Source of the DNA: Aequorivita aquimaris
GTDB lineage: Bacteria; Bacteroidota; Bacteroidia; Flavobacteriales; Flavobacteriaceae
Length of the DNA stretch: 64,000 nt
NCBI RefSeq assembly: GCF_001573155.1
Contig: NZ_JRWG01000004.1
Span: 62,001-126,000, forward strand
Direction of reading: 5' to 3'
Shown one piece after another: positions 1 through 64,000 of this stretch; position 1 is the stretch's first letter; every line of letters starts with the position of its first letter. The position numbers were made by a program, and so were the translations under genes. A model generated the notes under the pieces. The model did not search any database. It had not been told where the DNA came from and worked only from the letters and a program-made list of their open reading frames with translations.

Positions 1-542
1 ATCGTCCTATTGTCAACTGGGCGTTTGATGAAGACACTAAAGTTGGAGACATAAAACGTTTCAGTGTTCCTGAAGGATATATAATTGCCCAACTTACCCG
101 TAAAAATGAAAAAGGCTTAATGAGCGTTGCTCAAGCTACTGCCACAGTAAAGCCTATACTTTTAAACGAGAAAAAAGCTCAAAAAATACGAGAGTCCATC
201 ACTGGAAACACAATTGAAGATATTGCCAAAAACCAAGGCTTGAGTGTTCAGAATGGTACGGGCGTTACAATGGCTAATCCTATGGTTGGCGCCAATAATG
301 AACCAAAAGTTGTGGGCACGGCTTTTGGAACTAAACCAGGTGAGTCAACAGGTTTGATTGATGGTAAAAATGGTGTTTATAAAATAAGAACCACTGCATT
401 TAACCCAGCGCCTAAATTGGAATCATATGTAAACTATGCAAATCAATTGAGTTCTAAGGCCGCTCCAGCATCTCAAAGCGCAGTTTATAACGCACTTAAA
501 AAGAAAGCCGATATTGAGGACAATCGTGCTACTTTCTATTAA
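1..542 (+). CDS. ppiD: Periplasmic peptidyl-prolyl cis-trans isomerase, PpiD/SurA type (3' end only)
   Basis: The frame is open from base 3 of the window with no start, so the gene begins upstream and about 180 residues remain. What remains lacks the parvulin core and looks like the C-terminal region of flavobacterial PpiD-type foldases. These are inner-membrane-anchored chaperones that help envelope proteins fold in the periplasm. Seen: an alpha/beta stretch (SVPEGYIIAQLTRKNEKGL) followed by a helical tail rich in Lys, Ala and Gln. A strong intrinsic terminator follows 19 bp after the stop, so this is the end of its transcript. The PpiD assignment rests on resemblance of this tail only. Confidence 0.7.
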   Translation, partial: RPIVNWAFDEDTKVGDIKRFSVPEGYIIAQLTRKNEKGLMSVAQATATVKPILLNEKKAQKIRESITGNTIEDIAKNQGLSVQNGTGVTMANPMVGANNEPKVVGTAFGTKPGESTGLIDGKNGVYKIRTTAFNPAPKLESYVNYANQLSSKAAPASQSAVYNALKKKADIEDNRATFY

Positions 543-560
543 TAGAATACATAAATAATT

Positions 561-597
561 AAAAAGCCCTGTTGCACATTTTGCAGCAGGGCTTTTT
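561..597 (+). terminator. Intrinsic terminator after the PpiD-type gene
   Basis: Stem AAAAAGCCCTGTTGCA (561-576) pairs with TGCAGCAGGGCTTTTT (582-597), with a single G-T wobble and a 5-nt loop, and ends in a T run. The A-rich left side makes it potentially bidirectional, but no minus-strand gene ends here. Confidence 0.9.
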
Positions 598-668
598 CTT
601 TAAAACTGAATCTGTAATACTTCGGAAAAACCGAAAATAACCTTTATTTTTAAGGGATTTTTATCAAA

Positions 669-1583
669 ATGCACAAAATGGACAATACAGAACTAATTAA
701 AGCAATAGAAGAAAAATATAAAAGTTTGGGTGAAAACCCCGAAACCTACCTCAAGGGGCTGCTGCAGGCAAAGCCCATAACATATTGGGACTATATTCAG
801 GTGGACACCTTGCTTTCTCTTCAAAAGACACGAACCGATTTTAAGGATGAGGAAATCTTCGTGATGTACCATCAGGTGACCGAACTTACCTTAAAAATGA
901 TGATCCACGAAATAAAACAACTCTCTGAAGGCGACAATCTTTCGGAAGAAATCTGGCTGACAAAATTAGACCGATTAAAAAGATATACCCGAATGCTCAT
1001 CACTTCTTTCGACATTATGAAAGATGGCATGAGTTACGAGGATTATAACACATTTCGCGCTACCCTTACCCCTGCCAGCGGCTTTCAGAGTGCCCAATTC
1101 CGCATTTTGGAATTGTACAGTACAAGACTTGAAAATTTAATCAATTCCGAAGGAAGGGAAAGGTTGCCACTAAACCCGACGTTTGATGATTATTTTAAGC
1201 ATATATACTGGAAAGACGCCGGCCTAGATCGCAAAACGGGTAAAATGACACTCACGCTAAGGCTTTTCATTGAAAAATATGAAGCAGATTTTAAGGCGCT
1301 CGCAGAAAATGTGAAGGGCAAAACCTTGGAAGAACGAGTGGCCCAAATGGATAATCCTTCGGAAGAATTAAAGGATAGACTAAAACAGTTTGACCATTTT
1401 TATAATGTGGCCTGGCCGATGGTACATTTGGACACTGCCCAGCACTACCTTAACAGCAAGGGTGAAAGCAAGACCGCCACGGGAGGCTCGGAATGGAAAA
1501 AATATTTGCACCCAAAATACCAACAACGCAAATTTTTCCCCGCACTTTGGTCTGCGGAAGAAATTGCAAATTGGGGGGAATGA
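669..1583 (+). CDS. kynA: Tryptophan 2,3-dioxygenase
   Basis: Haem enzyme that opens the indole ring of L-tryptophan to N-formylkynurenine, the first step of the kynurenine route; cytosolic. The 304 residues are about the usual family length. Visible hallmarks are FVMYHQVTEL (His68, the distal His position), FRATLTPASGFQSAQFR (130-144), and HLDTAQHYL with His253 in the position of the proximal haem ligand, followed by TATGGSEWKKYL (269-280). A second in-frame ATG at 678 is an equally possible start. It stands alone between a terminator and a repeat region, and no kynureninase or formamidase gene is nearby. Function is confident from the motifs; regulation is not visible. Confidence 0.93.
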   Translation: MHKMDNTELIKAIEEKYKSLGENPETYLKGLLQAKPITYWDYIQVDTLLSLQKTRTDFKDEEIFVMYHQVTELTLKMMIHEIKQLSEGDNLSEEIWLTKLDRLKRYTRMLITSFDIMKDGMSYEDYNTFRATLTPASGFQSAQFRILELYSTRLENLINSEGRERLPLNPTFDDYFKHIYWKDAGLDRKTGKMTLTLRLFIEKYEADFKALAENVKGKTLEERVAQMDNPSEELKDRLKQFDHFYNVAWPMVHLDTAQHYLNSKGESKTATGGSEWKKYLHPKYQQRKFFPALWSAEEIANWGE

Positions 1584-1597
1584 TTCTTTTGGAAATC

Positions 1598-1706
1598 GGG
1601 ATTTGTTAATTTGAGACGTTAATTCGGGATTCGTTAATTCGTTAATTCGGGATTTGGGTCCCGATTGCTGTCGGGATGGGATTTGTTTTTTGGAATTTGG
1701 AATTTT
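1598..1706. repeat. Dispersed 15-bp repeat family and CCCGAT palindrome
   Basis: The gap between kynA and the DUF488 gene is almost wholly repeats. The unit GGGATTTGTTAATTT lies at 1598-1612 and GGGATTCGTTAATTC at 1626-1640, with partial units between and after. A CCCGATTGCTGTCGGG hairpin follows at about 1660-1675, then a TTTGGAATTTGGAATTTT tract. The same 15-mer forms a clean array at 26412-26486. Confidence 0.8.
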
Positions 1707-1714
1707 AAAACACT

Positions 1715-2062
1715 ATGGATATACAAATAAAACGCATATACGAAAAAGCTGCAAACCGTGACGGTACCAGGATTTTGGTAGACCGCGTTTGGCCGCGGGG
1801 TGTAAGCAAGGAAGACGCAAAACTTGACGAATGGATGAAGGAGATTGCTCCCTCAAAAGAACTTCGGAAATGGTTTGACCACAAAGAAGAACGTTTTGAT
1901 GGGTTTTCAAAAAAATATAAAAAAGAATTAAAAGACCATTCCGATTTGGTGGAACAACTGTTGGAAAAAGCCAAAGAAAAACGCCTCACCCTCCTCTATG
2001 GCGCAAAAGATGAAAAACACAATCAGGCCGTAGTCTTAAAGGAATATTTGGAAGACCAATAA
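1715..2062 (+). CDS. DUF488 family protein (YeaO-like)
   Basis: Small soluble protein of 115 residues, the usual length for the family. It shows the family signature ILVDRVWPRG near residues 20-29 and the conserved tail LTLLYGAKDEKHNQAVVLKEYL. The biochemical role of DUF488/YeaO proteins is not settled, so none is assigned. It follows kynA on the same strand but is separated by about 130 bp of repeats, so co-transcription is doubtful. Confidence 0.85.
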   Translation: MDIQIKRIYEKAANRDGTRILVDRVWPRGVSKEDAKLDEWMKEIAPSKELRKWFDHKEERFDGFSKKYKKELKDHSDLVEQLLEKAKEKRLTLLYGAKDEKHNQAVVLKEYLEDQ

Positions 2063-2124
2063 ATTCTTCATTATAAAACCTTTTCAGTATTTTTAAAACC
2101 AGTAAACCATCATTGAACAATAGA

Positions 2125-2877
2125 ATGAAGTATTTTCTTGCGCTTTTATTTCTCAGTTTTTCATTTATCGCCCAATCGCAAATCCTAAATGCCGAATCGC
2201 TTCGAAAGGTTACAGACACTTCAGGTTTTTCGGGTTCGGTAAGTCTCGGTTTTTCACTGAAACGCGATGTGAATGACTATTTCGCCTTTAGCAGCAGCAC
2301 CCATCTGCAGTATAAAATGAACAAACATTTGGTGCTATTAAAAAATGATATTGAACTGAAAAATATTGAAGGCAACAAATTTGAGAATGCGGGAATAACC
2401 CATCTTCGATATAATTATAGATTTCATCCCCGAATAGCTTGGGAGGTTTTTGCACAAGCACAGTATAACAAAGTTTCAAAAATAGATTTTAGAGGTTTGG
2501 TTGGAATAGGACCACGTTTTAAATTGACAACTTCAGAAAAGTATAAGTTCTATTTGGGAACCCATATAATGTATGAACAAGAGGAGCTCAGCGATGGTAT
2601 AACTCCACTTCAACGTGATTTTCGGAGCACCTCCTATCTTTCCTTTAGTTTATACCCAACAGAAACCATAAGCCTTGTAAGTACTACCTACTACCAACCT
2701 AAACTTAAAGACTTTAGTGATTACCGCTTATCAAACCAAAGTTCATTGCTTATTGATTTATTCAAGAATTTTGCCTTTAAAACTACCTATACATTTATTT
2801 ATGATGAAACCCCCGCGAATGGTATCCCAAACTCACAGTATAATCTGGAAAGTGGTTTTGTTTATTCTTTCGATTAA
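2125..2877 (+). CDS. DUF481-type outer-membrane beta-barrel protein
   Basis: About 250 residues. The ATG at 2125 is chosen over an in-frame TTG at 2113 because it places a clean Sec signal peptide (KYFLALLFLSFSFIAQSQ) at the N-terminus. The rest is alternating amphipathic strands with aromatic girdle residues and ends in an aromatic-rich strand (ESGFVYSFD), as outer-membrane barrels do. It resembles DUF481 proteins, which form small barrels of unknown substrate. It lies 110 bp before the arsenosugar-type cluster, but nothing ties it to that pathway. Confidence 0.65.
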   Translation: MKYFLALLFLSFSFIAQSQILNAESLRKVTDTSGFSGSVSLGFSLKRDVNDYFAFSSSTHLQYKMNKHLVLLKNDIELKNIEGNKFENAGITHLRYNYRFHPRIAWEVFAQAQYNKVSKIDFRGLVGIGPRFKLTTSEKYKFYLGTHIMYEQEELSDGITPLQRDFRSTSYLSFSLYPTETISLVSTTYYQPKLKDFSDYRLSNQSSLLIDLFKNFAFKTTYTFIYDETPANGIPNSQYNLESGFVYSFD

Positions 2878-2987
2878 ATTGTTAAACTTTCGTAAGCATG
2901 CTCCTTTATCAAAGACTACTTGCCTATATTTACCTTTATTGAAAACCAAAATCCCTAAAATTTCGTACTTATAAATAAAGCATTCCT

Positions 2988-3326
2988 ATGGCCTCACAGA
3001 ATTATTATGACCCTGCAGATTTAAAAAAATTCGGAAATATTACACAATGGAGCAAAGAGCTCGGTGAAAAGTTTTTTGAATATTATGGAAAAGTTTTTGA
3101 AGAGGGCGCCCTCTCTGCCCGTGAAAAATCACTCATAGCACTTGCAGTGGCCCATACCGAAATGTGCCCCTATTGCATTGATGCCTATTCAAAGGATGGC
3201 TTGCAACGCGGCATTACCAAAGAAGAAATGATGGAGGCCGTTCACGTAGGCGCAGCTATTAAAAGCGGTGCCAGCTTGGTACACGGGGTGATGATGATGA
3301 ACAAGGTAAATAAATTGGAAATGTAG
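2988..3326 (+). CDS. CMD/AhpD-like protein of the arsenosugar locus (peroxidase-like)
   Basis: A 112-residue carboxymuconolactone-decarboxylase-fold protein. The redox CxxC is CPYC at 60-63, inside the family core EKSLIALAVAHTEMCPYC, followed by AVHVGAAIKSGASLVHG. It matches the family annotated as arsenosugar biosynthesis-associated peroxidase-like protein, which habitually sits beside arsS, as here (54 bp upstream). A role in thiol redox or in protecting or reducing an arsenic intermediate is inference; no activity is established. It is the first gene of the plus-strand cluster. Confidence 0.85.
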   Translation: MASQNYYDPADLKKFGNITQWSKELGEKFFEYYGKVFEEGALSAREKSLIALAVAHTEMCPYCIDAYSKDGLQRGITKEEMMEAVHVGAAIKSGASLVHGVMMMNKVNKLEM

Positions 3327-3380
3327 GCACGCCATTCATCACGCGCACAGAAAAAACATACGAATATTCAGAAAAAATTT

Positions 3381-4457
3381 ATGCTGAAAGAAAAAAAGAA
3401 AAAGCAACAGTCACTTCACAAACGCGATAGCGAATATGCCCTTGCAAATAAACAGCTCGAAAAACTCTCCAACGGTATTTTTGCCAACGGGGAGCTCCCT
3501 ACATTTTCGGAAAAAATAAAGCAGACGGACCAATTTCCATTGCGCCCCAACAAGCTTGAGATTCTCCAAATTAACGTGGGCTATATGTGCAATCAGGTTT
3601 GCGAGCACTGCCACGTAGATGCAGGGCCGGACCGGAAGGAAATTATGACGCGCGAAACCATGTTGCAATGCTTGGAAATAATTAAAAACACCGGTGCCCA
3701 CACCTTGGACCTAACTGGCGGCGCCCCGGAAATGAACCCGAATTTTCGCTGGTTTGTAGAAGAAGCCAGCAAAGCCGGAATTCAGGATTTTATCGTTAGA
3801 AGTAATTTGACAATCATTCGCGCCAACAAAAAATATTACGACCTGCCCGAATTTTTTAAGAAACACAACGTGCACGTGGTGAGCAGCATGCCGCACTGGA
3901 CCCGTGGCAAAACCGACAAACAAAGAGGCGAAGGCGTTTTCGACCTTTCCATCAAGGCTTTGCAGGAATTGAACGCGGTAGGTTACGGAATGCCGGACAG
4001 CACCCTGCGGCTGGATTTGGTGTATAACCCCAGCGGCGCCTTCCTTCCGGGCGACCAGGCCAGTATGGAAAAGGATTTTAAGAAAGCATTGCTTGAGGAT
4101 TTCGGGATACATTTCCACAATCTTTTTGCTATTACCAACATGCCGATTTCCAGATTTTTGGATTATTTGATTGCTTCGGAAAACTATGAGGATTATATGT
4201 ATTCCCTGGTGGAAGCGTACAATCCCGCAGCGGTAAAAAACGTGATGTGCCGCAATACCATTTCGATAAGTTGGGATGGGTATTTGTACGATTGCGATTT
4301 CAACCAAATGCTGGAATTGAAGGTGGCAAGCAAGATTCAACATGTTTCGGAATACAACGAGGATGTTTTAAACGATAGAAAAATAATTATTTCGCAGCAC
4401 TGCTATGGTTGTACGGCGGGCGCCGGGAGCAGCTGCCAAGGCGCCGTGGCGGAGTAA
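3381..4457 (+). CDS. arsS: Arsenosugar biosynthesis radical SAM protein ArsS
   Basis: Radical S-adenosylmethionine enzyme of 358 residues. ArsS is known to join the 5'-deoxyadenosyl group of SAM to dimethylarsenite, giving the precursor of arsenosugars. The radical SAM cluster motif is CNQVCEHC (Cys70, Cys74, Cys77), followed by DLTGGAPEMNP and a SAM-binding core. The C-terminal DUF3641 part contains CRNTISISWDGYLYDCDFNQML and ends in a Cys-rich segment (CYGCTAGAGSSCQG) that probably holds a second cluster. A Lys-rich N-terminal 30 residues precede the core. It lies between the CMD protein and a rhodanese. A cognate arsM is not in this window. Confidence 0.92.
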   Translation: MLKEKKKKQQSLHKRDSEYALANKQLEKLSNGIFANGELPTFSEKIKQTDQFPLRPNKLEILQINVGYMCNQVCEHCHVDAGPDRKEIMTRETMLQCLEIIKNTGAHTLDLTGGAPEMNPNFRWFVEEASKAGIQDFIVRSNLTIIRANKKYYDLPEFFKKHNVHVVSSMPHWTRGKTDKQRGEGVFDLSIKALQELNAVGYGMPDSTLRLDLVYNPSGAFLPGDQASMEKDFKKALLEDFGIHFHNLFAITNMPISRFLDYLIASENYEDYMYSLVEAYNPAAVKNVMCRNTISISWDGYLYDCDFNQMLELKVASKIQHVSEYNEDVLNDRKIIISQHCYGCTAGAGSSCQGAVAE

Positions 4458-4481
4458 AGGATCGATTGTAAATATGCTTCC

Positions 4482-4982
4482 ATGAAACAATTTTCACTTC
4501 TTATACTGCTGTTTCTAATGGCAAAAATCAGTTTCGCCCAAAAAAACGTGGACGAATTGCTCGAAGCCTACAATACCCGCAGCGTACCGTACATTTCAGT
4601 GGAAGAATTGAGAATGTTTCAAATGAACGATGCCGTAACAATTCTGGACGCCCGCGAACCTGAAGAATTTGCGGTAAGCCATATAAAATCTGCAATAAAT
4701 GTGGGTTACAACGATTTTACTTCTGAAGAAAAACAACTTCAAAATCTAAACAAGAATATTCCCGTAGTTGTTTATTGTTCGGTGGGAATCCGTTCCGAAA
4801 AGATAGGCGAAAAATTAAAAAAAGCAGGATTTACGAAGGTTAAAAATCTCTACGGTGGTATCTTTGAGTGGAAAAACAAGGGCTACCCCGTCTTCGATTC
4901 CGCGGGAAAGGAAACTGAAAATGTACACGCCTTTTCCAAGCATTGGAGCCAGTATTTGAACGCGGGAAAACCTGTTTATTGA
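4482..4982 (+). CDS. Secreted rhodanese-like protein
   Basis: 166 residues: a Sec signal peptide (cleavage after about residue 19, ISFAQ) followed by a single rhodanese domain. The active-site Cys99 lies in VYCSVGIRSE, and the domain ends in NLYGGIFEWKNKGYPV. The product is probably periplasmic. Rhodaneses transfer sulfane sulfur; a few bind oxyanions. The start is 25 bp after arsS on the same strand, so it is likely co-transcribed. A role in thio-arsenical formation would fit the context but is speculation. Confidence 0.85.
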   Translation: MKQFSLLILLFLMAKISFAQKNVDELLEAYNTRSVPYISVEELRMFQMNDAVTILDAREPEEFAVSHIKSAINVGYNDFTSEEKQLQNLNKNIPVVVYCSVGIRSEKIGEKLKKAGFTKVKNLYGGIFEWKNKGYPVFDSAGKETENVHAFSKHWSQYLNAGKPVY

Positions 4983-4997
4983 AACAAATTTACTTTA

Positions 4998-5017
4998 ACG
5001 CGCTTCATAAGGCGCGT
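4998..5017. other. Small GC-rich hairpin before the DUF2064 gene
   Basis: ACGCGC (4998-5003) pairs with GCGCGT (5012-5017) around an 8-nt loop in the 52-bp gap. There is no T tail, so it is not a typical terminator; it could be an mRNA processing or stability element. Confidence 0.4.
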
Positions 5018-5034
5018 CAGCAGAACTCTACAAA

Positions 5035-5727
5035 ATGGCATTATTAAATTCCAAAGAAACCAGTAGCGATAACGAAATGGCCCGTGATTTCTACTTTCCT
5101 ACCTCTAAAAAAGCACTGATTATTTTCACCCGAAACCCAGAACTTGGTAAAGTGAAGACCCGGCTGGCGAAATCGGTGGGCGATGAAAGTGCTTTGGAAA
5201 TCTATAAATTTCTGCTGAAGCACACCGTAGCAATTACCAAAAATTTAAACGTTGATAAATACGTGTTTTATTCCGAAAATATCCACCGCGATGATATTTG
5301 GGATCCTGAAATTTTCAGAAAAAAACTGCAAACCGGCACCGATTTAGGCGAAAAGATGCAAAATGCTTTTTCAGAATTATTCGAAATGGGCTACGAAAAA
5401 GTTCTCATTGTGGGAAGCGATATTTTCGAACTGGGCCAAAGTGACATTGAAAACGCCTTCGAAGTTTTACAGACAACTGAAACGGTAATAGGCCCTGCCA
5501 CCGATGGGGGCTATTATTTATTGGGAATGAAGGAGCTGAACGCTACAATATTTCAAAATAAAAATTGGGGCACGAGTACGGTTTTGGAAGAAACGCTGTC
5601 CGATTTAAGGCAAAAGAAATACGTTTTATTGGAAGAGCGGAATGATGTGGATTATTATCAAGACATTAAAGAGATTGATGCTTTTCAGCAATTTTTACCT
5701 CCTTACTTAGACAAAAACTTTTTATAA
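5035..5727 (+). CDS. TIGR04282 family (DUF2064) arsenosugar-locus glycosyl/nucleotidyltransferase
   Basis: A 230-residue GT-A-fold protein. It carries the family signature FTRNPELGKVKTRLA near residues 31-45 and GPATDGGYYLLG near 151-162. The usual acidic metal motif is present as VGSDIFEL. DUF2064 is related to CofC-like nucleotidyltransferases, so sugar-phosphate activation is as plausible as glycosyl transfer. About 20 extra residues precede the domain; an internal ATG at 5077 would remove most of them. The stop is separated by one base from the PNP start, which indicates translational coupling. It belongs to the ArsS locus. Confidence 0.85.
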   Translation: MALLNSKETSSDNEMARDFYFPTSKKALIIFTRNPELGKVKTRLAKSVGDESALEIYKFLLKHTVAITKNLNVDKYVFYSENIHRDDIWDPEIFRKKLQTGTDLGEKMQNAFSELFEMGYEKVLIVGSDIFELGQSDIENAFEVLQTTETVIGPATDGGYYLLGMKELNATIFQNKNWGTSTVLEETLSDLRQKKYVLLEERNDVDYYQDIKEIDAFQQFLPPYLDKNFL

Positions 5728-5728
5728 A

Positions 5729-6547
5729 ATGAGCATTTTAAAATACATTGAAGAAGCCGCAGATTTTCTAAAACAGCGCGGTTTCGATACACCCGAAGTT
5801 GGAATTATTTTAGGCACGGGCCTCGGAAAATTAATTGAAAAAGTGGTAATTGAAGCCGAGGTAAGCTACAACCACATTCCAAATTTTCCCACTGCCACCG
5901 TGGAATTCCATAAAGGAAAATTGATTTACGGCACTTTGGAGGGAAAAAAAGTAGTGTTGATGCAGGGTCGATTTCACGTTTATGAAGGCTATTCGCTGCG
6001 CGACGTTACCTTTCCTGTGCGCGTAATGCACCTTTTGGGAATCAAACATTTGCTGGTGAGCAACGCTTCGGGAGCTATAAACCTCAACTTCAAAAAAGGC
6101 GAAATAATGTTGATTGACGACCATATCAATCTACAAGGCGACTCGCCCCTCGCCTTCCGCGGCGTTGAGAAAATGGGCGAACGTTTTGTGGATATGAGCG
6201 CGCCCTACAATGTTGAAATGAACCAAAAAATGGAGCAGATAGCTTCCGAAAAAAATATAAAATTGCATAAAGGCGTTTATGCCAGCGTGGTTGGGCCGCA
6301 ATTGGAAACCCGCGCGGAATACCGCTATTTAAAAATAATAGGTGCCGATGCCGTGGGAATGAGCACCGTACCTGAGGTTATCGTAGCCAATCATTTGGGC
6401 TTACGCGTTTCTGCCGTTTCAATCCTAACCGATGAATGCGATCCCGACAACCTACAACCCGTGGATATTGAAGAAATAATCGCAATGGCCGCCAAAGCGG
6501 AACCGGATATGATTACTTTGTTTACGGAGTTGATGAAAAGGTTGTAG
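5729..6547 (+). CDS. Purine-nucleoside phosphorylase (trimeric PNP family)
   Basis: 272 residues, full length for the PNP/MTAP class. Motifs are ILGTGLGKL (phosphate loop), MQGRFHVYEGYS, SNASGAIN, VGPQLETRAEYR and GADAVGMSTVPEVIVANHLGL. The enzyme cleaves purine nucleosides with phosphate to base plus (deoxy)ribose-1-phosphate. It starts 1 bp after the DUF2064 gene inside the ArsS locus, not with other salvage genes. That suggests its substrate may be the 5'-arsenical-5'-deoxyadenosine made by ArsS, giving arseno-ribose-1-phosphate. This is inference; housekeeping guanosine/inosine phosphorolysis is the default reading. Confidence 0.9.
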   Translation: MSILKYIEEAADFLKQRGFDTPEVGIILGTGLGKLIEKVVIEAEVSYNHIPNFPTATVEFHKGKLIYGTLEGKKVVLMQGRFHVYEGYSLRDVTFPVRVMHLLGIKHLLVSNASGAINLNFKKGEIMLIDDHINLQGDSPLAFRGVEKMGERFVDMSAPYNVEMNQKMEQIASEKNIKLHKGVYASVVGPQLETRAEYRYLKIIGADAVGMSTVPEVIVANHLGLRVSAVSILTDECDPDNLQPVDIEEIIAMAAKAEPDMITLFTELMKRL

Positions 6548-6590
6548 ATTGCATTCCAGCCCTGACAACAAGTCTATCCCAGAAATATAA

Positions 6591-7487
6591 ATGGAAAAAT
6601 ACTTAAAGATATTCAAGGATTCGTATCACGGCTACTTCAACTATCTGTGGAACGAGATAACGCATTTCCATTGGGAAAACTATTTCTATGGATTGATACT
6701 CGTTTCTTTAATAGTCTGGGTTTTGGAGTTGCTCTTTCCGTGGCGGAAGAACCAAAAAGTTTTTCGAAAAGACTTTTGGCTGGACACTTTTTATATGTTT
6801 TTCAATTTTTTTCTGCTGAATTTAATCGTGCTCATTTTTCTCTCAAATGCCACGGCTGAACTGTTCAACGATCTTTTGGGAATGGTTGGATTGGAACTTT
6901 TGGATTTCCAACTTCTCGATTTGGATGCGCTTCCCTTCGGATTGGGGCTTTTAATATTCTTTCTCGTTACCGATTTTGTGCAATGGAACACGCATCGTCT
7001 GCTGCACTACTCCCCTTTTCTGTGGAATTTTCACAAGCTGCACCATTCGGTAAAAGAGATGGGGTTTGCCGCGCATCTTCGCTACCACTGGATGGAACCC
7101 GTGGTTTACAAATCTATTCTTTACATACCGCTCGCCATCATTGGAGGTTTTAATGTGGAATCGGTTGCAATTGTCCATTTCTCGGCGCTCGCAATCGGGC
7201 ATTTAAACCACGCCAATTTGGGTTGGGATTATGGTTTTTTAAAATATATTTTCAACAATCCCAAAATGCACATTTGGCATCACGCTAAAGTTTTGCCAAA
7301 ACACGCGCAATACGGTGTTAATTTCGGGATTAGTTTAAGCGTGTGGGACTATCTTTTCAAAACAAATCATATTCCGCACGACGGCAGGGATATAGAGTTA
7401 GGCTTTGATGGCGATGAAAATTTTCCTTCAAAATTTATCTCGCAGGAGTTATATCCCATAAAAACCAAACGTCGAAATAGTTCGTAA
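6591..7487 (+). CDS. Sterol desaturase / fatty acid hydroxylase superfamily membrane protein
   Basis: 298 residues with about four or five membrane segments. The di-iron histidine motifs are in order: HRLLH (HX3H), HKLHH (HX2HH), a further His in HLNH, and HIWHH. Members hydroxylate or desaturate lipids or cleave ether lipids using O2. It lies 43 bp after the PNP gene on the same strand, so it is probably part of the same transcript. In an arsenosugar-type locus a lipid-modifying enzyme raises the possibility of arsenolipid formation, but this is only positional evidence. Confidence 0.85.
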   Translation: MEKYLKIFKDSYHGYFNYLWNEITHFHWENYFYGLILVSLIVWVLELLFPWRKNQKVFRKDFWLDTFYMFFNFFLLNLIVLIFLSNATAELFNDLLGMVGLELLDFQLLDLDALPFGLGLLIFFLVTDFVQWNTHRLLHYSPFLWNFHKLHHSVKEMGFAAHLRYHWMEPVVYKSILYIPLAIIGGFNVESVAIVHFSALAIGHLNHANLGWDYGFLKYIFNNPKMHIWHHAKVLPKHAQYGVNFGISLSVWDYLFKTNHIPHDGRDIELGFDGDENFPSKFISQELYPIKTKRRNSS

Positions 7488-7513
7488 CTATTTTAAAATA
7501 AAGCCATACAAAA

Positions 7514-8317
7514 ATGAAAACCGCATTAAATCTCGCCACCCTATTCTTCCTCACCTTCTTTTTGCAAAGTTGCAATCTGCTTTCAGCCGCGGGCGTTAGC
7601 AGCCAAGGCCAGCCTACCAAAGAAGTGAAAAACGAACTCACTTCCACCACCGCCAATTCGGCCGTAAACATAGACCATTCGCAATGGGACAAACTGCTGA
7701 AAAAATATGTAAACAGCCAAGGAATGGTAAATTACAAAGGTTTTAAAAAGGACGAGGCCAAGCTGGATGAATATCTGCAAATGCTTTCGGAAAAAAACCC
7801 GACTGATGATTGGAGCGTGCAGGAATTGCTGGCGTATTACATCAATCTTTACAACGCAGCCACCGTAAAATTGATCGTGGAAAACTATCCCGTAAAAAGT
7901 ATTAAAGATATTGATGGCGCTTGGACCAAAGGCCGTGTGGCAGTGGGCGATAAAATGCTATCCCTCGGTGGAATTGAAAACGGAATCCTTCGGAAAATGA
8001 ACGAGCCACGTATCCATTTCGCTATAAATTGTGCTTCCATTTCGTGTCCAAAACTCTTGGATGAGGCCTACACCGCTACAAAAATCAACGAACAATTAGA
8101 ACGGGCTACCAAAGAATTTATCAATAGTAACAAAAACGATATTTCAGCAAGCAACACAAAGGTTTCCTCCATTTTTGACTGGTACGCAAAGGATTATAAA
8201 GTGAATGGAAAACAAGATGTTATCGGGTTTATCAATAAATATTCAAATACAAAGATAAATCCCGGAGCGACTTTGAGCTACAAGAATTATAACTGGGAAT
8301 TGAACGAACAAAAATAA
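7514..8317 (+). CDS. DUF547 domain lipoprotein
   Basis: 267 residues. The signal peptide ends in a lipobox (FFLQSC, Cys20), so it is a predicted lipoprotein of the envelope. The DUF547 domain follows: LLAYYINLYNAATVKLI and HFAINCASISCPKL are its conserved blocks, containing Asn and Cys residues typical of the family. Its function is unknown. It lies 26 bp after the desaturase gene and before the TIGR04283 glycosyltransferase. The location suggests an envelope role connected to the locus product. Confidence 0.85.
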   Translation: MKTALNLATLFFLTFFLQSCNLLSAAGVSSQGQPTKEVKNELTSTTANSAVNIDHSQWDKLLKKYVNSQGMVNYKGFKKDEAKLDEYLQMLSEKNPTDDWSVQELLAYYINLYNAATVKLIVENYPVKSIKDIDGAWTKGRVAVGDKMLSLGGIENGILRKMNEPRIHFAINCASISCPKLLDEAYTATKINEQLERATKEFINSNKNDISASNTKVSSIFDWYAKDYKVNGKQDVIGFINKYSNTKINPGATLSYKNYNWELNEQK

Positions 8318-8438
8318 GTAGTCAGTTTTCAGTAGCAGTAAACAGAATTTTTAGGCGACAAATAGATTGCGAGTCTAATCATAACATTATATTTGAAACG
8401 GTTCGATTTTTTCTAAACCCGAAACCTGAAACCAAATA
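8318..8438. repeat. Intergenic repeat words before the TIGR04283 gene
   Basis: Holds CAGTTTTCAGTAGCAGT (about 8322-8338), a word shared in variants with 13811-13830 and 46446-46501, and a degenerate TTAGGCGA...GCGAGTCTAA hairpin resembling those at 19821-19842 and 38069-38096. No promoter is evident. Confidence 0.5.
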
Positions 8439-9200
8439 ATGCTTTCCATCATCATACCGGTTTTAAACGAGGCCGAAATCATTACGGAATTACTCAATTA
8501 TCTTTCGGAAAATCTCTCTGGGGAAAATGAAGCTGAAATCATCGTGGTTGATGGCGGCAGTAACGATGGCACCCAAAATATCATCCTTGCTTTTAAACCC
8601 AACAGGTTTTTAAAACCTGTTAGATTTATAGAATCTGACAAAGGCCGCGCCAAACAAATGAACAAAGGTGCGCAAATGGCTAACGGCGAGGTGTTTTACT
8701 TTATGCACGCCGATTCCTTTCCGCCGAAAAATTTTGACAGATACATTCTGTCGGAAGTAAAAAAAGGAAATCCCGCAGGCTGTTTCCGAATGAAATTTGA
8801 CAGCGACCATTGGTGGCTAAAGTTGGCCGGATGGCTTACGCAATTCCATTGGCGTGCCTGCCGTGGCGGCGACCAAAGCCAATTTATAACCAAAAGACTT
8901 TTTGAGGAAATTGGCGGTTTCGACGAAACCTACACGATTTACGAAGACAATATTTTAATCAACGAACTTTATAAACGGAAAAAGTTTGTGGTAATCCAAA
9001 AATGCATCACAACCTCTGCGCGTCTTTACAGGCAAAAAGGCGTTTGGAACTTGCAGTACCACTTTTGGGCAATTTATGTGAAACGCTGGTTTGGCGCAGA
9101 TGCCGATGAATTATACCAGTATTATTTGAAGCATATCAAGCAAGCGAATTCAACAGAAATTTCAGAAGAAAAATTCTCCAATCAAGTTGCTGAAAATTAA
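8439..9200 (+). CDS. TIGR04283 family arsenosugar-locus glycosyltransferase (GT2)
   Basis: 253 residues with a GT-A fold. Motifs are IIIPVLNEA, VVDGGSNDGT, GRAKQMNKGA and the DxD-like FMHADSFPP, then RGGDQSQFI and FDETYTIYEDN. This is the family commonly paired with TIGR04282 and ArsS; a transfer of a sugar or arseno-ribosyl group is likely but unproven. Between DGT and GRAKQMN it has about seven residues more than I expect of relatives, and that stretch is encoded by a near-perfect palindrome (8601-8621), suggesting an in-frame repeat insertion. A 120-bp repeat-containing gap separates it from the DUF547 gene. Confidence 0.85.
   Translation: MLSIIIPVLNEAEIITELLNYLSENLSGENEAEIIVVDGGSNDGTQNIILAFKPNRFLKPVRFIESDKGRAKQMNKGAQMANGEVFYFMHADSFPPKNFDRYILSEVKKGNPAGCFRMKFDSDHWWLKLAGWLTQFHWRACRGGDQSQFITKRLFEEIGGFDETYTIYEDNILINELYKRKKFVVIQKCITTSARLYRQKGVWNLQYHFWAIYVKRWFGADADELYQYYLKHIKQANSTEISEEKFSNQVAEN
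8601..8621. repeat. In-frame palindrome inside the TIGR04283 gene
   Basis: AACAGGTTTT (8601-8610) is the exact reverse complement of AAAACCTGTT (8612-8621), with one base between. Imperfect symmetry extends outward to about 8595-8627. It is read as KPNRFLKPVRF within the glycosyltransferase. Confidence 0.85.
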
Positions 9201-9287
9201 ACAGATTTAAAATCTTTCGATTTTTCAAAGTGGTTTCTTTCCAAAATTTTTAGGATATTGTAAAGAAAAACTAACAAAAACAAAGCT

Positions 9288-9722
9288 ATGAACATATTTG
9301 AAGCAATTAGAAAAGACCACGACAAACAACGCGAACTCTGCCGTTTGGTAACCTCCACTTCGGGCGATTCAAAAGGGAGAAAGGAAATGTGGGAAAAACT
9401 GAAGCACGAATTAAAAATACACGCAGACGCCGAGGAACGCACGTTCTATTCGCCATTGATTCATAACGATATGATGCAGGAGCACGCCCGCCACGGGATA
9501 GCCGAACATCACGAAATGGACGAACTCATGGAAAAAGTGGACGAAACCGATATGGATTCTCCTGCCTGGCTTGTGTACGCAAAACAACTATGTGAAAAGG
9601 TAGAGCACCATTTGGAAGATGAGGAGCACAGCTTCTTTCAATTGGCAGGAAAGGTTTTTACCGAAACCCAAAAAACGTCCATCGCGAAGGATTACTTGGA
9701 AGAAATGAAAAAGAACAGATAG
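9288..9722 (+). CDS. Hemerythrin domain protein
   Basis: 144 residues forming one four-helix HHE bundle. Metal-ligand positions are seen in KDHDKQR (His11), IHADAEERTFY, AEHHEMDEL and VEHHLEDEEHSFF. It is expected to bind a di-iron centre and to act in oxygen or NO sensing or storage, or in iron repair. It has no signal peptide, so it is cytosolic. It is 87 bp after the TIGR04283 gene and convergent with the glycosidase gene 9 bp away. No direct link to the neighbours can be shown. Confidence 0.9.
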   Translation: MNIFEAIRKDHDKQRELCRLVTSTSGDSKGRKEMWEKLKHELKIHADAEERTFYSPLIHNDMMQEHARHGIAEHHEMDELMEKVDETDMDSPAWLVYAKQLCEKVEHHLEDEEHSFFQLAGKVFTETQKTSIAKDYLEEMKKNR

Positions 9723-9731
9723 CCTAAATTG

Positions 9732-10787
9732 TTACTCTTTTTGGGTTGAATAAAATTTTGAAACCACTCGTAGGGCAGGTTTGTTTTGTGGCGTAAACTG
9801 ATTGTCATCGGGCCCTCCCACTTTTTCGTTCAAAACAAACCATTTCCACAGAAAACCACCCGCAAACCAATTTTCATCCCAAATGGATTGGTAGAGACCT
9901 TCAAGTAAATTTGTTTGCGCCTCTAAATTCACGGAGGTCATTTCCCGATCGCTTTTCCAAGGTTCTTTCCCGCTGAAATTGACACTTCGGTAGCCGTATT
10001 CCGCAAAGAGGATTTTTTTGTTTTCCTTTTCTGAAAAATCTTTTAATTCTTTTTTCCATCGCCCCCAACCTGCTATTGCCTCTTCCACTGTTGGAGTTTC
10101 GCTCTCCGAAACTGGGAAATAAGCATCCACGCCAATATAATCCAGCGCATCCCAAAACGGTACGCGACTGTACTCGTCCCAATTGGCGGCATAGGTCAAT
10201 TTTCCGTTGTAAACCTTCTTTACTTCCGCAATCAATTCGCGCCAATAATCGGGACGGTGCTCTATAAATTTTTCCAATTCGGTACCGATACAGAAAATTT
10301 CAATACTTTTTGCCTCGGCAATTTTCGCAAAATCGAGGATAAAATTTTTATAGGTTTCCTCAAGTTGGCGCCAATCTGCCTCCGAAGCCATTTCAACATA
10401 GCCTGTATATTCGCCATTCCAAACCCAAATTTGGGGTTTCATCATTACCTCTATTTCGTTATTGTGAAGCAATTCAACATATTGTGTTACCCCTAGGCGC
10501 GTTTCACCAAACCATTGGCGTTCTTGGTCGTAGATTATTTCGGGATGGCTTAAACTTCTTATAAAACCGAAGGGCATTACGGTAACATAATTGGCATTGA
10601 CTTCCTTTAAAGAAGCAACATTTTTGTGCGAAAGTGAATCTGGAGCCGCCACAAGGCTCACACCGTTTATTTTGGAAATGGTCGAATTTTGAATTATTTT
10701 TTCTTCGGAAGAATTCTTCTTTTGGGCGCACCCAGTTATAATAGCGAAAAGAAGAATACCGTGCACTAAGCGATGAAGCAATATCAT
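9732..10787 (-). CDS. GH113-like TIM-barrel glycosidase lipoprotein
   Basis: 351 residues. The signal peptide has a lipobox (FAIITGC, Cys20). The barrel resembles GH113/endo-beta-mannanase-type enzymes: VMMKPQIWVW, FCIGTELEKF with the likely acid/base Glu, YIGVDAYFPVSE, and ILFAEYGYRS with the likely nucleophile Glu, then a Trp-rich GGFLWKWF. It would act on a beta-mannan-like or related glycan at the cell surface or in the periplasm. It is on its own, not in a polysaccharide utilisation locus (no SusC/D). Substrate is not determinable. Confidence 0.75.
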   Translation of the reverse strand: MILLHRLVHGILLFAIITGCAQKKNSSEEKIIQNSTISKINGVSLVAAPDSLSHKNVASLKEVNANYVTVMPFGFIRSLSHPEIIYDQERQWFGETRLGVTQYVELLHNNEIEVMMKPQIWVWNGEYTGYVEMASEADWRQLEETYKNFILDFAKIAEAKSIEIFCIGTELEKFIEHRPDYWRELIAEVKKVYNGKLTYAANWDEYSRVPFWDALDYIGVDAYFPVSESETPTVEEAIAGWGRWKKELKDFSEKENKKILFAEYGYRSVNFSGKEPWKSDREMTSVNLEAQTNLLEGLYQSIWDENWFAGGFLWKWFVLNEKVGGPDDNQFTPQNKPALRVVSKFYSTQKE

Positions 10788-10850
10788 TTTGAAATATTAA
10801 AAGTTGAATTTAAGGCTTTATTTCAGAAATTAGGGAAATATTAATACCTG

Positions 10851-10886
10851 TTTTGAAACTGCCCCAATTGTAATTGCGTAAATTTA
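10851..10886 (+). promoter_or_regulatory. Possible promoter of the FAD oxidoreductase gene
   Basis: TTTTG at 10851-10855, then 23 bp, then TAAATTTA at 10879-10886 (7 of 8 matches to TAnnTTTG), 31 bp before the ATG at 10918. Confidence 0.4.
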
Positions 10887-10917
10887 TAAACGACTGAAGA
10901 AACTAATCACCAAAAGT

Positions 10918-12219
10918 ATGGAGCACATCGTCATTATAGGCAACGGAATTGCAGGTGTAACGGCCGCTCGACACATTCGTAAACTTTCCGATAAAAAAAT
11001 AACCATTATTTCCGCTGAAGCCAATCATTTTTTTTCCCGCACTGCCTTGATGTACGTTTATATGGGCCATATGCGCTGGCGCGATATTGAACCCTATGAA
11101 CATTGGTTTTGGGAAAAGAACAGGCTGGAACTTAAAAAAGCCTATGTTGAAACGGTCGATACCAACAACAAAACGCTTTATTTTAAAGGCGGCGGCATCT
11201 TAACCTACGACAAGCTCATTATTGCCTCAGGTTCGGTGACAAATACCTTTGGCTGGGAAGGTTTGGATTTGAATGGCGTACAGGGATTGGTTACGAAACA
11301 GGATTTGGAAAAAATTGAAAAAAATGCGCCAAACAATAAAGAATGTCCCCGGGCGGTGATTGTCGGTGGCGGATTGATAGGCGTTGAAATGGCCGAAATG
11401 CTCCGCACCCGCGATATTGAAGTAACCATGCTCGTGCGCGAAGATGGGTTTTGGAGCAACGTCCTTCCAAAACAGGATGCCGAAATGATTTCGCGGCATA
11501 TTGTTTCGCACGGGGTGGATCTTCGGCATAATTCAGAACTCGACAAAATTTTGGACGATGGTAGCGGCAACGTCCGCTCCGTTTTAACCAAGGATGGAGA
11601 GGAAATTCCCTGTAGCGTGGTTGGAATTACCACGGGTGTAAAGCCACAGATTTCCTTTCTTCAACATTCAAAAATTGAAACCGATAAAGGTATTTTGGTA
11701 AACCGAAAACTGGAAACAAACATTGAAGACGTATATGCCATTGGCGATTGTGCACAGCAACGCGAACCCATAGGCAACCGCCCACCAGTAGAGGCGGTTT
11801 GGTACACTGGCCGGATGATGGGCGAGGCTTTGGCACAGACAATCTGCGGAAAACCTTTTGAATACAATCCAGGTAACTGGTTTAACAGCGCCAAGTTTTT
11901 TGATATTGAATACCAAGCCTATGGTTGGGTTTTTTCAGAAAGTAAACGAAAGGATTACGAAGCCCAATTCCATTGGAAGTGTGCGAGTGATCTTCGCTGC
12001 GTAACGATTTCATACAATAAAAATTCAAATGAATTTCTGGGAATAAACACCTTCGGAATACGGATGAAACATGAGGTTTTTGACAAATGGCTAAATGAAA
12101 AGCGAAGCGTTGATTATGTAATTGAAAATTTAAAACAAGCCAATTTCGACCCTGAATTTTATAGAAAATATGAAAAGGTGATTCAATCAAAATTTTTCAA
12201 CCAACCCGTAAACGCATAA
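10918..12219 (+). CDS. FAD/NAD(P)-dependent oxidoreductase (nitrite-reductase-domain-like)
   Basis: 433 residues in the two-Rossmann pyridine nucleotide-disulphide oxidoreductase family. The FAD motif is IIGNGIAGVTAAR near residue 6, the NAD motif is VIVGGGLIGVEMAE near 147, and VYAIGDCAQ closes the FAD site. There is no redox CxxC, so it resembles NirB-type or ferredoxin-reductase-like enzymes rather than disulphide reductases. About 100 C-terminal residues follow. It is 3 bp upstream of a membrane multi-cluster protein, which strongly suggests an NAD(P)H-to-FeS electron path. The acceptor is unknown. Confidence 0.85.
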   Translation: MEHIVIIGNGIAGVTAARHIRKLSDKKITIISAEANHFFSRTALMYVYMGHMRWRDIEPYEHWFWEKNRLELKKAYVETVDTNNKTLYFKGGGILTYDKLIIASGSVTNTFGWEGLDLNGVQGLVTKQDLEKIEKNAPNNKECPRAVIVGGGLIGVEMAEMLRTRDIEVTMLVREDGFWSNVLPKQDAEMISRHIVSHGVDLRHNSELDKILDDGSGNVRSVLTKDGEEIPCSVVGITTGVKPQISFLQHSKIETDKGILVNRKLETNIEDVYAIGDCAQQREPIGNRPPVEAVWYTGRMMGEALAQTICGKPFEYNPGNWFNSAKFFDIEYQAYGWVFSESKRKDYEAQFHWKCASDLRCVTISYNKNSNEFLGINTFGIRMKHEVFDKWLNEKRSVDYVIENLKQANFDPEFYRKYEKVIQSKFFNQPVNA

Positions 12220-12222
12220 TCT

Positions 12223-13809
12223 ATGAGTACAGTCCAACGAAATATGTCGCTTACGGGCGAACCGCCAAAAACGATAAATACCCAGCAAAAACTTGCATCG
12301 GCCATCGGTTTGATAGGTTTGGCGGTGCTTTTTTTGGCGTTATTCAATATAAATTTTCCCAATAAAACCCTTTGGCTTACCGCCTCATTAATCGCCATTG
12401 GCGGCGGCACGGTTTGGTTTTCCATTGCTGCTTACGGCAACAAACACGAAGGGATTAAAAACGACGGCGTATATTTTAAGTCGCTTACTTCCAAAGGATT
12501 TTGGGCATGGGTTTTGGGCATTACCCTTACTTTGTATTACGTGGTGCTCTATTGGTTCCCGCAGTATTTGGGTCTGGTTCAGGATGGCGAAAACAAAGGG
12601 TTGGTAGCCCTTTTTGACCCATTGAGCAAATTTTTGAACGGTGGCCCCGCTAGCCAGTGGTTTGTGTACGGCACACTTTATACCGTCGCTATTTTGGCCT
12701 TCGGAATAAAATTCATTTTGAAATACCGCCACAATAAATACGAAAAATTGCGAACTTATTCCGTAATGTTCTTCCAGTTGGGGTTTGCGTTCTTGATTCC
12801 GGAACTGATGCAAAGGCTGAACAGCGATTCCTTCTCCCTACCCTATTACGACCTTAAAAATATTTGGCCGCTCAATTACTACAATTTTGAGCAATACCGG
12901 GTAGATCAATTTATTTCCGCCGGCGATATTGGCTTGGCATTATTGATTTTCGGAATCGCCTCCATTTTTATAATTACGCCAATTTTAACGTATAAATATG
13001 GCAAACGCTGGTATTGCTCCTGGGTTTGCGGTTGCGGGGGATTGGCAGAAACCGCCGGCGATCCGTTTCGGCATTTGAGCGACAAACGGCAGATAGCCTG
13101 GAAGGTGGAACGCTGGGTAATCCACAGCGTGTTGGTGTTTGTGGTTTTAATGACCACGGCGGTGGTGCACAGCTATTTGGGCGATGACAGTTCAAAATAT
13201 TGGTTGACGAAAGTCGTATTCCTAATTTCCGTGGCAGTAATCCTAACGGCCGTTTTTGCGGGAACCTTTATTTTTAAAAGGGAAGAACTGCAAAAAGACG
13301 CCCGTTATGGGGCAATCGGTTACTTCGTGATTATTATTTCGTTGATCGGTTTTCACTATTTTTCAGGAAAAACCTTGTTTCTATTTGAAGCCGAAACCCT
13401 TCGCCAAAGCTATGGTTTCTTGATTGGCGCCGTTTTTAGCGGGGTGATTGGCGTAGGATTTTACCCAATCTTCGGAAGTCGTGTTTGGTGCCGTTTCGGT
13501 TGCCCGATGGCTGCCATTTTGGGTTTTCAGCAACGGCTTTTTTCGCGTTTCAGAATTACCACAAACGGTGGCCAGTGTATCAGTTGCGGCAATTGTTCCA
13601 CCTATTGCGAAATGGGAATTGATGTACGCGCCTATGCCCAAAAGGGCGAAAATATTGTGCGTTCCAGCTGTGTGGGCTGCGGAATCTGCTCGGCAGTTTG
13701 TCCGCGCGGGGTTTTGAAACTTGAAAACGGGCCACTGGAAAAACGAATTGATTCCAACGAAATTCTTTTGGGAAATGACGTGGATTTGATGAAATATGTG
13801 AATAATTAA
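12223..13809 (+). CDS. Membrane [4Fe-4S] electron-transfer protein (NapH/NosR-like)
   Basis: 528 residues with about eight to ten membrane segments. Iron-sulphur ligands occur in CSWVCGCGG (near residue 265) and CRFGCP (near 422), as in NapH/NosR-like proteins. Two ferredoxin-type motifs follow near the C-terminus: CISCGNCSTYCEMGID and CVGCGICSAVCPRG. It is probably an inner-membrane quinol/ferredoxin electron conduit fed by the preceding FAD enzyme (3-bp gap). There is no nos, nap or cytochrome oxidase gene nearby to name the partner. It follows the arsenosugar-type cluster, but participation there is only a hypothesis. Confidence 0.85.
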   Translation: MSTVQRNMSLTGEPPKTINTQQKLASAIGLIGLAVLFLALFNINFPNKTLWLTASLIAIGGGTVWFSIAAYGNKHEGIKNDGVYFKSLTSKGFWAWVLGITLTLYYVVLYWFPQYLGLVQDGENKGLVALFDPLSKFLNGGPASQWFVYGTLYTVAILAFGIKFILKYRHNKYEKLRTYSVMFFQLGFAFLIPELMQRLNSDSFSLPYYDLKNIWPLNYYNFEQYRVDQFISAGDIGLALLIFGIASIFIITPILTYKYGKRWYCSWVCGCGGLAETAGDPFRHLSDKRQIAWKVERWVIHSVLVFVVLMTTAVVHSYLGDDSSKYWLTKVVFLISVAVILTAVFAGTFIFKREELQKDARYGAIGYFVIIISLIGFHYFSGKTLFLFEAETLRQSYGFLIGAVFSGVIGVGFYPIFGSRVWCRFGCPMAAILGFQQRLFSRFRITTNGGQCISCGNCSTYCEMGIDVRAYAQKGENIVRSSCVGCGICSAVCPRGVLKLENGPLEKRIDSNEILLGNDVDLMKYVNN

Positions 13810-13834
13810 TTAGTTTTCAGTCGCAGTCGCGGTT

Positions 13835-14233
13835 TCAGAGGTCAGTGGAAAAATCGTTCTTTTTTCTTTTAAAAAAATTTACCCAAAGAGAACAAATTAA
13901 GGCCAGCAACGTGAAAACCAAGGTCAAAATTTCCACGAGTTGTGCATCCGGCCGCCAGCCCGAAGGGGTTTCCACCAAAAAGGTTATATAACTATTCGGA
14001 AGGTTGGTTTTTCCCAATTGGCGCAGGATGTCGTAATGCCAATCGGTGAGAAAGCAATACCCAAAACCTTTCCAAATGCCCAGTACGAGCCACGAAAAAA
14101 GGGTAAGCGCCAAAGTGAAAAGATGCAATTTTCGGGTCTTCGGAAAAATCCAACCAAACAGATTAAATACAATAAGCACCGTATGAAAAACGATAAAAAC
14201 CCAATTGCCAAGATGGAGCCAGAAATTTTCCAA
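13835..14233 (-). CDS. DUF2784 membrane protein
   Basis: 132 residues with three or four transmembrane helices. The family blocks are visible: FNLFGWIFPKTRKLHLFTL, WLVLGIWKGFGYCFLTDWHYDILRQLG, which includes a Cys-Phe-Leu-Thr-Asp-Trp-His core. Function is unknown. It is transcribed opposite to the flanking genes, convergent with the FeS protein and divergent from the glycosyltransferase pair. Confidence 0.8.
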   Translation of the reverse strand: MENFWLHLGNWVFIVFHTVLIVFNLFGWIFPKTRKLHLFTLALTLFSWLVLGIWKGFGYCFLTDWHYDILRQLGKTNLPNSYITFLVETPSGWRPDAQLVEILTLVFTLLALICSLWVNFFKRKKNDFSTDL

Positions 14234-14318
14234 GATTTTTAATTTTTTGAATTCTTAAATAGCTACAATTTAAAGTTTATTTTTCTGAAATTCGCAATTC
14301 ATAAATTTTCCCGTTTTA

Positions 14319-15020
14319 ATGATCAAAATTATTAAAGTAATAATTCCCGCCTTTAACGAAGAAGCCTCGATAGGGAAAGTGATTGCTGAAATTCCAAACA
14401 TCGTTTCAGAAATAATTGTGGTCAATAATAATTCTACCGACAATACTTCGGAAATTGCCAAAAATGCAGGTGCAACAGTACTTTTTCAACCCAAAGCTGG
14501 CTATGGCAATGCTTGTTTGAAAGGGATGGAATACATTTCACATTTCGGTTCCGCTCAACGACCGGATATAGTTGTTTTTCTCGATGGCGATTACAGCGAT
14601 TACCCTTCGGAATTGACAAAAATAGTTGCCCCCATTTTAGAAGATGACATAGATTTTGTGGTGGGTGCACGTGTAAAAGAATTGCGTGAAGCTGGCTCGA
14701 TGACTTTTCCGCAACGCTTCGGAAACGCATTGGCAACCAAGTTGATGAAACTTTTTTTCAACTCAAAATTTACGGATCTTGGGCCTTTTCGCGCCATTAA
14801 ATACGAAAAATTGCGCGCCCTAAATATGGAGGACAAAACCTACGGCTGGACCGTGGAAATGCAGCTAAAAGTGTTAAAAAAGAAATTTACCTACGTGGAA
14901 GTACCCGTAAAATACAAAAACCGCATTGGCACCTCAAAAGTTTCGGGTACCGTAAAAGGTGCTATCTTTGCGGGCGTAAAAATCCTAAGCTGGATCTTTA
15001 AATACAGTTTCAAAAAATGA
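14319..15020 (+). CDS. Family 2 glycosyltransferase, dolichyl-phosphate-type
   Basis: 233 residues. Motifs are VIIPAFNEEASIG, VVNNNSTDNT and the metal-binding VVFLDGDYSDYP, then FTDLGPFRAIKYE and YGWTVEMQLKVLKK, the pattern of DPM/DPG synthase-like enzymes that load a sugar onto a polyprenyl phosphate. It has no long C-terminal membrane domain. Its last four bases (ATGA) overlap the next gene, so the two are translationally coupled and probably work in one pathway. Confidence 0.88.
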   Translation: MIKIIKVIIPAFNEEASIGKVIAEIPNIVSEIIVVNNNSTDNTSEIAKNAGATVLFQPKAGYGNACLKGMEYISHFGSAQRPDIVVFLDGDYSDYPSELTKIVAPILEDDIDFVVGARVKELREAGSMTFPQRFGNALATKLMKLFFNSKFTDLGPFRAIKYEKLRALNMEDKTYGWTVEMQLKVLKKKFTYVEVPVKYKNRIGTSKVSGTVKGAIFAGVKILSWIFKYSFKK

Positions 15021-16507
15021 TTCTTGAATCAATAATCATTGCCGTTTATTCCGTTGCCCTGCTCCTCATTTTTATGTACGCTTTGGCGCAACTCAACTTG
15101 CTGTTCAATTACCTGAGTGCCCGAAAGCACCACAAAAACGCACCGACTTTCGATTTTTCAAATGATGCGGAAATTCCTTACGTAACCATCCAACTTCCCG
15201 TTTATAATGAACTGTATGTTATGCAGCGCCTGCTGGATAATATTTCTGAAATTGATTACCCAAAGGAAAAACTGGAAATACAGGTGCTGGACGACAGCAC
15301 CGACGAGTCTTTTGAAGAAACCGCAAATCACATAAAGCAACTACGAAAAACGGGTTTGGACATTCAGCACGTAACCCGTAAAACCCGTGAAGGCTTTAAG
15401 GCTGGCGCCCTAAAGGAAGGTTTAAAGACTGCCAAAGGCGAATATATCGCGATTTTTGATGCCGATTTTCTACCGAAGAAAAACTGGTTGAAAAATACCA
15501 TCCCTTATTTTAAAGACCCCGAAATAGGCGTAGTACAGACCCGTTGGGGGCACTTAAACCGAGATTATTCGATACTCACCCGCGTACAGGCTTTTGCACT
15601 CGATGCGCATTTCACTTTGGAACAGGTGGGCCGAAACAGCAAGGGCCATTTTATAAATTTCAACGGCACGGCCGGGGTTTGGCGAAAGGAATGCATCATC
15701 GATGCTGGCAATTGGGAAGGCGACACACTAACCGAAGACCTCGACCTCAGCTATCGCGCGCAACTCAAAAACTGGAAATTTAAATATTTGGAAGAAGTAG
15801 AAACGCCGGCGGAGCTTCCTGTGGTTATTAGTGCGGCACGTTCGCAACAATTCCGGTGGAACAAAGGCGGTGCGGAAAACTTTCAGAAAATGGCTTGGCG
15901 CGTTTTTAAAAGTAGGGATATTTCCCTTAAAACCAAATTGCACAGTTTTCTGCATTTGCTGAACAGCACTATGTTTTTGAACATTTTGATAGTGGCAATC
16001 TTGAGTATCCCGATGCTTTATATCAAAAACGAATACGAGCATTTGAAGCTCTATTTCTACGTTATGAGCTTTTTCGTGATAAGCACGCTTATCTTTTTTA
16101 TCTGCTATTGGTTTACCTACAAAAGTATTTATGGCGGCGGGTTAAAGCATTTTCTGAAATATACCGCTATGTTTTTCACCTTCTTCTCAGTGGCGATGGG
16201 ATTTTCGCTTCACAACTCCATTGCGGTTTTGGAAGGCCATTTTGGGAAGAAAAGCGAATTTATCCGTACGCCGAAATTTAATATTGGAGCGCTGAAAGAT
16301 GGTTGGAAAGGCAATAAATACCTCACCAAAAACATATCGCCAAACGTGATTATTGAAGGGGTTTTGATGCTCTATTTTGCCTTCGGAATGTACAGCGCCT
16401 TCGTTGTGGGCGATCAAGGTGGCGATTTCGGACTATTCCCGTTCCATTTGATGCTTTTTTTGGGGTTTGGGTTTGTGTTTTTTAAATCATTGACTTCCAA
16501 AGCTTAG
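15017..16507 (+). CDS. Cellulose-synthase-like processive glycosyltransferase (GT2)
   Basis: 496 residues. An N-terminal membrane helix is followed by a GT2 core with VLDDSTDES, IFDADFLP, TEDLDLSYRA and QQFRWNKGGAEN, i.e. the D, DxD, TED and QxxRW motifs of processive synthases. At least four C-terminal membrane segments come next. The product may be an exported beta-glycan or a glycolipid. It overlaps the preceding DPM-type gene by 4 bp. No PilZ domain or BcsB/C partner is seen, so cellulose itself is unlikely. Confidence 0.88.
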   Translation: MILESIIIAVYSVALLLIFMYALAQLNLLFNYLSARKHHKNAPTFDFSNDAEIPYVTIQLPVYNELYVMQRLLDNISEIDYPKEKLEIQVLDDSTDESFEETANHIKQLRKTGLDIQHVTRKTREGFKAGALKEGLKTAKGEYIAIFDADFLPKKNWLKNTIPYFKDPEIGVVQTRWGHLNRDYSILTRVQAFALDAHFTLEQVGRNSKGHFINFNGTAGVWRKECIIDAGNWEGDTLTEDLDLSYRAQLKNWKFKYLEEVETPAELPVVISAARSQQFRWNKGGAENFQKMAWRVFKSRDISLKTKLHSFLHLLNSTMFLNILIVAILSIPMLYIKNEYEHLKLYFYVMSFFVISTLIFFICYWFTYKSIYGGGLKHFLKYTAMFFTFFSVAMGFSLHNSIAVLEGHFGKKSEFIRTPKFNIGALKDGWKGNKYLTKNISPNVIIEGVLMLYFAFGMYSAFVVGDQGGDFGLFPFHLMLFLGFGFVFFKSLTSKA

Positions 16508-16546
16508 GTCATAATGGAAAAAATCCTTCTATAATTCAATATTTAC

Positions 16547-16619
16547 GATTTACGATTGTAGATTTACGATTATAAAAATACTTCAGCAATCAAAAATCGT
16601 AAATCGACAATCTAAAATC
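16547..16619. repeat. Imperfect inverted repeat abutting the PaiB start
   Basis: Arms of 25 nt at 16547-16571 and 16595-16619 are complementary at 22 positions, built from repeats of GATTTACGATT. The right arm ends 3 bp before the ATG at 16623. It could terminate the upstream transcript or occlude translation of the next gene. Confidence 0.8.
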
Positions 16620-16622
16620 AAA

Positions 16623-17222
16623 ATGTATCCCCCACCGCACCACCAAAGCCACGATATTGAAAAAATGATTTCGGTACTAAAACATTTTCCGTTGGGAATG
16701 TTGGTTACTGCGAAGGATGGAGAACCGTTTGTAACGCACATACCTTTTATCTACAATGAAACTTCCAAAAAACTGGTAGCACACCTGGACAGAAGCAATC
16801 CACAAATGGTAACTTTAAAAGATTGCACAGAAGTTACCGTCGTGTTTAAAGGTCCCGATACTTATATTTCGCCAAGCATTTACAAAACCGCGCAATTGCC
16901 TACGTGGAATTACATAATCGTGCACGTTACAGGAAGGCTTCAACTTATAAATGAGCCAGAAGCAATAAAGCAAACTATGGTGGATATGACTGAATTTCTG
17001 GAAGGTGAGGCCCAACGATTTATTCTTAAAAAAGACGATCCGAGAATGGAGCGCTTGATAGATTACATTCAAGCATTTGAAATCGAAATCACTAATTGGG
17101 AAGGGAAATTTAAGCTTTCGCAGGATAAAATTCCGCAGGATTTTGAGAATGCGAAGGAGGAATTAAAGCGAAATTCAAAGAATGACGTTTCAAAATTTAT
17201 TGAAGAAATTTATAAGAAATGA
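16623..17222 (+). CDS. FMN-binding PaiB-family protein
   Basis: 199 residues, the usual size for the FMN-binding negative regulator family named after PaiB of Bacillus. It shows the N-terminal MYPPPHHQ and the split-barrel flavin fold (LGMLVTAKDGEPFVTHIPFIYNE, VVFKGPDTYISPSIY, VPTWNY-like LPTWNYIIVHVTGRL). PaiB was described as a repressor of sporulation and protease genes; in Bacteroidota the role is undefined and flavin-linked chemistry is possible. The start overlaps the end of a strong inverted repeat. Confidence 0.88.
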   Translation: MYPPPHHQSHDIEKMISVLKHFPLGMLVTAKDGEPFVTHIPFIYNETSKKLVAHLDRSNPQMVTLKDCTEVTVVFKGPDTYISPSIYKTAQLPTWNYIIVHVTGRLQLINEPEAIKQTMVDMTEFLEGEAQRFILKKDDPRMERLIDYIQAFEIEITNWEGKFKLSQDKIPQDFENAKEELKRNSKNDVSKFIEEIYKK

Positions 17223-17241
17223 CATTAGACTTCAAGAAAAT

Positions 17242-17334
17242 GACATAAGACTTTAGGACAAAGGGCGTAAGTCGAAATTCCTGTTAACAGCGTCTTAAGT
17301 CCTATGTCTTACAGCGCAGCGGTCCTAAGTCTTT
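17242..17334. repeat. Inverted repeat between convergent PaiB and mpl genes
   Basis: GACATAAGACTTTAGGAC (17242-17259) faces inverted copies at 17292-17308 and at about 17322-17334, the last reaching the mpl stop codon. It may serve as a two-way transcription stop. Confidence 0.5.
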
Positions 17335-18686
17335 TCAACATATCCCTTTACCTCCTCAAAATCCAATCCCCCATAATTCCCACTGCTCATCAAAAGCAGA
17401 CACGTATCGTCGTACTCCTGCGAAAAAAGATAGGTTTTAAAATCTGCTGGATTTGTAAAAACCACCAAATCCTGTCGGTCAAAAGCTTCATCAATTTGTT
17501 CGCCTTTTATTTCTTCCAACTGTTTAATCATTACTGCGTGTGGCGAATAAAAAACCACGGCACTATCGGCAGCATCCAATGTGCCTTTGTATTCTTTTAA
17601 AAATTCGGGATTTAAGCTGCTGTAGGTGTGCAGTTCCAAACAGGCTATTAGCTTTCTGTCGGGGTATTGGTTTTTTACGGCTTGGGTAGTTGCTTTTACT
17701 TTACTGGGCGAATGTGCATAATCCTTATATGCCACCGCGGTTTTGGTTTCGGCAATTTTTTCCAAACGTTTGCTGGCGCCTTTAAAGGTTGCAATGGCTT
17801 CGTAAAAATCCTCGGCATCCACGCCCATCAATTGGCAAATCCAGCGGGCGCCCTCAAGATTGTTTAAATTGTGTTTTCCGAAGATTTCAACAGGCATCGG
17901 ACCTTCGGGAGTTTCCAAAACCGTGGTTCCGTTTTCCACGGAATATTCGGGAGTTTGGTACGGATATTTTTTTATGGGATTTGTCGCTGCTTCCACAACG
18001 CGTTTTACCTCGGCGTCTTCTTCATTGTAAATTATTGCGCCACCGTTGGTTATTTCCTTCAGAAAAATTTCAAACTGTTCCACATAGTTTTCATAGGTTG
18101 GAAAAACGTTGATGTGGTCCCAAGCAATGCCGCTCAGCAAGGCAATATTTGGTTTGTAAAGGTGAAATTTTGGGCGACGGTCTATGGGCGAGGAAAGATA
18201 TTCATCGCCTTCAATGACCATAAAATCATTATCGTCGGTAATTTTCACCATCGTATCAAAACCTTCCAATTGGGCGCCCACCATATAATCCACATCTTTT
18301 CCGTGATAGTTCATTACGTGTAGAATCATGGAAGTAATAGTTGTTTTTCCGTGGGAACCACCAATAACCACGCGGGTTTTGTTTTTGGACTGTTCGTAAA
18401 GAAATTCGGGATAGCTGTAGATTTTTAAACCTAATTCCTTCGCCCTTAAAAGTTCGGGATTGTCTGCTTTGGCGTGCATTCCGAGGATAACGGCATCAAT
18501 TTCCGAAGATAATTTTTCGGGAAACCATCCTTCTTTTTCGGGCAACAGACCTTTGTTTTTCAACCTACTTTTTGAAGGCTCAAAAACCTCGTCGTCGCTT
18601 CCGGTTACCGTATCTCCTTTTTGATGTAATGCCAATGCAAGATTGTGCATCGCGCTGCCGCCTATGGCTATGAAGTGGATTCTCAT
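17325..18686 (-). CDS. mpl: UDP-N-acetylmuramate:tripeptide ligase-type Mur ligase (Mpl)
   Basis: 453 residues. Mpl attaches recovered murein tripeptide (L-Ala-D-Glu-mDAP) to UDP-MurNAc, recycling peptidoglycan in the cytosol. Seen: N-terminal Rossmann motif HFIAIGGSAMHNLALAL, the ATP loop IGGSHGKTT at 108-116, EGDEYLSSPIDRRPKF, and GKHNLNNLEGA, followed by KDYAHSPSKV in the C-terminal domain. The MurC-like order with GSAM rather than GIGMSGLA supports Mpl over MurC. No other murein recycling genes are adjacent. Confidence 0.9.
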   Translation of the reverse strand: MRIHFIAIGGSAMHNLALALHQKGDTVTGSDDEVFEPSKSRLKNKGLLPEKEGWFPEKLSSEIDAVILGMHAKADNPELLRAKELGLKIYSYPEFLYEQSKNKTRVVIGGSHGKTTITSMILHVMNYHGKDVDYMVGAQLEGFDTMVKITDDNDFMVIEGDEYLSSPIDRRPKFHLYKPNIALLSGIAWDHINVFPTYENYVEQFEIFLKEITNGGAIIYNEEDAEVKRVVEAATNPIKKYPYQTPEYSVENGTTVLETPEGPMPVEIFGKHNLNNLEGARWICQLMGVDAEDFYEAIATFKGASKRLEKIAETKTAVAYKDYAHSPSKVKATTQAVKNQYPDRKLIACLELHTYSSLNPEFLKEYKGTLDAADSAVVFYSPHAVMIKQLEEIKGEQIDEAFDRQDLVVFTNPADFKTYLFSQEYDDTCLLLMSSGNYGGLDFEEVKGYVEKT

Positions 18687-18740
18687 TTTTTAGTTGAAGA
18701 GTTTATGAGTTTAGATGTAAAGATACAAAGTTAAAACAAC

Positions 18741-18776
18741 CCCCTTGCCCCCTTCAAAGGGGGAATTTTTTCAATT
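18741..18776. repeat. C/G-block palindrome between mpl and the TPR gene
   Basis: CCCCCTT...AAGGGGG around 18748-18766, preceded by another CCCCCTT block. This C-block/G-block layout recalls intergenic repeats common in Bacteroidota. A related C/G-rich element lies at about 33326-33372. Confidence 0.5.
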
Positions 18777-19751
18777 TTAAAGAGCAAGAATAAGTGATTT
18801 TTCTTGTTGAGCCTCTTTGAAATCTTTACGGTCAATTAAAGCCTTGTTTATCCACGTAAGGGCGATTTGCTTTTTGCCGAGATTTTTATAAATCTGCGCC
18901 AATCGGTAATAGGCCCAATCCTTGGGCACGCCGTCTTTTATGGAATAATTGGCCAAGTATTCGCTGAGACATTCTATGCCGTATTCGGGTTCCAGATTGT
19001 ACTGTGCCGAGATTTTGCCGATTTGGTAATTGAGTTGGTTGCGCTTGTGGATTTTTAAGGATTTTGAAGTGGTTTCCAAAGCTTCCTTCGGCTGGTTGTT
19101 CTTTTCATAAAGACCCGCAAGTTTTTCGTACGTATGCGGCGAACCGCCTACTTCTATCGCTTTTTTGTAATACTTTTCCGCATCTTTCGGTCTGCCGGAA
19201 TACTCGGCGATATAGCCTTTTGCGAGGTATTCGTCCACTTTTGAAATGGTTCCAAGTTCATTGGCATAGGCAATTGCTTTTTTTTCACTTCCGCCCACAA
19301 TTACCGGCAACTGAATGTAGAATTCCACCAAAGCCCAGCGTGTCTCAATATGCTTGGGGTCGAGTGCCGCGGCACGTTCCAAATGGTGTTTTATATCGCC
19401 AATATAGCTTACCGCTCGAATTCGGCTAACGGACAATGCCTTGAAGCCCAACGCGCCGCCGTATTTAAAATGGTAATTGGCGTTACTTTCCTCCTCGTTT
19501 ACCAAGCTTTTATAATAGGAAATCGCCGTGTCCCAATCCTTTTGGTAGCCCGCAATATCACCCAGATATTCACGGGTTTTTTTATCGCCGGGATGTTGCT
19601 TCAGATACTTTTCAAAAACAGGTTTTGCCTTGCTGAAATTTTCCTGTTTGAAGTATTCCTCTGCCTGTTGGTAGTTGGTTTGGGCAACTGCAAATAGGGG
19701 AAGCAATAACAGAAGAACTATTACTTTTCTGAAGAAATTTATATAATTCAA
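18777..19751 (-). CDS. Secreted tetratricopeptide-repeat protein
   Basis: 324 residues. A Sec signal peptide (VIVLLLLLPLFAVAQ) is followed by TPR units from about residue 27 to the end, e.g. AEEYFKQENFSKAKPVFEKY, AISYYKSL, AEKYYKKAIEVGG and ALETTSKSLKIH. TPR arrays bind proteins; no catalytic motif is seen. The product is periplasmic or surface-linked. An AT-rich duplicated word (ATTCAAAATTTAA) lies immediately upstream (19745-19770). The partner is unknown. Confidence 0.8.
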   Translation of the reverse strand: MNYINFFRKVIVLLLLLPLFAVAQTNYQQAEEYFKQENFSKAKPVFEKYLKQHPGDKKTREYLGDIAGYQKDWDTAISYYKSLVNEEESNANYHFKYGGALGFKALSVSRIRAVSYIGDIKHHLERAAALDPKHIETRWALVEFYIQLPVIVGGSEKKAIAYANELGTISKVDEYLAKGYIAEYSGRPKDAEKYYKKAIEVGGSPHTYEKLAGLYEKNNQPKEALETTSKSLKIHKRNQLNYQIGKISAQYNLEPEYGIECLSEYLANYSIKDGVPKDWAYYRLAQIYKNLGKKQIALTWINKALIDRKDFKEAQQEKSLILAL

Positions 19752-19869
19752 AATTTAAGATTCAAAATTTAAAAAAATATTATTAGGTAATAAATTGGTC
19801 GTTAATTAATTAAACATTCGGGCACGCGATAAATCGCGAGCCTACTGACTACTGTGTACTGAACACTGC
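19752..19869. repeat. Intergenic repeats between TPR and DUF4136 genes
   Basis: Contains the ATTCAAAATTTAA duplication and a hairpin GGCACGCGAT-AA-ATCGCGAGCC at 19821-19842 (one A-A mismatch), part of a small hairpin family also seen at 38069-38096. Confidence 0.6.
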
Positions 19870-20391
19870 TTACTTTTTTCCCGGTGGATATTTGGCTAAA
19901 ATTTTCTGTATAACTGAAACATAATACGCCTCTTTCTGCTGCGGAGTTGCACGTTCCCTCATTTCGCCTTCCGCTACGGCCTGCCAAACCAGCTCGTCTT
20001 TTTCAACATCTATAAAATCCATGGTTAATTGTTGGTTTACCACATTTCCGCCAATGGGAATTCCGCCACTAACGCCAACGCCCACGTTTCCGCCACCACC
20101 GCCAACCCCAATACCAATGGTGTTCCGCGAGCGGGAAACGCTCTCGTGTGCATAAAAATTGATAAACAGCTGGGGAGTTTCATTTTTAACAAAACCACGT
20201 TGCTGCAGCAGGCTGTCCGTAATCTGTATAATACGGTTATCGTCGAGCTCGCTAAGACCGGAGTCTATAGTCGGGAAATAATTATAGGAAGTGTATTTCG
20301 AAAAATCTACCTGTTTGTCATAATCCACTGCCACGGTTGCGCCGCAGGAAACCAGGAATATGGAGAGTACTAAGATTGAAAGGAGCTTCAT
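19870..20391 (-). CDS. DUF4136 lipoprotein
   Basis: 173 residues from the ATG at 20391, chosen over an upstream in-frame ATG because MKLLSILVLSIFLVSC gives a proper lipoprotein signal (Cys16). The mature part matches DUF4136: VDYDKQVDFSKYTSYNYFP at the start, DSLLQQRGF, and a Gly-rich loop (IGIGVGGGGGNVGVGV). Such proteins are anchored in the envelope; function is unknown. It lies upstream of the TPR gene on the same strand, separated by repeats. Confidence 0.8.
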   Translation of the reverse strand: MKLLSILVLSIFLVSCGATVAVDYDKQVDFSKYTSYNYFPTIDSGLSELDDNRIIQITDSLLQQRGFVKNETPQLFINFYAHESVSRSRNTIGIGVGGGGGNVGVGVSGGIPIGGNVVNQQLTMDFIDVEKDELVWQAVAEGEMRERATPQQKEAYYVSVIQKILAKYPPGKK

Positions 20392-20508
20392 TGCATTTTT
20401 CTTTTCAATAAAAATACGCAAAAACCGAGGACTTGGATTTTAGAAAAGGTTAAAGTTGAAAAACCATTTTAAGAGAAAACCCAGATTTGCACTTTAAAAC
20501 GGTTTCGG

Positions 20509-21624
20509 TTAATTCTCTAACGGAATTCGAATTACGGTTTCAACCCCCGCACCAGTGTTTTTATTCCTTACCTCAAAAAAGTAATTATTGCCATAAAGGT
20601 TCTCTAAACGGTCATTGATATTGGCCAGACCCATTCCCCGTTTTAGCAATAATTTATGGCCCGCTTCAACGGGAGCGCCATTATTTTCAACCTTTATTAT
20701 CAAGGTTTTTCCTTCTGCGTAAATTTTTACGAGAATTTCCAAATCGGTATGGTTAAAATCATAGCCGTGTTTTATGGAGTTTTCCAGAATGGGCTGCAGC
20801 AGAAGTGCCGGTACCAATTTGGGAAGCAGGGATTCATCTATTTCTGTCGAAATATTCAGATGATCGGAAAACCTAACTTTTATGATATTGAGATAGAATT
20901 CCAAAATGCGCAGTTCCTTTTCCAACGGAATGCGGTTGCTGTCATTGTCATAAAGTATTTCCCTTAAAAAATCGCTGAGATCGGCTATGGTATCCTTTGC
21001 TTTGGCGGCGTCAATATCGGTAAGGACGGCGATTGAGTTTAAGGTGTTGAAAAGAAAATGCGGCTGCAATTGGGAGGAGAGCATTTTCATACGCGTATTT
21101 ACCAATTGGGCTTCCAATTTGCCCTGCTTTTTTTCAGCCTTTTTCACCTCTTTCACATAATAATAGGTGTAGATTATAAAGACCATGGCAAAGTAGATAA
21201 GAAAATTGAGATCTATTACGTACATAAACCTATACATGCTGCGCTCAAAGTCATATTCGGCAAAGGTTGTTCTGCCCAAAAGGATGTAATACAGGTCAAC
21301 GACCAGCCGAATCACTATTCCTATCAATAGCGAAAATAAAATGTGGGTCGAAATGATTTTGGTCCACGAGTAGTTTTTTCGAAGAAACCGTTTGGTGCTA
21401 ATGGCGATCAACGTCATAAAACTTACCACGATTATATAGTCGAAAAGCAGGTTGTCTATTAAAAATTGGGACCATGAAAAGACCATCATCTTATCCATCC
21501 CGAAGACCTGCATATAGGCGGTTTTGGCAATCAGCATCAAATCAAACAGCGCATAAAAGCCGGCCAAAAGAAGTACTAATTTCAGGTCTATGTATTTCCT
21601 GCTTATGATATATTTTTTATTCAT
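20509..21624 (-). CDS. LytS/YpdA-type sensor histidine kinase
   Basis: 371 residues. About four membrane helices (17-155) and a short coiled segment precede a His_kinase domain with the phospho-acceptor His189 in LQPHFLFNTLNS. The ATP-binding half carries LLQPILENSIKHG and RGMGLANINDRLENLYG. It has no extracellular sensor domain beyond the membrane part. The start overlaps the stop of the regulator gene by 4 bp, so the two form a coupled two-component pair. Confidence 0.92.
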   Translation of the reverse strand: MNKKYIISRKYIDLKLVLLLAGFYALFDLMLIAKTAYMQVFGMDKMMVFSWSQFLIDNLLFDYIIVVSFMTLIAISTKRFLRKNYSWTKIISTHILFSLLIGIVIRLVVDLYYILLGRTTFAEYDFERSMYRFMYVIDLNFLIYFAMVFIIYTYYYVKEVKKAEKKQGKLEAQLVNTRMKMLSSQLQPHFLFNTLNSIAVLTDIDAAKAKDTIADLSDFLREILYDNDSNRIPLEKELRILEFYLNIIKVRFSDHLNISTEIDESLLPKLVPALLLQPILENSIKHGYDFNHTDLEILVKIYAEGKTLIIKVENNGAPVEAGHKLLLKRGMGLANINDRLENLYGNNYFFEVRNKNTGAGVETVIRIPLEN

Positions 21625-22388
21625 ATTCCTACTTTTTCCAGAAAATCCTTTTTATAGGACTTGCTGATGCGCAATAGTGTATTATCATTCATTCGGGCAT
21701 CAATTTCCGAAAATTCTGAATGTACTATTTCCTTTATATGTCGCAGATTGACAATGCTGGATCTGTGGATTCTAATAAATTTACCGCTGTCCAATGACTC
21801 ACAGAGATTGCTCAAGTTTTCCCGAAGCACGTACTTTTTGTTTTCAACAAAAATTTCGGCATAACTTCCCGAGGCAGTGATGTACATTATATCTTCGGGG
21901 TTAAGGAGTATGGTTTTGTTTCCCTGTTTTATCGGCAGCTTGTCAAGAGCCTCCATTTTTTGCGATTTGGTTTTGTACAGATTGAACAGCTCAATTATGC
22001 GCTTCTCAAAGTTTTGGTCGGCTTCGTTTGCTGAAATTTTCTGTACTTTTTCAATAGTTCTAAAGAAACGTTCGTCCTTAAAAGGTTTCAGCAGAAAGTC
22101 GAAGGCGTCTACATCAAAAGCCTTTAGGGCGTAATTGTCGTAAGCCGTAACGAAGATGACGATGGGTTTTGGCGAGAGGTTAATCTTTTGCAAAACCTCA
22201 AAACCGTTCATATCCTTCATATTGATATCCAGAAAGATGAGGTCGGGCCGTTTTTGGTCTATTTCTGCAATTGCGCTTTTTCCGTTGGAACATTCGCCCA
22301 GCACTTCCACATCCGGTACTTGCCGGAGCAGGTAGAGCACCCTTTTTCGGGCAAGCTCCTCGTCGTCAATTACAAGTACTTTTATCAT
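21621..22388 (-). CDS. LytTR-family response regulator
   Basis: 255 residues. The receiver domain has Asp8/Asp9 and the phosphoryl acceptor Asp54 in IFLDINMKDM, with T and K at VTAYD and LLKPF. The LytTR DNA-binding domain follows (IMYITASGSYAEIFV, FIRIHRSSIVNLRHIKEI). It is the first gene of the pair, read before the kinase. Targets are not evident; LytTR proteins bind imperfect direct repeats, which I did not find in the upstream region. Confidence 0.92.
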   Translation of the reverse strand: MIKVLVIDDEELARKRVLYLLRQVPDVEVLGECSNGKSAIAEIDQKRPDLIFLDINMKDMNGFEVLQKINLSPKPIVIFVTAYDNYALKAFDVDAFDFLLKPFKDERFFRTIEKVQKISANEADQNFEKRIIELFNLYKTKSQKMEALDKLPIKQGNKTILLNPEDIMYITASGSYAEIFVENKKYVLRENLSNLCESLDSGKFIRIHRSSIVNLRHIKEIVHSEFSEIDARMNDNTLLRISKSYKKDFLEKVGI

Positions 22389-22499
22389 TGAAGGCTATTT
22401 TTATAATCGTTGTGAAAGGATGTTCTGTTACGTAAAGATATTCAAAATGAAATTGCTCGGTTGTGTTCCAAATTAAATTTTAGAAACCCATCAACTTAT

Positions 22500-22536
22500 A
22501 AAAAGACCATCAGTAGAGTTGTTCCCTGACGGTCTT
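22500..22536 (-). terminator. Intrinsic terminator of the PepSY-like gene
   Basis: On the minus strand, AAGACCGTCAG (22536-22526) pairs with CTGATGGTCTT (22513-22503) with one mismatch, followed by a T run. It lies 26 bp after the stop of the gene at 22562. Confidence 0.8.
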
Positions 22537-22561
22537 CCCATAAATTGCAAAGCAACTTCTT

Positions 22562-23113
22562 TCAATTAACGGCAAGCCCAACACCACTGCTTCTGGCATC
22601 TATTTTCAGGTTCTGTTTGTCCTTTCCGTTTTCAAGACGGATTTTATAGGTGGCATTGGCCAAAATTTCACCTTTGGTGCGGGCGGTATATTTTGCCTTT
22701 GTCAAGGTGTAGCCTTGGAAGGAGTTGTACACTTCGTTTCTGAGCTGCGCCGGCAAAATCACGTTCTTGAATTGCTGACGGGTTTCGAGGAGATTGCCCT
22801 CGCTGTCAAAATCTGCCTCCAAAGCACCGTTTGTACTTTTAAACGTTACCAAATAGGCGTGATATTTCTTTTTAGCGGTATGGGCAATAAAGCTTTGAAT
22901 GTCAAAATTAGCTTTCATAAATCCGATGGGATCACGCGCAAACTGGCGCGCTTGGCTTTCTTTAATATTATAAACATAACTGTCGCCCTCTTGGGTTACC
23001 GCTACATTTAACGGTGCATAAAAAAGTCTGGCCTCGTCGAGCACTGTAACCTCTTGGGCGCTGAGTATCGCCGCGGTCAAACTTAACAAAATGGAAATTA
23101 CAAAAGTTTTCAT
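22562..23113 (-). CDS. Secreted protein of unknown function, PepSY-like C-terminus
   Basis: 183 residues. A Sec signal peptide (ISILLSLTAAILSAQ) is present. The C-terminal half (EADFDSEGNLLETRQQFKNV, LPAQLRNEVYNSF, YKIRLENGKDKQNLKID) has the strand-helix-strand pattern of the PepSY-like domain. I do not recognise the N-terminal half. It stands alone with its own terminator, upstream of and co-directional with the LytTR/LytS pair. No function is assigned. Confidence 0.6.
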   Translation of the reverse strand: MKTFVISILLSLTAAILSAQEVTVLDEARLFYAPLNVAVTQEGDSYVYNIKESQARQFARDPIGFMKANFDIQSFIAHTAKKKYHAYLVTFKSTNGALEADFDSEGNLLETRQQFKNVILPAQLRNEVYNSFQGYTLTKAKYTARTKGEILANATYKIRLENGKDKQNLKIDARSSGVGLAVN

Positions 23114-23428
23114 AACTGATAATTTTTAGGATTAATAACTTGTTCTTCAAACTGGTAAACACTGATCAGGTATTTTTACAGACACTAAATTAAAGGAACA
23201 AGCCGCTCGATGGGCAGGAATGATGTGAACGTCAAAATTTGACTATGGGAAATACTGGATTATGATGTGAAATAAATTTTCACAGCCGAAAAAGAAGGTA
23301 AATTTGCTAATAATCAACAGATTATGAAAAGTGGATTTTGCAACTTATTGTGCCAAATTACTTTTTTGGGGAAATAGAATCACAGCATTGACATCTGGGA
23401 AATGATACTTTATTTAGGCGGCAGCTAC
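23114..23428. other. 315-bp intergenic region without a recognised feature
   Basis: AT-rich DNA between two minus-strand genes. I see no hairpin terminator, no clear TAnnTTTG promoter and no conserved reading frame. It presumably contains the promoter of the gene at 23113. Confidence 0.5.
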
Positions 23429-24553
23429 TTATTGCTTGACAATCTTTTTCGTTACGACTCCTTTATCGGAAATCACTTCCACGAAATAGATACCTGCGGA
23501 AAGGGTTTCAAAATTGATTCGGTTTTCTGAGGTTTCAAGAATTGGTTTGCCCAATGTGGAATAAACGGTGGCTTTTTTGAAGGAAATGTTTTTTGGGGTT
23601 TCAATATTAAGAATTGATGACACTGGGTTTGGGAAGAAGGAAAGGTTTTCTGAAGGATCTGCTTCGGTTATTGATAGATTGCATTGGGCTTCTACTTCGG
23701 GAACGGAGTTGCAGCCTGCGAGATTATAGTTGATGATTACATCTGTATTTGGATTAACAATGGCATCGCAAATTGGAGCTATGGAACAAAATGACAGGAG
23801 TGGATTGTCTTCAACTATTACACCAATAATTGCGGAAGAATCTAAATTTACTAAAGAGGAAACTGAGGAAAGAGAAGCATTCCCTGTAATTGAAATATAA
23901 TCTTCACAGTATAATAAATTTTCCAAACCGTTCAAGGTTTCAAGCATATCGTTATCTAAGATACCTAACCACCCACAAATGGATTCCAGATTTACCAATC
24001 CACCAAAATTTTCTAAAAGATCATTTTTTTCAACACGAAAACTTCCGTATATCTGGGTTAAATTTGCAAGTCCATCTAAAGAAACTAAGCTATCATTGCT
24101 ATTGATTAGAACTCCCAAATCAGAACCATTTCCGACGGAATAAAGTGAGTTTAATCCAGTAAAATTTATTATTTGACCATTTAATGCAATCGCAAACTGA
24201 CCCGTAATCGTTTCAAGATTTTGAAGGCCTTCAAAATTGACTAAGGAATTGTTTTCCGTAATAATAAGGCTGCTACTTAAATTTTGGATATTCTCCAAAC
24301 CAGAAAAGTTTTCAATATTTGTATTGACTATAAAAATTCCTTCATCAACATCTTGAATTTGTGATAAACCGTTAAGATTGGATATATCACTTCCTTCAAT
24401 GTTCAACGATTTAATTAGATGTGTACAATTAGGAAAGTTTGAAGAAAAAGTATCAATTTCTGCTTGCGTAGTTAAATATATATCATCGTTCGGACACTGC
24501 CCAAACCCAATAAAAGAAACCAAAAGCAAAACGTAGAATAATTCTTTTTTCAT
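23429..24553 (-). CDS. T9SS-secreted protein with receptor-L/LRR-like repeats
   Basis: 374 residues from the ATG at 24553, chosen because MKKELFYVLLLVSFIGFGQ is a clean signal peptide. About eight loose leucine-rich units follow, with the pattern L-x-G-L-x-N-L (NLNGLSQIQ, NFSGLENIQ, NFEGLQNLET, SLDGLANLTQI, NFGGLVNLES). Flanking Cys residues are near both ends of the repeat. The last 75 residues are a type IX sorting domain (FFPNPVSSILNIE ... GIYFVEVISDKG ... KKIVKQ). It is therefore exported to the surface or medium; binding or adhesion is the likely role. Confidence 0.85.
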   Translation of the reverse strand: MKKELFYVLLLVSFIGFGQCPNDDIYLTTQAEIDTFSSNFPNCTHLIKSLNIEGSDISNLNGLSQIQDVDEGIFIVNTNIENFSGLENIQNLSSSLIITENNSLVNFEGLQNLETITGQFAIALNGQIINFTGLNSLYSVGNGSDLGVLINSNDSLVSLDGLANLTQIYGSFRVEKNDLLENFGGLVNLESICGWLGILDNDMLETLNGLENLLYCEDYISITGNASLSSVSSLVNLDSSAIIGVIVEDNPLLSFCSIAPICDAIVNPNTDVIINYNLAGCNSVPEVEAQCNLSITEADPSENLSFFPNPVSSILNIETPKNISFKKATVYSTLGKPILETSENRINFETLSAGIYFVEVISDKGVVTKKIVKQ

Positions 24554-24719
24554 ACCAAATATTTTTGGCAAGAAAAAAGAAAAAAACTAGGTATGAAAAT
24601 TTATTTAAGATATTTTCAAGAAAGATTTAATGTATAGTCTAGCAAAGTTGAGAATGCTTTATTTTTAATAATCATACAAACGAAAACGCCTTCCACTGCG
24701 CTCAGGGAGACATTCCGTT

Positions 24720-25718
24720 TTAATTCAACATCGCCCATAGTTTATCTTTCAACTCAGTAAGCCCTTGTTGCGCCACGGAAGAAATAAACAAATACGGAAT
24801 GCCTTTAAACTGTTTGTCGAGAATCTTTTTCATCTCGGCCTTCAATTCCTCATCAAGCATATCACTTTTGCTGATGGCTACCAGACGTTCCTTGTCCAGA
24901 AGTTGTGGGTTGTAACGGCGCAATTCATCGACTAGAATATCGTATTGTTCTTTAATATCCGGCGCATCGGCGGGAATCAAAAACAGCAGTGTAGAGTTTC
25001 TTTCTATATGGCGAAGAAAACGATGCCCAATGCCCTTTCCTTCGGCGGCACCTTCTATAATTCCTGGAATATCGGCAACCACAAAAGTTTTGAAGTCACG
25101 GTATTCCACGATTCCCAAATTGGGTTTTAGCGTGGTGAATTCGTAATTGGCAATTTTCGGTTTGGCTGCGGTTATTACAGAAAGTAGCGTTGATTTGCCT
25201 GCATTCGGGAAACCTACTAGACCTACATCGGCAAGAATCTTAAGTTCAAGAATAATATCTACTTCTTCGCCTTCCTCACCGGGCTGCGAATAGCGGGGCG
25301 TTTGGTTGGTCGCACTTTTAAAATGGGCATTCCCCAAACCACCGCGACCGCCTTTGGCTATTATTTTTTCTTCGCCGTCTTCCGTGAGTTCAAAAAGTAT
25401 TTCCTCGGTTTCCTTATCGCGCACTACTGTCCCCAGCGGCACTTCAATATAAACATCGGCACCATCGGCACCGGTACTGGTCTGCTTGCTGCCGTGCTCG
25501 CCGTGCTCGGCCTTAAAGTGTCTTTTGAATTTTAAATGGTAAAGCGTCCAAAGATTTTTGTTGGCTTTAATGATTACGTGCCCTCCACGGCCGCCATCGC
25601 CGCCATCGGGCCCACCTTTGGGAATATATTTTTCCCGCCGCATGTGCTTACTGCCCTGCCCTCCCTTACCGGAAGTAACATGTACTTTTACGTAATCTAC
25701 AAAATTGCCTTCAGTCAC
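24720..25718 (-). CDS. obg: GTPase ObgE/CgtA
   Basis: 332 residues. Essential GTPase linked to 50S ribosome assembly and the stringent response. The N-terminal Gly-rich Obg fold ([19 protein letters not shown]) covers about residues 1-160. The G domain has GFPNAGKST (169-177), [23 protein letters not shown], a G4 region read as AISKSD, and SS in the G5 position. There is no C-terminal OCT extension, as usual in Bacteroidota. It lies 51 bp after adk on the same strand, a common flavobacterial order. Confidence 0.95.
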
Positions 25719-25721
25719 CTT

Positions 25722-25752
25722 TTATTGTTTATTGTTTATTGTCTATTGTTGG
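25722..25752. repeat. TTATTGTTTATTG tandem words between adk and obg
   Basis: TTTATTGTT repeated about three to four times with small variants in the 51-bp spacer, followed by CCATAAACTATAAACTG. Low-complexity spacer DNA; no regulatory role is evident. Confidence 0.5.
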
Positions 25753-25769
25753 AAACCCCAATCCATAAA

Positions 25770-26342
25770 CTATAAACTGTCTATAACCTTACTTAAACGT
25801 TCCGTAATTTCTTCAATACTTCCCACACCATCAACACCGTAATATTTATCTCTCTTTTCGTAATAATCCTTTAGGATGGCGGTTTCATTGTAGTAAACTT
25901 TGATGCGGTTCCGGATGATGCTCTCATCGGCATCGTCTGCTCTTCCGCTGGTCTTGCCGCGCTCCAATAAGCGTTTTACCAACACTTCATCGTCCACTTC
26001 CAAAGCTACCATGGCGTCAATCTGGGTGTCCTTATCATCCATTAAATGTTCAAGGGCTTCGGCCTGTGCTTCGGTTCTTGGGAAACCGTCAAAAATAAAC
26101 CCGTTTGCATCTGGGTTTTTATCAACCTCATTGCTTAGCATATCGATGGTAATTTCATCCGGAACCAATTTCCCCTTTGCCATAAAAGACTTGGCGAGAT
26201 TGCCCAGCTCGGTCTCATTCTTGATGTTATAGCGAAAAACGTCGCCCGTGGAGATGTGAACCAAATTGTATTTTTCCTTTAAAAAATTGGCTTGCGTTCC
26301 TTTTCCCGCGCCGGGAGGGCCGAACAAAATTATATTAGTCAT
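25770..26342 (-). CDS. adk: Adenylate kinase
   Basis: 190 residues. It converts ATP + AMP to 2 ADP. The P-loop is GPPGAGKGT at 8-16, the AMP site includes ISTGDVFRYN, and FIFDGFPRTEAQAEAL and GRADDADESIIRNRI follow. The short LID without Cys residues is the non-zinc short form common in Bacteroidota. It is upstream of obg with a short spacer, and a plausible promoter lies about 30 bp before the start. Confidence 0.95.
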   Translation of the reverse strand: MTNIILFGPPGAGKGTQANFLKEKYNLVHISTGDVFRYNIKNETELGNLAKSFMAKGKLVPDEITIDMLSNEVDKNPDANGFIFDGFPRTEAQAEALEHLMDDKDTQIDAMVALEVDDEVLVKRLLERGKTSGRADDADESIIRNRIKVYYNETAILKDYYEKRDKYYGVDGVGSIEEITERLSKVIDSL

Positions 26343-26374
26343 CTGTGTGGTTTTATAAATGAAAAACGAAGGTG

Positions 26375-26382
26375 CAAATTTA
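26375..26382 (-). promoter_or_regulatory. Putative -7 element of adk
   Basis: The minus strand reads TAAATTTG, an exact match to the Bacteroidetes -7 consensus TAnnTTTG, 33 bp upstream of the adk ATG. A clear TTG at -33 is not seen, so the call is moderate. Confidence 0.5.
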
Positions 26383-26411
26383 CGAAATTATAATTGGGGA
26401 AACGTTACTTT

Positions 26412-26486
26412 GGGATTTGTTAATTCGGGATTCGTTAATTCGGGATTCGTTGATTTGGGATTCGTTGATTTGGGAATTGTTAATTT
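26412..26486. repeat. Five-unit 15-bp tandem array
   Basis: Units are GGGATTTGTTAATTC, GGGATTCGTTAATTC, GGGATTCGTTGATTT (twice) and GGGAATTGTTAATTT, contiguous and in register. A GGAATTTGG tract continues to about 26565. Related units occur at 1598-1640. The frames through the array are open because 15 is a multiple of three, but they show no sign of coding. Confidence 0.92.
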
Positions 26487-26563
26487 GGTGATTTGGGATC
26501 TGCCTGGCAGAGGCACGAAAGGCGGGTTTGGAATTTGGAATTTGGGATTTGGAATTTGGGATT

Positions 26564-26878
26564 TCAAACAACAACCCCCACCGCCTTATAAAGAAAATTT
26601 ACCAAGGCATTCCAAAGTTTTTCCAAGGTCACCATCAAAATTCCCTTTAGGGTGTTTACGAAATTGAGTGCCATGGCCTCCAGCCCATCGAGGAAAAATT
26701 CCCGAAGGTCTTCGTCAATATCACCGCTGGCCACTCCCTTTTGGATAATTACCGTTTGTTTGGCGATGGCCTCCACCTGTCGCTCACTAAACCCGCGCAC
26801 GGTGGAAATGTCCTTTTCCAAAATGCCCGAGGCAATATCCTTTATCTCATTGATTATATTAGTAACATTATCCGCCAT
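26564..26878 (-). CDS. Small amphipathic/membrane-associated protein of unknown function
   Basis: 104 residues, not recognised as a named family. The first 60 residues are helical and charged (FSERQVEAIAKQ, SGDIDEDLREFFLDGLEAM). The last 40 are hydrophobic and helical (FVNTLKGILMVTLEKLWNALVNFLYKAVGVVV), suggesting a membrane-inserting C-terminus. The gene begins 4 bp after the stop of a lipoprotein gene, so the two are an operon. Its stop codon touches the repeat tract. A pore-like or membrane-tethering role could be imagined, but nothing proves one. Confidence 0.65.
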   Translation of the reverse strand: MADNVTNIINEIKDIASGILEKDISTVRGFSERQVEAIAKQTVIIQKGVASGDIDEDLREFFLDGLEAMALNFVNTLKGILMVTLEKLWNALVNFLYKAVGVVV

Positions 26879-26882
26879 AGCT

Positions 26883-27380
26883 TTATCTTTTTAAGAAACT
26901 TTCATACGTTATTGCTTGATCCAAAAAAATTTCAACCTGACCTTTAAAAGCCTGTAATGCCAAGGGTTTTATACCGTTTTCCCGATCGGTCTGTTTCATT
27001 TTTTTGAAGGTTTCGGCAATCTTTTCAAAAGCAAAGGCACTGGGATATTCTCCCGAAATGGCGCTACTTCCTTTTGCTTGAAGCAGTTCGTTTATTTTGT
27101 CCAACGCCACATTTTCTGGAATGGGCCGGGCTTTGGCCTGCAATTTCAGCGATTCAAAAGCACCGATTAAAACATTGTACACAGCTTCACGCTGAGCAAA
27201 ACTTTCGCTCTCCGTCCCTCCATCAACCTCAGCGAAAAAGCGCATGGCCAAATCACTGCTTTCGGTTACCTTTTCAACTATGGCTTGATCGTATGCAGGG
27301 GCCAATGTGGCTTCGCAACCCGCAAATAAAGCAATGCTGAAAAATGCTATAAAAGAAAAGTGAAATTTGATAGACTGCAT
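26883..27380 (-). CDS. Lipoprotein of unknown function, partner of the small membrane protein
   Basis: 165 residues. The signal peptide has a lipobox (IALFAGC, Cys22). The mature protein is mostly helical (SSDLAMRFFAEVDGG, AVYNVLIGAFESLKLQAKARPIP) and ends YESFLKR. I do not recognise the family. It is the upstream gene of a two-gene operon with the 104-residue protein (4-bp gap). The helical bundle plus lipid anchor suggests an envelope-facing partner. Confidence 0.7.
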   Translation of the reverse strand: MQSIKFHFSFIAFFSIALFAGCEATLAPAYDQAIVEKVTESSDLAMRFFAEVDGGTESESFAQREAVYNVLIGAFESLKLQAKARPIPENVALDKINELLQAKGSSAISGEYPSAFAFEKIAETFKKMKQTDRENGIKPLALQAFKGQVEIFLDQAITYESFLKR

Positions 27381-27503
27381 AATACTGATTTATTCAATCT
27401 GCACTAAGTTAATGATTTGTAATTAATTACTGTGGCATTTTAGAATTTTCCCACTCTGATCTGAGCAGCGAATAAAATTATGAAGCGTTCCACTATAGAT
27501 AAA

Positions 27504-27653
27504 TTAATTCCTTTTAATAAGCACTACTTTTCGTGAAATCCTGTTGGATTCTGTATGTGCCACCTCACCAATACGAACAATCTCTCCAAAATTTATTTTT
27601 TTAAAACCATAATTCACGCAGGCGATTGCGGTTTCCGAGGCATAGCCAATTTC
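27504..27653 (-). pseudogene. Relic of a GNAT-family acetyltransferase (C-terminal 49 codons)
   Basis: The minus strand reads EIGYASETAIACVNYGFKKI, continues with VRIGEVAHTESNRIS and ends RKVVLIKRN before a TAA at 27506-27504. This is the acetyl-CoA-binding and C-terminal part of a GNAT N-acetyltransferase (GYASE...A...YGF...N..S pattern). It is preceded directly by a TAG and then by the neighbouring gene's stop at 27663, so the first two thirds are gone. There is no start codon and it is presumably dead. Confidence 0.65.
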
Positions 27654-27662
27654 CTAGTATTT

Positions 27663-28307
27663 TTATTGAAGCTTTATAGTCTCGCTCACTTTTTCATAAA
27701 CCTCTCCCGTTGAGAGTTCAACCTTTATCTTTACTTTATAGTTTTCATTCAGCGTTGGCTTTCTATCCACCAATAGCTGAATGGCAGGAACCCGAATATT
27801 CGTGGTATCATTTTCTAAATAGGCCTGTAAATATGCATCTTCCTCAAAATAGATTCCTTTAACTATAATCAAATCGTTTATAGTATCGTTGGCCCTATGG
27901 GCTTCGTCAAAATCATTAAGGGTAATTACAGTAAGATTGGAAAGCTTCTCAAACTTAGAACCGCTCTCGCCATCAAAAATACACGAACAGGCATAAGCAC
28001 TGGGAATAAACGATAAACTCGGCCACCTTGATTGTCTTTGGCTTATAAAGTCAACACTGTAATCAACAGTTAAGCCTGCATAGTCACCATAAGACACAGC
28101 CTCGTTCGGCAGCATAATTCTTAAAGAATTCTCACCTACTTTTTTGTAGTTCTTCAGTTCCATTCCATTTATATCGAAATACTTTCCCGTAATTGGGCCA
28201 CAATTGCAATCATCGCCACCTCCCGGAGTACACATCTGTAGCGGAAGTCCAATCAGCAAGGCAAAAACCAGCACTTTTGTTTTCCAATTCTCTTTAAAAG
28301 TTCTCAT
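27663..28307 (-). CDS. Exported Cys-containing protein of unknown function
   Basis: 214 residues. The hydrophobic N-terminus (VLVFALLIGLPLQMC) is a signal or lipoprotein signal. A Cys-rich start (CTPGGGDDCNCGPITGKYFDI) and an internal pair (AYACSCIFDG) suggest disulphides in the periplasm. The rest is beta-rich, with TINDLIIVKGIYFEE and a C-terminal strand KIKVELSTGEVYEKV. It may belong to an uncharacterised Bacteroidota family (possibly DUF5034, not certain). It is 11 bp downstream of the amidohydrolase gene on the same strand, so co-transcription is likely. Confidence 0.6.
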   Translation of the reverse strand: MRTFKENWKTKVLVFALLIGLPLQMCTPGGGDDCNCGPITGKYFDINGMELKNYKKVGENSLRIMLPNEAVSYGDYAGLTVDYSVDFISQRQSRWPSLSFIPSAYACSCIFDGESGSKFEKLSNLTVITLNDFDEAHRANDTINDLIIVKGIYFEEDAYLQAYLENDTTNIRVPAIQLLVDRKPTLNENYKVKIKVELSTGEVYEKVSETIKLQ

Positions 28308-28318
28308 AATAATATTCT

Positions 28319-30409
28319 TTAATTCTTTTTAACTTCAGGCTTCTCTACAAACGGTTTTATCCCAAACTCAGGATATATTTCACTCGGAAAATAAATTACG
28401 CCTCCCTTGGATACCATTGCAATCTTTTTAATTGCCTTTAAGTCTTTCGTTGGGTCATTTGGAATCAAAAAGAAATCGGCCAGCATTCCCGGTTCAATGG
28501 CGCCCCTATCTTTTTGCCCAAGATATTGGGCCATATCGTAGCTGCCCAATTTCAACAATTCTGCTGGAGTGTAACCCAATTGTTGATATAGCTCCAGTTC
28601 CCTGTGTAAAGTGAAAGCGCCTCCCAGATCGGTTCCTGGCAAAATTAAAATGCCACGTTCCTTCATAAGTTTTAGGGTTTTCACGATTTTATCATAAGCC
28701 CCTCGGTAAGCCTTGTCCTCAGCTTCGTTGGCAATACTTACCATGGCCTCTTTGGCATCGCGTTGTTCGCTGGCGGGCATATTTTCAATATAATCTAAAG
28801 TACCAATCTGCGTTTCCCCGTTGCGCGAAAGCAATAATAACTCGTGAATAGCAAGCGTCGGGTCCATAGCTACTTTATTTTTCACCATTAAATCCAAGGT
28901 TTTCTGCACTGGTGCACTGTTTAAATCCAAACCTGGCAAGCGTTGCAAGGCTGTTAATCGCAATAAGCTACGGGTATCTTCCCCTGGCTCCAGGACCCAG
29001 CCCAACATAATTTGGTTGATGTGGGTCATTTCATCAAAACCAGCCATCAGCATATCGTTTGCATTGGAAAAGGCTGGCACGTGGCCGGTTACGGGCATCT
29101 TCAATTCGTGGGCTTTCTTTACTATGGCAGGCGCCCACGCCCCGGTCATACTATTGTATAATTTGATTCCGTAAAATCCCATATCGGAATAGGTTTGAAC
29201 AGTGGCAAGTGCTTCCGCTTCGCTTTCCACCAGAATTCCATTGTTACTGCTAAACGGGCTTTTCCCTTCAATAAATCCTAAGCGGGTAATGTTTGGCCCA
29301 GCTAAAACGCCTGATTTTATTTTTTGCATCAGGCTATTAAGCACCTCGTTGTTATTTCCCATATCGCGAACCGAGGTAACCCCAGCAACAACATTCAGTA
29401 GCGCGGCGTTTTCGCCCATATGGCCATGCATATCGTAGAGACCAGCTACCAAAGTTCCTCCGGCGCCATCTATTTCCACTTCATTTTCGCCGGCAGTGGC
29501 ATCTGCGGCATCAATGCTCTGTATTTTATCGCCGCTAATTAAAACGGAAGATAAATCGGTAAGCGATAAAGTTTTTGGATCGAATATTTTTACGTTGCGA
29601 ATACGTATATTCTTATCATATCTATGCGCAAAACGCTTTTGTAAATCTTCAAAACGCTGTGCCGAATATTTTTCCGCAAGCAGGCGCATCCTTCTTTCCT
29701 CGTTCTCATAACCAGAGCGGATAATTATAAACTTAGGCGAAATCATGGCGAAAAACTGGTCTTTTCCATCCAGAATAAAATATCTGGGATTAAGGCCAAT
29801 CCCAGATAAAGCATAGGTTTTCAGTTTCAACGGGCCAGCGTCTGAATTTGAATCAATGGTCTCTAGCTCCGTCAGTTTTAACTGTCCCGCCGGTAGGGCT
29901 GACAAGCTTTGGTTTTTTGCCTTTAATAGCAAACGCGCAGCTATAAGCATAGAATACGGACTGCCTGATTGATTTACATAGAACGAAGGCTCCGTTACCG
30001 TGGCGCTGTTGTCTCCAGTAGCATCGGTCCAAGTCGCATTTTGGCCATCCAGTTTAAATTGTTCCTTTACGGCGTTGCCAAAGGTGGTATTGCCTTCAAT
30101 ATCCCATTGCACCGGAAACCCATCGGTATCGAGCACTACGGTTTCCTTAAGCGTTGGGCCACGGCCGTTGTTTTTATAGTCATAATCGGTAAAAACGGTA
30201 TCGCCCAAACGGATAACGTTTAAATGGCCAACATTTGTGCCGCCAATAATTACTGAAAATGATTCTTCCGCTGGCAAATCGGTCTGTTGAGAGGTTTTCT
30301 CGGCTTTTTGCTTACAGGCTTGTGTTGCCAATAGCAGCATTACCGCTAACAGATAGTAATAGTTGATTTTTTGAAGTTTCGATAATTCTTTAACGAATAG
30401 CATAAACAA
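28319..30409 (-). CDS. Amidohydrolase-superfamily lipoprotein
   Basis: 696 residues. A lipobox (LLATQAC, Cys32) anchors it in the envelope. The N-terminal ~270 residues are beta-rich and not catalytic. The metal-dependent hydrolase domain follows, with GLYDMHGHMGENA (His328, His330), VTGHVPAF, DEMTHINQI, LPGTDLGGAF and the composite beta domain at both sides (ISGDKIQSID ... ADFFLIPNDP). Such proteins cleave dipeptides or other amides in the periplasm. The DUF885 gene lies upstream with a 127-bp gap; both look like peptide scavengers. Confidence 0.85.
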   Translation of the reverse strand: MFMLFVKELSKLQKINYYYLLAVMLLLATQACKQKAEKTSQQTDLPAEESFSVIIGGTNVGHLNVIRLGDTVFTDYDYKNNGRGPTLKETVVLDTDGFPVQWDIEGNTTFGNAVKEQFKLDGQNATWTDATGDNSATVTEPSFYVNQSGSPYSMLIAARLLLKAKNQSLSALPAGQLKLTELETIDSNSDAGPLKLKTYALSGIGLNPRYFILDGKDQFFAMISPKFIIIRSGYENEERRMRLLAEKYSAQRFEDLQKRFAHRYDKNIRIRNVKIFDPKTLSLTDLSSVLISGDKIQSIDAADATAGENEVEIDGAGGTLVAGLYDMHGHMGENAALLNVVAGVTSVRDMGNNNEVLNSLMQKIKSGVLAGPNITRLGFIEGKSPFSSNNGILVESEAEALATVQTYSDMGFYGIKLYNSMTGAWAPAIVKKAHELKMPVTGHVPAFSNANDMLMAGFDEMTHINQIMLGWVLEPGEDTRSLLRLTALQRLPGLDLNSAPVQKTLDLMVKNKVAMDPTLAIHELLLLSRNGETQIGTLDYIENMPASEQRDAKEAMVSIANEAEDKAYRGAYDKIVKTLKLMKERGILILPGTDLGGAFTLHRELELYQQLGYTPAELLKLGSYDMAQYLGQKDRGAIEPGMLADFFLIPNDPTKDLKAIKKIAMVSKGGVIYFPSEIYPEFGIKPFVEKPEVKKN

Positions 30410-30536
30410 AGCGTTTTAGGTTGGTGCGTTAATTTTCCGTGATTTATTAGACTTAAAACTACGCTATAGTTTGTTTACTTACAAGATCTTAGAGTCTGAA
30501 ATTATAGAGTGGCCGGAATAGCATTATTAATACAAC

Positions 30537-32375
30537 TTAAATCTCGGTACTTTTAGAAGCAATATACTCATCAACAAAATCTTCCAAAACATTCAAGGGA
30601 ATGGCACCATGTGAAAGTACTACTTCGTGGAATTCACGGATATCAAATTTTTCACCCATAGCGTCCTTTGCCTTTTTACGCAATTCCAGAATCTTAAGCA
30701 TCCCGATTTTATACGCGGTGGCCTGCCCTGGCATTACTATATGCCTTTCAACCATTTTGATGGCGTCCAGCTCGGCATTGGGTGTATTATCGGTGTAATA
30801 TTTAATACCCTCTTCGCGCGTCCATTTTTTATTGTGAATTCCCGTATCAACCACCAATCTACAGGCTCTCCATAATTCCATTGCCAAACGCCCGAAATCT
30901 GAATACGGATCGGCGTAAAAGCCCATCTCTTTTGGAATAAATTCAGAATAGAGTCCCCACCCTTCGGAATAGACCGTGTAACCCCCAAACTTTCTGAACA
31001 TAGGTATTTCTTCCAATTCCTGCTGAATTGCCAATTGCATATGATGGCCCGGAATACCCTCGTGATAGGCCAAAGCTTCCATTTGGTAGGTGGGCATGGA
31101 TTCCATATCGTATAGGTTGGCGTAGTAAATTCCAGGTCTGGAACCGTCTGCAGCGGGACGATTATAAAAAGCCTTTCCAGCTGATTGTTCCCTAAAAGGC
31201 TCCACCGCTTTTACGATAAGGTCTGCTTTTGGTTTCGAAATAAATATTTCGTCCAGTCTGGTTTTCATACTATCTATCAAGTGTACGGCTTCTGCCAAAT
31301 AAGCCTCTTTCCCTTCTTGGTCTGCACTGTAATAAAATTGTGGGTCTGTTTTCATAAACTGAAAAAAGTCCTGCAGACTGCCTTCAAAACCAACGGCTTT
31401 GCGAATGGCGTCCATTTCGCCGTGGATTCTTGCAACTTCACGCAGTCCGATATCGTGGATTTCTTGGGCCGTTAATTCGGTTGTAGTGGTTCTTTGTAAG
31501 GCATTGTTATAAAACGAATCCCCGTCGGGAAATTTCCACGCACCATGGTCAGAATTTACCCTTTCCTTTTGATCTTTCATAAAAGCAATCAAACTATTGT
31601 ATGCAGGTTTTACAGAGGTTAATAAGGCTTCTTTGGCCTCAGCTTCCAAATTGGATTTAGTTTCGGCATCTACCTCTAGCTTGCTTACTTTTTTCATAAA
31701 GTCTTCCAATAAAGTGCTTTGGGTTTCTGATGCATCAAAGGGCTGGCCTATCAATATGTTTTCCGAATCCTGGATCACTTTATCATACACAAACACTGGG
31801 GGCATTACGCCTATGGCTTCCCGTTCCTTTAAATTTTCGACCAGTTGCACAAAGTATGAGTTGAAGGCATTTAATCTGGAGATATAGGCTTCGGCATCCT
31901 TTACATCATCTATGCTGTGCATATTTATCAAAAAGGAAGGCAACCCAGATTGGGCGCCAAACATCTGATTTACGGGATAGTTGTGTAAACGGTATTGATA
32001 ATCGGCTATATCGTTTTCAAGTTTTTGCTTATATAGTTTATAGCTTAACAAGGCCTCTTTTGAGAGTGCCGCAACATTTACAGAATCGGTCATCCATTGC
32101 AGTTGTTCCTTGTCCATTTCCAATTCTTTTGCTTTCGCTTCCGGCGAAATATCATCCAGCTTGCCATAGTCTTTTTTAATTCCCAGTCTGGTTTGAAATT
32201 CTGGTGAAAGATCTACTCGGGCATCAAAGGTTTTTTGGAAGAAATCATTTAATTTTTTGGATTCTGCCGCAACCTCAGCTTCGGTATATGTTTTGTTGGT
32301 TTTTTCAGTTTTGCAGGAAATAACTAAAGTAAGGCTAGCAAGAAGCAGAAATGCTTTTATGGTAAGTGTGCGCAT
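30537..32375 (-). CDS. DUF885 family lipoprotein (zinc peptidase-like)
   Basis: 612 residues. Lipobox LTLVISC (Cys21). The DUF885 domain fills the protein. The putative zinc motif is HEGIPGHH at 438-445, followed by YSEGWGLYSE, where the Glu could be the third ligand, and ERHIVMPGQATAYKIG. Families with this motif act as carboxypeptidases or peptidases of the gluzincin type, but this one is untested. Starts with a well-formed signal and precedes the amidohydrolase on the same strand. Confidence 0.85.
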   Translation of the reverse strand: MRTLTIKAFLLLASLTLVISCKTEKTNKTYTEAEVAAESKKLNDFFQKTFDARVDLSPEFQTRLGIKKDYGKLDDISPEAKAKELEMDKEQLQWMTDSVNVAALSKEALLSYKLYKQKLENDIADYQYRLHNYPVNQMFGAQSGLPSFLINMHSIDDVKDAEAYISRLNAFNSYFVQLVENLKEREAIGVMPPVFVYDKVIQDSENILIGQPFDASETQSTLLEDFMKKVSKLEVDAETKSNLEAEAKEALLTSVKPAYNSLIAFMKDQKERVNSDHGAWKFPDGDSFYNNALQRTTTTELTAQEIHDIGLREVARIHGEMDAIRKAVGFEGSLQDFFQFMKTDPQFYYSADQEGKEAYLAEAVHLIDSMKTRLDEIFISKPKADLIVKAVEPFREQSAGKAFYNRPAADGSRPGIYYANLYDMESMPTYQMEALAYHEGIPGHHMQLAIQQELEEIPMFRKFGGYTVYSEGWGLYSEFIPKEMGFYADPYSDFGRLAMELWRACRLVVDTGIHNKKWTREEGIKYYTDNTPNAELDAIKMVERHIVMPGQATAYKIGMLKILELRKKAKDAMGEKFDIREFHEVVLSHGAIPLNVLEDFVDEYIASKSTEI

Positions 32376-32637
32376 AGTTTTATTTTATATTTCAGACAAT
32401 TTTTAAATATAATATATTTTTAAGAAGCAGGCGCCCAAAGCTCAAAAAACGAAATTGTTGATTTGAAGGCTAGGTAGTATGAGTGTTCTATTCTATCCCG
32501 TGGAGGACACGACCGGGATGCCCGCGCCAGCGGGAGGTTTTTCTCTTTTCGAAGTTCTCTAATAATTTTACCGAAATTAAAGGATAATTTTGCGTTCATT
32601 GAGTATACTATAGTTAGCATTAAAACTCTCTTAATCC
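32376..32637. other. Divergent intergenic region with gene relic and GC-rich hairpin
   Basis: 262 bp between the DUF885 and methyltransferase genes. It holds a GC-rich inverted element (CCCGCGCCAGCGGG at 32521-32534) that abuts the remains of a helix-turn-helix gene at 32528-32599. No consensus promoter was found for either flanking gene. Confidence 0.6.
32528..32599 (-). pseudogene. N-terminal relic of an XRE-type helix-turn-helix regulator
   Basis: The minus strand from the ATG at 32599 reads MNAKLSFNFGKIIRELRKEK then NLPL, the typical opening of flavobacterial XRE regulators (FGxxIRELRKEKNLPLRxVA). After 24 residues the frame runs into a GC-rich inverted repeat and loses all resemblance, although it stays open to 32420. 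The second DNA-binding helix is missing, so the product cannot be a working regulator. Confidence 0.6.
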
Positions 32638-33312
32638 ATGCCCAAAAAACAAAACCATCCCAAAAAACCAAAAACCTCTTGGCCCACAAAGCTCGCAATG
32701 GAACAGATTTATGAAATGAACCTTTGGGGAGGCAACAAGGCAGATTTCTATTCAGGAGAGGGATCGCACCATCCAGAAATAGTAAATCCGTATTTAGACG
32801 CAGTAACCACGTTTTTAAGTTCGTTTAAAAACCCGCTTACAGTATGCGATTTAGGTTGTGGCGATTTTAATGTGGGGAAGGAATTGGTTAAGTACGCTAA
32901 AAAATATATTGCCGTAGATATAGTGCCCAGCCTTATTCTGCGTAATACAGAAAAATTTAAAGCGCCCAATTTAGAATTCCATTGTTTGGATATTGCAGAA
33001 GCTGATTTGCCCATTGCGGATTGCGCGATACTTCGGCAAGTGCTGCAGCATCTATCCAATGCCGAAATACAAAGCATTGTAAACAAACTCACTGCTTTTA
33101 AATATGCAATCCTAACGGAACACATCCCACAAGGGAGTTTTATTCCCAACAAAGACATCATCTCTGGCCAGGGCAACAGACTGAAAATACAAAGTGGCGT
33201 AAACCTATTGGCACCGCCTTTTAATTTTAAGGTTAAGGAAGAAACACAATTATCCACTATTGTTTTAGACGCCAGCAAAGGAATTATCAAAACCACACTT
33301 ATACAACTATAA
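32638..33312 (+). CDS. Class I SAM-dependent methyltransferase
   Basis: 224 residues. The SAM-binding glycine motif is VCDLGCGDFNVGKEL near residue 71, with acidic VDI at the next strand and ILRQVLQHLSN as motif-4-like. A Lys/Pro-rich tail of 15 residues leads. No arsenite-binding Cys triad is visible, so it is not ArsM. The substrate is unknown. Its promoter is not clear in the divergent region upstream. Confidence 0.82.
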   Translation: MPKKQNHPKKPKTSWPTKLAMEQIYEMNLWGGNKADFYSGEGSHHPEIVNPYLDAVTTFLSSFKNPLTVCDLGCGDFNVGKELVKYAKKYIAVDIVPSLILRNTEKFKAPNLEFHCLDIAEADLPIADCAILRQVLQHLSNAEIQSIVNKLTAFKYAILTEHIPQGSFIPNKDIISGQGNRLKIQSGVNLLAPPFNFKVKEETQLSTIVLDASKGIIKTTLIQL

Positions 33313-33325
33313 CCACTCAATCCAG

Positions 33326-33438
33326 CCCTCTTTTGAAGAGCCTGCTCCGAGCTTGACGAGGGAGGGTTAAGGGGATATTTACCCCCCCCTTAAAAAAATT
33401 CCTATCTTTAAATTTTCAATTACAAAATACCAACCAAG
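33326..33438. repeat. C/G-rich repeat and possible promoter before the M23-like gene
   Basis: CCCTCTTTTGAAGAG with GAGGGAGGG downstream (about 33334-33367) resembles the C/G-block repeat at 18741. TATCTTTA at about 33403-33410 is one base off the TAnnTTTG consensus, 29 bp before the start. Confidence 0.4.
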
Positions 33439-34563
33439 ATGTTTCCCAAAAGCCAAAACATATTAATAGCACTATTCATAATCCTCCTCGCCGCCTGCAA
33501 CAAAAACGATCCCCAAAATGACCCATACGACCTGCTGGTAGCCCTCCCCACCCCACCAGTGAAAGTAATAAACACTAGCGGCACTTGGTTAGTATATGAA
33601 ATGCATATAAAAGTCCCCACGCTTCAGAAGGTAAAAATCTTTAACAATGGCAATCTACAATTATCCTATTCCAATTTCATCACCAGGGACGATTTGCATA
33701 TAGCCAGTATCTGGCTGCCCTACCCCGCACAGGCTTGGGAAAAGCAAGAGTTGGTGCATCTATTTCAGTATGAAGATGCCGAAGGCATTGCAAAACAACA
33801 TACCTTCCCACTAAAAATAGAAGAAGAATACCCAGACCCCATTACCATTGCATTTCCTGTACCCCAAGGCATTTGGTTGGCGGAAGCTGCGGCTGGCCCA
33901 ACCTCCTACCACACCCGCGCCATTTTCCCCTATCCGGAACCTGTTTTTGATCCCACCCAGCAAGGATATTTAATAGGAAACAACCCCCAACGCTACGCCA
34001 TTGATTATGCAAAACTGGTAGATGGCCTTCCCTATCAAAACGATGGCAGCCAATTGGAAGATTGGTATTGCTATAATCTACCCATTCTTGCCGCTGAAGG
34101 TGGAAGGGTCATTTTCACGGAAAACAACATCCCAGACAATATGACCCCAGGTGAAATTGACTACCCCATAGACGCTTCAAACGTCACCGGAAATGTAGTT
34201 TATATAGCGCATGAAGATGGCTCCATTGGCACCTATTGCCATATGGTTCCCAATTCCATTTTGGTTGAAGCGGGAGACACGGTAACCAAAGGCCAAGAGC
34301 TGGGCCGTTTGGGAAATTCAGGAAACTCCTTCGCTCCGCATTTGCATATGCATGTGCTCACAAACCCCGAAGGGAAACAAATAACGGAATACGCTGATGG
34401 ACTTTACTTTGAAAGCCTGCCGTACAAATTTTCACAATTTACGAAGTTGGGCGCCCTTCCACCGGGATATATGGACGAACCTCCATTGACACCCTTTGTT
34501 CCCACAATGTCCGAACCCGAAAACAATACCTACCCCTCTGAAAGCGACGTTATAGAATTTTAA
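33439..34563 (+). CDS. M23-like (LytM) lipoprotein with altered zinc site
   Basis: 374 residues. Lipobox LLAAC (Cys20). A beta-rich N-terminal 150 residues precede an M23-type domain: NPQRYAIDYAKL (184-193), GNVVYIAHEDGSIGTYCHM, GQELGRLGNSGNSFAPHLHMHV. The HxH motif (His301, His303) and Asp189 are present, but Arg185 occupies the position of the first zinc His in HxxxD. It is either a variant subfamily or a binding-only domain. Murein endopeptidase activity should not be assumed. Confidence 0.8.
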   Translation: MFPKSQNILIALFIILLAACNKNDPQNDPYDLLVALPTPPVKVINTSGTWLVYEMHIKVPTLQKVKIFNNGNLQLSYSNFITRDDLHIASIWLPYPAQAWEKQELVHLFQYEDAEGIAKQHTFPLKIEEEYPDPITIAFPVPQGIWLAEAAAGPTSYHTRAIFPYPEPVFDPTQQGYLIGNNPQRYAIDYAKLVDGLPYQNDGSQLEDWYCYNLPILAAEGGRVIFTENNIPDNMTPGEIDYPIDASNVTGNVVYIAHEDGSIGTYCHMVPNSILVEAGDTVTKGQELGRLGNSGNSFAPHLHMHVLTNPEGKQITEYADGLYFESLPYKFSQFTKLGALPPGYMDEPPLTPFVPTMSEPENNTYPSESDVIEF

Positions 34564-34639
34564 AATTTTAAGACTAAAAAACTTGTTATTTATTGAATGG
34601 TAAGCGATGGGGCTTAGTTCTTTTCAAGAAAAAATAAAA

Positions 34640-35542
34640 TTACTCCCCACTCCTGAACCGCAATTGCCTAAAACTTATCTTATCGAAAGTCAGGCCACCC
34701 ACTATTAGAAAAAGACCAATAATTGTTGGAAACCCGATGGGTTCTTCCAGCACAAAATAAATTACGACCAATGATAAAAAAGGCACTAAATAAACAAGAT
34801 TGCTCACCTTGGCCGCGGTGATTGATTTTTTGAGAGCTATGGACCAAATAACAAATGTTATTCCCATCTCGAAGAAACCTACATATATTGCACCTCCCCA
34901 AGATTTTAAGTCAATAAACACAATTTCTGAAGTGAAGAGCAAGGCTATGAGAATATAGATAAAACCGAAAAAGAAGTTAAGAAAAAGTTTGCTGAGTTCG
35001 TCGCGTTCATCCCTAATATTGAAAATCCAAAATAGAGCCCAGATAATGGCCGAAGCAAGCCCGAAAATCACTCCCTGCGCATTGGTAAATGATAAATTAA
35101 TTAGGTTCCCGCCAGTGGCAATAATCAGCACCCCTATAAAACTAATGCCAATAGCTACTACATTTTTGAAACCTATTTTTTGTTTGAGTAAAGGCACAGC
35201 CAATAAACTCAGCATTATGGGCCAAGTATAATTCAGTGCCTGTGCTTCTTGGGCGGGCAAGAGTTCATAGGCCTTAAACAAAACTATATAATACAGAAAC
35301 GGATTAATGGCACCGTAAATAGCCGATTTCAGAAAAGCTCTCGCAGGGAGTTTGGCCAGATTAACATACTTCTTGGTCGCCAACATCAAAATGCCCAAGG
35401 TCAATAAAGCAGTTGCCGAAGACCAAAACAACAGTTGCAAAAAGCTATAGTTTTGCAATGCTATTTTCATACTGGTAGCCACCGTACTCCATAATAGAAC
35501 CGCTATTCCCGCATAGATATATGCCTGTTTTTGGTTTTTCAT
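34640..35542 (-). CDS. DMT-superfamily (EamA) exporter
   Basis: 300 residues with ten predicted membrane helices in two EamA repeats. The first starts YAGIAVLLWSTVATSMKIAL and contains ALNYTWPIMLSLLAV; the second starts IIWALFWIF and ends LVYLVPFLSLVVIYFVLEEPI. EamA carriers export amino acids or other small metabolites by proton antiport. It is monocistronic and convergent with the M23-like gene. The substrate is not predictable. Confidence 0.9.
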   Translation of the reverse strand: MKNQKQAYIYAGIAVLLWSTVATSMKIALQNYSFLQLLFWSSATALLTLGILMLATKKYVNLAKLPARAFLKSAIYGAINPFLYYIVLFKAYELLPAQEAQALNYTWPIMLSLLAVPLLKQKIGFKNVVAIGISFIGVLIIATGGNLINLSFTNAQGVIFGLASAIIWALFWIFNIRDERDELSKLFLNFFFGFIYILIALLFTSEIVFIDLKSWGGAIYVGFFEMGITFVIWSIALKKSITAAKVSNLVYLVPFLSLVVIYFVLEEPIGFPTIIGLFLIVGGLTFDKISFRQLRFRSGE

Positions 35543-35627
35543 TTAGGCCCTTTTTTAGAAGTTTAAATGTAAATTGATAAAAAAGTTTGACCAAGCTATT
35601 CTAAATAAATTTTATGCCAAGGAAATT

Positions 35628-35942
35628 TTAAAAAATCATTTTATACGGACGCTCAATTTTATCTTGAAGTTCCTGAATCCCCATCAACCTAACTTTTCTC
35701 AAAAACTCCTTTCCTTCAAAAAACACCAACAAGGTAGGGGCGGCAAAAACTCCAAACTCACCAGATATTCCTAGCAATTTATCTATTTTAATGTGAATAA
35801 ATCTTACAGCAGGAAATTTTTCTATAAACAGCGCTTCCACTTTGGGCCGTAACGCCTCACAAACCCCACAATGGGGTGAAGAAAAGTAAACCGCCACGGC
35901 AGTTTCCTGAGTAATCAATTTTTTTAAAGCCTCTATATTCAA
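35628..35942 (-). CDS. Thioredoxin-family protein
   Basis: 104 residues, the size of a bare thioredoxin. The active site is CGVC at 25-28 in SSPHCGVCEAL, with the cis-Pro loop in FAAPTLLVF. No signal peptide, so cytosolic. The CGVC sequence differs from the classical CGPC, hinting at a different redox potential or role. It lies alone and co-directional with the EamA gene but 85 bp upstream of it. Confidence 0.88.
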   Translation of the reverse strand: MNIEALKKLITQETAVAVYFSSPHCGVCEALRPKVEALFIEKFPAVRFIHIKIDKLLGISGEFGVFAAPTLLVFFEGKEFLRKVRLMGIQELQDKIERPYKMIF

Positions 35943-36068
35943 GGTTTATTATAATAATTAGTTTATGGTACTTTTATTTTTTTCAATAGGATTTTTCACC
36001 CTCACAAAACTTTAATCCCCGTCCCTCCCAAAATCAAATTATCGTTTTGAAAAGTTTTAAAACGCCGC

Positions 36069-36145
36069 TACCCAGCCTCAACCTCTTCCATACCTTCCCA
36101 GTACCTCTTCCCTATCTCCTCCGTACTTCCCCCGTACATGTCCTG
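36069..36145. repeat. Seven-unit 11-bp polypyrimidine tandem array
   Basis: Contiguous 11-mers on the plus strand: TACCCAGCCTC, AACCTCTTCCA, TACCTTCCCAG, TACCTCTTCCC, TATCTCCTCCG, TACTTCCCCCG, TACATGTCCTG. Six of seven begin with TA at exact 11-bp steps, so purine-pyrimidine steps are phased near the helical repeat. The opposite strand is nearly pure purine. Confidence 0.85.
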
Positions 36146-36266
36146 TATAAAATCATTTTTTAACAAGAATTTTCTTATTTTTTATACACTGCAATCTAAC
36201 AAAAGAATAATTCTAAAGAAAACATTTTATGATTCTCTTTCACATATTAACCTCTCCCCATTTTAC

Positions 36267-36274
36267 TATCTTTG
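36267..36274 (+). promoter_or_regulatory. Putative -7 element of the purKE operon
   Basis: TATCTTTG, an exact TAnnTTTG match, 52 bp before the purK ATG. The -33 TTG is weak. The 11-bp array ends 121 bp upstream. Confidence 0.55.
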
Positions 36275-36326
36275 CATTCTTATAACGCGAAAAGCGAAAA
36301 GCCACAACCGAAAACAGACAACCGCT

Positions 36327-37481
36327 ATGAACTACTTCTCCACCAGCTTCACCCTCGGCATCCTTGGCGGCGGACAGTTGGGCAAAATGATGCTCTACGA
36401 AACCCGTAAATGGGACATACGCACCAGCGTCCTCGATCCAAGTGCTGAAGCCCCTTGCCGCATAGCCGCTGATAACTTTGAGCAAGGCGATTTGATGGAT
36501 TTTGAAACCGTTTATAACTTCGGAAAAAAGGTAGATGTGCTCACATTCGAAATTGAAGGTGTAAATGTGGAAGCCTTGGAAAAACTGGAAGGCGAAGGTG
36601 TAAAAGTGTATCCCAGCGCCACCACACTTAGAAACATACAAGACAAAGGCATACAAAAGCAATTTTATAAAGAACATCAAATTTCCACTTCGCCTTTTAA
36701 GGTTTTTAAAGACAAATACAAGCTCAACGAAGCAATTGTTCGCAAAGAGCTACATTTCCCTTTTGTTTGGAAAAGCTGTACTGGCGGTTATGACGGGAAG
36801 GGCGTTAGTATTGTTCATAGCGCGGAGGATGTAATTCCGCTTTCTGAGGGCGCTTGCATTGCTGAAAAATTGATTCCCTTTAAAAATGAATTGGCAGTAA
36901 TTGTAGCCAGAAATCCTTCCGGGGAAGTAAAAACCTATCCAGTAGTTGAAATGGAATTCCACCCCGAAGCCAACCAAGTGGAATATGTAATCTGCCCTGC
37001 TCGTATAGACGAAGCAGTTGCAAAAAAAGCAAGGGCTATGGCAACAAAAGTTTCCGAAGCATTTAAACATGTAGGTCTTTTGGCGGTAGAAATGTTCCAA
37101 ACCGAAGATGATGAAATATTGGTAAACGAAGTAGCTCCAAGACCCCACAACAGCGGGCATTACAGTATTGAAGCTAGTTACACCAACCAGTTCGAGCAAC
37201 AAATAAGAGCTATTTTAGATTTACCTTTGGGAAATACCGACAGTAAAGTTGGCGGCATTATGGTTAACTTAGTGGGCGCCGAAGGCCACACGGGCCCAGT
37301 AGTCTATAAAAACATAGAAAACATTTTGGCAATGGAAGGCGTAACACCCCATATTTACGGCAAAAAGGAAACCCGCCCCTTTAGAAAAATGGGGCACGTA
37401 ACCATAGTAAACAAAGACCTAAACCAAGCGCGCAAGATTGCGGAGGAGGTAAAGAAGACTATTGAGGTTATTACTGAATAA
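36327..37481 (+). CDS. purK: 5-(carboxyamino)imidazole ribonucleotide synthase
   Basis: 384 residues, usual length for PurK, starting at MNYFSTSFTLGILGGGQLGK. It uses ATP and bicarbonate to carboxylate AIR to N5-CAIR in purine synthesis. The N-terminal GILGGGQLGKMM Rossmann loop, ATP-grasp core (FPFVWKSCTGGYDGKGVSIV), and the NEVAPRPHNSGHYSIEA block are all present. purE follows 88 bp downstream with a repeat-like spacer; together they replace class II PurE. The frame stays open to 36138, but homology starts at 36327. Confidence 0.95.
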   Translation: MNYFSTSFTLGILGGGQLGKMMLYETRKWDIRTSVLDPSAEAPCRIAADNFEQGDLMDFETVYNFGKKVDVLTFEIEGVNVEALEKLEGEGVKVYPSATTLRNIQDKGIQKQFYKEHQISTSPFKVFKDKYKLNEAIVRKELHFPFVWKSCTGGYDGKGVSIVHSAEDVIPLSEGACIAEKLIPFKNELAVIVARNPSGEVKTYPVVEMEFHPEANQVEYVICPARIDEAVAKKARAMATKVSEAFKHVGLLAVEMFQTEDDEILVNEVAPRPHNSGHYSIEASYTNQFEQQIRAILDLPLGNTDSKVGGIMVNLVGAEGHTGPVVYKNIENILAMEGVTPHIYGKKETRPFRKMGHVTIVNKDLNQARKIAEEVKKTIEVITE

Positions 37482-37489
37482 GTACTAAA

Positions 37490-37566
37490 TCTCAATCCCG
37501 ATAGCCATCGGGACCAAACTCCAAAGTTTGGAATGAGGAGCTTGGAAATTTTAAAAAATTTGGAAT
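37490..37566. repeat. CCCGATAG palindrome and TTGGAATTTT words between purK and purE
   Basis: CCCGATAGCCATCGGG (about 37497-37512) is a short palindrome with copies of the same type at about 1660-1675 and 61031-61065. Words like TTTGGAATTTT repeat on both sides. It could attenuate purE relative to purK. Confidence 0.55.
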
Positions 37567-37569
37567 TTT

Positions 37570-38055
37570 ATGAAAAAAGTAGCAATAATAATGGGAAGCA
37601 CCAGCGATCTGCCAGTAATGCAGGAAGCTTTAGATATTTTAAAAGGATTCGACATTGAAGTGGAAGTGGATATCGTTTCCGCCCACCGCACCCCAGATAA
37701 ACTTTTTGATTACGGAAAGAACGCACACACCCGCGGAATTTCAGTGATAATCGCAGGCGCGGGTGGGGCGGCACACCTTCCGGGGATGATTGCTTCGCTA
37801 TCGCCATTGCCGGTTATTGGTGTTCCCGTAAAATCCAGCAACTCCATTGACGGTTGGGACAGCATCCTGTCCATCCTCCAAATGCCAGGCGGCGTTCCCG
37901 TTGCCACGGTTGCGTTGAATGGTGCCAAAAATGCGGGTATCCTGGCTGCACAGATTATCGGCGCTTCCGATAAGGCTGTTTTGGATAGAATTATCGCATA
38001 TAAGGAAAGCCTTAAAGCCAAAGTTGAGGAAGGCGCCGAAAATTTAAAAAAATAA
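37570..38055 (+). CDS. purE: N5-carboxyaminoimidazole ribonucleotide mutase
   Basis: 161 residues, standard for class I PurE, which moves the carboxyl group of N5-CAIR to give CAIR. Hallmarks are IIMGSTSDLPVM, VSAHRTPDKLFDY, IIAGAGGAAHLPGMIASL, and PVIGVPV. It forms a functional pair with purK directly upstream. A palindrome follows the stop. Confidence 0.95.
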   Translation: MKKVAIIMGSTSDLPVMQEALDILKGFDIEVEVDIVSAHRTPDKLFDYGKNAHTRGISVIIAGAGGAAHLPGMIASLSPLPVIGVPVKSSNSIDGWDSILSILQMPGGVPVATVALNGAKNAGILAAQIIGASDKAVLDRIIAYKESLKAKVEEGAENLKK

Positions 38056-38068
38056 TTTCAATAATACA

Positions 38069-38096
38069 GTAGGCGCGTGATTAATCCCGCGCCTAC
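38069..38096. terminator. GC-rich hairpin after purE
   Basis: GTAGGCGCG (38069-38077) is exactly complementary to CGCGCCTAC (38088-38096), with a 10-nt loop and a short ATTTT after it. It works as a plausible terminator and is also a member of a small dispersed hairpin family (19821, 8351). Confidence 0.55.
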
Positions 38097-38112
38097 ATTT
38101 TCCCGAAATACA

Positions 38113-40134
38113 ATGAATAATCCGCTATTACAACCCTTCAACACTGCCCCATTTTCCAAAATAAAAAACGAACATTTCCTGCCGGCAATCAGTAAATTGA
38201 TTGCGGAAACCAAAGCAGAAATTGATGAAATAACTTCAAATTCTGAAGCGCCCACTTTCAAAAACACAGTCGAAGCCCTTGAAAATACTGGCGAACAATT
38301 AGATCGCGCAACCAGCATTTTCTTCAACCTAAATAGCGCCGAAACCAACGACGAAATCCAAAAGATAGCACAGGAAGTTTCGCCTATGCTTACGGGGTTC
38401 AGTAATGATATGTTGCTGAACGAGACTTTGTTTGAAAGAATCAAAACGGTTTACAACCAAAAGTATTCCTTAAATCTTTCCGAAGAACAACACATGCTGC
38501 TCGACAAAAAATACAAGGCTTTTTCCAGAAACGGCGCCAACCTTTCCGAAGAGAAAAAAACACAGTTGCGAAAGATTGATACCGATCTTTCAAAGTTGAA
38601 ATTGACTTTTGGCGAAAATGTTTTGGCGGAAACAAACAAGTTTGAACTTCACATTACAAACGAAAAAGATCTCTCCGGTCTGCCCGAAGGCGTAATAGAA
38701 GCTGCTGCCCAAACCGCCGAGGAAAAAGGAAAAGAAGGTTGGGTTTTCACTTTGGACTACCCAAGCTATGTGCCGTTTATGACCTATGCCGACAACCGAG
38801 AACTTCGCAAAAAATTGGCGATTGCCTTTGGTGCAAAAGGATTTCACAATGACGCATTGGACAACCAACAAAACGTTTTGCAGATTGCAAACCTTCGTCA
38901 TCAACGTGCAAATCTGTTGGGCTATAACAGCCACGCCCACTTCGTACTTGAAGAACGAATGGCAGAAACTCCCGAAAAAGTAAAGTCATTTTTGAATGAA
39001 TTGCTTGAAAAAGCTAAACCTGCCGCACAAAAGGAGTTTGATGAATTGACGGCTTTCGCGAAAGAACTTGACGGTATCGATCATTTGGAAAAATGGGACG
39101 GCGCATACTATTCCGAAAAATTGAAACAGAAACTCTTCAATCTCGATGATGAAAAGCTAAAGCCATATTTCGAATTGAAAAACGTTATCAACGGCGTTTT
39201 TACAGTGGCTGAAAAACTTTACGGGCTCCATTTTGAGGAAGTACAAAATATAGACAAATATCACGCAGACGTAAAAACCTATGAAGTAAAGGATGATGAA
39301 GGCGAGTTGGTCGCCATCTTTTACGCAGACTTTCATCCACGTGCAGGAAAGCGAAATGGAGCTTGGATGACTTCCTATAAACCACAACAAATAAGGGACG
39401 GAAAAAATGAGCGTCCGCATATTTCAATTGTTTGCAATTTTACGAAGCCTACGGCGAGCAAACCTTCGCTACTTACCTTTAATGAAGTAACAACTTTGTT
39501 CCACGAGTTTGGGCATGCGCTTCACGGAATGCTCGCAAACACCCACTACCCCAGCCTTTCGGGAACGAGTGTTTATTGGGATTTTGTGGAACTGCCCAGC
39601 CAGATTTTAGAAAATTGGTGTTATGAAAAAGAAACGTTGGAGCTTTTCGCCACCCATTACAAAACGGGTGAAGTAATTCCGATGGAATACGTTGAAAAAA
39701 TAAAGGAATCCGCTACATTTTTAGAAGGAATGGCAACGCTGCGTCAATTGAGTTTTGGAATGCTCGACATGGCTTGGCACGGCAGCGACCCATCGGGAAT
39801 CAAGGACGTAAAAGCCTTTGAAGTCGCCGCTTTTGATGACACCCAATTGTATCCCGATGTGAAGGAAAACTGTATGAGCACTTCCTTTTCGCATATATTT
39901 CAGGGCGGTTATTCCGCTGGATATTACAGCTACAAATGGGCTGAGGTGCTGGATGCCGATGCTTTCGCATTATTTAAGCAGGAAGGTATCTTCAACAAAA
40001 AAGTGGCGGACAGGTTCAAAGGGTTTGTGCTTTCTCAGGGCGGCACGATGGACCCGATGGAGCTCTATATAAAATTTCGCGGGCAAAAGCCAGATCCCGA
40101 AGCACTTTTAAAACGGGCGGGATTGCTTCAATAA
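38113..40134 (+). CDS. M3 family oligopeptidase (Dcp/OpdA-like)
   Basis: 673 residues from the ATG at 38113; an upstream in-frame ATG at 38077 falls in the hairpin and is rejected. Zinc metallopeptidase of the thimet oligopeptidase family; the motif HEFGHALH starts at His464. Conserved FADFHPRAGKRNGAWMTSY-like text and FQGGYSAGYYSYKWAEVLDADAF confirm M3. There is no signal peptide, so cytosolic degradation of short peptides is likely. It lies 57 bp after purE, beyond the hairpin. Confidence 0.92.
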   Translation: MNNPLLQPFNTAPFSKIKNEHFLPAISKLIAETKAEIDEITSNSEAPTFKNTVEALENTGEQLDRATSIFFNLNSAETNDEIQKIAQEVSPMLTGFSNDMLLNETLFERIKTVYNQKYSLNLSEEQHMLLDKKYKAFSRNGANLSEEKKTQLRKIDTDLSKLKLTFGENVLAETNKFELHITNEKDLSGLPEGVIEAAAQTAEEKGKEGWVFTLDYPSYVPFMTYADNRELRKKLAIAFGAKGFHNDALDNQQNVLQIANLRHQRANLLGYNSHAHFVLEERMAETPEKVKSFLNELLEKAKPAAQKEFDELTAFAKELDGIDHLEKWDGAYYSEKLKQKLFNLDDEKLKPYFELKNVINGVFTVAEKLYGLHFEEVQNIDKYHADVKTYEVKDDEGELVAIFYADFHPRAGKRNGAWMTSYKPQQIRDGKNERPHISIVCNFTKPTASKPSLLTFNEVTTLFHEFGHALHGMLANTHYPSLSGTSVYWDFVELPSQILENWCYEKETLELFATHYKTGEVIPMEYVEKIKESATFLEGMATLRQLSFGMLDMAWHGSDPSGIKDVKAFEVAAFDDTQLYPDVKENCMSTSFSHIFQGGYSAGYYSYKWAEVLDADAFALFKQEGIFNKKVADRFKGFVLSQGGTMDPMELYIKFRGQKPDPEALLKRAGLLQ

Positions 40135-40140
40135 ATATTT

Positions 40141-40173
40141 AAGGCTTCAAAAGTTCAGAACTTTTGAAGCCTT
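40141..40173. repeat. Perfect 16-bp palindrome between convergent peptidase genes
   Basis: AAGGCTTCAAAAGTTC (40141-40156) and GAACTTTTGAAGCCTT (40158-40173) are exactly complementary around a single base. It lies between the M3 stop and the convergent M28 gene and may stop transcription on both strands, although the T run is short. Confidence 0.85.
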
Positions 40174-40216
40174 ACATAATTTGCATATCAATAAAAGCTT
40201 ATTGCCTACAGCGATA

Positions 40217-41662
40217 TCAATTCAATATAAATTTCTTTGTGAATGCATGGCCATTTTCCAAGGTGAACTGCGCAATATAAAAACCTTTGGCAAATTGCTG
40301 AAGGGTTACATTTCCAGATTCATTGTTCATTTCTTCAGAAATTATTCTTTGTCCCGCTACGTTATAAACAGTTACCTCCTTAACGTTTGAAACTGTATTG
40401 TTCAAACGATAGTTTAATGTTTTGTCTTTCACGAAAACCCGGATAGCATTATCAGAGAAGTCATCCACGGATAGAATTTGAGGTTTGGCAGCTTCAATCA
40501 AAAACTCCAATCCCAATTTTGTAAATTTTACAGCGTGGTCTGGTTCACCAAAAAACGAATAAACATCTCCTGGGCTATGAATGTTAGGATTATCTTCACC
40601 CATAGCTGCTTCAAAAGGAAAGGCAGCATCATAACCATTATCTGCCCAACTGGCGTGATCTGAACAACCGTAACCACATTCAGTATAGTTGTATGTAAAA
40701 CTATGTGCACCCGAAGCGTTGTAATGGTCCATCAATTCGGTCAGATATGTGTTCAGCGAATTGCTGTTATACCAATCTGTGGTAATATAAATATCGCTAT
40801 TGGAGCCATTGTAGCCCGTCATATCAAACTGTACATATGCAGCGACATTAACCCCTTGATTAGCATAATCTTCTGCAATTTCAGCTGAACCGACAAGACC
40901 AATTTCCTCGGCGGCAAAAGCCATTACTTCTATACTTCTATTAGGCACAAAGTTTTTTTCCAATAACACGCGCACCATTTCATTTAGAGAAGCAATTCCC
41001 GAGGCATTATCATCTGCACCCGGTGCATTGTTTTTATCGCCAAAGGTCGTGGAATCTATATGCCCACCAATAATTACAAATTCATCTGGCGTATTCGCAC
41101 CATCAAAGGTTAAAATTACAGAAGGCATCTGGGTATTTACGTGGTTGTAGATTCGTGTATGCACATCGGTTCTTCCTGCGGCCAGAATCATTGCGTCCCA
41201 TTTTGCCTGTTGATCCAAAACCGCTTGTACCGCTTGTGACTTAGTATGGTATCGGGTTCCGTACGCTTGAAGCTCTAAAATATCATCTTCAATGTTCTGA
41301 CCATTCACAAGATCCAAGCATTCGTTCACAAACGTATCTTCGGTAATGCTATAATCTATTTGCGGGCCACGGTTTGCAACTTTGCTTAAGGCTTGAACGG
41401 CTTTTTCTTCGGAAGCCCTGAATATATAACCGGGACCGTGGGTGCGTACATTATCGTGTATGGCATGCGCCACTTCTTCAGAAAGTAACACCGCTGCCTG
41501 CTTATCGTTGCTTGCTAAAATGGCGATATCGTCTGGATATAGTGTTTTAAAAGTAATTGCATCGGCAGCATCCATTGTGGCATAAAAAGCATTGCCATGT
41601 TGAGCAAAGCCAGTAAACGTAAATAAAAGGAACATTAAAATTCCTGTAGTAATTTTTTTCAT
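40217..41662 (-). CDS. T9SS-secreted M28 family zinc aminopeptidase
   Basis: 481 residues from the ATG at 41662 (MKKITTGILMFLLF signal peptide); an earlier in-frame ATG gives no signal. The M28 catalytic domain has IIGGHIDSTTF (His, Asp ligands), GADDNASGIASLNEM (bridging Asp), AFAAEEIGLVGS (Glu pair) and a late HSPGDVYSFF (His). The final 75 residues are a type IX sorting domain (RVFVKDKTLNYRLN, KGFYIAQFTLENGHAFTKKFILN). It is a secreted leucyl-aminopeptidase-type enzyme that feeds on external peptides. Confidence 0.92.
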   Translation of the reverse strand: MKKITTGILMFLLFTFTGFAQHGNAFYATMDAADAITFKTLYPDDIAILASNDKQAAVLLSEEVAHAIHDNVRTHGPGYIFRASEEKAVQALSKVANRGPQIDYSITEDTFVNECLDLVNGQNIEDDILELQAYGTRYHTKSQAVQAVLDQQAKWDAMILAAGRTDVHTRIYNHVNTQMPSVILTFDGANTPDEFVIIGGHIDSTTFGDKNNAPGADDNASGIASLNEMVRVLLEKNFVPNRSIEVMAFAAEEIGLVGSAEIAEDYANQGVNVAAYVQFDMTGYNGSNSDIYITTDWYNSNSLNTYLTELMDHYNASGAHSFTYNYTECGYGCSDHASWADNGYDAAFPFEAAMGEDNPNIHSPGDVYSFFGEPDHAVKFTKLGLEFLIEAAKPQILSVDDFSDNAIRVFVKDKTLNYRLNNTVSNVKEVTVYNVAGQRIISEEMNNESGNVTLQQFAKGFYIAQFTLENGHAFTKKFILN

Positions 41663-41802
41663 CGGGAAGTATATAGAATTAATTTCTGTAAAAATAAGAC
41701 ATCTATGGGACTTAGGTTTGAAATATAAAAGTTTAACTATTTTCACATAACCACCTAAAAACTAAAAGGCAGGTAATTTCGTATATGTTTGTAAAACTTC
41801 CC

Positions 41803-41810
41803 TATTTTTG
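41803..41810 (+). promoter_or_regulatory. Putative -7 element of the sigma factor gene
   Basis: TATTTTTG, exact TAnnTTTG match, 22 bp before the TTG start at 41833. The leader would be only about 15 nt long. Confidence 0.5.
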
Positions 41811-41832
41811 AAATGGGCTAAAAATTATTTTT

Positions 41833-42381
41833 TTGGAACTACTGAAACCAGACCATTGGGTTGATAAATATGCTGATTATCTTTACAATTATACAATTGT
41901 AAGGGTAAATGACCATATTGTGGCGCAGGATCTGATTTCAGAAACTTTTTTGGCGGGACTTAAATCAAAAAACAATTTTAAGGGAGAAGCTTCGGAGCGC
42001 ACTTGGCTTATCTCTATTTTGAAACGAAAAATCATTGATTATTACCGAAAGTTAAATTCCAAAAAAGGAAAGGCGGAGGTACACATTTCATACCGCGATG
42101 ATGACTCTGAAGGCGACTGGCTGGAAGAAAATGCTGCCGATCCTTTTGACAAAACTGCTGAGGACAAAATGGAAAACCGTGAACTCGGACTGGCAATTTT
42201 GGAATGCTTGGATCAGCTTCCTGAAAAACAAGCACGTATTTTCAAGATGAAAACTGTTGAAAATTTTGACACCGAAGCCATTTGTAAAGAATATAATATT
42301 ACGCCGTCTAACCTTTGGGTAATAATACACCGAGCACGTAAGTCGTTGGCAGAGTGCTTGGAAAAAAATTGGTTTAACTAA
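41833..42381 (+). CDS. ECF-type RNA polymerase sigma factor, TTG start
   Basis: 182 residues. Region 2 (YADYLYNYTIVRVNDHIVAQDLISETFLAGLKS, ASERTWLISILKRKIIDYYRK) and region 4 (LECLDQLPEKQARIFKMKTVENFDTEAICKEYNITPSNLWVIIHRARKSLAECL) are intact. The start must be TTG at 41833, since the only nearby ATG (41813) is closed by a stop two codons later. It is followed 5 bp later by a small Cys-rich protein, a likely anti-sigma or zinc-binding partner. Confidence 0.9.
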   Translation: MELLKPDHWVDKYADYLYNYTIVRVNDHIVAQDLISETFLAGLKSKNNFKGEASERTWLISILKRKIIDYYRKLNSKKGKAEVHISYRDDDSEGDWLEENAADPFDKTAEDKMENRELGLAILECLDQLPEKQARIFKMKTVENFDTEAICKEYNITPSNLWVIIHRARKSLAECLEKNWFN

Positions 42382-42386
42382 AAAAT

Positions 42387-42641
42387 ATGAAGTTTTTTTT
42401 AAAATGTGACGATGCCGCACACGTTTGCGACAAAACCCAGTACAAAGAAGCTGGTCTATTTGATAAATTAATGCTGAAGATACATTTGCTAATGTGCAAA
42501 TTGTGCCGCGGATACGCCAAACGCAATACCAAACTTACCAAGACTATACACTCTGCAGACATCAAAACCCTTTCCCCAGAAGAAAAGGAGCGACTAAAAA
42601 CAAGGCTTCAAGACGAAATAGAAAATGGGTACAACTCCTAA
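42387..42641 (+). CDS. Small Cys/His protein, putative partner of the sigma factor
   Basis: 84 residues. Cys7, His12, Cys14, Cys37 and Cys40 (LMCKLC) could bind one zinc, recalling zinc-anti-sigma (ZAS) proteins, but the His-x3-Cys-x2-Cys order is only approximate. There is no membrane segment. The C-terminal half is charged and helical (SPEEKERLKTRLQDEIENG). Its position 5 bp after an ECF sigma gene suggests it inhibits or senses for that sigma. Homologues are often annotated only as hypothetical proteins. Confidence 0.65.
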   Translation: MKFFLKCDDAAHVCDKTQYKEAGLFDKLMLKIHLLMCKLCRGYAKRNTKLTKTIHSADIKTLSPEEKERLKTRLQDEIENGYNS

Positions 42642-43456
42642 AGCTGTTCAAAAAGTTTAAAAAAGAGTAACCATAAAATTGGCAGCCCTTCCACCCAAAA
42701 AGATGAAAAATATCGGTTTTGCACTGGTTTTGAAATAACCAAAAGCCACCCTAAAACTACACAGAAAATTAAGAGGCTTATAATGTAGGCCACCTCAAAG
42801 TCCTTTTTAAAAAATTCACATCCCAAGCACATCAAAAGTACACTCAGCCCCAATAATTTCGCATTTCTCACCCCCACTTGCTGTGGAAGGGTTTTAAGGT
42901 TTAACCCATCATAAGGTATATCACGTATTTCAAAAGGAAGAATAAGCGCCACTACAATTAAAATGCGCTGAAAAAATGTAAGCACTACATCCAAATCTAT
43001 TTTCACTTCAGAAGCTGCAAAAGGCAAAATCACGGTTACTCCCGCCCATACAAATGCCACCACAAAAATCTTAATTCCTGAAAAATTCCGTAGGTTTTTA
43101 TTTCGAACAAATGGAACGGCATAAAAAAAAGTGGCTAGCCCAAATGCAGCAGCTATCAACAAAACATTTATGGGCAGGCGAAAAGCAATAAAAGCAAGCG
43201 CAATAATGCTAATTGCGGAAAAAACCTGTATTGTTTTTAGGGAGTTTGTTAAACTTCGGTGGTGCAGTCCAGCAACTTTTGCATATTTCACAAAGTTATA
43301 ACCCGTTAAACTTCCTAAAAAAACAAAGCTCCACAGTTCCCAAGAAATGGTGAGGCCATATTCCAAAATGGTGATTGCCAAAAGCGACACAACTGCCAAA
43401 GCAACGTGAATGCTACTGTTAATATAAAAAGCAAAAATATGGGAGAAAAGCTTCAT
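42638..43456 (-). CDS. UbiA-like prenyltransferase-family membrane protein
   Basis: 272 residues from ATG 43456 (another in-frame ATG lies at 43474), with about eight or nine membrane helices. The second aspartate-rich motif of UbiA enzymes is recognisable (EIRDIPYDGLNLKTLPQQVG). The first motif is degenerate: GYNFVKYAKV stands where NxxxD would be expected. It may be a diverged prenyltransferase or a non-enzymatic relative. Its stop overlaps the end of the small Cys/His gene by 4 bp convergently. Confidence 0.65.
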   Translation of the reverse strand: MKLFSHIFAFYINSSIHVALAVVSLLAITILEYGLTISWELWSFVFLGSLTGYNFVKYAKVAGLHHRSLTNSLKTIQVFSAISIIALAFIAFRLPINVLLIAAAFGLATFFYAVPFVRNKNLRNFSGIKIFVVAFVWAGVTVILPFAASEVKIDLDVVLTFFQRILIVVALILPFEIRDIPYDGLNLKTLPQQVGVRNAKLLGLSVLLMCLGCEFFKKDFEVAYIISLLIFCVVLGWLLVISKPVQNRYFSSFWVEGLPILWLLFFKLFEQL

Positions 43457-43554
43457 ACCATCAAAAGTAACCAAAGTGTTTATAACCTTATTAATTAGTT
43501 GAAAAAATTAAGTTTTCAACTCTTTAAAAGGGAGCTATTTCACGTTTAATATTG

Positions 43555-43562
43555 TAATTTTG
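43555..43562 (+). promoter_or_regulatory. Putative -7 element of gcvP
   Basis: TAATTTTG, exact TAnnTTTG match, 25 bp before the gcvP ATG. The -33 TTG is not evident. Confidence 0.5.
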
Positions 43563-43587
43563 CCACCTAAATTTCAAATGCAAATTA

Positions 43588-46437
43588 ATGAACACAGATT
43601 CTTTTGCTTTAAGGCATATCGGTCCCCGGGAAAACGATCTTCCCGAAATGCTTAAAACCATTGGTGTAAGCTCTATTGATCAACTTATTTATGAAACCGT
43701 TCCAGACGATATTTTGCTGAAAAAAGCACTCGATCTGGACACGGCAATGAGCGAGCAGGAATATCTTGAGCATATTACTGAACTTTCCACAAAAAATAAA
43801 CTTTTTAAAACATACATAGGGTTGGGTTATCACCAATCCATCACCCCTCCGGTAATACAACGAAATATCTTGGAAAATCCGGGATGGTACACGGCTTATA
43901 CGCCCTACCAAGCCGAAATTGCCCAAGGCAGGCTTGAAGCCTTGCTGAACTTCCAAACCGTGGTTAGTGATTTAACAGGAATGGAACTCGCTAACGCCTC
44001 CCTTTTGGACGAATCAACGGCGGCTGCAGAAGCAATGGCGCTTTTGTACAACGTTCGTGAAAAGGAAAAGAAAAAAAATAATGCCTCAAAGTTTTTTGTT
44101 TCTGAAGAGATATTGCCACAAACCCTTTCTTTGCTACAAACCCGTTCGGAGCCTTTGGGAATTGAATTGGTCGTGGGCAATCACGAAGATTTCGATTTTT
44201 CGGAAGAGTTTTTTGGAGTAATTCTTCAATATCCTAGCAAAACTGGAAAGGTTCACAATTATAAAGAATTCATCCAAAAAGCGAATGACAACCAAATAAA
44301 AGTTGCCGTAGCTGCAGATATTTTAAGCTTGGTGATGCTGGAATCTCCAGGTCATTTCGGTGTTGACGTAGTTGTTGGAACCACCCAGCGATTCGGGATT
44401 CCTTTAGGTTATGGTGGCCCACACGCAGCTTTTTTTGCCACAAAAGATGAATATAAAAGAAGTATTCCGGGCCGTATAATCGGTGTTACAAAAGATACCG
44501 ACGGTAACCGTGCCTTACGGATGGCGCTTCAAACAAGAGAACAGCACATAAAGCGCGACAAGGCAACCTCAAATATTTGTACCGCACAGGTCCTTTTGGC
44601 GGTTATGGCAGGAATGTACGCGGTTTACCACGGCCCGGAAGGTTTAAAATATATTGCGAGAAAAGTTCACAATGGTGCTGCTACGCTTGCAAACGCATTG
44701 GAAAAGTTAGGTTTTGAGCAAGTAAACGACACTTATTTTGACACAATTACCATAAAGACCGATGCTACCAAAATAAAGTTTTTGGCCGAAGCAAAAGAGG
44801 TGAATTTCTATTATCCCGATGACGAAACGGTTTCCATTTCCATAAATGAAACCACCACTGTCAAGGATTTGAACAAGATTGTTTCAATCTTTTCAGAAGC
44901 GGTTAAAAAAGATTTCCAAAAAATTACTGAATTGGAAACTGGCAATAAAATTCCAAAGGAAGTTGCCCGTAAAACCGAGTTTCTTCAGCAGGAAGTTTTC
45001 AACAAATACCACAGCGAAACCGATTTGATGCGCTACATCAAAAAACTGGAACGCAAAGACCTTTCGTTGAATCACTCTATGATTTCGTTGGGTTCCTGCA
45101 CCATGAAATTAAATGCAGCCGCAGAAATGCTTCCGTTGAGCGACCCGATGTGGGGCAATATGCACCCATTCGTTCCCGTGGAACAAGCTGAGGGTTATCA
45201 AATTATTCTGAAAAAACTAGAAAAACAACTTACTGAAATAACCGGTTTTGCAGGAACCTCGCTTCAACCCAACAGTGGCGCACAAGGCGAATACGCAGGC
45301 TTGATGGTAATTCGCGCCTATCACGAATCGCGCGGGGAAAGCCACAGAAACATTTGCTTGATTCCTTCTTCAGCTCACGGAACAAACCCCGCTAGTGCAG
45401 TTATGGCGGGAATGAAGGTAGTTGTAACAAAATCTACGGAAGAAGGAAATATTGACGTGGACGATCTTCGCGAAAAGGCAATACAGTATAAAGACAATCT
45501 TTCCTGTTTGATGGTAACGTATCCTTCAACACACGGAGTTTATGAATCTGCAATTCGCGAAATAACCAGTATTATACACGAAAACGGCGGACAAGTTTAT
45601 ATGGACGGTGCAAACATGAACGCACAGGTAGGCTTGACAAATCCCGGTGCTATTGGCGCAGACGTTTGCCACTTAAACCTCCATAAAACCTTTGCTATTC
45701 CCCACGGTGGCGGCGGCCCTGGTGTTGGCCCTATTTGCGTTGCGGCGCAACTGGTTCCATTTTTACCTTCAAACCCAGTAATAAAAACTGGTGGAGATAG
45801 AGCCATTACTGCAATTTCCGCGGCACCCTATGGCAGTTCGTTGGTATGTTTGATTAGCTATGCTTACATCTGTATGCTTGGCGTGAATGGATTAAAGAAA
45901 GCTACACAATATGCAATCTTGAATGCCAATTACATCAAAGAGAGATTGAATGGCCATTACGAAGTTCTTTATGCAGGAGAACGCGGTCGTGCTGCCCATG
46001 AAATGATTGTGGATTGCCGTCCGTTCAAAGCAAAAGGAATAGAAGTTACAGATATCGCAAAACGATTGATGGACTACGGTTTCCACGCGCCAACCGTTTC
46101 TTTCCCAATTGCGGGAACATTGATGATTGAGCCTACGGAAAGCGAGAGCAAAATGGCCTTGGATCAATTTTGTGATGCAATGATTTCAATAAGAAAAGAA
46201 ATTGAAGCCGCAGATAAAGACGAACCAAACAATGTTTTGAAAAACTCACCACATACCTTGGAAATGTTGACCGCCGATAACTGGAATTTTCCTTATAGCA
46301 GACAGGAAGCAGCATTTCCACTGGAATATGTTTCAGACAATAAGTTCTGGCCATCCATACGTAGAGTAGATGAAGCTTATGGTGATAGAAACCTAATATG
46401 TACATGTAACCCAATTGAGGCCTATATGGAAGCTTAA
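43588..46437 (+). CDS. gcvP: Glycine dehydrogenase (decarboxylating), P-protein
   Basis: 949 residues, the full-length single-chain (non-split) form. PLP enzyme that decarboxylates glycine and passes aminomethyl to the H-protein lipoyl arm. The N-terminal half has FLGLGYHQSITPPVIQRN-type text and the C-terminal half carries the PLP Lys700 in HLNLHKTFAIPHGGGGPG, plus MISLGSCTMKLNAAAEM and HGTNPASAVMAGM. gcvH and gcvT are not in this window. It is probably monocistronic; a repeat-rich gap follows. Confidence 0.96.
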   Translation: MNTDSFALRHIGPRENDLPEMLKTIGVSSIDQLIYETVPDDILLKKALDLDTAMSEQEYLEHITELSTKNKLFKTYIGLGYHQSITPPVIQRNILENPGWYTAYTPYQAEIAQGRLEALLNFQTVVSDLTGMELANASLLDESTAAAEAMALLYNVREKEKKKNNASKFFVSEEILPQTLSLLQTRSEPLGIELVVGNHEDFDFSEEFFGVILQYPSKTGKVHNYKEFIQKANDNQIKVAVAADILSLVMLESPGHFGVDVVVGTTQRFGIPLGYGGPHAAFFATKDEYKRSIPGRIIGVTKDTDGNRALRMALQTREQHIKRDKATSNICTAQVLLAVMAGMYAVYHGPEGLKYIARKVHNGAATLANALEKLGFEQVNDTYFDTITIKTDATKIKFLAEAKEVNFYYPDDETVSISINETTTVKDLNKIVSIFSEAVKKDFQKITELETGNKIPKEVARKTEFLQQEVFNKYHSETDLMRYIKKLERKDLSLNHSMISLGSCTMKLNAAAEMLPLSDPMWGNMHPFVPVEQAEGYQIILKKLEKQLTEITGFAGTSLQPNSGAQGEYAGLMVIRAYHESRGESHRNICLIPSSAHGTNPASAVMAGMKVVVTKSTEEGNIDVDDLREKAIQYKDNLSCLMVTYPSTHGVYESAIREITSIIHENGGQVYMDGANMNAQVGLTNPGAIGADVCHLNLHKTFAIPHGGGGPGVGPICVAAQLVPFLPSNPVIKTGGDRAITAISAAPYGSSLVCLISYAYICMLGVNGLKKATQYAILNANYIKERLNGHYEVLYAGERGRAAHEMIVDCRPFKAKGIEVTDIAKRLMDYGFHAPTVSFPIAGTLMIEPTESESKMALDQFCDAMISIRKEIEAADKDEPNNVLKNSPHTLEMLTADNWNFPYSRQEAAFPLEYVSDNKFWPSIRRVDEAYGDRNLICTCNPIEAYMEA

Positions 46438-46445
46438 GAGGTTGG

Positions 46446-46501
46446 CAGTTGCAGTATTCAGTAAATATGTTTAGTAACATTGAGGCCGAATACTGCTACT
46501 G
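46446..46501. repeat. Inverted repeat after gcvP (TTGCAGTATTC family)
   Basis: CAGTTGCAGTATTC (46446-46459) faces GAATACTGCTACTG (46488-46501), 13 of 14 complementary, with a 28-nt spacer. The CAGTAGCAGT word also occurs at about 8327 and, in a variant, at 13811. The T tail is lacking, so termination is uncertain. Confidence 0.65.
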
Positions 46502-46565
46502 AAAATTAAGACTGAAATCTGAATTACTGAATTTTCCGTATTTTTAACAAAACTTTTTTTAATAT

Positions 46566-47624
46566 ATGAGCGTCAAGATAACCGGCATAGGAAGTTACAT
46601 TCCGAGCGAGATTGCGAAGAATGAACATTTTGACGACCATCATTTTTACAATGAGGACGGTACCCGATTTGGCAATGAAAATGAAGTAATCATTGAAAAG
46701 TTCAAAGCCATTACCGGTATTCACGAAAGACGCTATATTCCGAAGTCATTATCAACTTCAGATATTGCCTCTTTTGCTGCAGAAAACGCCATTAAAAATG
46801 CAGGTATTGATAAGGAAACACTAGATTATATTATTGTAGCCCATAATTATGGTGACGTAAGGCACGACTCCGTACAGAGTGATACAGTGCCTAGTATTGC
46901 CACCCGCGTAAAGCACAACCTTAAAATACAAAACCCAACCTGCGTAGGGTATGATGTGCTTTTTGGCTGCCCCGGCTGGGTAGAGGGCATGATACAGGCT
47001 TATGCTTTTATAAAAGCTGGCATAGCTAAAAGATGTTTGGTTATTGGCGCAGAAGCACTTTCGCGCGTTGTGGATCCACACGATCGTGATTCTATGATTT
47101 ATAGTGATGGTGCTGGTGCCGCAATAGTTGAAATTAGTGAGGAATCCGGGGGAATTCTTTCGCATTTCAGTGCCACTTATGCTTTTGAGGAAGCACACTT
47201 TATCTTTTTTGGCGAAAGCAACAATTTAGAGAAAAAAGACAACCGCCGCTATATTAAAATGTACGGTAGAAAAATCTATGAATTTGCACTGAACAATGTA
47301 CCCGACGCCATGAAAACCTGCTTGGACCAAAGCGGGGTTGACATTGACGAAGTGAAAAAAATTTTCATCCACCAAGCCAATGAAAAAATGGACGAGGCCA
47401 TCGTAAACCGTTTTTACAAACTTTACGACAAGACCGCTCCTGAAAAAATAATGCCCATGAGTATCAATAAACTGGGCAACAGTAGTGTGGCGACTGTACC
47501 AACACTGTATGACCTGGTATTGAATGGCGAGCTGGAAGGACACTCCATCCAAAAAGGAGATGTGGTTATTTTTGCAAGTGTTGGCGCGGGAATGAATATT
47601 AATGCGATAGTTTATAAAGTGTAA
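46566..47624 (+). CDS. 3-oxoacyl-ACP synthase III family protein (FabH-like)
   Basis: 352 residues with the KASIII catalytic triad: Cys135 (LFGCPGW), His269 (IFIHQANEKM) and Asn305 (NKLGNSSVAT). It condenses an acyl-CoA starter with malonyl-ACP. It is followed by a methyltransferase gene with a 1-bp TAATG overlap rather than by fab genes, so a specialised lipid or secondary metabolite is as likely as primary fatty acid synthesis. No acyl carrier protein gene lies nearby. Confidence 0.88.
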   Translation: MSVKITGIGSYIPSEIAKNEHFDDHHFYNEDGTRFGNENEVIIEKFKAITGIHERRYIPKSLSTSDIASFAAENAIKNAGIDKETLDYIIVAHNYGDVRHDSVQSDTVPSIATRVKHNLKIQNPTCVGYDVLFGCPGWVEGMIQAYAFIKAGIAKRCLVIGAEALSRVVDPHDRDSMIYSDGAGAAIVEISEESGGILSHFSATYAFEEAHFIFFGESNNLEKKDNRRYIKMYGRKIYEFALNNVPDAMKTCLDQSGVDIDEVKKIFIHQANEKMDEAIVNRFYKLYDKTAPEKIMPMSINKLGNSSVATVPTLYDLVLNGELEGHSIQKGDVVIFASVGAGMNINAIVYKV

Positions 47625-48145
47625 TGTACGAAGGTAAATTTCCAACGAAAAGATACAAACACACGCTTCGCTTTCTAAAGAATGTTATTTCAAAAGAAGA
47701 AAAAATACTCGATCTGGGCGTGCCCAACCCTTTCTCTGAAATTCTCACACAAGAAGGTTTTGACGTTACAAACACCAAAGGCGAAGATCTCGATTTGGAA
47801 ACGAGCGTTGTAAAAACGGAAGAGTTTGATGTAGTTACAGCTTTTGAAATCTTTGAACATTTGGTATCACCCTTTAACGTTTTAAAAGATATCCAAGCCA
47901 AAAAGCTGGTAGCATCCGTACCTTTAAAACTTTGGTTTGCTTCGGCTTACAAAAGTAAAACAGATGAGTGGGACCGCCACTATCATGAGTTTGAGGATTG
48001 GCAGTTTGACTGGCTTTTGGAAAAAGCTGGCTGGCGAATTATAAAGCGTGAAAAATTCACCAATCCCATAAAAAAAATTGGCATACGCCCTATACTTCGT
48101 AGAATTACACCAAGATATTATTTGGTTTATGCCGAGAAATTGTAG
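47624..48145 (+). CDS. SAM-dependent methyltransferase domain protein
   Basis: 173 residues. The SAM motif is ILDLGVPNPFSEIL (a less glycine-rich variant), followed by EFDVVTAFEIFEHLVSPFNVL, the motif-II helix, and DRHYHEFEDWQFDWLLEKAGW near the end. It is translationally coupled to the KASIII gene by one overlapping base. Its stop TAG abuts the stop of the opposite-strand FG-GAP gene. The substrate is unknown but probably shared with the KASIII pathway. Confidence 0.82.
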   Translation: MYEGKFPTKRYKHTLRFLKNVISKEEKILDLGVPNPFSEILTQEGFDVTNTKGEDLDLETSVVKTEEFDVVTAFEIFEHLVSPFNVLKDIQAKKLVASVPLKLWFASAYKSKTDEWDRHYHEFEDWQFDWLLEKAGWRIIKREKFTNPIKKIGIRPILRRITPRYYLVYAEKL

Positions 48146-49702
48146 CTATTGTTTAATCAACTTAAAGCTTCTTGAATTTTTAGCATCCCAAGAGATTCTT
48201 ACTATATATTCTCCGATTGGTAAATAGGAAACATCGAATAGATTTGCACTCAAATTATTATAGCTTACAATCTTTCGACCATTCGTGTCAAAAATTTGAA
48301 TGTTGGAAACACCTTCAATTTCATTAAGGCTAAAGGAATTTCTTGAAGGATTGGGATATAGGAAAATAGTGTTTGAATCAGACCCTAACTCTTCAATGGA
48401 TAGAATTTCACCCAACTGCAAAATCCATACGCTTCCTTTTTCAAAGCCCCCTTCATCATCAGAAAAACTTCCAACAGCTATACTATTTTTTTCAGTTAAT
48501 CTTCCAATATTACTTACACTAAATCCAAATGAATCTTCCTCATCTATATCTCCATCAAAATGTTGAAGTCCTTCTGTATATTTAACATAGCTATTTACTG
48601 TACCGTCAACATTTAAATTAAGGATATAAAAAGCGCCAAAATTAAAAGCGCCATCATTTTGATATCCTCGAGCACCAACTGCTATTTCTATAAGTTCGTC
48701 ACCATTTAAATCCCCCATCAAGTCAATTGATTTTCCAAAAAACATTTCATCATTAAATTCCGTATCAAAATTTCCTGAAATATCACTAATTTTTTGCAAG
48801 CTGCCAACAGTACCATCTATATTCATAAAAAGAATGTAGACAGCCCCTCTGTTTGCACCTCCATCATCGTCTCGATAAGCACCAACAGCTAAATCGATAA
48901 TACCATCACCGTTAAGATCTCCGATATTTGCAACAGATCCTCCAAAATAATCACCTGCCTCCAAAACATCGTTTAAACCACCTTGAGTATCACTTATTTT
49001 TTGATAATTTTTTACGGATAAATCACTATTCAAAAATAAAATATAAACTGCACCTCTATCTGACCCCCCATCGGGATCTCTTCTGGCTGAAACTGCAATA
49101 TCTTTTAATCCATCACCATCTAAATCTCCAATGGATTCAATATCTGTCCCAAATACATCTTCATCATCCAACGGGGCATTAAAATTTCCTTCAGTATCGC
49201 TAATTTTAGTATAAGAATGTACTGCTCCATCAACATTCAAGGATAAAATCCAAGCAGCTCCGTGCCAATAGCCCCCATCTCCATCATATTCTGCACCTAC
49301 TCCAATTTCTATTAAACCATCATTATTTAAGTCTCCTAAATATGAAATTGATGTGCCAAATATATCCCATTCATCCAACTGTCCATCGAAATTACCTTCA
49401 GTATCACTAATTTTTTGATAACTATTAACAGAACCATCCAGATTCAAAAACAATATATAAACAGCTCCGTGATTAAAACCCCCATCATCATCTTTAATCG
49501 CAGATACCGCTACATCATTAACCCCATCACCATTTAAATCGCCAATTCCTTCCACAGCATAACCAAACCAATCTTCTGTATCTAAATCTTCACCAAAACC
49601 TCCTATTTCAAAACCTATTTTTTCATAAACTGCTACATCATATATCTGTGCGATAGTTGAATTAAGGAAGAATAAAGCTGTAATAAATAATAATCTACGC
49701 AT
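48146..49702 (-). CDS. T9SS-secreted FG-GAP (integrin-type) repeat protein
   Basis: 518 residues from the ATG at 49702 (signal MRRLLFITALFFLNSTIAQ). Six FG-GAP units follow, each with a calcium-loop pattern such as GDLNGDGVNDVAVSA, GDLNNDGLIEIGVG, GDLDGDGLKDIAVS and with AVYILFLN between, so it is a beta-propeller. The last 75 residues are a type IX sorting domain (LYPNPSRNSFSLNE ... GEYIVRISWDAKNSRSFKLIKQ). It is surface or extracellular and may mediate adhesion. Its stop codon abuts that of the convergent methyltransferase gene with no spacer. Confidence 0.9.
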   Translation of the reverse strand: MRRLLFITALFFLNSTIAQIYDVAVYEKIGFEIGGFGEDLDTEDWFGYAVEGIGDLNGDGVNDVAVSAIKDDDGGFNHGAVYILFLNLDGSVNSYQKISDTEGNFDGQLDEWDIFGTSISYLGDLNNDGLIEIGVGAEYDGDGGYWHGAAWILSLNVDGAVHSYTKISDTEGNFNAPLDDEDVFGTDIESIGDLDGDGLKDIAVSARRDPDGGSDRGAVYILFLNSDLSVKNYQKISDTQGGLNDVLEAGDYFGGSVANIGDLNGDGIIDLAVGAYRDDDGGANRGAVYILFMNIDGTVGSLQKISDISGNFDTEFNDEMFFGKSIDLMGDLNGDELIEIAVGARGYQNDGAFNFGAFYILNLNVDGTVNSYVKYTEGLQHFDGDIDEEDSFGFSVSNIGRLTEKNSIAVGSFSDDEGGFEKGSVWILQLGEILSIEELGSDSNTIFLYPNPSRNSFSLNEIEGVSNIQIFDTNGRKIVSYNNLSANLFDVSYLPIGEYIVRISWDAKNSRSFKLIKQ

Positions 49703-49755
49703 AAGGAAAATTTTTAATCTATATAATATCACTAAATATATAATATTTTTACATA

Positions 49756-50610
49756 ATGAATATAGTAATTATTATTCCTGTCCACAACGAAGAAACTTTT
49801 ATTAGCGGGATGCTCCAATCTATTGTTTATCAAAGTGTTCTTCCCAAAAAAGTAATCGTTGTAAACGATGCCTCTACAGACGGCACAAAAAAAATAATCA
49901 ATCAATTTTCAGAAAATTATTCGTTTATTGAAAGTGTTTCCCTTCATTCTAACAAATTTCATGAGCCTGGCAGTAAAGTTATTAATGCGTTTTACAAAGG
50001 TTTTGAAACTTTAGGTGTCGATTTTGATTTTATAGGAAAATTTGATGCAGACATCGTCTTGCCTCCAAATTATTTTGAAAATGTTTTAGCGCTCTTTTCT
50101 TCCGATGAAAAAATCGGCATCGCCGGCGGTAACCTTTACATAGAAAAAGAAAACTGTTGGGAGTTTGAAGCCATTTCAGAAAAAACAAAAGTGCGCGGGC
50201 CCATAAAATTGTACCGCAAAAAATGCTTTGAAGATATTGGAGGTTTAAAAAAATCCATAGGCTGGGACACTGTGGACGAACTTCTGGCGCAATATCACGG
50301 TTGGAAAGTAAAGACAGATACCTCGCTTCACGTAAAACATTTAAAACCCACCGGGAAAGTTTATTCAAAGTCTTCAAAATACAAACAGGGCGAGGCTTTT
50401 TATAAAATGCGCTATGGTTTTTGGCTTACGTTGATTGCTTCGGCAAAACTGGCTTCCAAAAAAAATAGTTTGCAGTTTTTCGTGAATACGATGAAGGGCT
50501 TTTCCAAAGCGAAAAGAGCAAATCATAATTTTATTGTCTCAGAAAAAGAAGGCGAATTTATTAGAAAACTTCGTTGGCAAAAAATTCTCGAAAAATTGGG
50601 AATGCGATAA
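49756..50610 (+). CDS. Family 2 glycosyltransferase
   Basis: 284 residues. GT2 motifs are VIIIPVHNEETFI, VVNDASTDGT, GKFDADIVLPPNYF and IGWDTVDELLAQYHGW. There is no long membrane domain. It is the plus-strand gene that follows the KASIII/methyltransferase pair once the FG-GAP gene is ignored. It may therefore belong to a lipid glycosylation set, but there is no direct evidence. An AT-rich gap with a promoter-like -7 element separates it from the phosphatase. Confidence 0.85.
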   Translation: MNIVIIIPVHNEETFISGMLQSIVYQSVLPKKVIVVNDASTDGTKKIINQFSENYSFIESVSLHSNKFHEPGSKVINAFYKGFETLGVDFDFIGKFDADIVLPPNYFENVLALFSSDEKIGIAGGNLYIEKENCWEFEAISEKTKVRGPIKLYRKKCFEDIGGLKKSIGWDTVDELLAQYHGWKVKTDTSLHVKHLKPTGKVYSKSSKYKQGEAFYKMRYGFWLTLIASAKLASKKNSLQFFVNTMKGFSKAKRANHNFIVSEKEGEFIRKLRWQKILEKLGMR

Positions 50611-50658
50611 TTCTACATTTAGCAACCATTCTTTAACATCCGAACATTTTATAATTCC

Positions 50659-50666
50659 TATTTTTG
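50659..50666 (+). promoter_or_regulatory. Putative -7 element of the alkaline phosphatase gene
   Basis: TATTTTTG, exact TAnnTTTG match, 15 bp before the ATG at 50682. It contains the in-frame TTG at 50664, which makes that TTG an unlikely start codon. Confidence 0.55.
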
Positions 50667-50681
50667 CAAATAAAATCCCCG

Positions 50682-51788
50682 ATGAAATTTAAATTTTTCT
50701 TCCTTACAACCTTTCTAATTTTCACAACACTTTTTATCTCCTGTGTTTCCGTTCAGGTAAAGGATAACACGGTATCAACCATTTCTTCTGAAATAAAAAA
50801 ACCAAAAAATATTATCCTTTTGATAGGCGATGGCATGGGCCTAAGCGAAGTTTCCACCGCTATTTATTACAAAGATGGCAATCCAAACTTTGAACGTTTT
50901 CATACAATTGGCTTAAGCAAAACTTCTTCCGCTAGCGATTTGATAACAGACTCTGCAGCGGGCGCAACGGTTTTTTCTACAGGTGTAAAAACGTATAACG
51001 GTGCAATTGGTGTTGACAAAGACACAATACCAATGCCCACAATTGTTGAACAATTATCAAAACGCGGTCTATCTACAGGCATTGTTGCAACATCTTCCAT
51101 TCAGCACGCTACTCCTGCAAGTTTTTATGCACACGTAAAAAGCAGAAGAATGTATGAGGAGATAACCGAATTTGCTCCAAATTCCGGCGTAAACTTTTTT
51201 GCAGGTGGGGGATTGAAATTCTTTAACAAAAGAAAAGACGGAAAGGATTTATTGGCCGAAATGAAAGCCAACGGTTATAAAGTGACAACAGATCAACTTC
51301 CGCAAGCACCCGTTGAACAAAAAGAGCTCATTTTGCTAGCAGAAGATGGAATGCCGAAGATGAGCGAAGGCCGCGGCGATTTTTTACCAAACGCCACAAA
51401 ACTGGCTTTGGAAAAACTTTCAAAAAACGAAAAAGGCTTTTTCTTAATAGTTGAAGGAAGCCAGATAGATTGGGGCGGCCACGACAACGATGCAGATTAT
51501 TTAATTGGTGAGCTTTTGGATTTTGACAAAACCTTAGGTGTTGCTTTGGATTTTGCCAAACAAAACGGCGAAACACTAATAATTGTAACCGCAGACCACG
51601 AAACTGGTGGATTTACACTTGCTTCTGACGGTAGTGATTACAACAAAATTAAACCTAGTTTTTCTACTCCCGGACATTCCGCTACAATGGTTCCAGTATT
51701 TGCTGAAGGTCCCGGCGCTACTTTATTCAACGGAATATATGAGAGCAACGAAATTTATCATAAAATGATGGCTCTTTTTGATAAATAA
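50682..51788 (+). CDS. Alkaline phosphatase, envelope lipoprotein-type
   Basis: 368 residues from ATG 50682; the upstream TTG (50664) is within the promoter element. The signal MKFKFFFLTTFLIFTTLFISC (21 residues) may be a lipoprotein signal (Cys21). The PhoA-type active site starts IILLIGDGMG; the nucleophile Ser lies in DSAAGATVFSTG; metal ligands are in SQIDWGGHDND, VTADHETGGFT and TPGHSATMVPVFAEG. It releases phosphate from monoesters in the periplasm. It is followed by a weak terminator. Confidence 0.92.
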   Translation: MKFKFFFLTTFLIFTTLFISCVSVQVKDNTVSTISSEIKKPKNIILLIGDGMGLSEVSTAIYYKDGNPNFERFHTIGLSKTSSASDLITDSAAGATVFSTGVKTYNGAIGVDKDTIPMPTIVEQLSKRGLSTGIVATSSIQHATPASFYAHVKSRRMYEEITEFAPNSGVNFFAGGGLKFFNKRKDGKDLLAEMKANGYKVTTDQLPQAPVEQKELILLAEDGMPKMSEGRGDFLPNATKLALEKLSKNEKGFFLIVEGSQIDWGGHDNDADYLIGELLDFDKTLGVALDFAKQNGETLIIVTADHETGGFTLASDGSDYNKIKPSFSTPGHSATMVPVFAEGPGATLFNGIYESNEIYHKMMALFDK

Positions 51789-51807
51789 AAGCTAAAAAAA
51801 GCTTTTT
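51787..51807 (+). terminator. Weak intrinsic terminator after the alkaline phosphatase
   Basis: AAAAGCT (51787-51793) pairs with AGCTTTT (51800-51806) around a six-A loop and ends in a T run. The stem is short and AT-rich. Confidence 0.45.
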
Positions 51808-51856
51808 CAATCTACAGTGCCCTAATTTTAGTATTTTAGCCATAGCTATCTTTTTT

Positions 51857-52597
51857 ATGAAGTACTTACAAGATATTGGCTCCTATTTTTTAATGCTCAA
51901 AAGGGTGTTTGGCAGTTTTACCAAAACATCGGTTTTGCGGCATCTTATCTTTAAGGAAATAAACGATTTAATAATTAGCTCTTTGGGGATTGTTGCTTTT
52001 ATTTCCTTTTTCGTGGGCGGTGTAGTTGCAATACAAACCGCGTTGAATATGGATAATCCCTTGATTCCAAAAAGCCTGATAGGTTTTGCAACGCGCCAAT
52101 CAGTAGTTTTGGAATTTGCACCTACCTTCATTTCAATAATTATGGCCGGAAAAGTGGGTTCGTTTATCACCTCAAGTATTGGCTCGATGAGGGTTACAGA
52201 GCAGATTGACGCTTTAGAGGTTATGGGTATCAATTCACTTAATTATTTGGTGTTTCCAAAAATCGTTGCCTTAATGTTCTATCCTTTTGTTATTGTATTT
52301 TCAATGTTTCTCGGGATAATGGGCGGATGGGTAGCCGGGGTCTATGGAGGGTTCGCCAGTTCTTCAGATTTTATCGCGGGGCTACAGGAGGATTTTATAC
52401 CCTATCACTTATTTTATGCTTTTTTCAAAACCTTTGTCTTTTCATTCATACTGGCAACAGTGCCCTCGTGGCAAGGGTATTATATGAAAGGTGGTGCGCT
52501 GGAAGTGGGCAAGGCAAGTACCAACTCCTTTGTGTGGACCAGTGTATTGATAATTGCCGCAAACTATATTATAACCCAACTCCTTTTAAGCGCATGA
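51857..52597 (+). CDS. MlaE-family ABC transporter permease
   Basis: 246 residues with five or six membrane helices. MlaE/YrbE signatures are ISFFVGGVVAIQTALN, RQSVVLEFAPTFISIIMAGKVG and TEQIDALEVMGINSLNYLVFPKIVA. Such permeases move phospholipids between the inner and outer membrane. The ATPase gene starts within its last four bases (ATGA at 52594-52597), so the two form a coupled operon. No MCE-domain (MlaD) gene lies in the window; it may be encoded elsewhere. Confidence 0.9.
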   Translation: MKYLQDIGSYFLMLKRVFGSFTKTSVLRHLIFKEINDLIISSLGIVAFISFFVGGVVAIQTALNMDNPLIPKSLIGFATRQSVVLEFAPTFISIIMAGKVGSFITSSIGSMRVTEQIDALEVMGINSLNYLVFPKIVALMFYPFVIVFSMFLGIMGGWVAGVYGGFASSSDFIAGLQEDFIPYHLFYAFFKTFVFSFILATVPSWQGYYMKGGALEVGKASTNSFVWTSVLIIAANYIITQLLLSA

Positions 52598-53358
52598 TAA
52601 AAGTAGAAGACGTACATAAGAGTTTTGGTGACGAAGAAATCCTTAAAGGAATAACCACAGAGTTTGACAAGGGAAAAACAAACCTCATCATAGGACAGAG
52701 CGGTAGCGGAAAAACCGTTTTGCTTAAATGCCTTTTGGGTCTCTTTAGACCTGAACAGGGGAGAATATATTACGAAGACAAGGCCATCCAAAATATGGAC
52801 GACGAAGAACAACGCAAGCTTCGCGAAGAAATTGGGATGCTTTTTCAGGGTGGGGCGCTATTTGACTCCATGAATATTGAAGAAAATGTAATGTTTCCGC
52901 TGCGGATGTTTACCAAGCAAAAGAAAGCCGATATGCTTGAAAGGGTAAATGAAGTATTGAAACGCGTGAATCTTGAAAACGTAAACAAGAAATTCCCTGC
53001 TGAAATCTCTGGAGGGATGCAAAAGAGGGTTTCCATTGCACGGGCTATTGTAAACAAACCAAAGTTTTTATTCTGCGATGAGCCAAACTCTGGGCTTGAC
53101 CCAAAGACGGCAACATTAATTGACACCTTAATCCAGGAAATCACCCACGAATACGATATAACCACCGTGGTTGTAACCCACGATATGAACTCTGTTATGG
53201 AAATAGGTGAAAAAGTGGTATTGCTGAAACACGGAAAACTTGTTTGGCAGGGCACCAATCAAGAAATCTTTAAAACCGATAATGAAGATGTAACCAATTT
53301 TGTGTATTCATCAGATCTTTTCAAAAAAATCCGGGACGTTCAATTAAAAGAAGGCTAG
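52594..53358 (+). CDS. MlaF-family ABC transporter ATP-binding protein
   Basis: 254 residues from ATG 52594. The frame is open back to 52327, but that extension lies inside the permease gene and has no homology. Walker A is GQSGSGKT (34-41), the signature SGGMQKRVSIARAI and Walker B FLFCDEPNSGLDP, as in MlaF/YrbF. It energises the MlaE permease immediately upstream for lipid transport. It ends 4 bp before the convergent DUF389 gene. Confidence 0.93.
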   Translation: MIKVEDVHKSFGDEEILKGITTEFDKGKTNLIIGQSGSGKTVLLKCLLGLFRPEQGRIYYEDKAIQNMDDEEQRKLREEIGMLFQGGALFDSMNIEENVMFPLRMFTKQKKADMLERVNEVLKRVNLENVNKKFPAEISGGMQKRVSIARAIVNKPKFLFCDEPNSGLDPKTATLIDTLIQEITHEYDITTVVVTHDMNSVMEIGEKVVLLKHGKLVWQGTNQEIFKTDNEDVTNFVYSSDLFKKIRDVQLKEG

Positions 53359-53361
53359 TGC

Positions 53362-54798
53362 CTACGGATATTCAGAAACCTGAATAGTATCCAATTTCAT
53401 TTTAAATTTAAGCCAAGCTTCAATTTTTTTCAAGTCTGCTTTTCTAGCACTAGAAGATACATTGTTTTTCCAGCGTATGTTAACTACCGGAAGCGTATCG
53501 GTTTTTTTGAAATCTGTAGTTATTTTGTTTGAATAACTAAAGGTTTCAATATTTTCATAATTGATTTTTATTTCCTCGCTAAGCTCCTCAAAAGGTACAT
53601 TTTGAATTTTCAAAAGCGCAACCTCATTTTCTAAAAATCGAATCTTTTCATCTTTATCCTGAATTATCTGTTCGTTTTTCACATATAGATCTTCAAGAAT
53701 TCCTGCTTTAATTTCACCTGAAAGCTTTGCGGCCATTTCGCCACTTTGGTCGGCCCCTTGATAAATGCGCAAACGGCTACCTTCTAAATTTTCTGTCTCC
53801 TCAAGTTGCGTTAACCAGTCATTTATCTTGTTCTGCGGAACGGGACGTCCTATTAAGTAAACGTCAATGTTTTTCGACTTATAATCCTGTGTGAATTTAA
53901 CAACCTCAGCTCCCTCATAATTAATAACATTCTTTACAAACTCCTTTGTTTTATTTTCAAAAACCTGCTGGTCCAATAATTTAATAAACAGCCAAACACT
54001 TGGAACCATTACCGCAATTGCAATCAAGGAAGCGATCTGCGCAGTTCGTTTTCTACGTTTGCTGTTTGCGTAGCGAACCAGCGGAAACTGTAATATTTTG
54101 GAAACGATAAAGGTGGCCAGCGCGATAAACACCGCATTTATTGAGAAAAGATAAAGTGCACCTCCGGCATACGAAGCATTGCCAATGGCCAAGCCATAAC
54201 CCACGGTGCACAATGGCGGCATAAGCGCGGTGGCAATGGCCACACCAAAAATCACACTCGCTATTGTTCCACTTTTGGTTTTAGCGACTATCAAGCCCAA
54301 ACCGCCAAATATGGCGATCAATACGTCTAATATGGTCGGGTATGTCCTGGCAATAAGTTCCGGTGTTTCTTCCGTAAGCGGAGAAAGCTTAAAATAAAGA
54401 AAAGCAGTAAGTACACTCAAAAAAACCATTACCCCAAGATTTATGAGGGAGCGCTTTAGCGTATCCACATCATTAATGGCCACGGAAAGACCGATCCCCA
54501 CAATAGGGCCCATTAATGGCGAAATAAGCATCGCACCAATAACCACAGCGGTGCTACTCACGTTCAACCCAATGGAGGCGACGAATATGGAAAATATAAG
54601 AATCCAGGCAGTGTGTCCCTTAAAGGAAATATCTTTTTTAACGGCCTCAATCGTTGCATCGCGATCTGAGTCTGAACGAATATCAAAAAGCTCAGTCAGG
54701 AATTTTTTTATACTCTGCCATGTATTGAGTTTTACATTCTCAAACTCGTCATCGTTGGGTGTAATTTTTATATCGTTATTATTTTCAGTTGTACTCAT
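53362..54798 (-). CDS. DUF389 / TIGR00341 membrane protein
   Basis: 478 residues. Six or more helices in the N-terminal 250 residues carry the DUF389 hallmarks GLNVSSTAVVIGAMLISPLMGPI and ATALMPPLCTVGYGLAIG. A soluble C-terminal part of about 220 residues includes a coiled region (EQIIQDKDEKIRFLENEVALL). Function is unknown; the family is often called a hydrophobic-domain protein. It starts at 54798, directly after the stop of the mannose-1-phosphate guanylyltransferase gene (TAAATG), so the two are coupled. Confidence 0.88.
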   Translation of the reverse strand: MSTTENNNDIKITPNDDEFENVKLNTWQSIKKFLTELFDIRSDSDRDATIEAVKKDISFKGHTAWILIFSIFVASIGLNVSSTAVVIGAMLISPLMGPIVGIGLSVAINDVDTLKRSLINLGVMVFLSVLTAFLYFKLSPLTEETPELIARTYPTILDVLIAIFGGLGLIVAKTKSGTIASVIFGVAIATALMPPLCTVGYGLAIGNASYAGGALYLFSINAVFIALATFIVSKILQFPLVRYANSKRRKRTAQIASLIAIAVMVPSVWLFIKLLDQQVFENKTKEFVKNVINYEGAEVVKFTQDYKSKNIDVYLIGRPVPQNKINDWLTQLEETENLEGSRLRIYQGADQSGEMAAKLSGEIKAGILEDLYVKNEQIIQDKDEKIRFLENEVALLKIQNVPFEELSEEIKINYENIETFSYSNKITTDFKKTDTLPVVNIRWKNNVSSSARKADLKKIEAWLKFKMKLDTIQVSEYP

Positions 54799-55878
54799 TT
54801 ACACATATTTTTTACCAAATTTATGCGACACCTCGTTCAAAAGTTCCTTAATCTGCTGTTCCTTCTTCTTCGGAAACAGTAACAGAACATCTTCTTTATC
54901 TACCACAATATACTCTTCAATTCCGTCTAAAACAACAAGTTTCTTTGTATCGGTAAATATCATATTACTTGCCGAATTCTTCAATAAAGTTTCAGCATTT
55001 ACAACTGCGTTTTGGTTTTCGTCCTTTTCCAGTTTATCGTAAAGCGCGCCCCAAGTTCCCAGATCGTTCCAATCAAAGGTTGCTCTTTTTACAAAAACAT
55101 TGCCTGCTTTTTCAAGAATCCCGTAATCAATCGAGATGTTCTCTGCTTCGGAATAATTTTTTTCAATGAAATTTTTCTCTTCGGAAGTATTCAAAACATC
55201 CGTTCCCTTTGAGAAAAGGGCATTCATTTCTGCCAAATTTTTTTCAAAAGAAGCAACGATACTATGTGCGCTCCAAATGAAGATGCCTGCATTCCAAAGA
55301 AAATTTCCATCGGCTAAAAATTGTTTCGCCGTTTCATAATTAGGTTTTTCCCGGAATTGTTTCACTTTTTTAATTTCCGAAATATCGTTTTTATCGCTTT
55401 CAATATAGCCGTAACCTGTATTTGGAAACGTTGGCTCAATACCCAAAGTGAGCAAAATATTTTCCCGTTGGGCTGCATCAAAACAGGCCTGAACGTCATT
55501 TGCAAAGGCGTTTTCATCTTCAATCCAATGATCGCTGGGAGCTACGAGCATCAACGCATTCGGATTTTTCTTTTTTATTTTTAAAGCAGATAGTAATATG
55601 CACGGTGCGGTGTTGCGCATGGCTGGCTCCAACACCACTTGTTCTTCTGAAATTTTCGGCAATTGTTTCAGCGTAATTTCCAGATACATTTCATTTGTAA
55701 GAATATAGATATTTTCCGAAGGGATAATTTTATTTAGCCTTGAAAACGTTTTTTGCAGCAAAGTCTCTCCCGTTCCCAACATATCGTGAAACTGTTTGGG
55801 GAATTCTTGGGTGCTCACGGGCCAAAATCGGGAACCAATTCCGCCTGCCATAATCACTGCGTAATAATCTTTGTTCAT
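54799..55878 (-). CDS. manC: Mannose-1-phosphate guanylyltransferase
   Basis: 359 residues, the short form without the phosphomannose isomerase domain. It makes GDP-mannose from mannose-1-phosphate and GTP. Seen: VIMAGGIGSRFWPVS and FPKQFHDMLG at the nucleotide site, LVAPSDHWI, FREKPNYETAKQFL, LWNAGIFIW, and FDWNDLGTWGALYDKL. The product could feed the local glycosyltransferases. The SprT gene begins 6 bp upstream and DUF389 follows without a gap. Confidence 0.92.
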   Translation of the reverse strand: MNKDYYAVIMAGGIGSRFWPVSTQEFPKQFHDMLGTGETLLQKTFSRLNKIIPSENIYILTNEMYLEITLKQLPKISEEQVVLEPAMRNTAPCILLSALKIKKKNPNALMLVAPSDHWIEDENAFANDVQACFDAAQRENILLTLGIEPTFPNTGYGYIESDKNDISEIKKVKQFREKPNYETAKQFLADGNFLWNAGIFIWSAHSIVASFEKNLAEMNALFSKGTDVLNTSEEKNFIEKNYSEAENISIDYGILEKAGNVFVKRATFDWNDLGTWGALYDKLEKDENQNAVVNAETLLKNSASNMIFTDTKKLVVLDGIEEYIVVDKEDVLLLFPKKKEQQIKELLNEVSHKFGKKYV

Positions 55879-55883
55879 TTAAA

Positions 55884-56480
55884 CTATTTTAAAAATTCCA
55901 CTTCCGCATTTGGATTGAAAAGATACATTCTTCCCGTGGCAACTTCCAAACATTCAAAACGTTTTACGCGCTGCTTACCGCGCTTGAAAATTTTACCATT
56001 GTACAATCTAAAATGTCCTCCAAAGGGAATTTCAAAGATATAGTTTTTATCGTTCTCTGGGTCGAACTGCTTTAATGCCAAAGCCAAAGTTGCATCGGTA
56101 TCGCTCGAGGCTTTTGGGTTTTTGAAATGGCGGGCCAATAAAGGCAACAATTGATTTGGAAAAACCTCAGGCCGCAAAAAAGGCAACATCAAAAGCTGAA
56201 AGGTACGTTTCCACTCCAGCCCATGGGGTTTTATAAGCCTCCCGTATTTTGTGAACGCCTCCAAATGCGCTATTTCGTGCACGAGCGTGATTAAAAACCG
56301 ATACTTATTCAACGACGCATTTACGGTTATTTTGTGCTGGCCATTGGGCATTTTTCGGTAATCGCCGTGGCGGGTAACGCGCTCGTTTACGATTTTGAGA
56401 TGGACATTGTGGGTTTTTATCAGTTCAAAAACAGAAGCTACGGAAGCTTGGGGAATATATTTTTCGAGGATTTCTGTCAT
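55884..56480 (-). CDS. SprT-like zinc metalloprotein
   Basis: 198 residues. The zinc motif HEIAHLEAFTKYG has His68 and His72 with Glu69, followed by HGLEWKRTFQLLML. The C-terminal zinc ribbon Cys residues of SprT are absent, leaving one Cys (FECLEVA). It may be a protease-like or regulatory form. It is the first gene of a minus-strand set with manC and DUF389. A -7 element (TATTTTTG on the minus strand) lies at 56516-56523. Confidence 0.85.
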   Translation of the reverse strand: MTEILEKYIPQASVASVFELIKTHNVHLKIVNERVTRHGDYRKMPNGQHKITVNASLNKYRFLITLVHEIAHLEAFTKYGRLIKPHGLEWKRTFQLLMLPFLRPEVFPNQLLPLLARHFKNPKASSDTDATLALALKQFDPENDKNYIFEIPFGGHFRLYNGKIFKRGKQRVKRFECLEVATGRMYLFNPNAEVEFLK

Positions 56481-56515
56481 ATGCGGGAAAGAGTTGCCAA
56501 CTTTTCTATCAACGT

Positions 56516-56523
56516 CAAAAATA
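56516..56523 (-). promoter_or_regulatory. Putative -7 element of the SprT-manC-DUF389 operon
   Basis: The minus strand reads TATTTTTG, exact TAnnTTTG match, 36 bp before the SprT ATG. The TTG further upstream is not at ideal spacing. Confidence 0.45.
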
Positions 56524-56635
56524 ACCAGTCTTGTACAATATCGCGAGCGTTTCAGTGATAAAATTGTGGCTATTAATTGATTTTTTCAAAATATTTATGC
56601 TTCCATATATTTTGGTTTCAGGATATTAGAAATCG

Positions 56636-56716
56636 TTATTTAAAATTGCTCTAAATAAACTTTGAAATTCAAAACTTCCGATTTAGATTTGCATCCAATT
56701 TAAAACCAATCTAAAT
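56636..56716 (+). promoter_or_regulatory. Promoter and operator region of the TonB receptor operon
   Basis: The promoter fits the consensus well: TTTG at 56661-56664, 19 bp, TAGATTTG at 56684-56691. Immediately upstream is TTATTTA-N9-TAAATAA (56636-56658), a palindrome with perfect 7-bp arms. Overlapping the -7 is ATTTAGATT (56681-56689), matched by AATCTAAAT at 56708-56716. This layout looks like an iron-responsive repressor site (Fur or DtxR-like), which suits the gene it precedes; the regulator is not identified. Confidence 0.6.
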
Positions 56717-56730
56717 AAAAATAATACAAA

Positions 56731-59112
56731 ATGAAATTCATCACCACCCTATTTTTACTCTTGGGCACACAGTTTATATTTTCACAAGAAATAACAGAAA
56801 TCAACGGCACAGTAACAGATGTTGACAATAATCCAATTCCCTTTGCAAGCGTTTATCTTCCCGAACTGAAAAAAGGAAATGCAGCCGATGCCGACGGAAA
56901 GTTTACCATCAAGAACATACCTTACGGACTTTGGCAACTTTCGGCGAGCGCCGTGGGCTACAAAGCTTCTACCATTACCATAAATCCTAACGAGCCTGTT
57001 TTGAATGGAGTACGTTTTCAACTCGCCCACGACAACGAACTCGACCAAGTGGAAGTTTTCGGTAACCGAAACGACCACCCCGACAAAATTGAATCCATTA
57101 CCCGATTGCCGCTAAAACCTTATGAACAGATCCAGAGTATCTCAGTGCTTTCAGAAAAATTGATTGAGGATCAAGGAGCGCTGACCATTTCCGAAGCCAC
57201 CAAAAACGTACCGGGCGTTTACACTTTCGCAACCTATGGCAATAAACGGGAAAGTATGTCGTCCCGTGGATTTAGGGGGATTCCAATACTGAAAAACGGA
57301 GTACGGATCCATTCCGACTTTCGCGGTGTTGGTATATTGACCGATATGCAGGGTGTGGATAACATCCAAGTCCTAAAAGGAACCGCCTCCATTACCCAAG
57401 GTGTAGCAACCGATTTGGGAAGTCCCGGCGGAATCATAAATATCGTTACCAAAACTCCAAAATATACTACCGGAGGAAGCGTGAGTTTGCGCGGAGGAAG
57501 TTTTGGGCAAATACGTCCTACATTCGATGTTTATGGGCCACTTAACAAAGAAAAAACCATCGCCTTCCGTTTAAATGGTGCTTTGGAAAGAGCCGATAGT
57601 TTTAGGGATTTGGTGGAAAAGGAAAGTTTTTACTTCAATCCTTCTTTTGAATGGAAAATAAATGAAAAGACAACCGTAACTTTAGAATTGGATCATTATT
57701 ACGACAGCCGCACTCCAGATTTGGGAACGGTAAACTTGGCTGAAAATGATATGAATGGAATTTATGATCTTCCACATTCACAGTTTTTAGGTTTTGAAAA
57801 CGATCGTTCCATCACCGAAAATACTACCTATGCCATCAGAATGGATCGTGAATTAAGCGAGAAACTTACTTTAAAAGGAGCTTTCTATAGTTCGTCACTA
57901 AGCTTGGATGATAAAGGTGCCGGTTTGGGAAAAACTATTGAGGAAAATGAAATGCCTATTTACAATATTCGCCAACGCAGCTACTCCACCTCTACCCGCG
58001 ATGACAACAACAGTGTGCTCCAATTTGACTTGATTGGGGATGATGTTTACACAGGTTCTATAAAACACACTTTCCAAGTTGGGTTTGACTACCGTGCCTC
58101 GAAATTTGGAACCACCAGCCGATCTGCCGGCGTGGTTGACACTATAAATGTTTTTCAAAACATAGAACACAGATTGCCCAATGTTACCCTGGGAGAAGCA
58201 AATGTGAACGGCGGAAAAACAAATTCATTAGGTTTTGTTGCCCAGGATGTGATTTCTTGGAACAGTTGGCTTAAAACATTTTTGGGTGCTCGTTACAGTG
58301 CAACCGAAACGCTTTCAGAAGTTGAAAACACGAGGAGTGATGCTTTCAATCCGTTGGGAGGAATTATTGTTTCGCCCATAAAAAATGTAAACGTTTTTGT
58401 TTCCTATACCAACAGTTCCTATCCACGAACAGCATCTCGTTTGGGCCAAAATGGGGAGGAATTGGGCAATGAGCGGTACGACCAGTTGGAAGCCGGCTTC
58501 AAAACAACTTGGCTAAACGATCGGTTCCGCTTTAACCTTACCCTTTATAAAATCAACAACAAAAACATAAACCTTCCTGTTTATGACGAAACTTGGACAA
58601 ACATTCTATACTACGCAAAAGGCGGAAACGATCAACGCCAAGGTATTGAAGTAGAACTTACCGGACGGCCACTTGAAAATCTGGAGCTGATTGGCGGGTA
58701 CGCATATATTGATGCGCAATACAAGGAACACACTTCCTACGTGTATGGTTCTGCACCGCTAAATACTCCAAAACATACCTTTAATGCCTATGCCAATTAT
58801 TCTTTCAGAAATAGAATTTTGGAAGGGCTTTCGGTTGGCGCTGGTGCGTATTTTACCGGAGAACGCCCTATCAACGATTGGTCGTCGGGACCTGTTACCC
58901 ACCAAGGAATTGTGCCAAACCAAAAACCCTTTGATGTGGAAGCCTACACCTTGGTAAATTTTCAGGCGGAATACAAATTCAATAAAAACTGGAGTCTTCA
59001 ATTTTTATTGAATAATGTATTTGATAAGATAGGTTACAACGCCTATAGAACCAGTTATATCAATCAAACCGATCCACGAAACTTTGCAGGAGTCCTGCGC
59101 TATAATTTTTAG
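56731..59112 (+). CDS. TonB-dependent siderophore-type outer-membrane receptor
   Basis: 793 residues. Signal peptide to about residue 18 (FIFSQ), a carboxypeptidase-regulatory-like domain (GTVTDVDNNPIPFASVYLPEL) at about 22-105, then the plug (SEATKNVPGVYTFATYGN, SRGFRGIPILKNGV, SPGGIINIVTKTPK) and the 22-strand barrel ending in FAGVLRYNF. The plug sequence is of the ferric-siderophore (FhuE/FpvA) type. It takes up a ferric chelate using TonB energy. The PepSY gene downstream and an iron-type operator upstream support iron uptake. Confidence 0.93.
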   Translation: MKFITTLFLLLGTQFIFSQEITEINGTVTDVDNNPIPFASVYLPELKKGNAADADGKFTIKNIPYGLWQLSASAVGYKASTITINPNEPVLNGVRFQLAHDNELDQVEVFGNRNDHPDKIESITRLPLKPYEQIQSISVLSEKLIEDQGALTISEATKNVPGVYTFATYGNKRESMSSRGFRGIPILKNGVRIHSDFRGVGILTDMQGVDNIQVLKGTASITQGVATDLGSPGGIINIVTKTPKYTTGGSVSLRGGSFGQIRPTFDVYGPLNKEKTIAFRLNGALERADSFRDLVEKESFYFNPSFEWKINEKTTVTLELDHYYDSRTPDLGTVNLAENDMNGIYDLPHSQFLGFENDRSITENTTYAIRMDRELSEKLTLKGAFYSSSLSLDDKGAGLGKTIEENEMPIYNIRQRSYSTSTRDDNNSVLQFDLIGDDVYTGSIKHTFQVGFDYRASKFGTTSRSAGVVDTINVFQNIEHRLPNVTLGEANVNGGKTNSLGFVAQDVISWNSWLKTFLGARYSATETLSEVENTRSDAFNPLGGIIVSPIKNVNVFVSYTNSSYPRTASRLGQNGEELGNERYDQLEAGFKTTWLNDRFRFNLTLYKINNKNINLPVYDETWTNILYYAKGGNDQRQGIEVELTGRPLENLELIGGYAYIDAQYKEHTSYVYGSAPLNTPKHTFNAYANYSFRNRILEGLSVGAGAYFTGERPINDWSSGPVTHQGIVPNQKPFDVEAYTLVNFQAEYKFNKNWSLQFLLNNVFDKIGYNAYRTSYINQTDPRNFAGVLRYNF

Positions 59113-59184
59113 TTGTTTGAGTGTTAGTTTATAAAGGCATGACTTAGGTTGTGTCTTTTATATTGTTTTAAAAATTTCCTTTTT

Positions 59185-60342
59185 ATGAAATCAAAAAAAT
59201 ATACTGTCCGAAAGTTTATAAACGACGTCCATCTCTGGTTGGGAATTGGCAGCGGCATCATTCTGCTGATTATTTGTTTAACAGGAACGGTGCTAACTTT
59301 TGAAGAAGAAATAAAAAGTTTGTTTTCTGAAGAAATGATCGTTTCTCCAAAAGAAACTGTTTTTCCAATAGAAACGCTAACAACAAACCTTGCCGCTGAA
59401 GGTGAAGTGACCCGCGTAAGCATAAGCCCAGAAAGAACAAAACCCTACGAGTTTTCGGTAAAAACAAAGAAAGAGGACAGGCGCGGAACGACCTTTTTTG
59501 TAGATCAATACAATGGAACTTATACGAAATTGGAGCCAAATGTGCTTGATGGATTTTTTATGACCATGTTCAAACTGCACCGTTGGCTTCTTTTGGATAT
59601 GTCTATAGGAAGACCGATTGTTGGTATTGCCACTATTATTTTTTTGATACTTTCCATCACAGGCATTGTGCTTTGGTTTCCGAAGAAAAAACTAAAAAAA
59701 TTGAAATGGAAACATCTAAAACCCGGCTTCAAAATAGCTTGGCGCGCAAAATGGAAACGCGTAAACTACGATTTGCACGTAACCTTGGGATTTTACACGG
59801 CTATTTTCTTAATAATAATGTCGCTCACTGGCTTATTTTGGTCTTTTGAATGGTATAAAGATGCGGGAAGCGCAGTTTTGGGAACGGAAGTTTTTGGAGG
59901 TCGCGGAGGTGGACCAAAAATTGATTCCAAAGCAAATCCCTCTTCAAAAACTGTAGATTTTGCCGAAGTCATAAAAATCACGGAAAGCGAATTGCCTTTT
60001 GAAGGAACTACAATTTTTCAAATTCCCGCTGATGAAAAAGATATTTTTAACATCCGCAAATACCACGATGAAGATTTTCTGGAAACTGCCGTTGATGAAC
60101 TGAAAATTGATCGCGATGGCACTATTATTTCAAAGGAAATTTTTTCAGAAAAACCGTTGAATGTTCAAATCGCAAGCTCTATAAAAGCGATTCATATGGG
60201 AACTATCTTTGGGTGGTTTTCAAAGACTATTTACTTTATTTCCTGCTTGATAGCAACAAGTCTCCCAGTTACAGGAATCATTATTTGGCTGAACAAACTG
60301 AAGAAAAAACCTAAAAAGAAACAGAAACCACTCAAGGTGTAG
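59185..60342 (+). CDS. PepSY-associated TM protein (ferric reductase-like)
   Basis: 385 residues from the ATG at 59185; an earlier ATG at 59149 gives no better fit. Four membrane helices: LGIGSGIILLIICLTGTVLTF near 28-48, IVGIATIIFLILSITGIVLWF near 150, YTAIFLIIMSLTGLFWSF near 205, and FISCLIATSLPVTGIIIWL near 350. PepSY domains lie in the loops. Homologues next to siderophore receptors are thought to reduce ferric chelates in the periplasm. It forms an operon with the receptor gene and overlaps the convergent SDR gene by 11 bp. Confidence 0.88.
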   Translation: MKSKKYTVRKFINDVHLWLGIGSGIILLIICLTGTVLTFEEEIKSLFSEEMIVSPKETVFPIETLTTNLAAEGEVTRVSISPERTKPYEFSVKTKKEDRRGTTFFVDQYNGTYTKLEPNVLDGFFMTMFKLHRWLLLDMSIGRPIVGIATIIFLILSITGIVLWFPKKKLKKLKWKHLKPGFKIAWRAKWKRVNYDLHVTLGFYTAIFLIIMSLTGLFWSFEWYKDAGSAVLGTEVFGGRGGGPKIDSKANPSSKTVDFAEVIKITESELPFEGTTIFQIPADEKDIFNIRKYHDEDFLETAVDELKIDRDGTIISKEIFSEKPLNVQIASSIKAIHMGTIFGWFSKTIYFISCLIATSLPVTGIIIWLNKLKKKPKKKQKPLKV

Positions 60343-61012
60343 TACTCGAAACCTGCAATATTTTTCCGTTATAAAATTTATTTCCAGTAAGGGAAAAATC
60401 CATTATATATTGCGCCATTTCAGTTGCGGAAAGTGGCGCTTTAAAACCTGGGAAAGCCTCTTCCAGCATTTCGGTTTGAACGGAGCCCAAAGCAAGAACG
60501 TTGAAAGACGGACCCGTTTCTTTGTATTCCTCGGCAAGCAATTCGGTTAATGTAATGATTGCGCCTTTACTGCTGCTGTATGCACTCAGCCCAGGAAATT
60601 TCACACTTCCCTGCACGCCGCCCATACTGCTGATACTTACCACATGGCCTTCTTTTTTCATAAAAGGAAGCGTCGTTTTTATCAAGGAAGCAACGCCAAA
60701 AACGTTCACGTCGTAACATCTTTTAAATTCTTCGGAAGTGATTTCGGCAAACGGTTTGTTCACCAAAAACCCGGCGTTGTTTATCAAAACATCAACAGAT
60801 TTCATCCCTGTTTGAAGATATGCGGAAAGCTTTACGATTTCAGATTCATTGGCAATGTCAAATTCCAAAGCCGTAACATTCTTCAGCTTTAAATCTGAAA
60901 TAGGTTTTGAATTCCGCGAAAGCGCCAACACATTGTGTCCAGCATCCGAAAATAATTTTACCATCTCAAAACCGATTCCTCGGGAAGTGCCTGTGATTAT
61001 TATGTTTTTCAT
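60332..61012 (-). CDS. Short-chain dehydrogenase/reductase
   Basis: 226 residues. NAD(P)-binding motif TGTSRGIG (7-14), NNAG in VLINNAGFLV, and the catalytic Ser/Tyr/Lys set in SISSMGG and YSSSKGA. A ketone/alcohol interconversion is expected; substrate unknown. It overlaps the end of the PepSY gene by 11 bp on the opposite strand. A palindrome lies between it and pdhC, which is on the same strand upstream. Confidence 0.9.
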   Translation of the reverse strand: MKNIIITGTSRGIGFEMVKLFSDAGHNVLALSRNSKPISDLKLKNVTALEFDIANESEIVKLSAYLQTGMKSVDVLINNAGFLVNKPFAEITSEEFKRCYDVNVFGVASLIKTTLPFMKKEGHVVSISSMGGVQGSVKFPGLSAYSSSKGAIITLTELLAEEYKETGPSFNVLALGSVQTEMLEEAFPGFKAPLSATEMAQYIMDFSLTGNKFYNGKILQVSSTTP

Positions 61013-61027
61013 TTTTTAAATATACAC

Positions 61028-61068
61028 AAATCCCGATAGTTTCTTTAATGAGAATGCTATCGGGATTT
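61028..61068 (-). terminator. Palindromic hairpin after pdhC (CCCGATAG family)
   Basis: AAATCCCGATAG (61028-61039) is exactly complementary to CTATCGGGATTT (61057-61068), with a 17-nt loop. It lies 20 bp after the pdhC stop and may end that transcript. Shorter palindromes of the same kind occur at about 1660 and 37497. Confidence 0.6.
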
Positions 61069-61088
61069 AATTAAATTCTTAAATTTTC

Positions 61089-62786
61089 TTATACAAACAT
61101 CGTCACAGGATTTTCAATATACTGTTGTAATGTTTGCAGGAATTTAGCTCCCGTAGCTCCGTCAACCGTGCGATGGTCGCACGCCAAAGTTACCGTCATG
61201 GTATTTCCAACTGCAATCTGTCCGTTTTTCACTACTGGTTTCTGAACAATCGCTCCAACTGATAAAATAGCGGAGTTTGGCTGGTTTATGATAGAAGTGA
61301 ATTCGGTAATTCCAAACATTCCAAGGTTTGAAACCGTAAACGTGCTACCTTCCATTTCCTGTGGCGTAATTTTCTTGTTTCGCGCCTTTCCGGCAAGTTC
61401 CCTTACCTGTGCGCCAATTTGTGAAAACGTCATTTGGTCCGCAAATTTCAGAACAGGAACCAGCAATCCTTCGTCAACCGCCACGGCCACACCTATGTGG
61501 ATGTGTTTTGCAATTTTGGTAACCTCTGGCGTCCACTGGCTATTTACCTGCGGATGCTTTCGGAGAGCCATCGCACAGGCTTTTATAATCATGTCGTTAA
61601 AGGAAATTTTTACATCCGGATCTGCGTTTATCGCCTCGCGCGCCGCGATGGCATGGTCCATATCCAGCTCAACGGTCAAATAATATTCCGGAGCTGAAAA
61701 CTTAGATTCACCCAAACGTTTTGCAATGGTTTTGCGCATTTGGGAGTTTTTCACTTCCTCAAAACTTTCAGTTCCAACTGGAATGTATACCTGTCCGCCG
61801 CCAGCAGCGGGTTGGTAATTTTCAATATCGCTTTTTACGATACGGCCATTTTCGCCGCTTCCGCGCACTTGGCGCAGGTTGATTCCTTTTTCCTCTGCCA
61901 GTTTTTTTGCCAAAGGCGAGACAAAAATGCGCCCTTCGTTTGTTATTTGCGAAGAGTCTGATTTTTTTTCTGAAGAAGTTTCCTTTTTGGATTCCTCTTT
62001 TTTTGAACTACTTTCAAGAGTTTCCTTTTCTTCCTTTTTATCTTCTTTTGAAGATTTTTCTTCTTTAGATAAAGACTTTCCGGCATTTTTGAAGTTTTCG
62101 GCAACTCCAGAAACATCTGTTCCTTTTGGGCCGATGATTGCAAGCAGGGCATCAACTGAGGCTGATTCACCTTCGCCAACACCTATTTTTAAAAGTGTTC
62201 CGGAATAGAATGATTCAAATTCCATGGTTGCTTTATCGGTTTCAATTTCAGCGAGAATATCGCCCTCTTCTACTTTATCGCCTTCCTTTTTTAACCAAGA
62301 TGCAACAGTTCCCTCTGTCATTGTATCGCTCAAACGTGGCATTGTAATAATTTCAACGCCGTCGGGAAGTTCAGCAGAATCAGAGGAGTTTTTTTCCTCA
62401 GAATTCGTTTTCGAATCTTCCTGCTTCTCTTTCTTTGCAGCGGTTTTATCCTCCTTTTTATCCGATGATTTTTTTTCTTCCTTGGAGTTATCTTCCTTCG
62501 ATTTGGAATCGGAAGCTTTTCCATCAATCAAATCTGAAATATCCTCATCCTTACCACCGATTATCGCTAAAAGAGAATCTACTTTGGCGGTTTCCCCTTC
62601 TTTTATGCCAATGTGTAGCAGTGTTCCTTCGTAGAAGGACTCAAACTCCATTGTGGCCTTATCGGTTTCAATTTCGGCAAGAATATCACCTTCCTTAACG
62701 GCATCGCCCACTTTTTTAAGCCAGGTGGCTACCGTGCCTTCTTCCATCGTGTCGCTCAAACGCGGCATGTTTATTACTTCTGCCAT
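61089..62786 (-). CDS. pdhC: Pyruvate dehydrogenase E2 (dihydrolipoamide acetyltransferase), two lipoyl domains
   Basis: 565 residues. Two lipoyl domains (about 1-80 and 140-220), each with the lipoylated Lys in EIETDKATMEFESF, are joined by highly charged Lys/Glu/Ser linkers. The E3-binding domain (VSPLAKKLAEEKGINLRQV) and the catalytic domain (KISFNDMIIKACAMAL, SNLGMFGITEFTSIINQPN, CDHRTVDGATGAKFL) follow. It transfers acetyl from E1 to CoA. It starts 3 bp after pdhA, forming an operon. E1-beta and E3 are elsewhere. Confidence 0.95.
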   Translation of the reverse strand: MAEVINMPRLSDTMEEGTVATWLKKVGDAVKEGDILAEIETDKATMEFESFYEGTLLHIGIKEGETAKVDSLLAIIGGKDEDISDLIDGKASDSKSKEDNSKEEKKSSDKKEDKTAAKKEKQEDSKTNSEEKNSSDSAELPDGVEIITMPRLSDTMTEGTVASWLKKEGDKVEEGDILAEIETDKATMEFESFYSGTLLKIGVGEGESASVDALLAIIGPKGTDVSGVAENFKNAGKSLSKEEKSSKEDKKEEKETLESSSKKEESKKETSSEKKSDSSQITNEGRIFVSPLAKKLAEEKGINLRQVRGSGENGRIVKSDIENYQPAAGGGQVYIPVGTESFEEVKNSQMRKTIAKRLGESKFSAPEYYLTVELDMDHAIAAREAINADPDVKISFNDMIIKACAMALRKHPQVNSQWTPEVTKIAKHIHIGVAVAVDEGLLVPVLKFADQMTFSQIGAQVRELAGKARNKKITPQEMEGSTFTVSNLGMFGITEFTSIINQPNSAILSVGAIVQKPVVKNGQIAVGNTMTVTLACDHRTVDGATGAKFLQTLQQYIENPVTMFV

Positions 62787-62789
62787 TTC

Positions 62790-63788
62790 TTATAATTTAT
62801 CTGATAAAAAAGGGTAATCTTCCTGCTCATATACAGCATCAAACATTACATTCTTTTCTGGATATGGAGACTCTTCTGCAAATTTTTCACATTCTTCAAC
62901 CAACTCTTTTACTCTCTGGTCAATTTTTTTAATCTCCGCCTCCGTTGCCCATTTGTTTTCGTAAATCTGATGAAGCACGTATGTAATAGGATCTTCTTCC
63001 TGTTTTTTGGCAACCTCCTCTTTTGTACGGTAATGCTGTGCATCACTCATGGAATGCCCACGATAACGATAAGTGCGCAATTCCAAAAATGTAGGTCCAT
63101 CACCACGACGGGCGCGTTTTATGGCCTCATCCATTTCCTTTGCAACTACTTCCGGTTTCATTGCATCTACAGGTTTGCAGGGCATTTCATAACCCAAACC
63201 AAGTTTCCAAATATCAGTATGGTTGGCGGTTCTAGCTACGGAAGTTCCCATTGCGTAACCGTTGTTTTCCACGCAAAAAACCACAGGAAGCTTCCAAAGC
63301 ATGGCAAGGTTGAATGTTTCGTGCAGGGAGCCTTGGCGGGTTGCGCCATCGCCCATATAAGTAAGCGTTACAGCATCTCTTTCAAAATATTTATCTGCAA
63401 AGGCCAAACCGGCACCCAATGGAATTTGTCCCCCAACAATACCGTGCCCCCCATAAAAGCGGTGTTCTTTGGAAAAAATATGCATGGAGCCCCCCAAACC
63501 TTGTGAAGTTCCGGTGCCTTTTCCATACAGCTCTGCCATTACTTTTTTGGGATCAACACCCATCCCGATGGGCTGTACGTGGTTTCGATACGCGGTTATC
63601 ATTCGATCTTTTGAAAGGTCCATAGCGTGCAGAGCGCCCGCCAATACTGCTTCCTGACCGTTGTAAAGGTGTAGAAAACCCCTTACTTTTTGATTGATAT
63701 ATACTTGCGCCAGTTTATCTTCAAATTTGCGCCAAAAGAGCATGTTTTCGTACCAATCCAGATACGTTTTTTTGGTGATTTTCTTCAT
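62790..63788 (-). CDS. pdhA: Pyruvate dehydrogenase E1 component, alpha subunit
   Basis: 332 residues. The thiamine diphosphate motif is GDGATRQGSLHETFNLA with VVFCVENNGYAMGT, and the regulatory loop RYRGHSMSDAQHYR is visible. It decarboxylates pyruvate with an E1-beta partner that is not in the window. It is the first gene of the pdhA-pdhC operon and has a good promoter. The preceding gene on the same strand is cytidine deaminase. Confidence 0.96.
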   Translation of the reverse strand: MKKITKKTYLDWYENMLFWRKFEDKLAQVYINQKVRGFLHLYNGQEAVLAGALHAMDLSKDRMITAYRNHVQPIGMGVDPKKVMAELYGKGTGTSQGLGGSMHIFSKEHRFYGGHGIVGGQIPLGAGLAFADKYFERDAVTLTYMGDGATRQGSLHETFNLAMLWKLPVVFCVENNGYAMGTSVARTANHTDIWKLGLGYEMPCKPVDAMKPEVVAKEMDEAIKRARRGDGPTFLELRTYRYRGHSMSDAQHYRTKEEVAKKQEEDPITYVLHQIYENKWATEAEIKKIDQRVKELVEECEKFAEESPYPEKNVMFDAVYEQEDYPFLSDKL

Positions 63789-63834
63789 CTATCTGCTATA
63801 AGTATTCCCAAGGGGAAATTTTTTAAACGGATAA

Positions 63835-63867
63835 CAAAAATAGGACTTTATATGCTGAAATCACAAA
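63835..63867 (-). promoter_or_regulatory. Promoter of the pdhA-pdhC operon
   Basis: On the minus strand, TTTG (63867-63864), 21 bp, then TATTTTTG (63842-63835), close to the consensus TTG-N19-21-TAnnTTTG, 46 bp before the ATG. Confidence 0.7.
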
Positions 63868-63908
63868 TTGTAATTCACAAATAAATACTTCTGGAAAATT
63901 TCTTGAGT

Positions 63909-64000
63909 TTAAAGGTATTTCGCATCAAACCCCAAAGGCAGCAAATCCATCACGGAAGCTACATTAATGACATCTCCGGTTTCGCCCATAAAATAGATTG
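63909..64000 (-). CDS. cdd: Cytidine deaminase (C-terminal 29 residues only)
   Basis: The minus strand reads IYFMGETGDVINVASVMDLL then PLGFDAKYL before a TAA at 63911-63909. The G-x(8)-x-LLP-x-F pattern fits the C-terminus of small zinc cytidine deaminases. The gene starts beyond the window. In flavobacteria a cdd gene often lies just before pdhA, which supports the call. Because only 29 codons are visible, confidence is moderate. Confidence 0.65.
   Translation of the reverse strand, partial: IYFMGETGDVINVASVMDLLPLGFDAKYL

Follow-up and report, generated by a model that had tools for sequence, protein, structure and literature searches.

A purine nucleoside phosphorylase clustered with arsS as candidate for the step after ArsS in arsenosugar synthesis

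In Aequorivita aquimaris the gene for a purine nucleoside phosphorylase (PNP) of the PNP-I family lies in one cluster with arsS, and across Flavobacteriaceae a tie between this PNP and arsenosugar genes is supported. The enzyme is best read as a phosphorylase for 5'-substituted 5'-deoxyadenosines that opens the product of ArsS and probably also serves in salvage; we consider it likely that it releases adenine from the ArsS product. The wider proposal, that arsenosugar synthesis from ArsS onward is encoded here with PNP, DUF2064 and TIGR04283 as successive steps, is somewhat more probable than its negation. Arsenosugars are among the main organic forms in which arsenic occurs in algae and seafood.

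The locus is part of the window, by which we mean the whole stretch of 64,000 nucleotides that was analyzed. Its features are:

2988..3326, + strand, CMD/AhpD-type partner of ArsS (TIGR04169, 184.5 bits, cut-off 120)
3381..4457, + strand, ArsS radical SAM enzyme (TIGR04167, 441.8 bits, cut-off 300)
4482..4982, + strand, rhodanese-domain protein (NF045521, 208 bits, cut-off 145; Pfam Rhodanese)
5035..5727, + strand, DUF2064/TIGR04282 protein, candidate nucleotidyltransferase (213.3 bits, cut-off 134)
5729..6547, + strand, PNP-I family phosphorylase, candidate adenine-releasing enzyme (NF006054, 348.4 bits, cut-off 218)
6302..6304, + strand, PNP Leu192, at human PNP position 200 (alignment; codon read from the sequence)
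6431..6433, + strand, PNP Asp235, at human PNP Asn243 (alignment; codon read from the sequence)
6467..6469, + strand, PNP Ile247, at human PNP His257 (alignment; codon read from the sequence)
6591..7487, + strand, fatty-acid-hydroxylase-type membrane protein (PF04116), a frequent cluster member
7514..8317, + strand, DUF547 protein (PF04784), a frequent cluster member
8439..9200, + strand, TIGR04283 GT2-type glycosyltransferase, candidate final transferase (224.4 bits, cut-off 182)

As the preliminary description had stated, the genes for ArsS, its CMD partner, the rhodanese, DUF2064, PNP and TIGR04283 share one strand, and all six products score over their profile cut-offs; the gap of 1 bp that separates the stop codon of DUF2064 from the ATG of PNP was confirmed. 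The membrane protein and DUF547 genes between PNP and the glycosyltransferase were missing from the earlier gene list. The cysteines of the CxxxCxxC sequence in ArsS, which we take to be the radical SAM motif, are residues 70, 74 and 77 and are invariant across 12 aligned ArsS. The rhodanese-domain protein has, judged by eye, an apparent signal peptide.

According to a review, ArsS attaches a 5'-deoxyadenosyl moiety to a methylated arsenical. In the route that we propose, PNP would remove adenine from this product with phosphate, yielding 5-deoxy-5-arsenical-α-D-ribose 1-phosphate; DUF2064, as a CofC-like nucleotidyltransferase coupled to PNP, would convert the arsenical ribose 1-phosphate to an NDP-sugar, the nucleotide being a guess; and TIGR04283 would transfer the sugar with inversion to a guessed acceptor, giving the β-riboside of natural arsenosugars. 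A phosphorylase forming an α 1-phosphate followed by an inverting transferase would, if true, explain the β configuration. The oxidation state of arsenic along the route is likewise guessed, and for TIGR04283 as the last transferase the chances are just short of even. This PNP is probably a salvage enzyme for methylthioadenosine and 5'-deoxyadenosine as well; a precedent, the phosphorolysis of 5'-deoxyadenosine by MtnP, is found in PMC8102628. For Synechococcus elongatus, whose genome served as a control and has ArsS over the cut-off, an insertion mutant of mtnP has been published (PMC8102628).

The window PNP scores over the cut-offs of NF006054 and TIGR01700 (304.6 bits, cut-off 293.35) and under that of the MTAP profile TIGR01694 (89.2 bits, cut-off 274.85). 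In the alignment Asp235 and Ile247, as in MTAP, replace Asn243 and His257, the residues which we take to mark the human-type 6-oxopurine PNP. In human PNP, His257 contacts O5', as noted in PMC5147791. With an adenine-binding Asp and a hydrophobic 5' site, the predicted active site suits an adenine nucleoside that lacks a 5'-OH, and the protein is by sequence a PNP-I that is MTAP-like only in its predicted specificity. The residue at human position 200 is Leu192 in the window PNP and Phe in the other Flavobacteriaceae PNP clade. That clade keeps His257; 13 of 13 of its loci are without any of the four neighbors tested, and 19 of 19 genomes having that clade alone (by score) are without arsS. 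In every one of the 40 linked and split loci the alignment identifies the PNP of the cluster as the copy whose 5' site is hydrophobic. As marks of an arsenic PNP two residues were rejected: Asp at position 243 is present in both Flavobacteriaceae clades, and a hydrophobic residue at position 257 occurs in arsS-free Bacteroidota. Of 30 PNPs sampled, most of them from outside Flavobacteriaceae, 29 had the residue pattern, 12 of these being from arsS-free genomes.

The preliminary description had suggested a comparison of arsS neighborhoods across Flavobacteriaceae, and in this comparison the linkage recurred. In 66 of the 90 Flavobacteriaceae genomes in which both genes are listed, PNP shares the strand of arsS and follows it at a distance of less than 15 kb; PNP is linked in 47 of 64 named arsS loci having at least 9 kb downstream. 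DUF2064 adjoins PNP in all 40 fetched linked and split loci, with a gap of less than 50 bp in 36 of them; in the split cases PNP still follows DUF2064 (20/20 fetched), usually before the arsenosugar-type arsM. Because the gene order recurs in many genera, it is more than chance. PNP-I was found in 214 of 215 ArsS-bearing Flavobacteriaceae genomes (tables compared by hand). It had been named as evidence against the proposal if PNP stood beside arsS in this strain alone and was elsewhere the sole housekeeping PNP; as just described the linkage extends over many genera, and the window genome has an additional, separate DeoD-type PNP.

Arsenosugar-type ArsM is encoded at most 1.3 kb from PNP in 17 of 20 fetched linked loci, and in 33 of 40 when linked and split loci are taken together. 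The window genome has no protein over the cut-off of NF038099, the profile of arsenosugar-type ArsM. Its best match (99.6 bits, cut-off 400), encoded on another contig, is a general arsenite methyltransferase (NF008823, 376.5 bits, cut-off 263); without arsenosugar-type ArsM the genome does not have a complete arsenosugar cluster.

Outside Flavobacteriaceae four arsS loci on proteobacterial plasmids were read, and in three of them, those of Acinetobacter, Burkholderia glumae and Cupriavidus, a true MTAP takes the place of PNP inside the cluster (312.1, 314.8 and 276.2 bits with TIGR01694). In Acinetobacter and B. glumae MTAP and arsS lie on opposite strands, and the DUF547 protein recurs in these two loci, too. 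The plasmid arsS loci of Thiodictyon, Pseudanabaena and Hymenobacter have no phosphorylase within 10 kb. Among 40 arsS loci fetched from outside Flavobacteriaceae, 37 of them flanked on each side by at least 7 kb, none had PNP or MTAP nearby; PNP, MTAP, DeoD and uridine phosphorylase served as queries in a single-sequence comparison, which is why a remote phosphorylase could be missed. Linkage to PNP as a general rule for arsS was therefore rejected outside Flavobacteriaceae. arsS, DUF2064 and TIGR04283 stand in a row in 9 of the 40 loci. No recurrent substitute nucleosidase was seen by eye among the 12 neighbor families present in at least 4 of 48 outside loci.

PNP could also stand outside arsenosugar synthesis and serve only the general salvage of methylthioadenosine, 5'-deoxyadenosine or purines, its place here being due to an old operon structure or to the clearing of 5'-deoxyadenosine possibly shed by ArsS. 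We regard this as improbable, though it has facts on its side: PNPs of the window type occur widely in the absence of arsS and persist in genomes that lack this gene, and an MTA/SAH nucleosidase was over the cut-off in none of 19 Flavobacteriaceae genomes with the window PNP type only, MTAP in none of 54 genomes, so that methylthioadenosine salvage needs another enzyme. As proof of salvage by PNP the absence of the nucleosidase is weakened, since genomes of genus g127 in which the other PNP clade stands alone (4, by score) or PNP-I is lacking altogether (4) do not have it either; it is absent, too, in the 18 genomes tested outside Flavobacteriaceae. Against a role in salvage alone speak the tight coupling of PNP to DUF2064, the MTAP in arsS clusters of three proteobacterial genera, and genomes G259, G379 and G506, and by score only G033, which carry a copy of the window type near arsS despite another PNP-I. 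The first two of these observations would also go unexplained if PNP acted as an arsenate reductase via arsenolysis, a reading that we consider highly improbable; in favor of it, a review (PMC12608789) describes the in vitro reduction of arsenate to arsenite by PNP, as reported for the mammalian enzyme.

An exclusive role of the genes in arsenic metabolism is not supported. Among Bacteroidota without arsS the window PNP type is common, the 40 outside loci had no phosphorylase nearby, and 16 Flavobacteriaceae genomes without a full ArsS keep TIGR04283, 15 of these 16 (15 of 299 Flavobacteriaceae genomes) being also without arsenosugar-type ArsM. In seven fetched loci PNP is kept without arsS, and in five of them DUF2064 is still beside it. 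The PNPs of arsS-free loci are scattered in the tree; the state therefore arose several times. The module is kept in the arsS-free genome G227, for example. In genome G263 it is preceded by a different radical SAM protein, which is unclassified, and by another methyltransferase resembling ArsM, a pair that is possibly a second plug-in feeding the module; G042, from the same genus, has the full ArsS cluster. A plasmid relative of this radical SAM protein was sought and rejected, the 13 records giving partial matches only, of which those listed were nirJ. The genomes that keep TIGR04283 without ArsS and arsenosugar-type ArsM, the arsS-free loci and G263 would suit a general module of rhodanese, DUF2064, PNP and TIGR04283 that converts any 5'-substituted 5'-deoxyadenosine (methylthioadenosine, 5'-deoxyadenosine, others) to 5-deoxy-5-X-ribosyl conjugates, ArsM and ArsS being the plug-in that feeds arsenic. 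We hold such a module to be still less probable than salvage alone: the association of arsS with TIGR04283 is strong (186/29/16/68, p ~1e-28, uncorrected for kinship), and in two arsS-free genomes PNP is left alone, DUF2064 and TIGR04283 being gone. For a PNP that opens the ArsS product, its probable additional salvage of methylthioadenosine and 5'-deoxyadenosine would explain why it is kept in arsS-free genomes.

For DUF2064 the preliminary description had claimed the fold of CofC-like nucleotidyltransferases, and the structure model (pLDDT 91.3) agrees. Its best solved fold matches are 3cgx and 3-phosphoglycerate guanylyltransferase, and the characterized guanylyltransferases 7p97 (Z 18.1) and Rv2983 (Z 15.6) rank above mannosylglycerate synthase (Z 13.0), which is tied with IspD and TarI. 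The protein is thus predicted to fold most like guanylyltransferases of the CofC/FbiD type. The CofC profile TIGR03552 gives a weak but real match (33.5 bits), below the cut-off of 105 for membership. Whether DUF2064 is a nucleotidyltransferase we judge to be evenly balanced. NCBIfam names TIGR04282 a glycosyltransferase, and mannosylglycerate synthase is among the fold matches; DUF2064 as a glycosyltransferase, with the sugar 1-phosphate used otherwise, is nevertheless rather unlikely in view of the higher-ranking guanylyltransferases and the CofC profile match.

The arsenosugar set of NCBIfam comprises ArsM, ArsS, TIGR04282, TIGR04283 and TIGR04169, and the window has each of these except ArsM at a score over the cut-off; unlike the window, most sister clusters have the NF038099 ArsM. 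The arsenosugar names of TIGR04282 and TIGR04283 thus already exist at NCBI, and what is new is the phosphorylase step: NCBI names PNP without an arsenosugar role and TIGR04282 as glycosyltransferase, whereas we propose that PNP acts next after ArsS and that TIGR04282 is a nucleotidyltransferase. A literature search found no paper assigning the step after ArsS; many chemistry journals are outside its coverage. The conserved phosphorylase, PNP-I in Flavobacteriaceae and MTAP in some Proteobacteria, is a specific and quickly testable candidate for this missing step.

With MTAP/MtnP the window PNP shares the Asp for adenine and a hydrophobic residue replacing the His that binds the 5'-OH, but it differs in being PNP-I by sequence, under the TIGR01694 cut-off. 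DUF2064 resembles the CofC/FbiD guanylyltransferases in the fold of its model and differs from them in its profile score. The routes to fluoro- and chlorometabolites, with the enzymes FlA/FlB and SalL/SalT, are alike in that a bond is made at C5' of a SAM-derived adenosine and a 5-substituted ribose 1-phosphate follows, as proposed here. 5-Fluoro-5-deoxyribose 1-phosphate is mentioned in PMC8102628. The difference is that in the present locus arsenic enters via a radical SAM enzyme and an acceptor would receive the sugar. If the proposal is true, arsenic stands alongside fluorine and chlorine among the elements whose way into metabolism leads via a 5'-substituted adenosine and a ribose 1-phosphate.

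The genes that the preliminary description had named in the window are all present on a single strand, each scoring above its curated cut-off, and its 1 bp between the DUF2064 gene and the purine nucleoside phosphorylase (PNP) gene was found again. Two further genes, for a membrane protein of hydroxylase type and for a DUF547 protein, separate the PNP gene from that of TIGR04283. The window spans positions 62001-126000 of contig C4 in its genome. ArsS of Aequorivita soesokkakensis is 94% identical to that of the window. In fetched Flavobacteriaceae loci the ArsM usual behind PNP is of the arsenosugar type (NF038099; 574.5 bits for the copy in locus L044, cut-off 400, with which the other copies were compared for assignment). 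Positions 6548-6590 of the window lack the arsenosugar-type arsM found between the PNP and hydroxylase genes in genus-mate G027 (locus L047); a general-type arsenite methyltransferase of the window's genome is encoded on contig C13 (L114).

The comparison of arsS neighbourhoods across the family bore out the association with PNP seen in the window: a PNP gene lay within 15 kb of arsS in 66 of 90 genomes, always downstream and on the same strand, and not in 24, these 90 being a non-random draw, the overlap of arsS (149 genomes) and PNP (148 genomes) among the matches listed. Profile searches of 299 family genomes placed ArsS above cut-off in 215 and PNP-I in 265; when the two tables were matched by hand, PNP-I was found in 214 of the 215 ArsS genomes, the sole exception (G232) being 80% complete. 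In a scan of named genomes, restricted to the 80 best-matching arsS loci (almost all Flavobacteriaceae, judged by title), PNP was present in 47 of the 64 loci with at least 9 kb downstream. Forty loci were fetched, 20 from the 66 linked genomes and 20 from the 24 split ones; DUF2064 adjoins PNP in every one of them, with a gap below 50 bp in 36. In the split genomes CMD-arsS is located elsewhere and DUF2064-PNP is still together, with TIGR04283 at most 6 kb away in 19 and ArsM at most 1.3 kb away in 16 of the 20 fetched. Among the 299 genomes arsS and TIGR04283 occur together in 186, arsS alone in 29, TIGR04283 alone in 16 and neither in 68 (p about 1e-28, a statistic that ignores kinship).

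Two loci, L052 (genome G153) and L053 (G071), carry about 7 kb between arsS and the rhodanese gene, including a TonB-dependent receptor gene (Pfam, L052 copy), and a second, weak DUF2064-like ORF adjoining arsS. A weak second DUF2064-like ORF (43 to 69 bits) is also frequent in split genomes (L058 of G080, L074-L093), where 15 of the 20 arsS regions fetched have one on the CMD side of the arsS gene.

In a tree of 91 proteins the PNPs of the family form two well supported groups, which in the alignment carry Leu, Asp and Ile/Val (window type) or Phe, Asp and His (other clade) at human positions 200, 243 and 257. All 40 PNPs of the fetched linked and split loci are of the window type; DUF2064, ArsM, TIGR04283 and rhodanese genes were found near none of the 13 fetched other-clade PNPs. 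The PNP-I scores break near 360 bits, and this divide was also used to assign clades, with residues checked on fetched loci; by score 19 family genomes have the other clade alone, and all 19 lack arsS. Where both clades occur, in G259 and, by score, G033, the copy adjoining arsS is of the window type. Two genomes of the phylum sample have a window-type PNP near arsS and another PNP elsewhere (G379, 8.2 kb, same strand; G506, 1.3 kb, opposite strand). G345 has a tandem pair of window-like PNP genes (C11:532375-534022, L245) and no arsS above cut-off. In four genomes of genus g127 (G127, G322, G444, G460) neither PNP-I (E up to 1e-60) nor MTA/SAH nucleosidase (E up to 1e-12) was matched.

The DUF2064 protein was modelled with confidence (pLDDT 91.3, built from 36 homologues), and in the second alignment the model matched these solved structures:

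3cgx, uncharacterised, the best solved match: Z 25.9
7p97, 3-phospho-D-glycerate guanylyltransferase: Z 18.1
MM2497: Z 17.4
Rv2983: Z 15.6

Below these, IspD and TarI (Z up to 13.5) tied with mannosylglycerate synthase, a glycosyltransferase (Z 13.0). Asp 129, 157, 204 and 206 are invariant across 116 aligned sequences. Fold ranking and aspartates together favour, without proving, nucleotidyl transfer rather than the glycosyltransferase named at NCBI.

The association has its limits on both sides. The analysis also took in 40 arsS loci from other families of the phylum; neither PNP nor methylthioadenosine phosphorylase (MTAP) was found near any of them, and nine have arsS-DUF2064-TIGR04283 consecutively; any phosphorylase would there have to be encoded elsewhere in the genome. 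A protein family joined by BLAST adjoins arsS in 9 of 48 distant loci (L198, L199, L200, L210, L215, L217, L220, L223, L235); the TVP38/TMEM64-FAD oxidoreductase annotated in L199 is apparently a member. Conversely, TIGR04283 is kept in 16 family genomes without full ArsS, 15 of which lack arsenosugar-type ArsM; the other, G292, has this ArsM and a partial ArsS match. In seven fetched arsS-free loci with window-type PNP, DUF2064 adjoins PNP in five and is missing in two. Since the tree disperses their PNPs between those of arsS-bearing loci, arsS was probably lost several times. PNP thus has an arsenic-independent use. Salvage of methylthioadenosine and 5'-deoxyadenosine is a likely one, since an MTA/SAH nucleosidase above cut-off was found in 0 of 19 family genomes with window-type PNP only versus 9 of 11 with the other clade, and MTAP in 0 of 54 genomes; the contrast between clades is not clean, because four further other-clade genomes (by score) likewise lack the nucleosidase. 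In G263 (L111, 1749-8285) the genes preceding rhodanese-DUF2064-PNP-DUF547-TIGR04283, at the place of CMD-arsS in genus-mate G042, encode an ABC importer, a methyltransferase resembling ArsM (NF008823: 181 bits against a cut-off of 263) and a radical SAM protein that exceeded no NCBIfam cut-off among the 25 families shown; two more ORFs there gave no Pfam match.

As described in PMC5147791, His257 of human PNP contacts O5', the ribose site of MTAP is hydrophobic and free of hydrogen-bonding groups, tolerating several 5' substituents, and Schistosoma MTAP binds adenine by aspartates. In the alignment the window PNP has Ile at the His257 position and Asp at the adenine-side position 243. Asn243Asp shifts human PNP toward adenosine. 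The hydrophobic 5'-site pattern is not specific to arsenic, since residue 257 is hydrophobic in 29 of 30 sampled PNPs, 12 of them from arsS-free genomes, as is the lone His-bearing one; the 30 were the top window-like hits in 46 genomes, of which 44 lie outside the family and most were picked for carrying two PNPs.

The arsenosugar naming of TIGR04282, TIGR04283, TIGR04169, ArsS and ArsM at NCBI is the part already known. For the release of adenine no assignment was found among the papers listed, judged by title and abstract start, although subscription journals may contain one. According to the sources cited, arsenic is adenosylated by radical SAM chemistry (review PMC12159101), MtnP phosphorolyses 5'-deoxyadenosine (PMC8102628) and nucleoside phosphorylases yield the alpha product (PMC7226091). 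PNP would then give the alpha 1-phosphate of the sugar, the DUF2064 step would retain the configuration, and the GT2 enzyme TIGR04283 would invert it to a beta-riboside. GT2 enzymes invert configuration, and natural arsenosugars are of beta configuration.

Plasmids carrying arsS, one record read per genus, have MTAP in three of six genera. In Acinetobacter portensis and Burkholderia glumae an annotated S-methyl-5'-thioadenosine phosphorylase clusters with TIGR04282 and TIGR04283 but is itself on the strand opposite to arsS; in the unannotated record of Cupriavidus sp. KK10 arsS is followed by TIGR04283-DUF2064-MTAP in succession. All three proteins exceed the MTAP cut-off. No phosphorylase lies within 10 kb of plasmid arsS in Thiodictyon, Pseudanabaena and Hymenobacter, the last a member of the Bacteroidota. 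Overall, MTAP matched in 73 of 72,556 plasmid records, 47 of the 73 from Burkholderia. Since PNP and MTAP, two distinct phosphorylases, occupy the same setting, they argue for the reaction rather than a chance neighbour.
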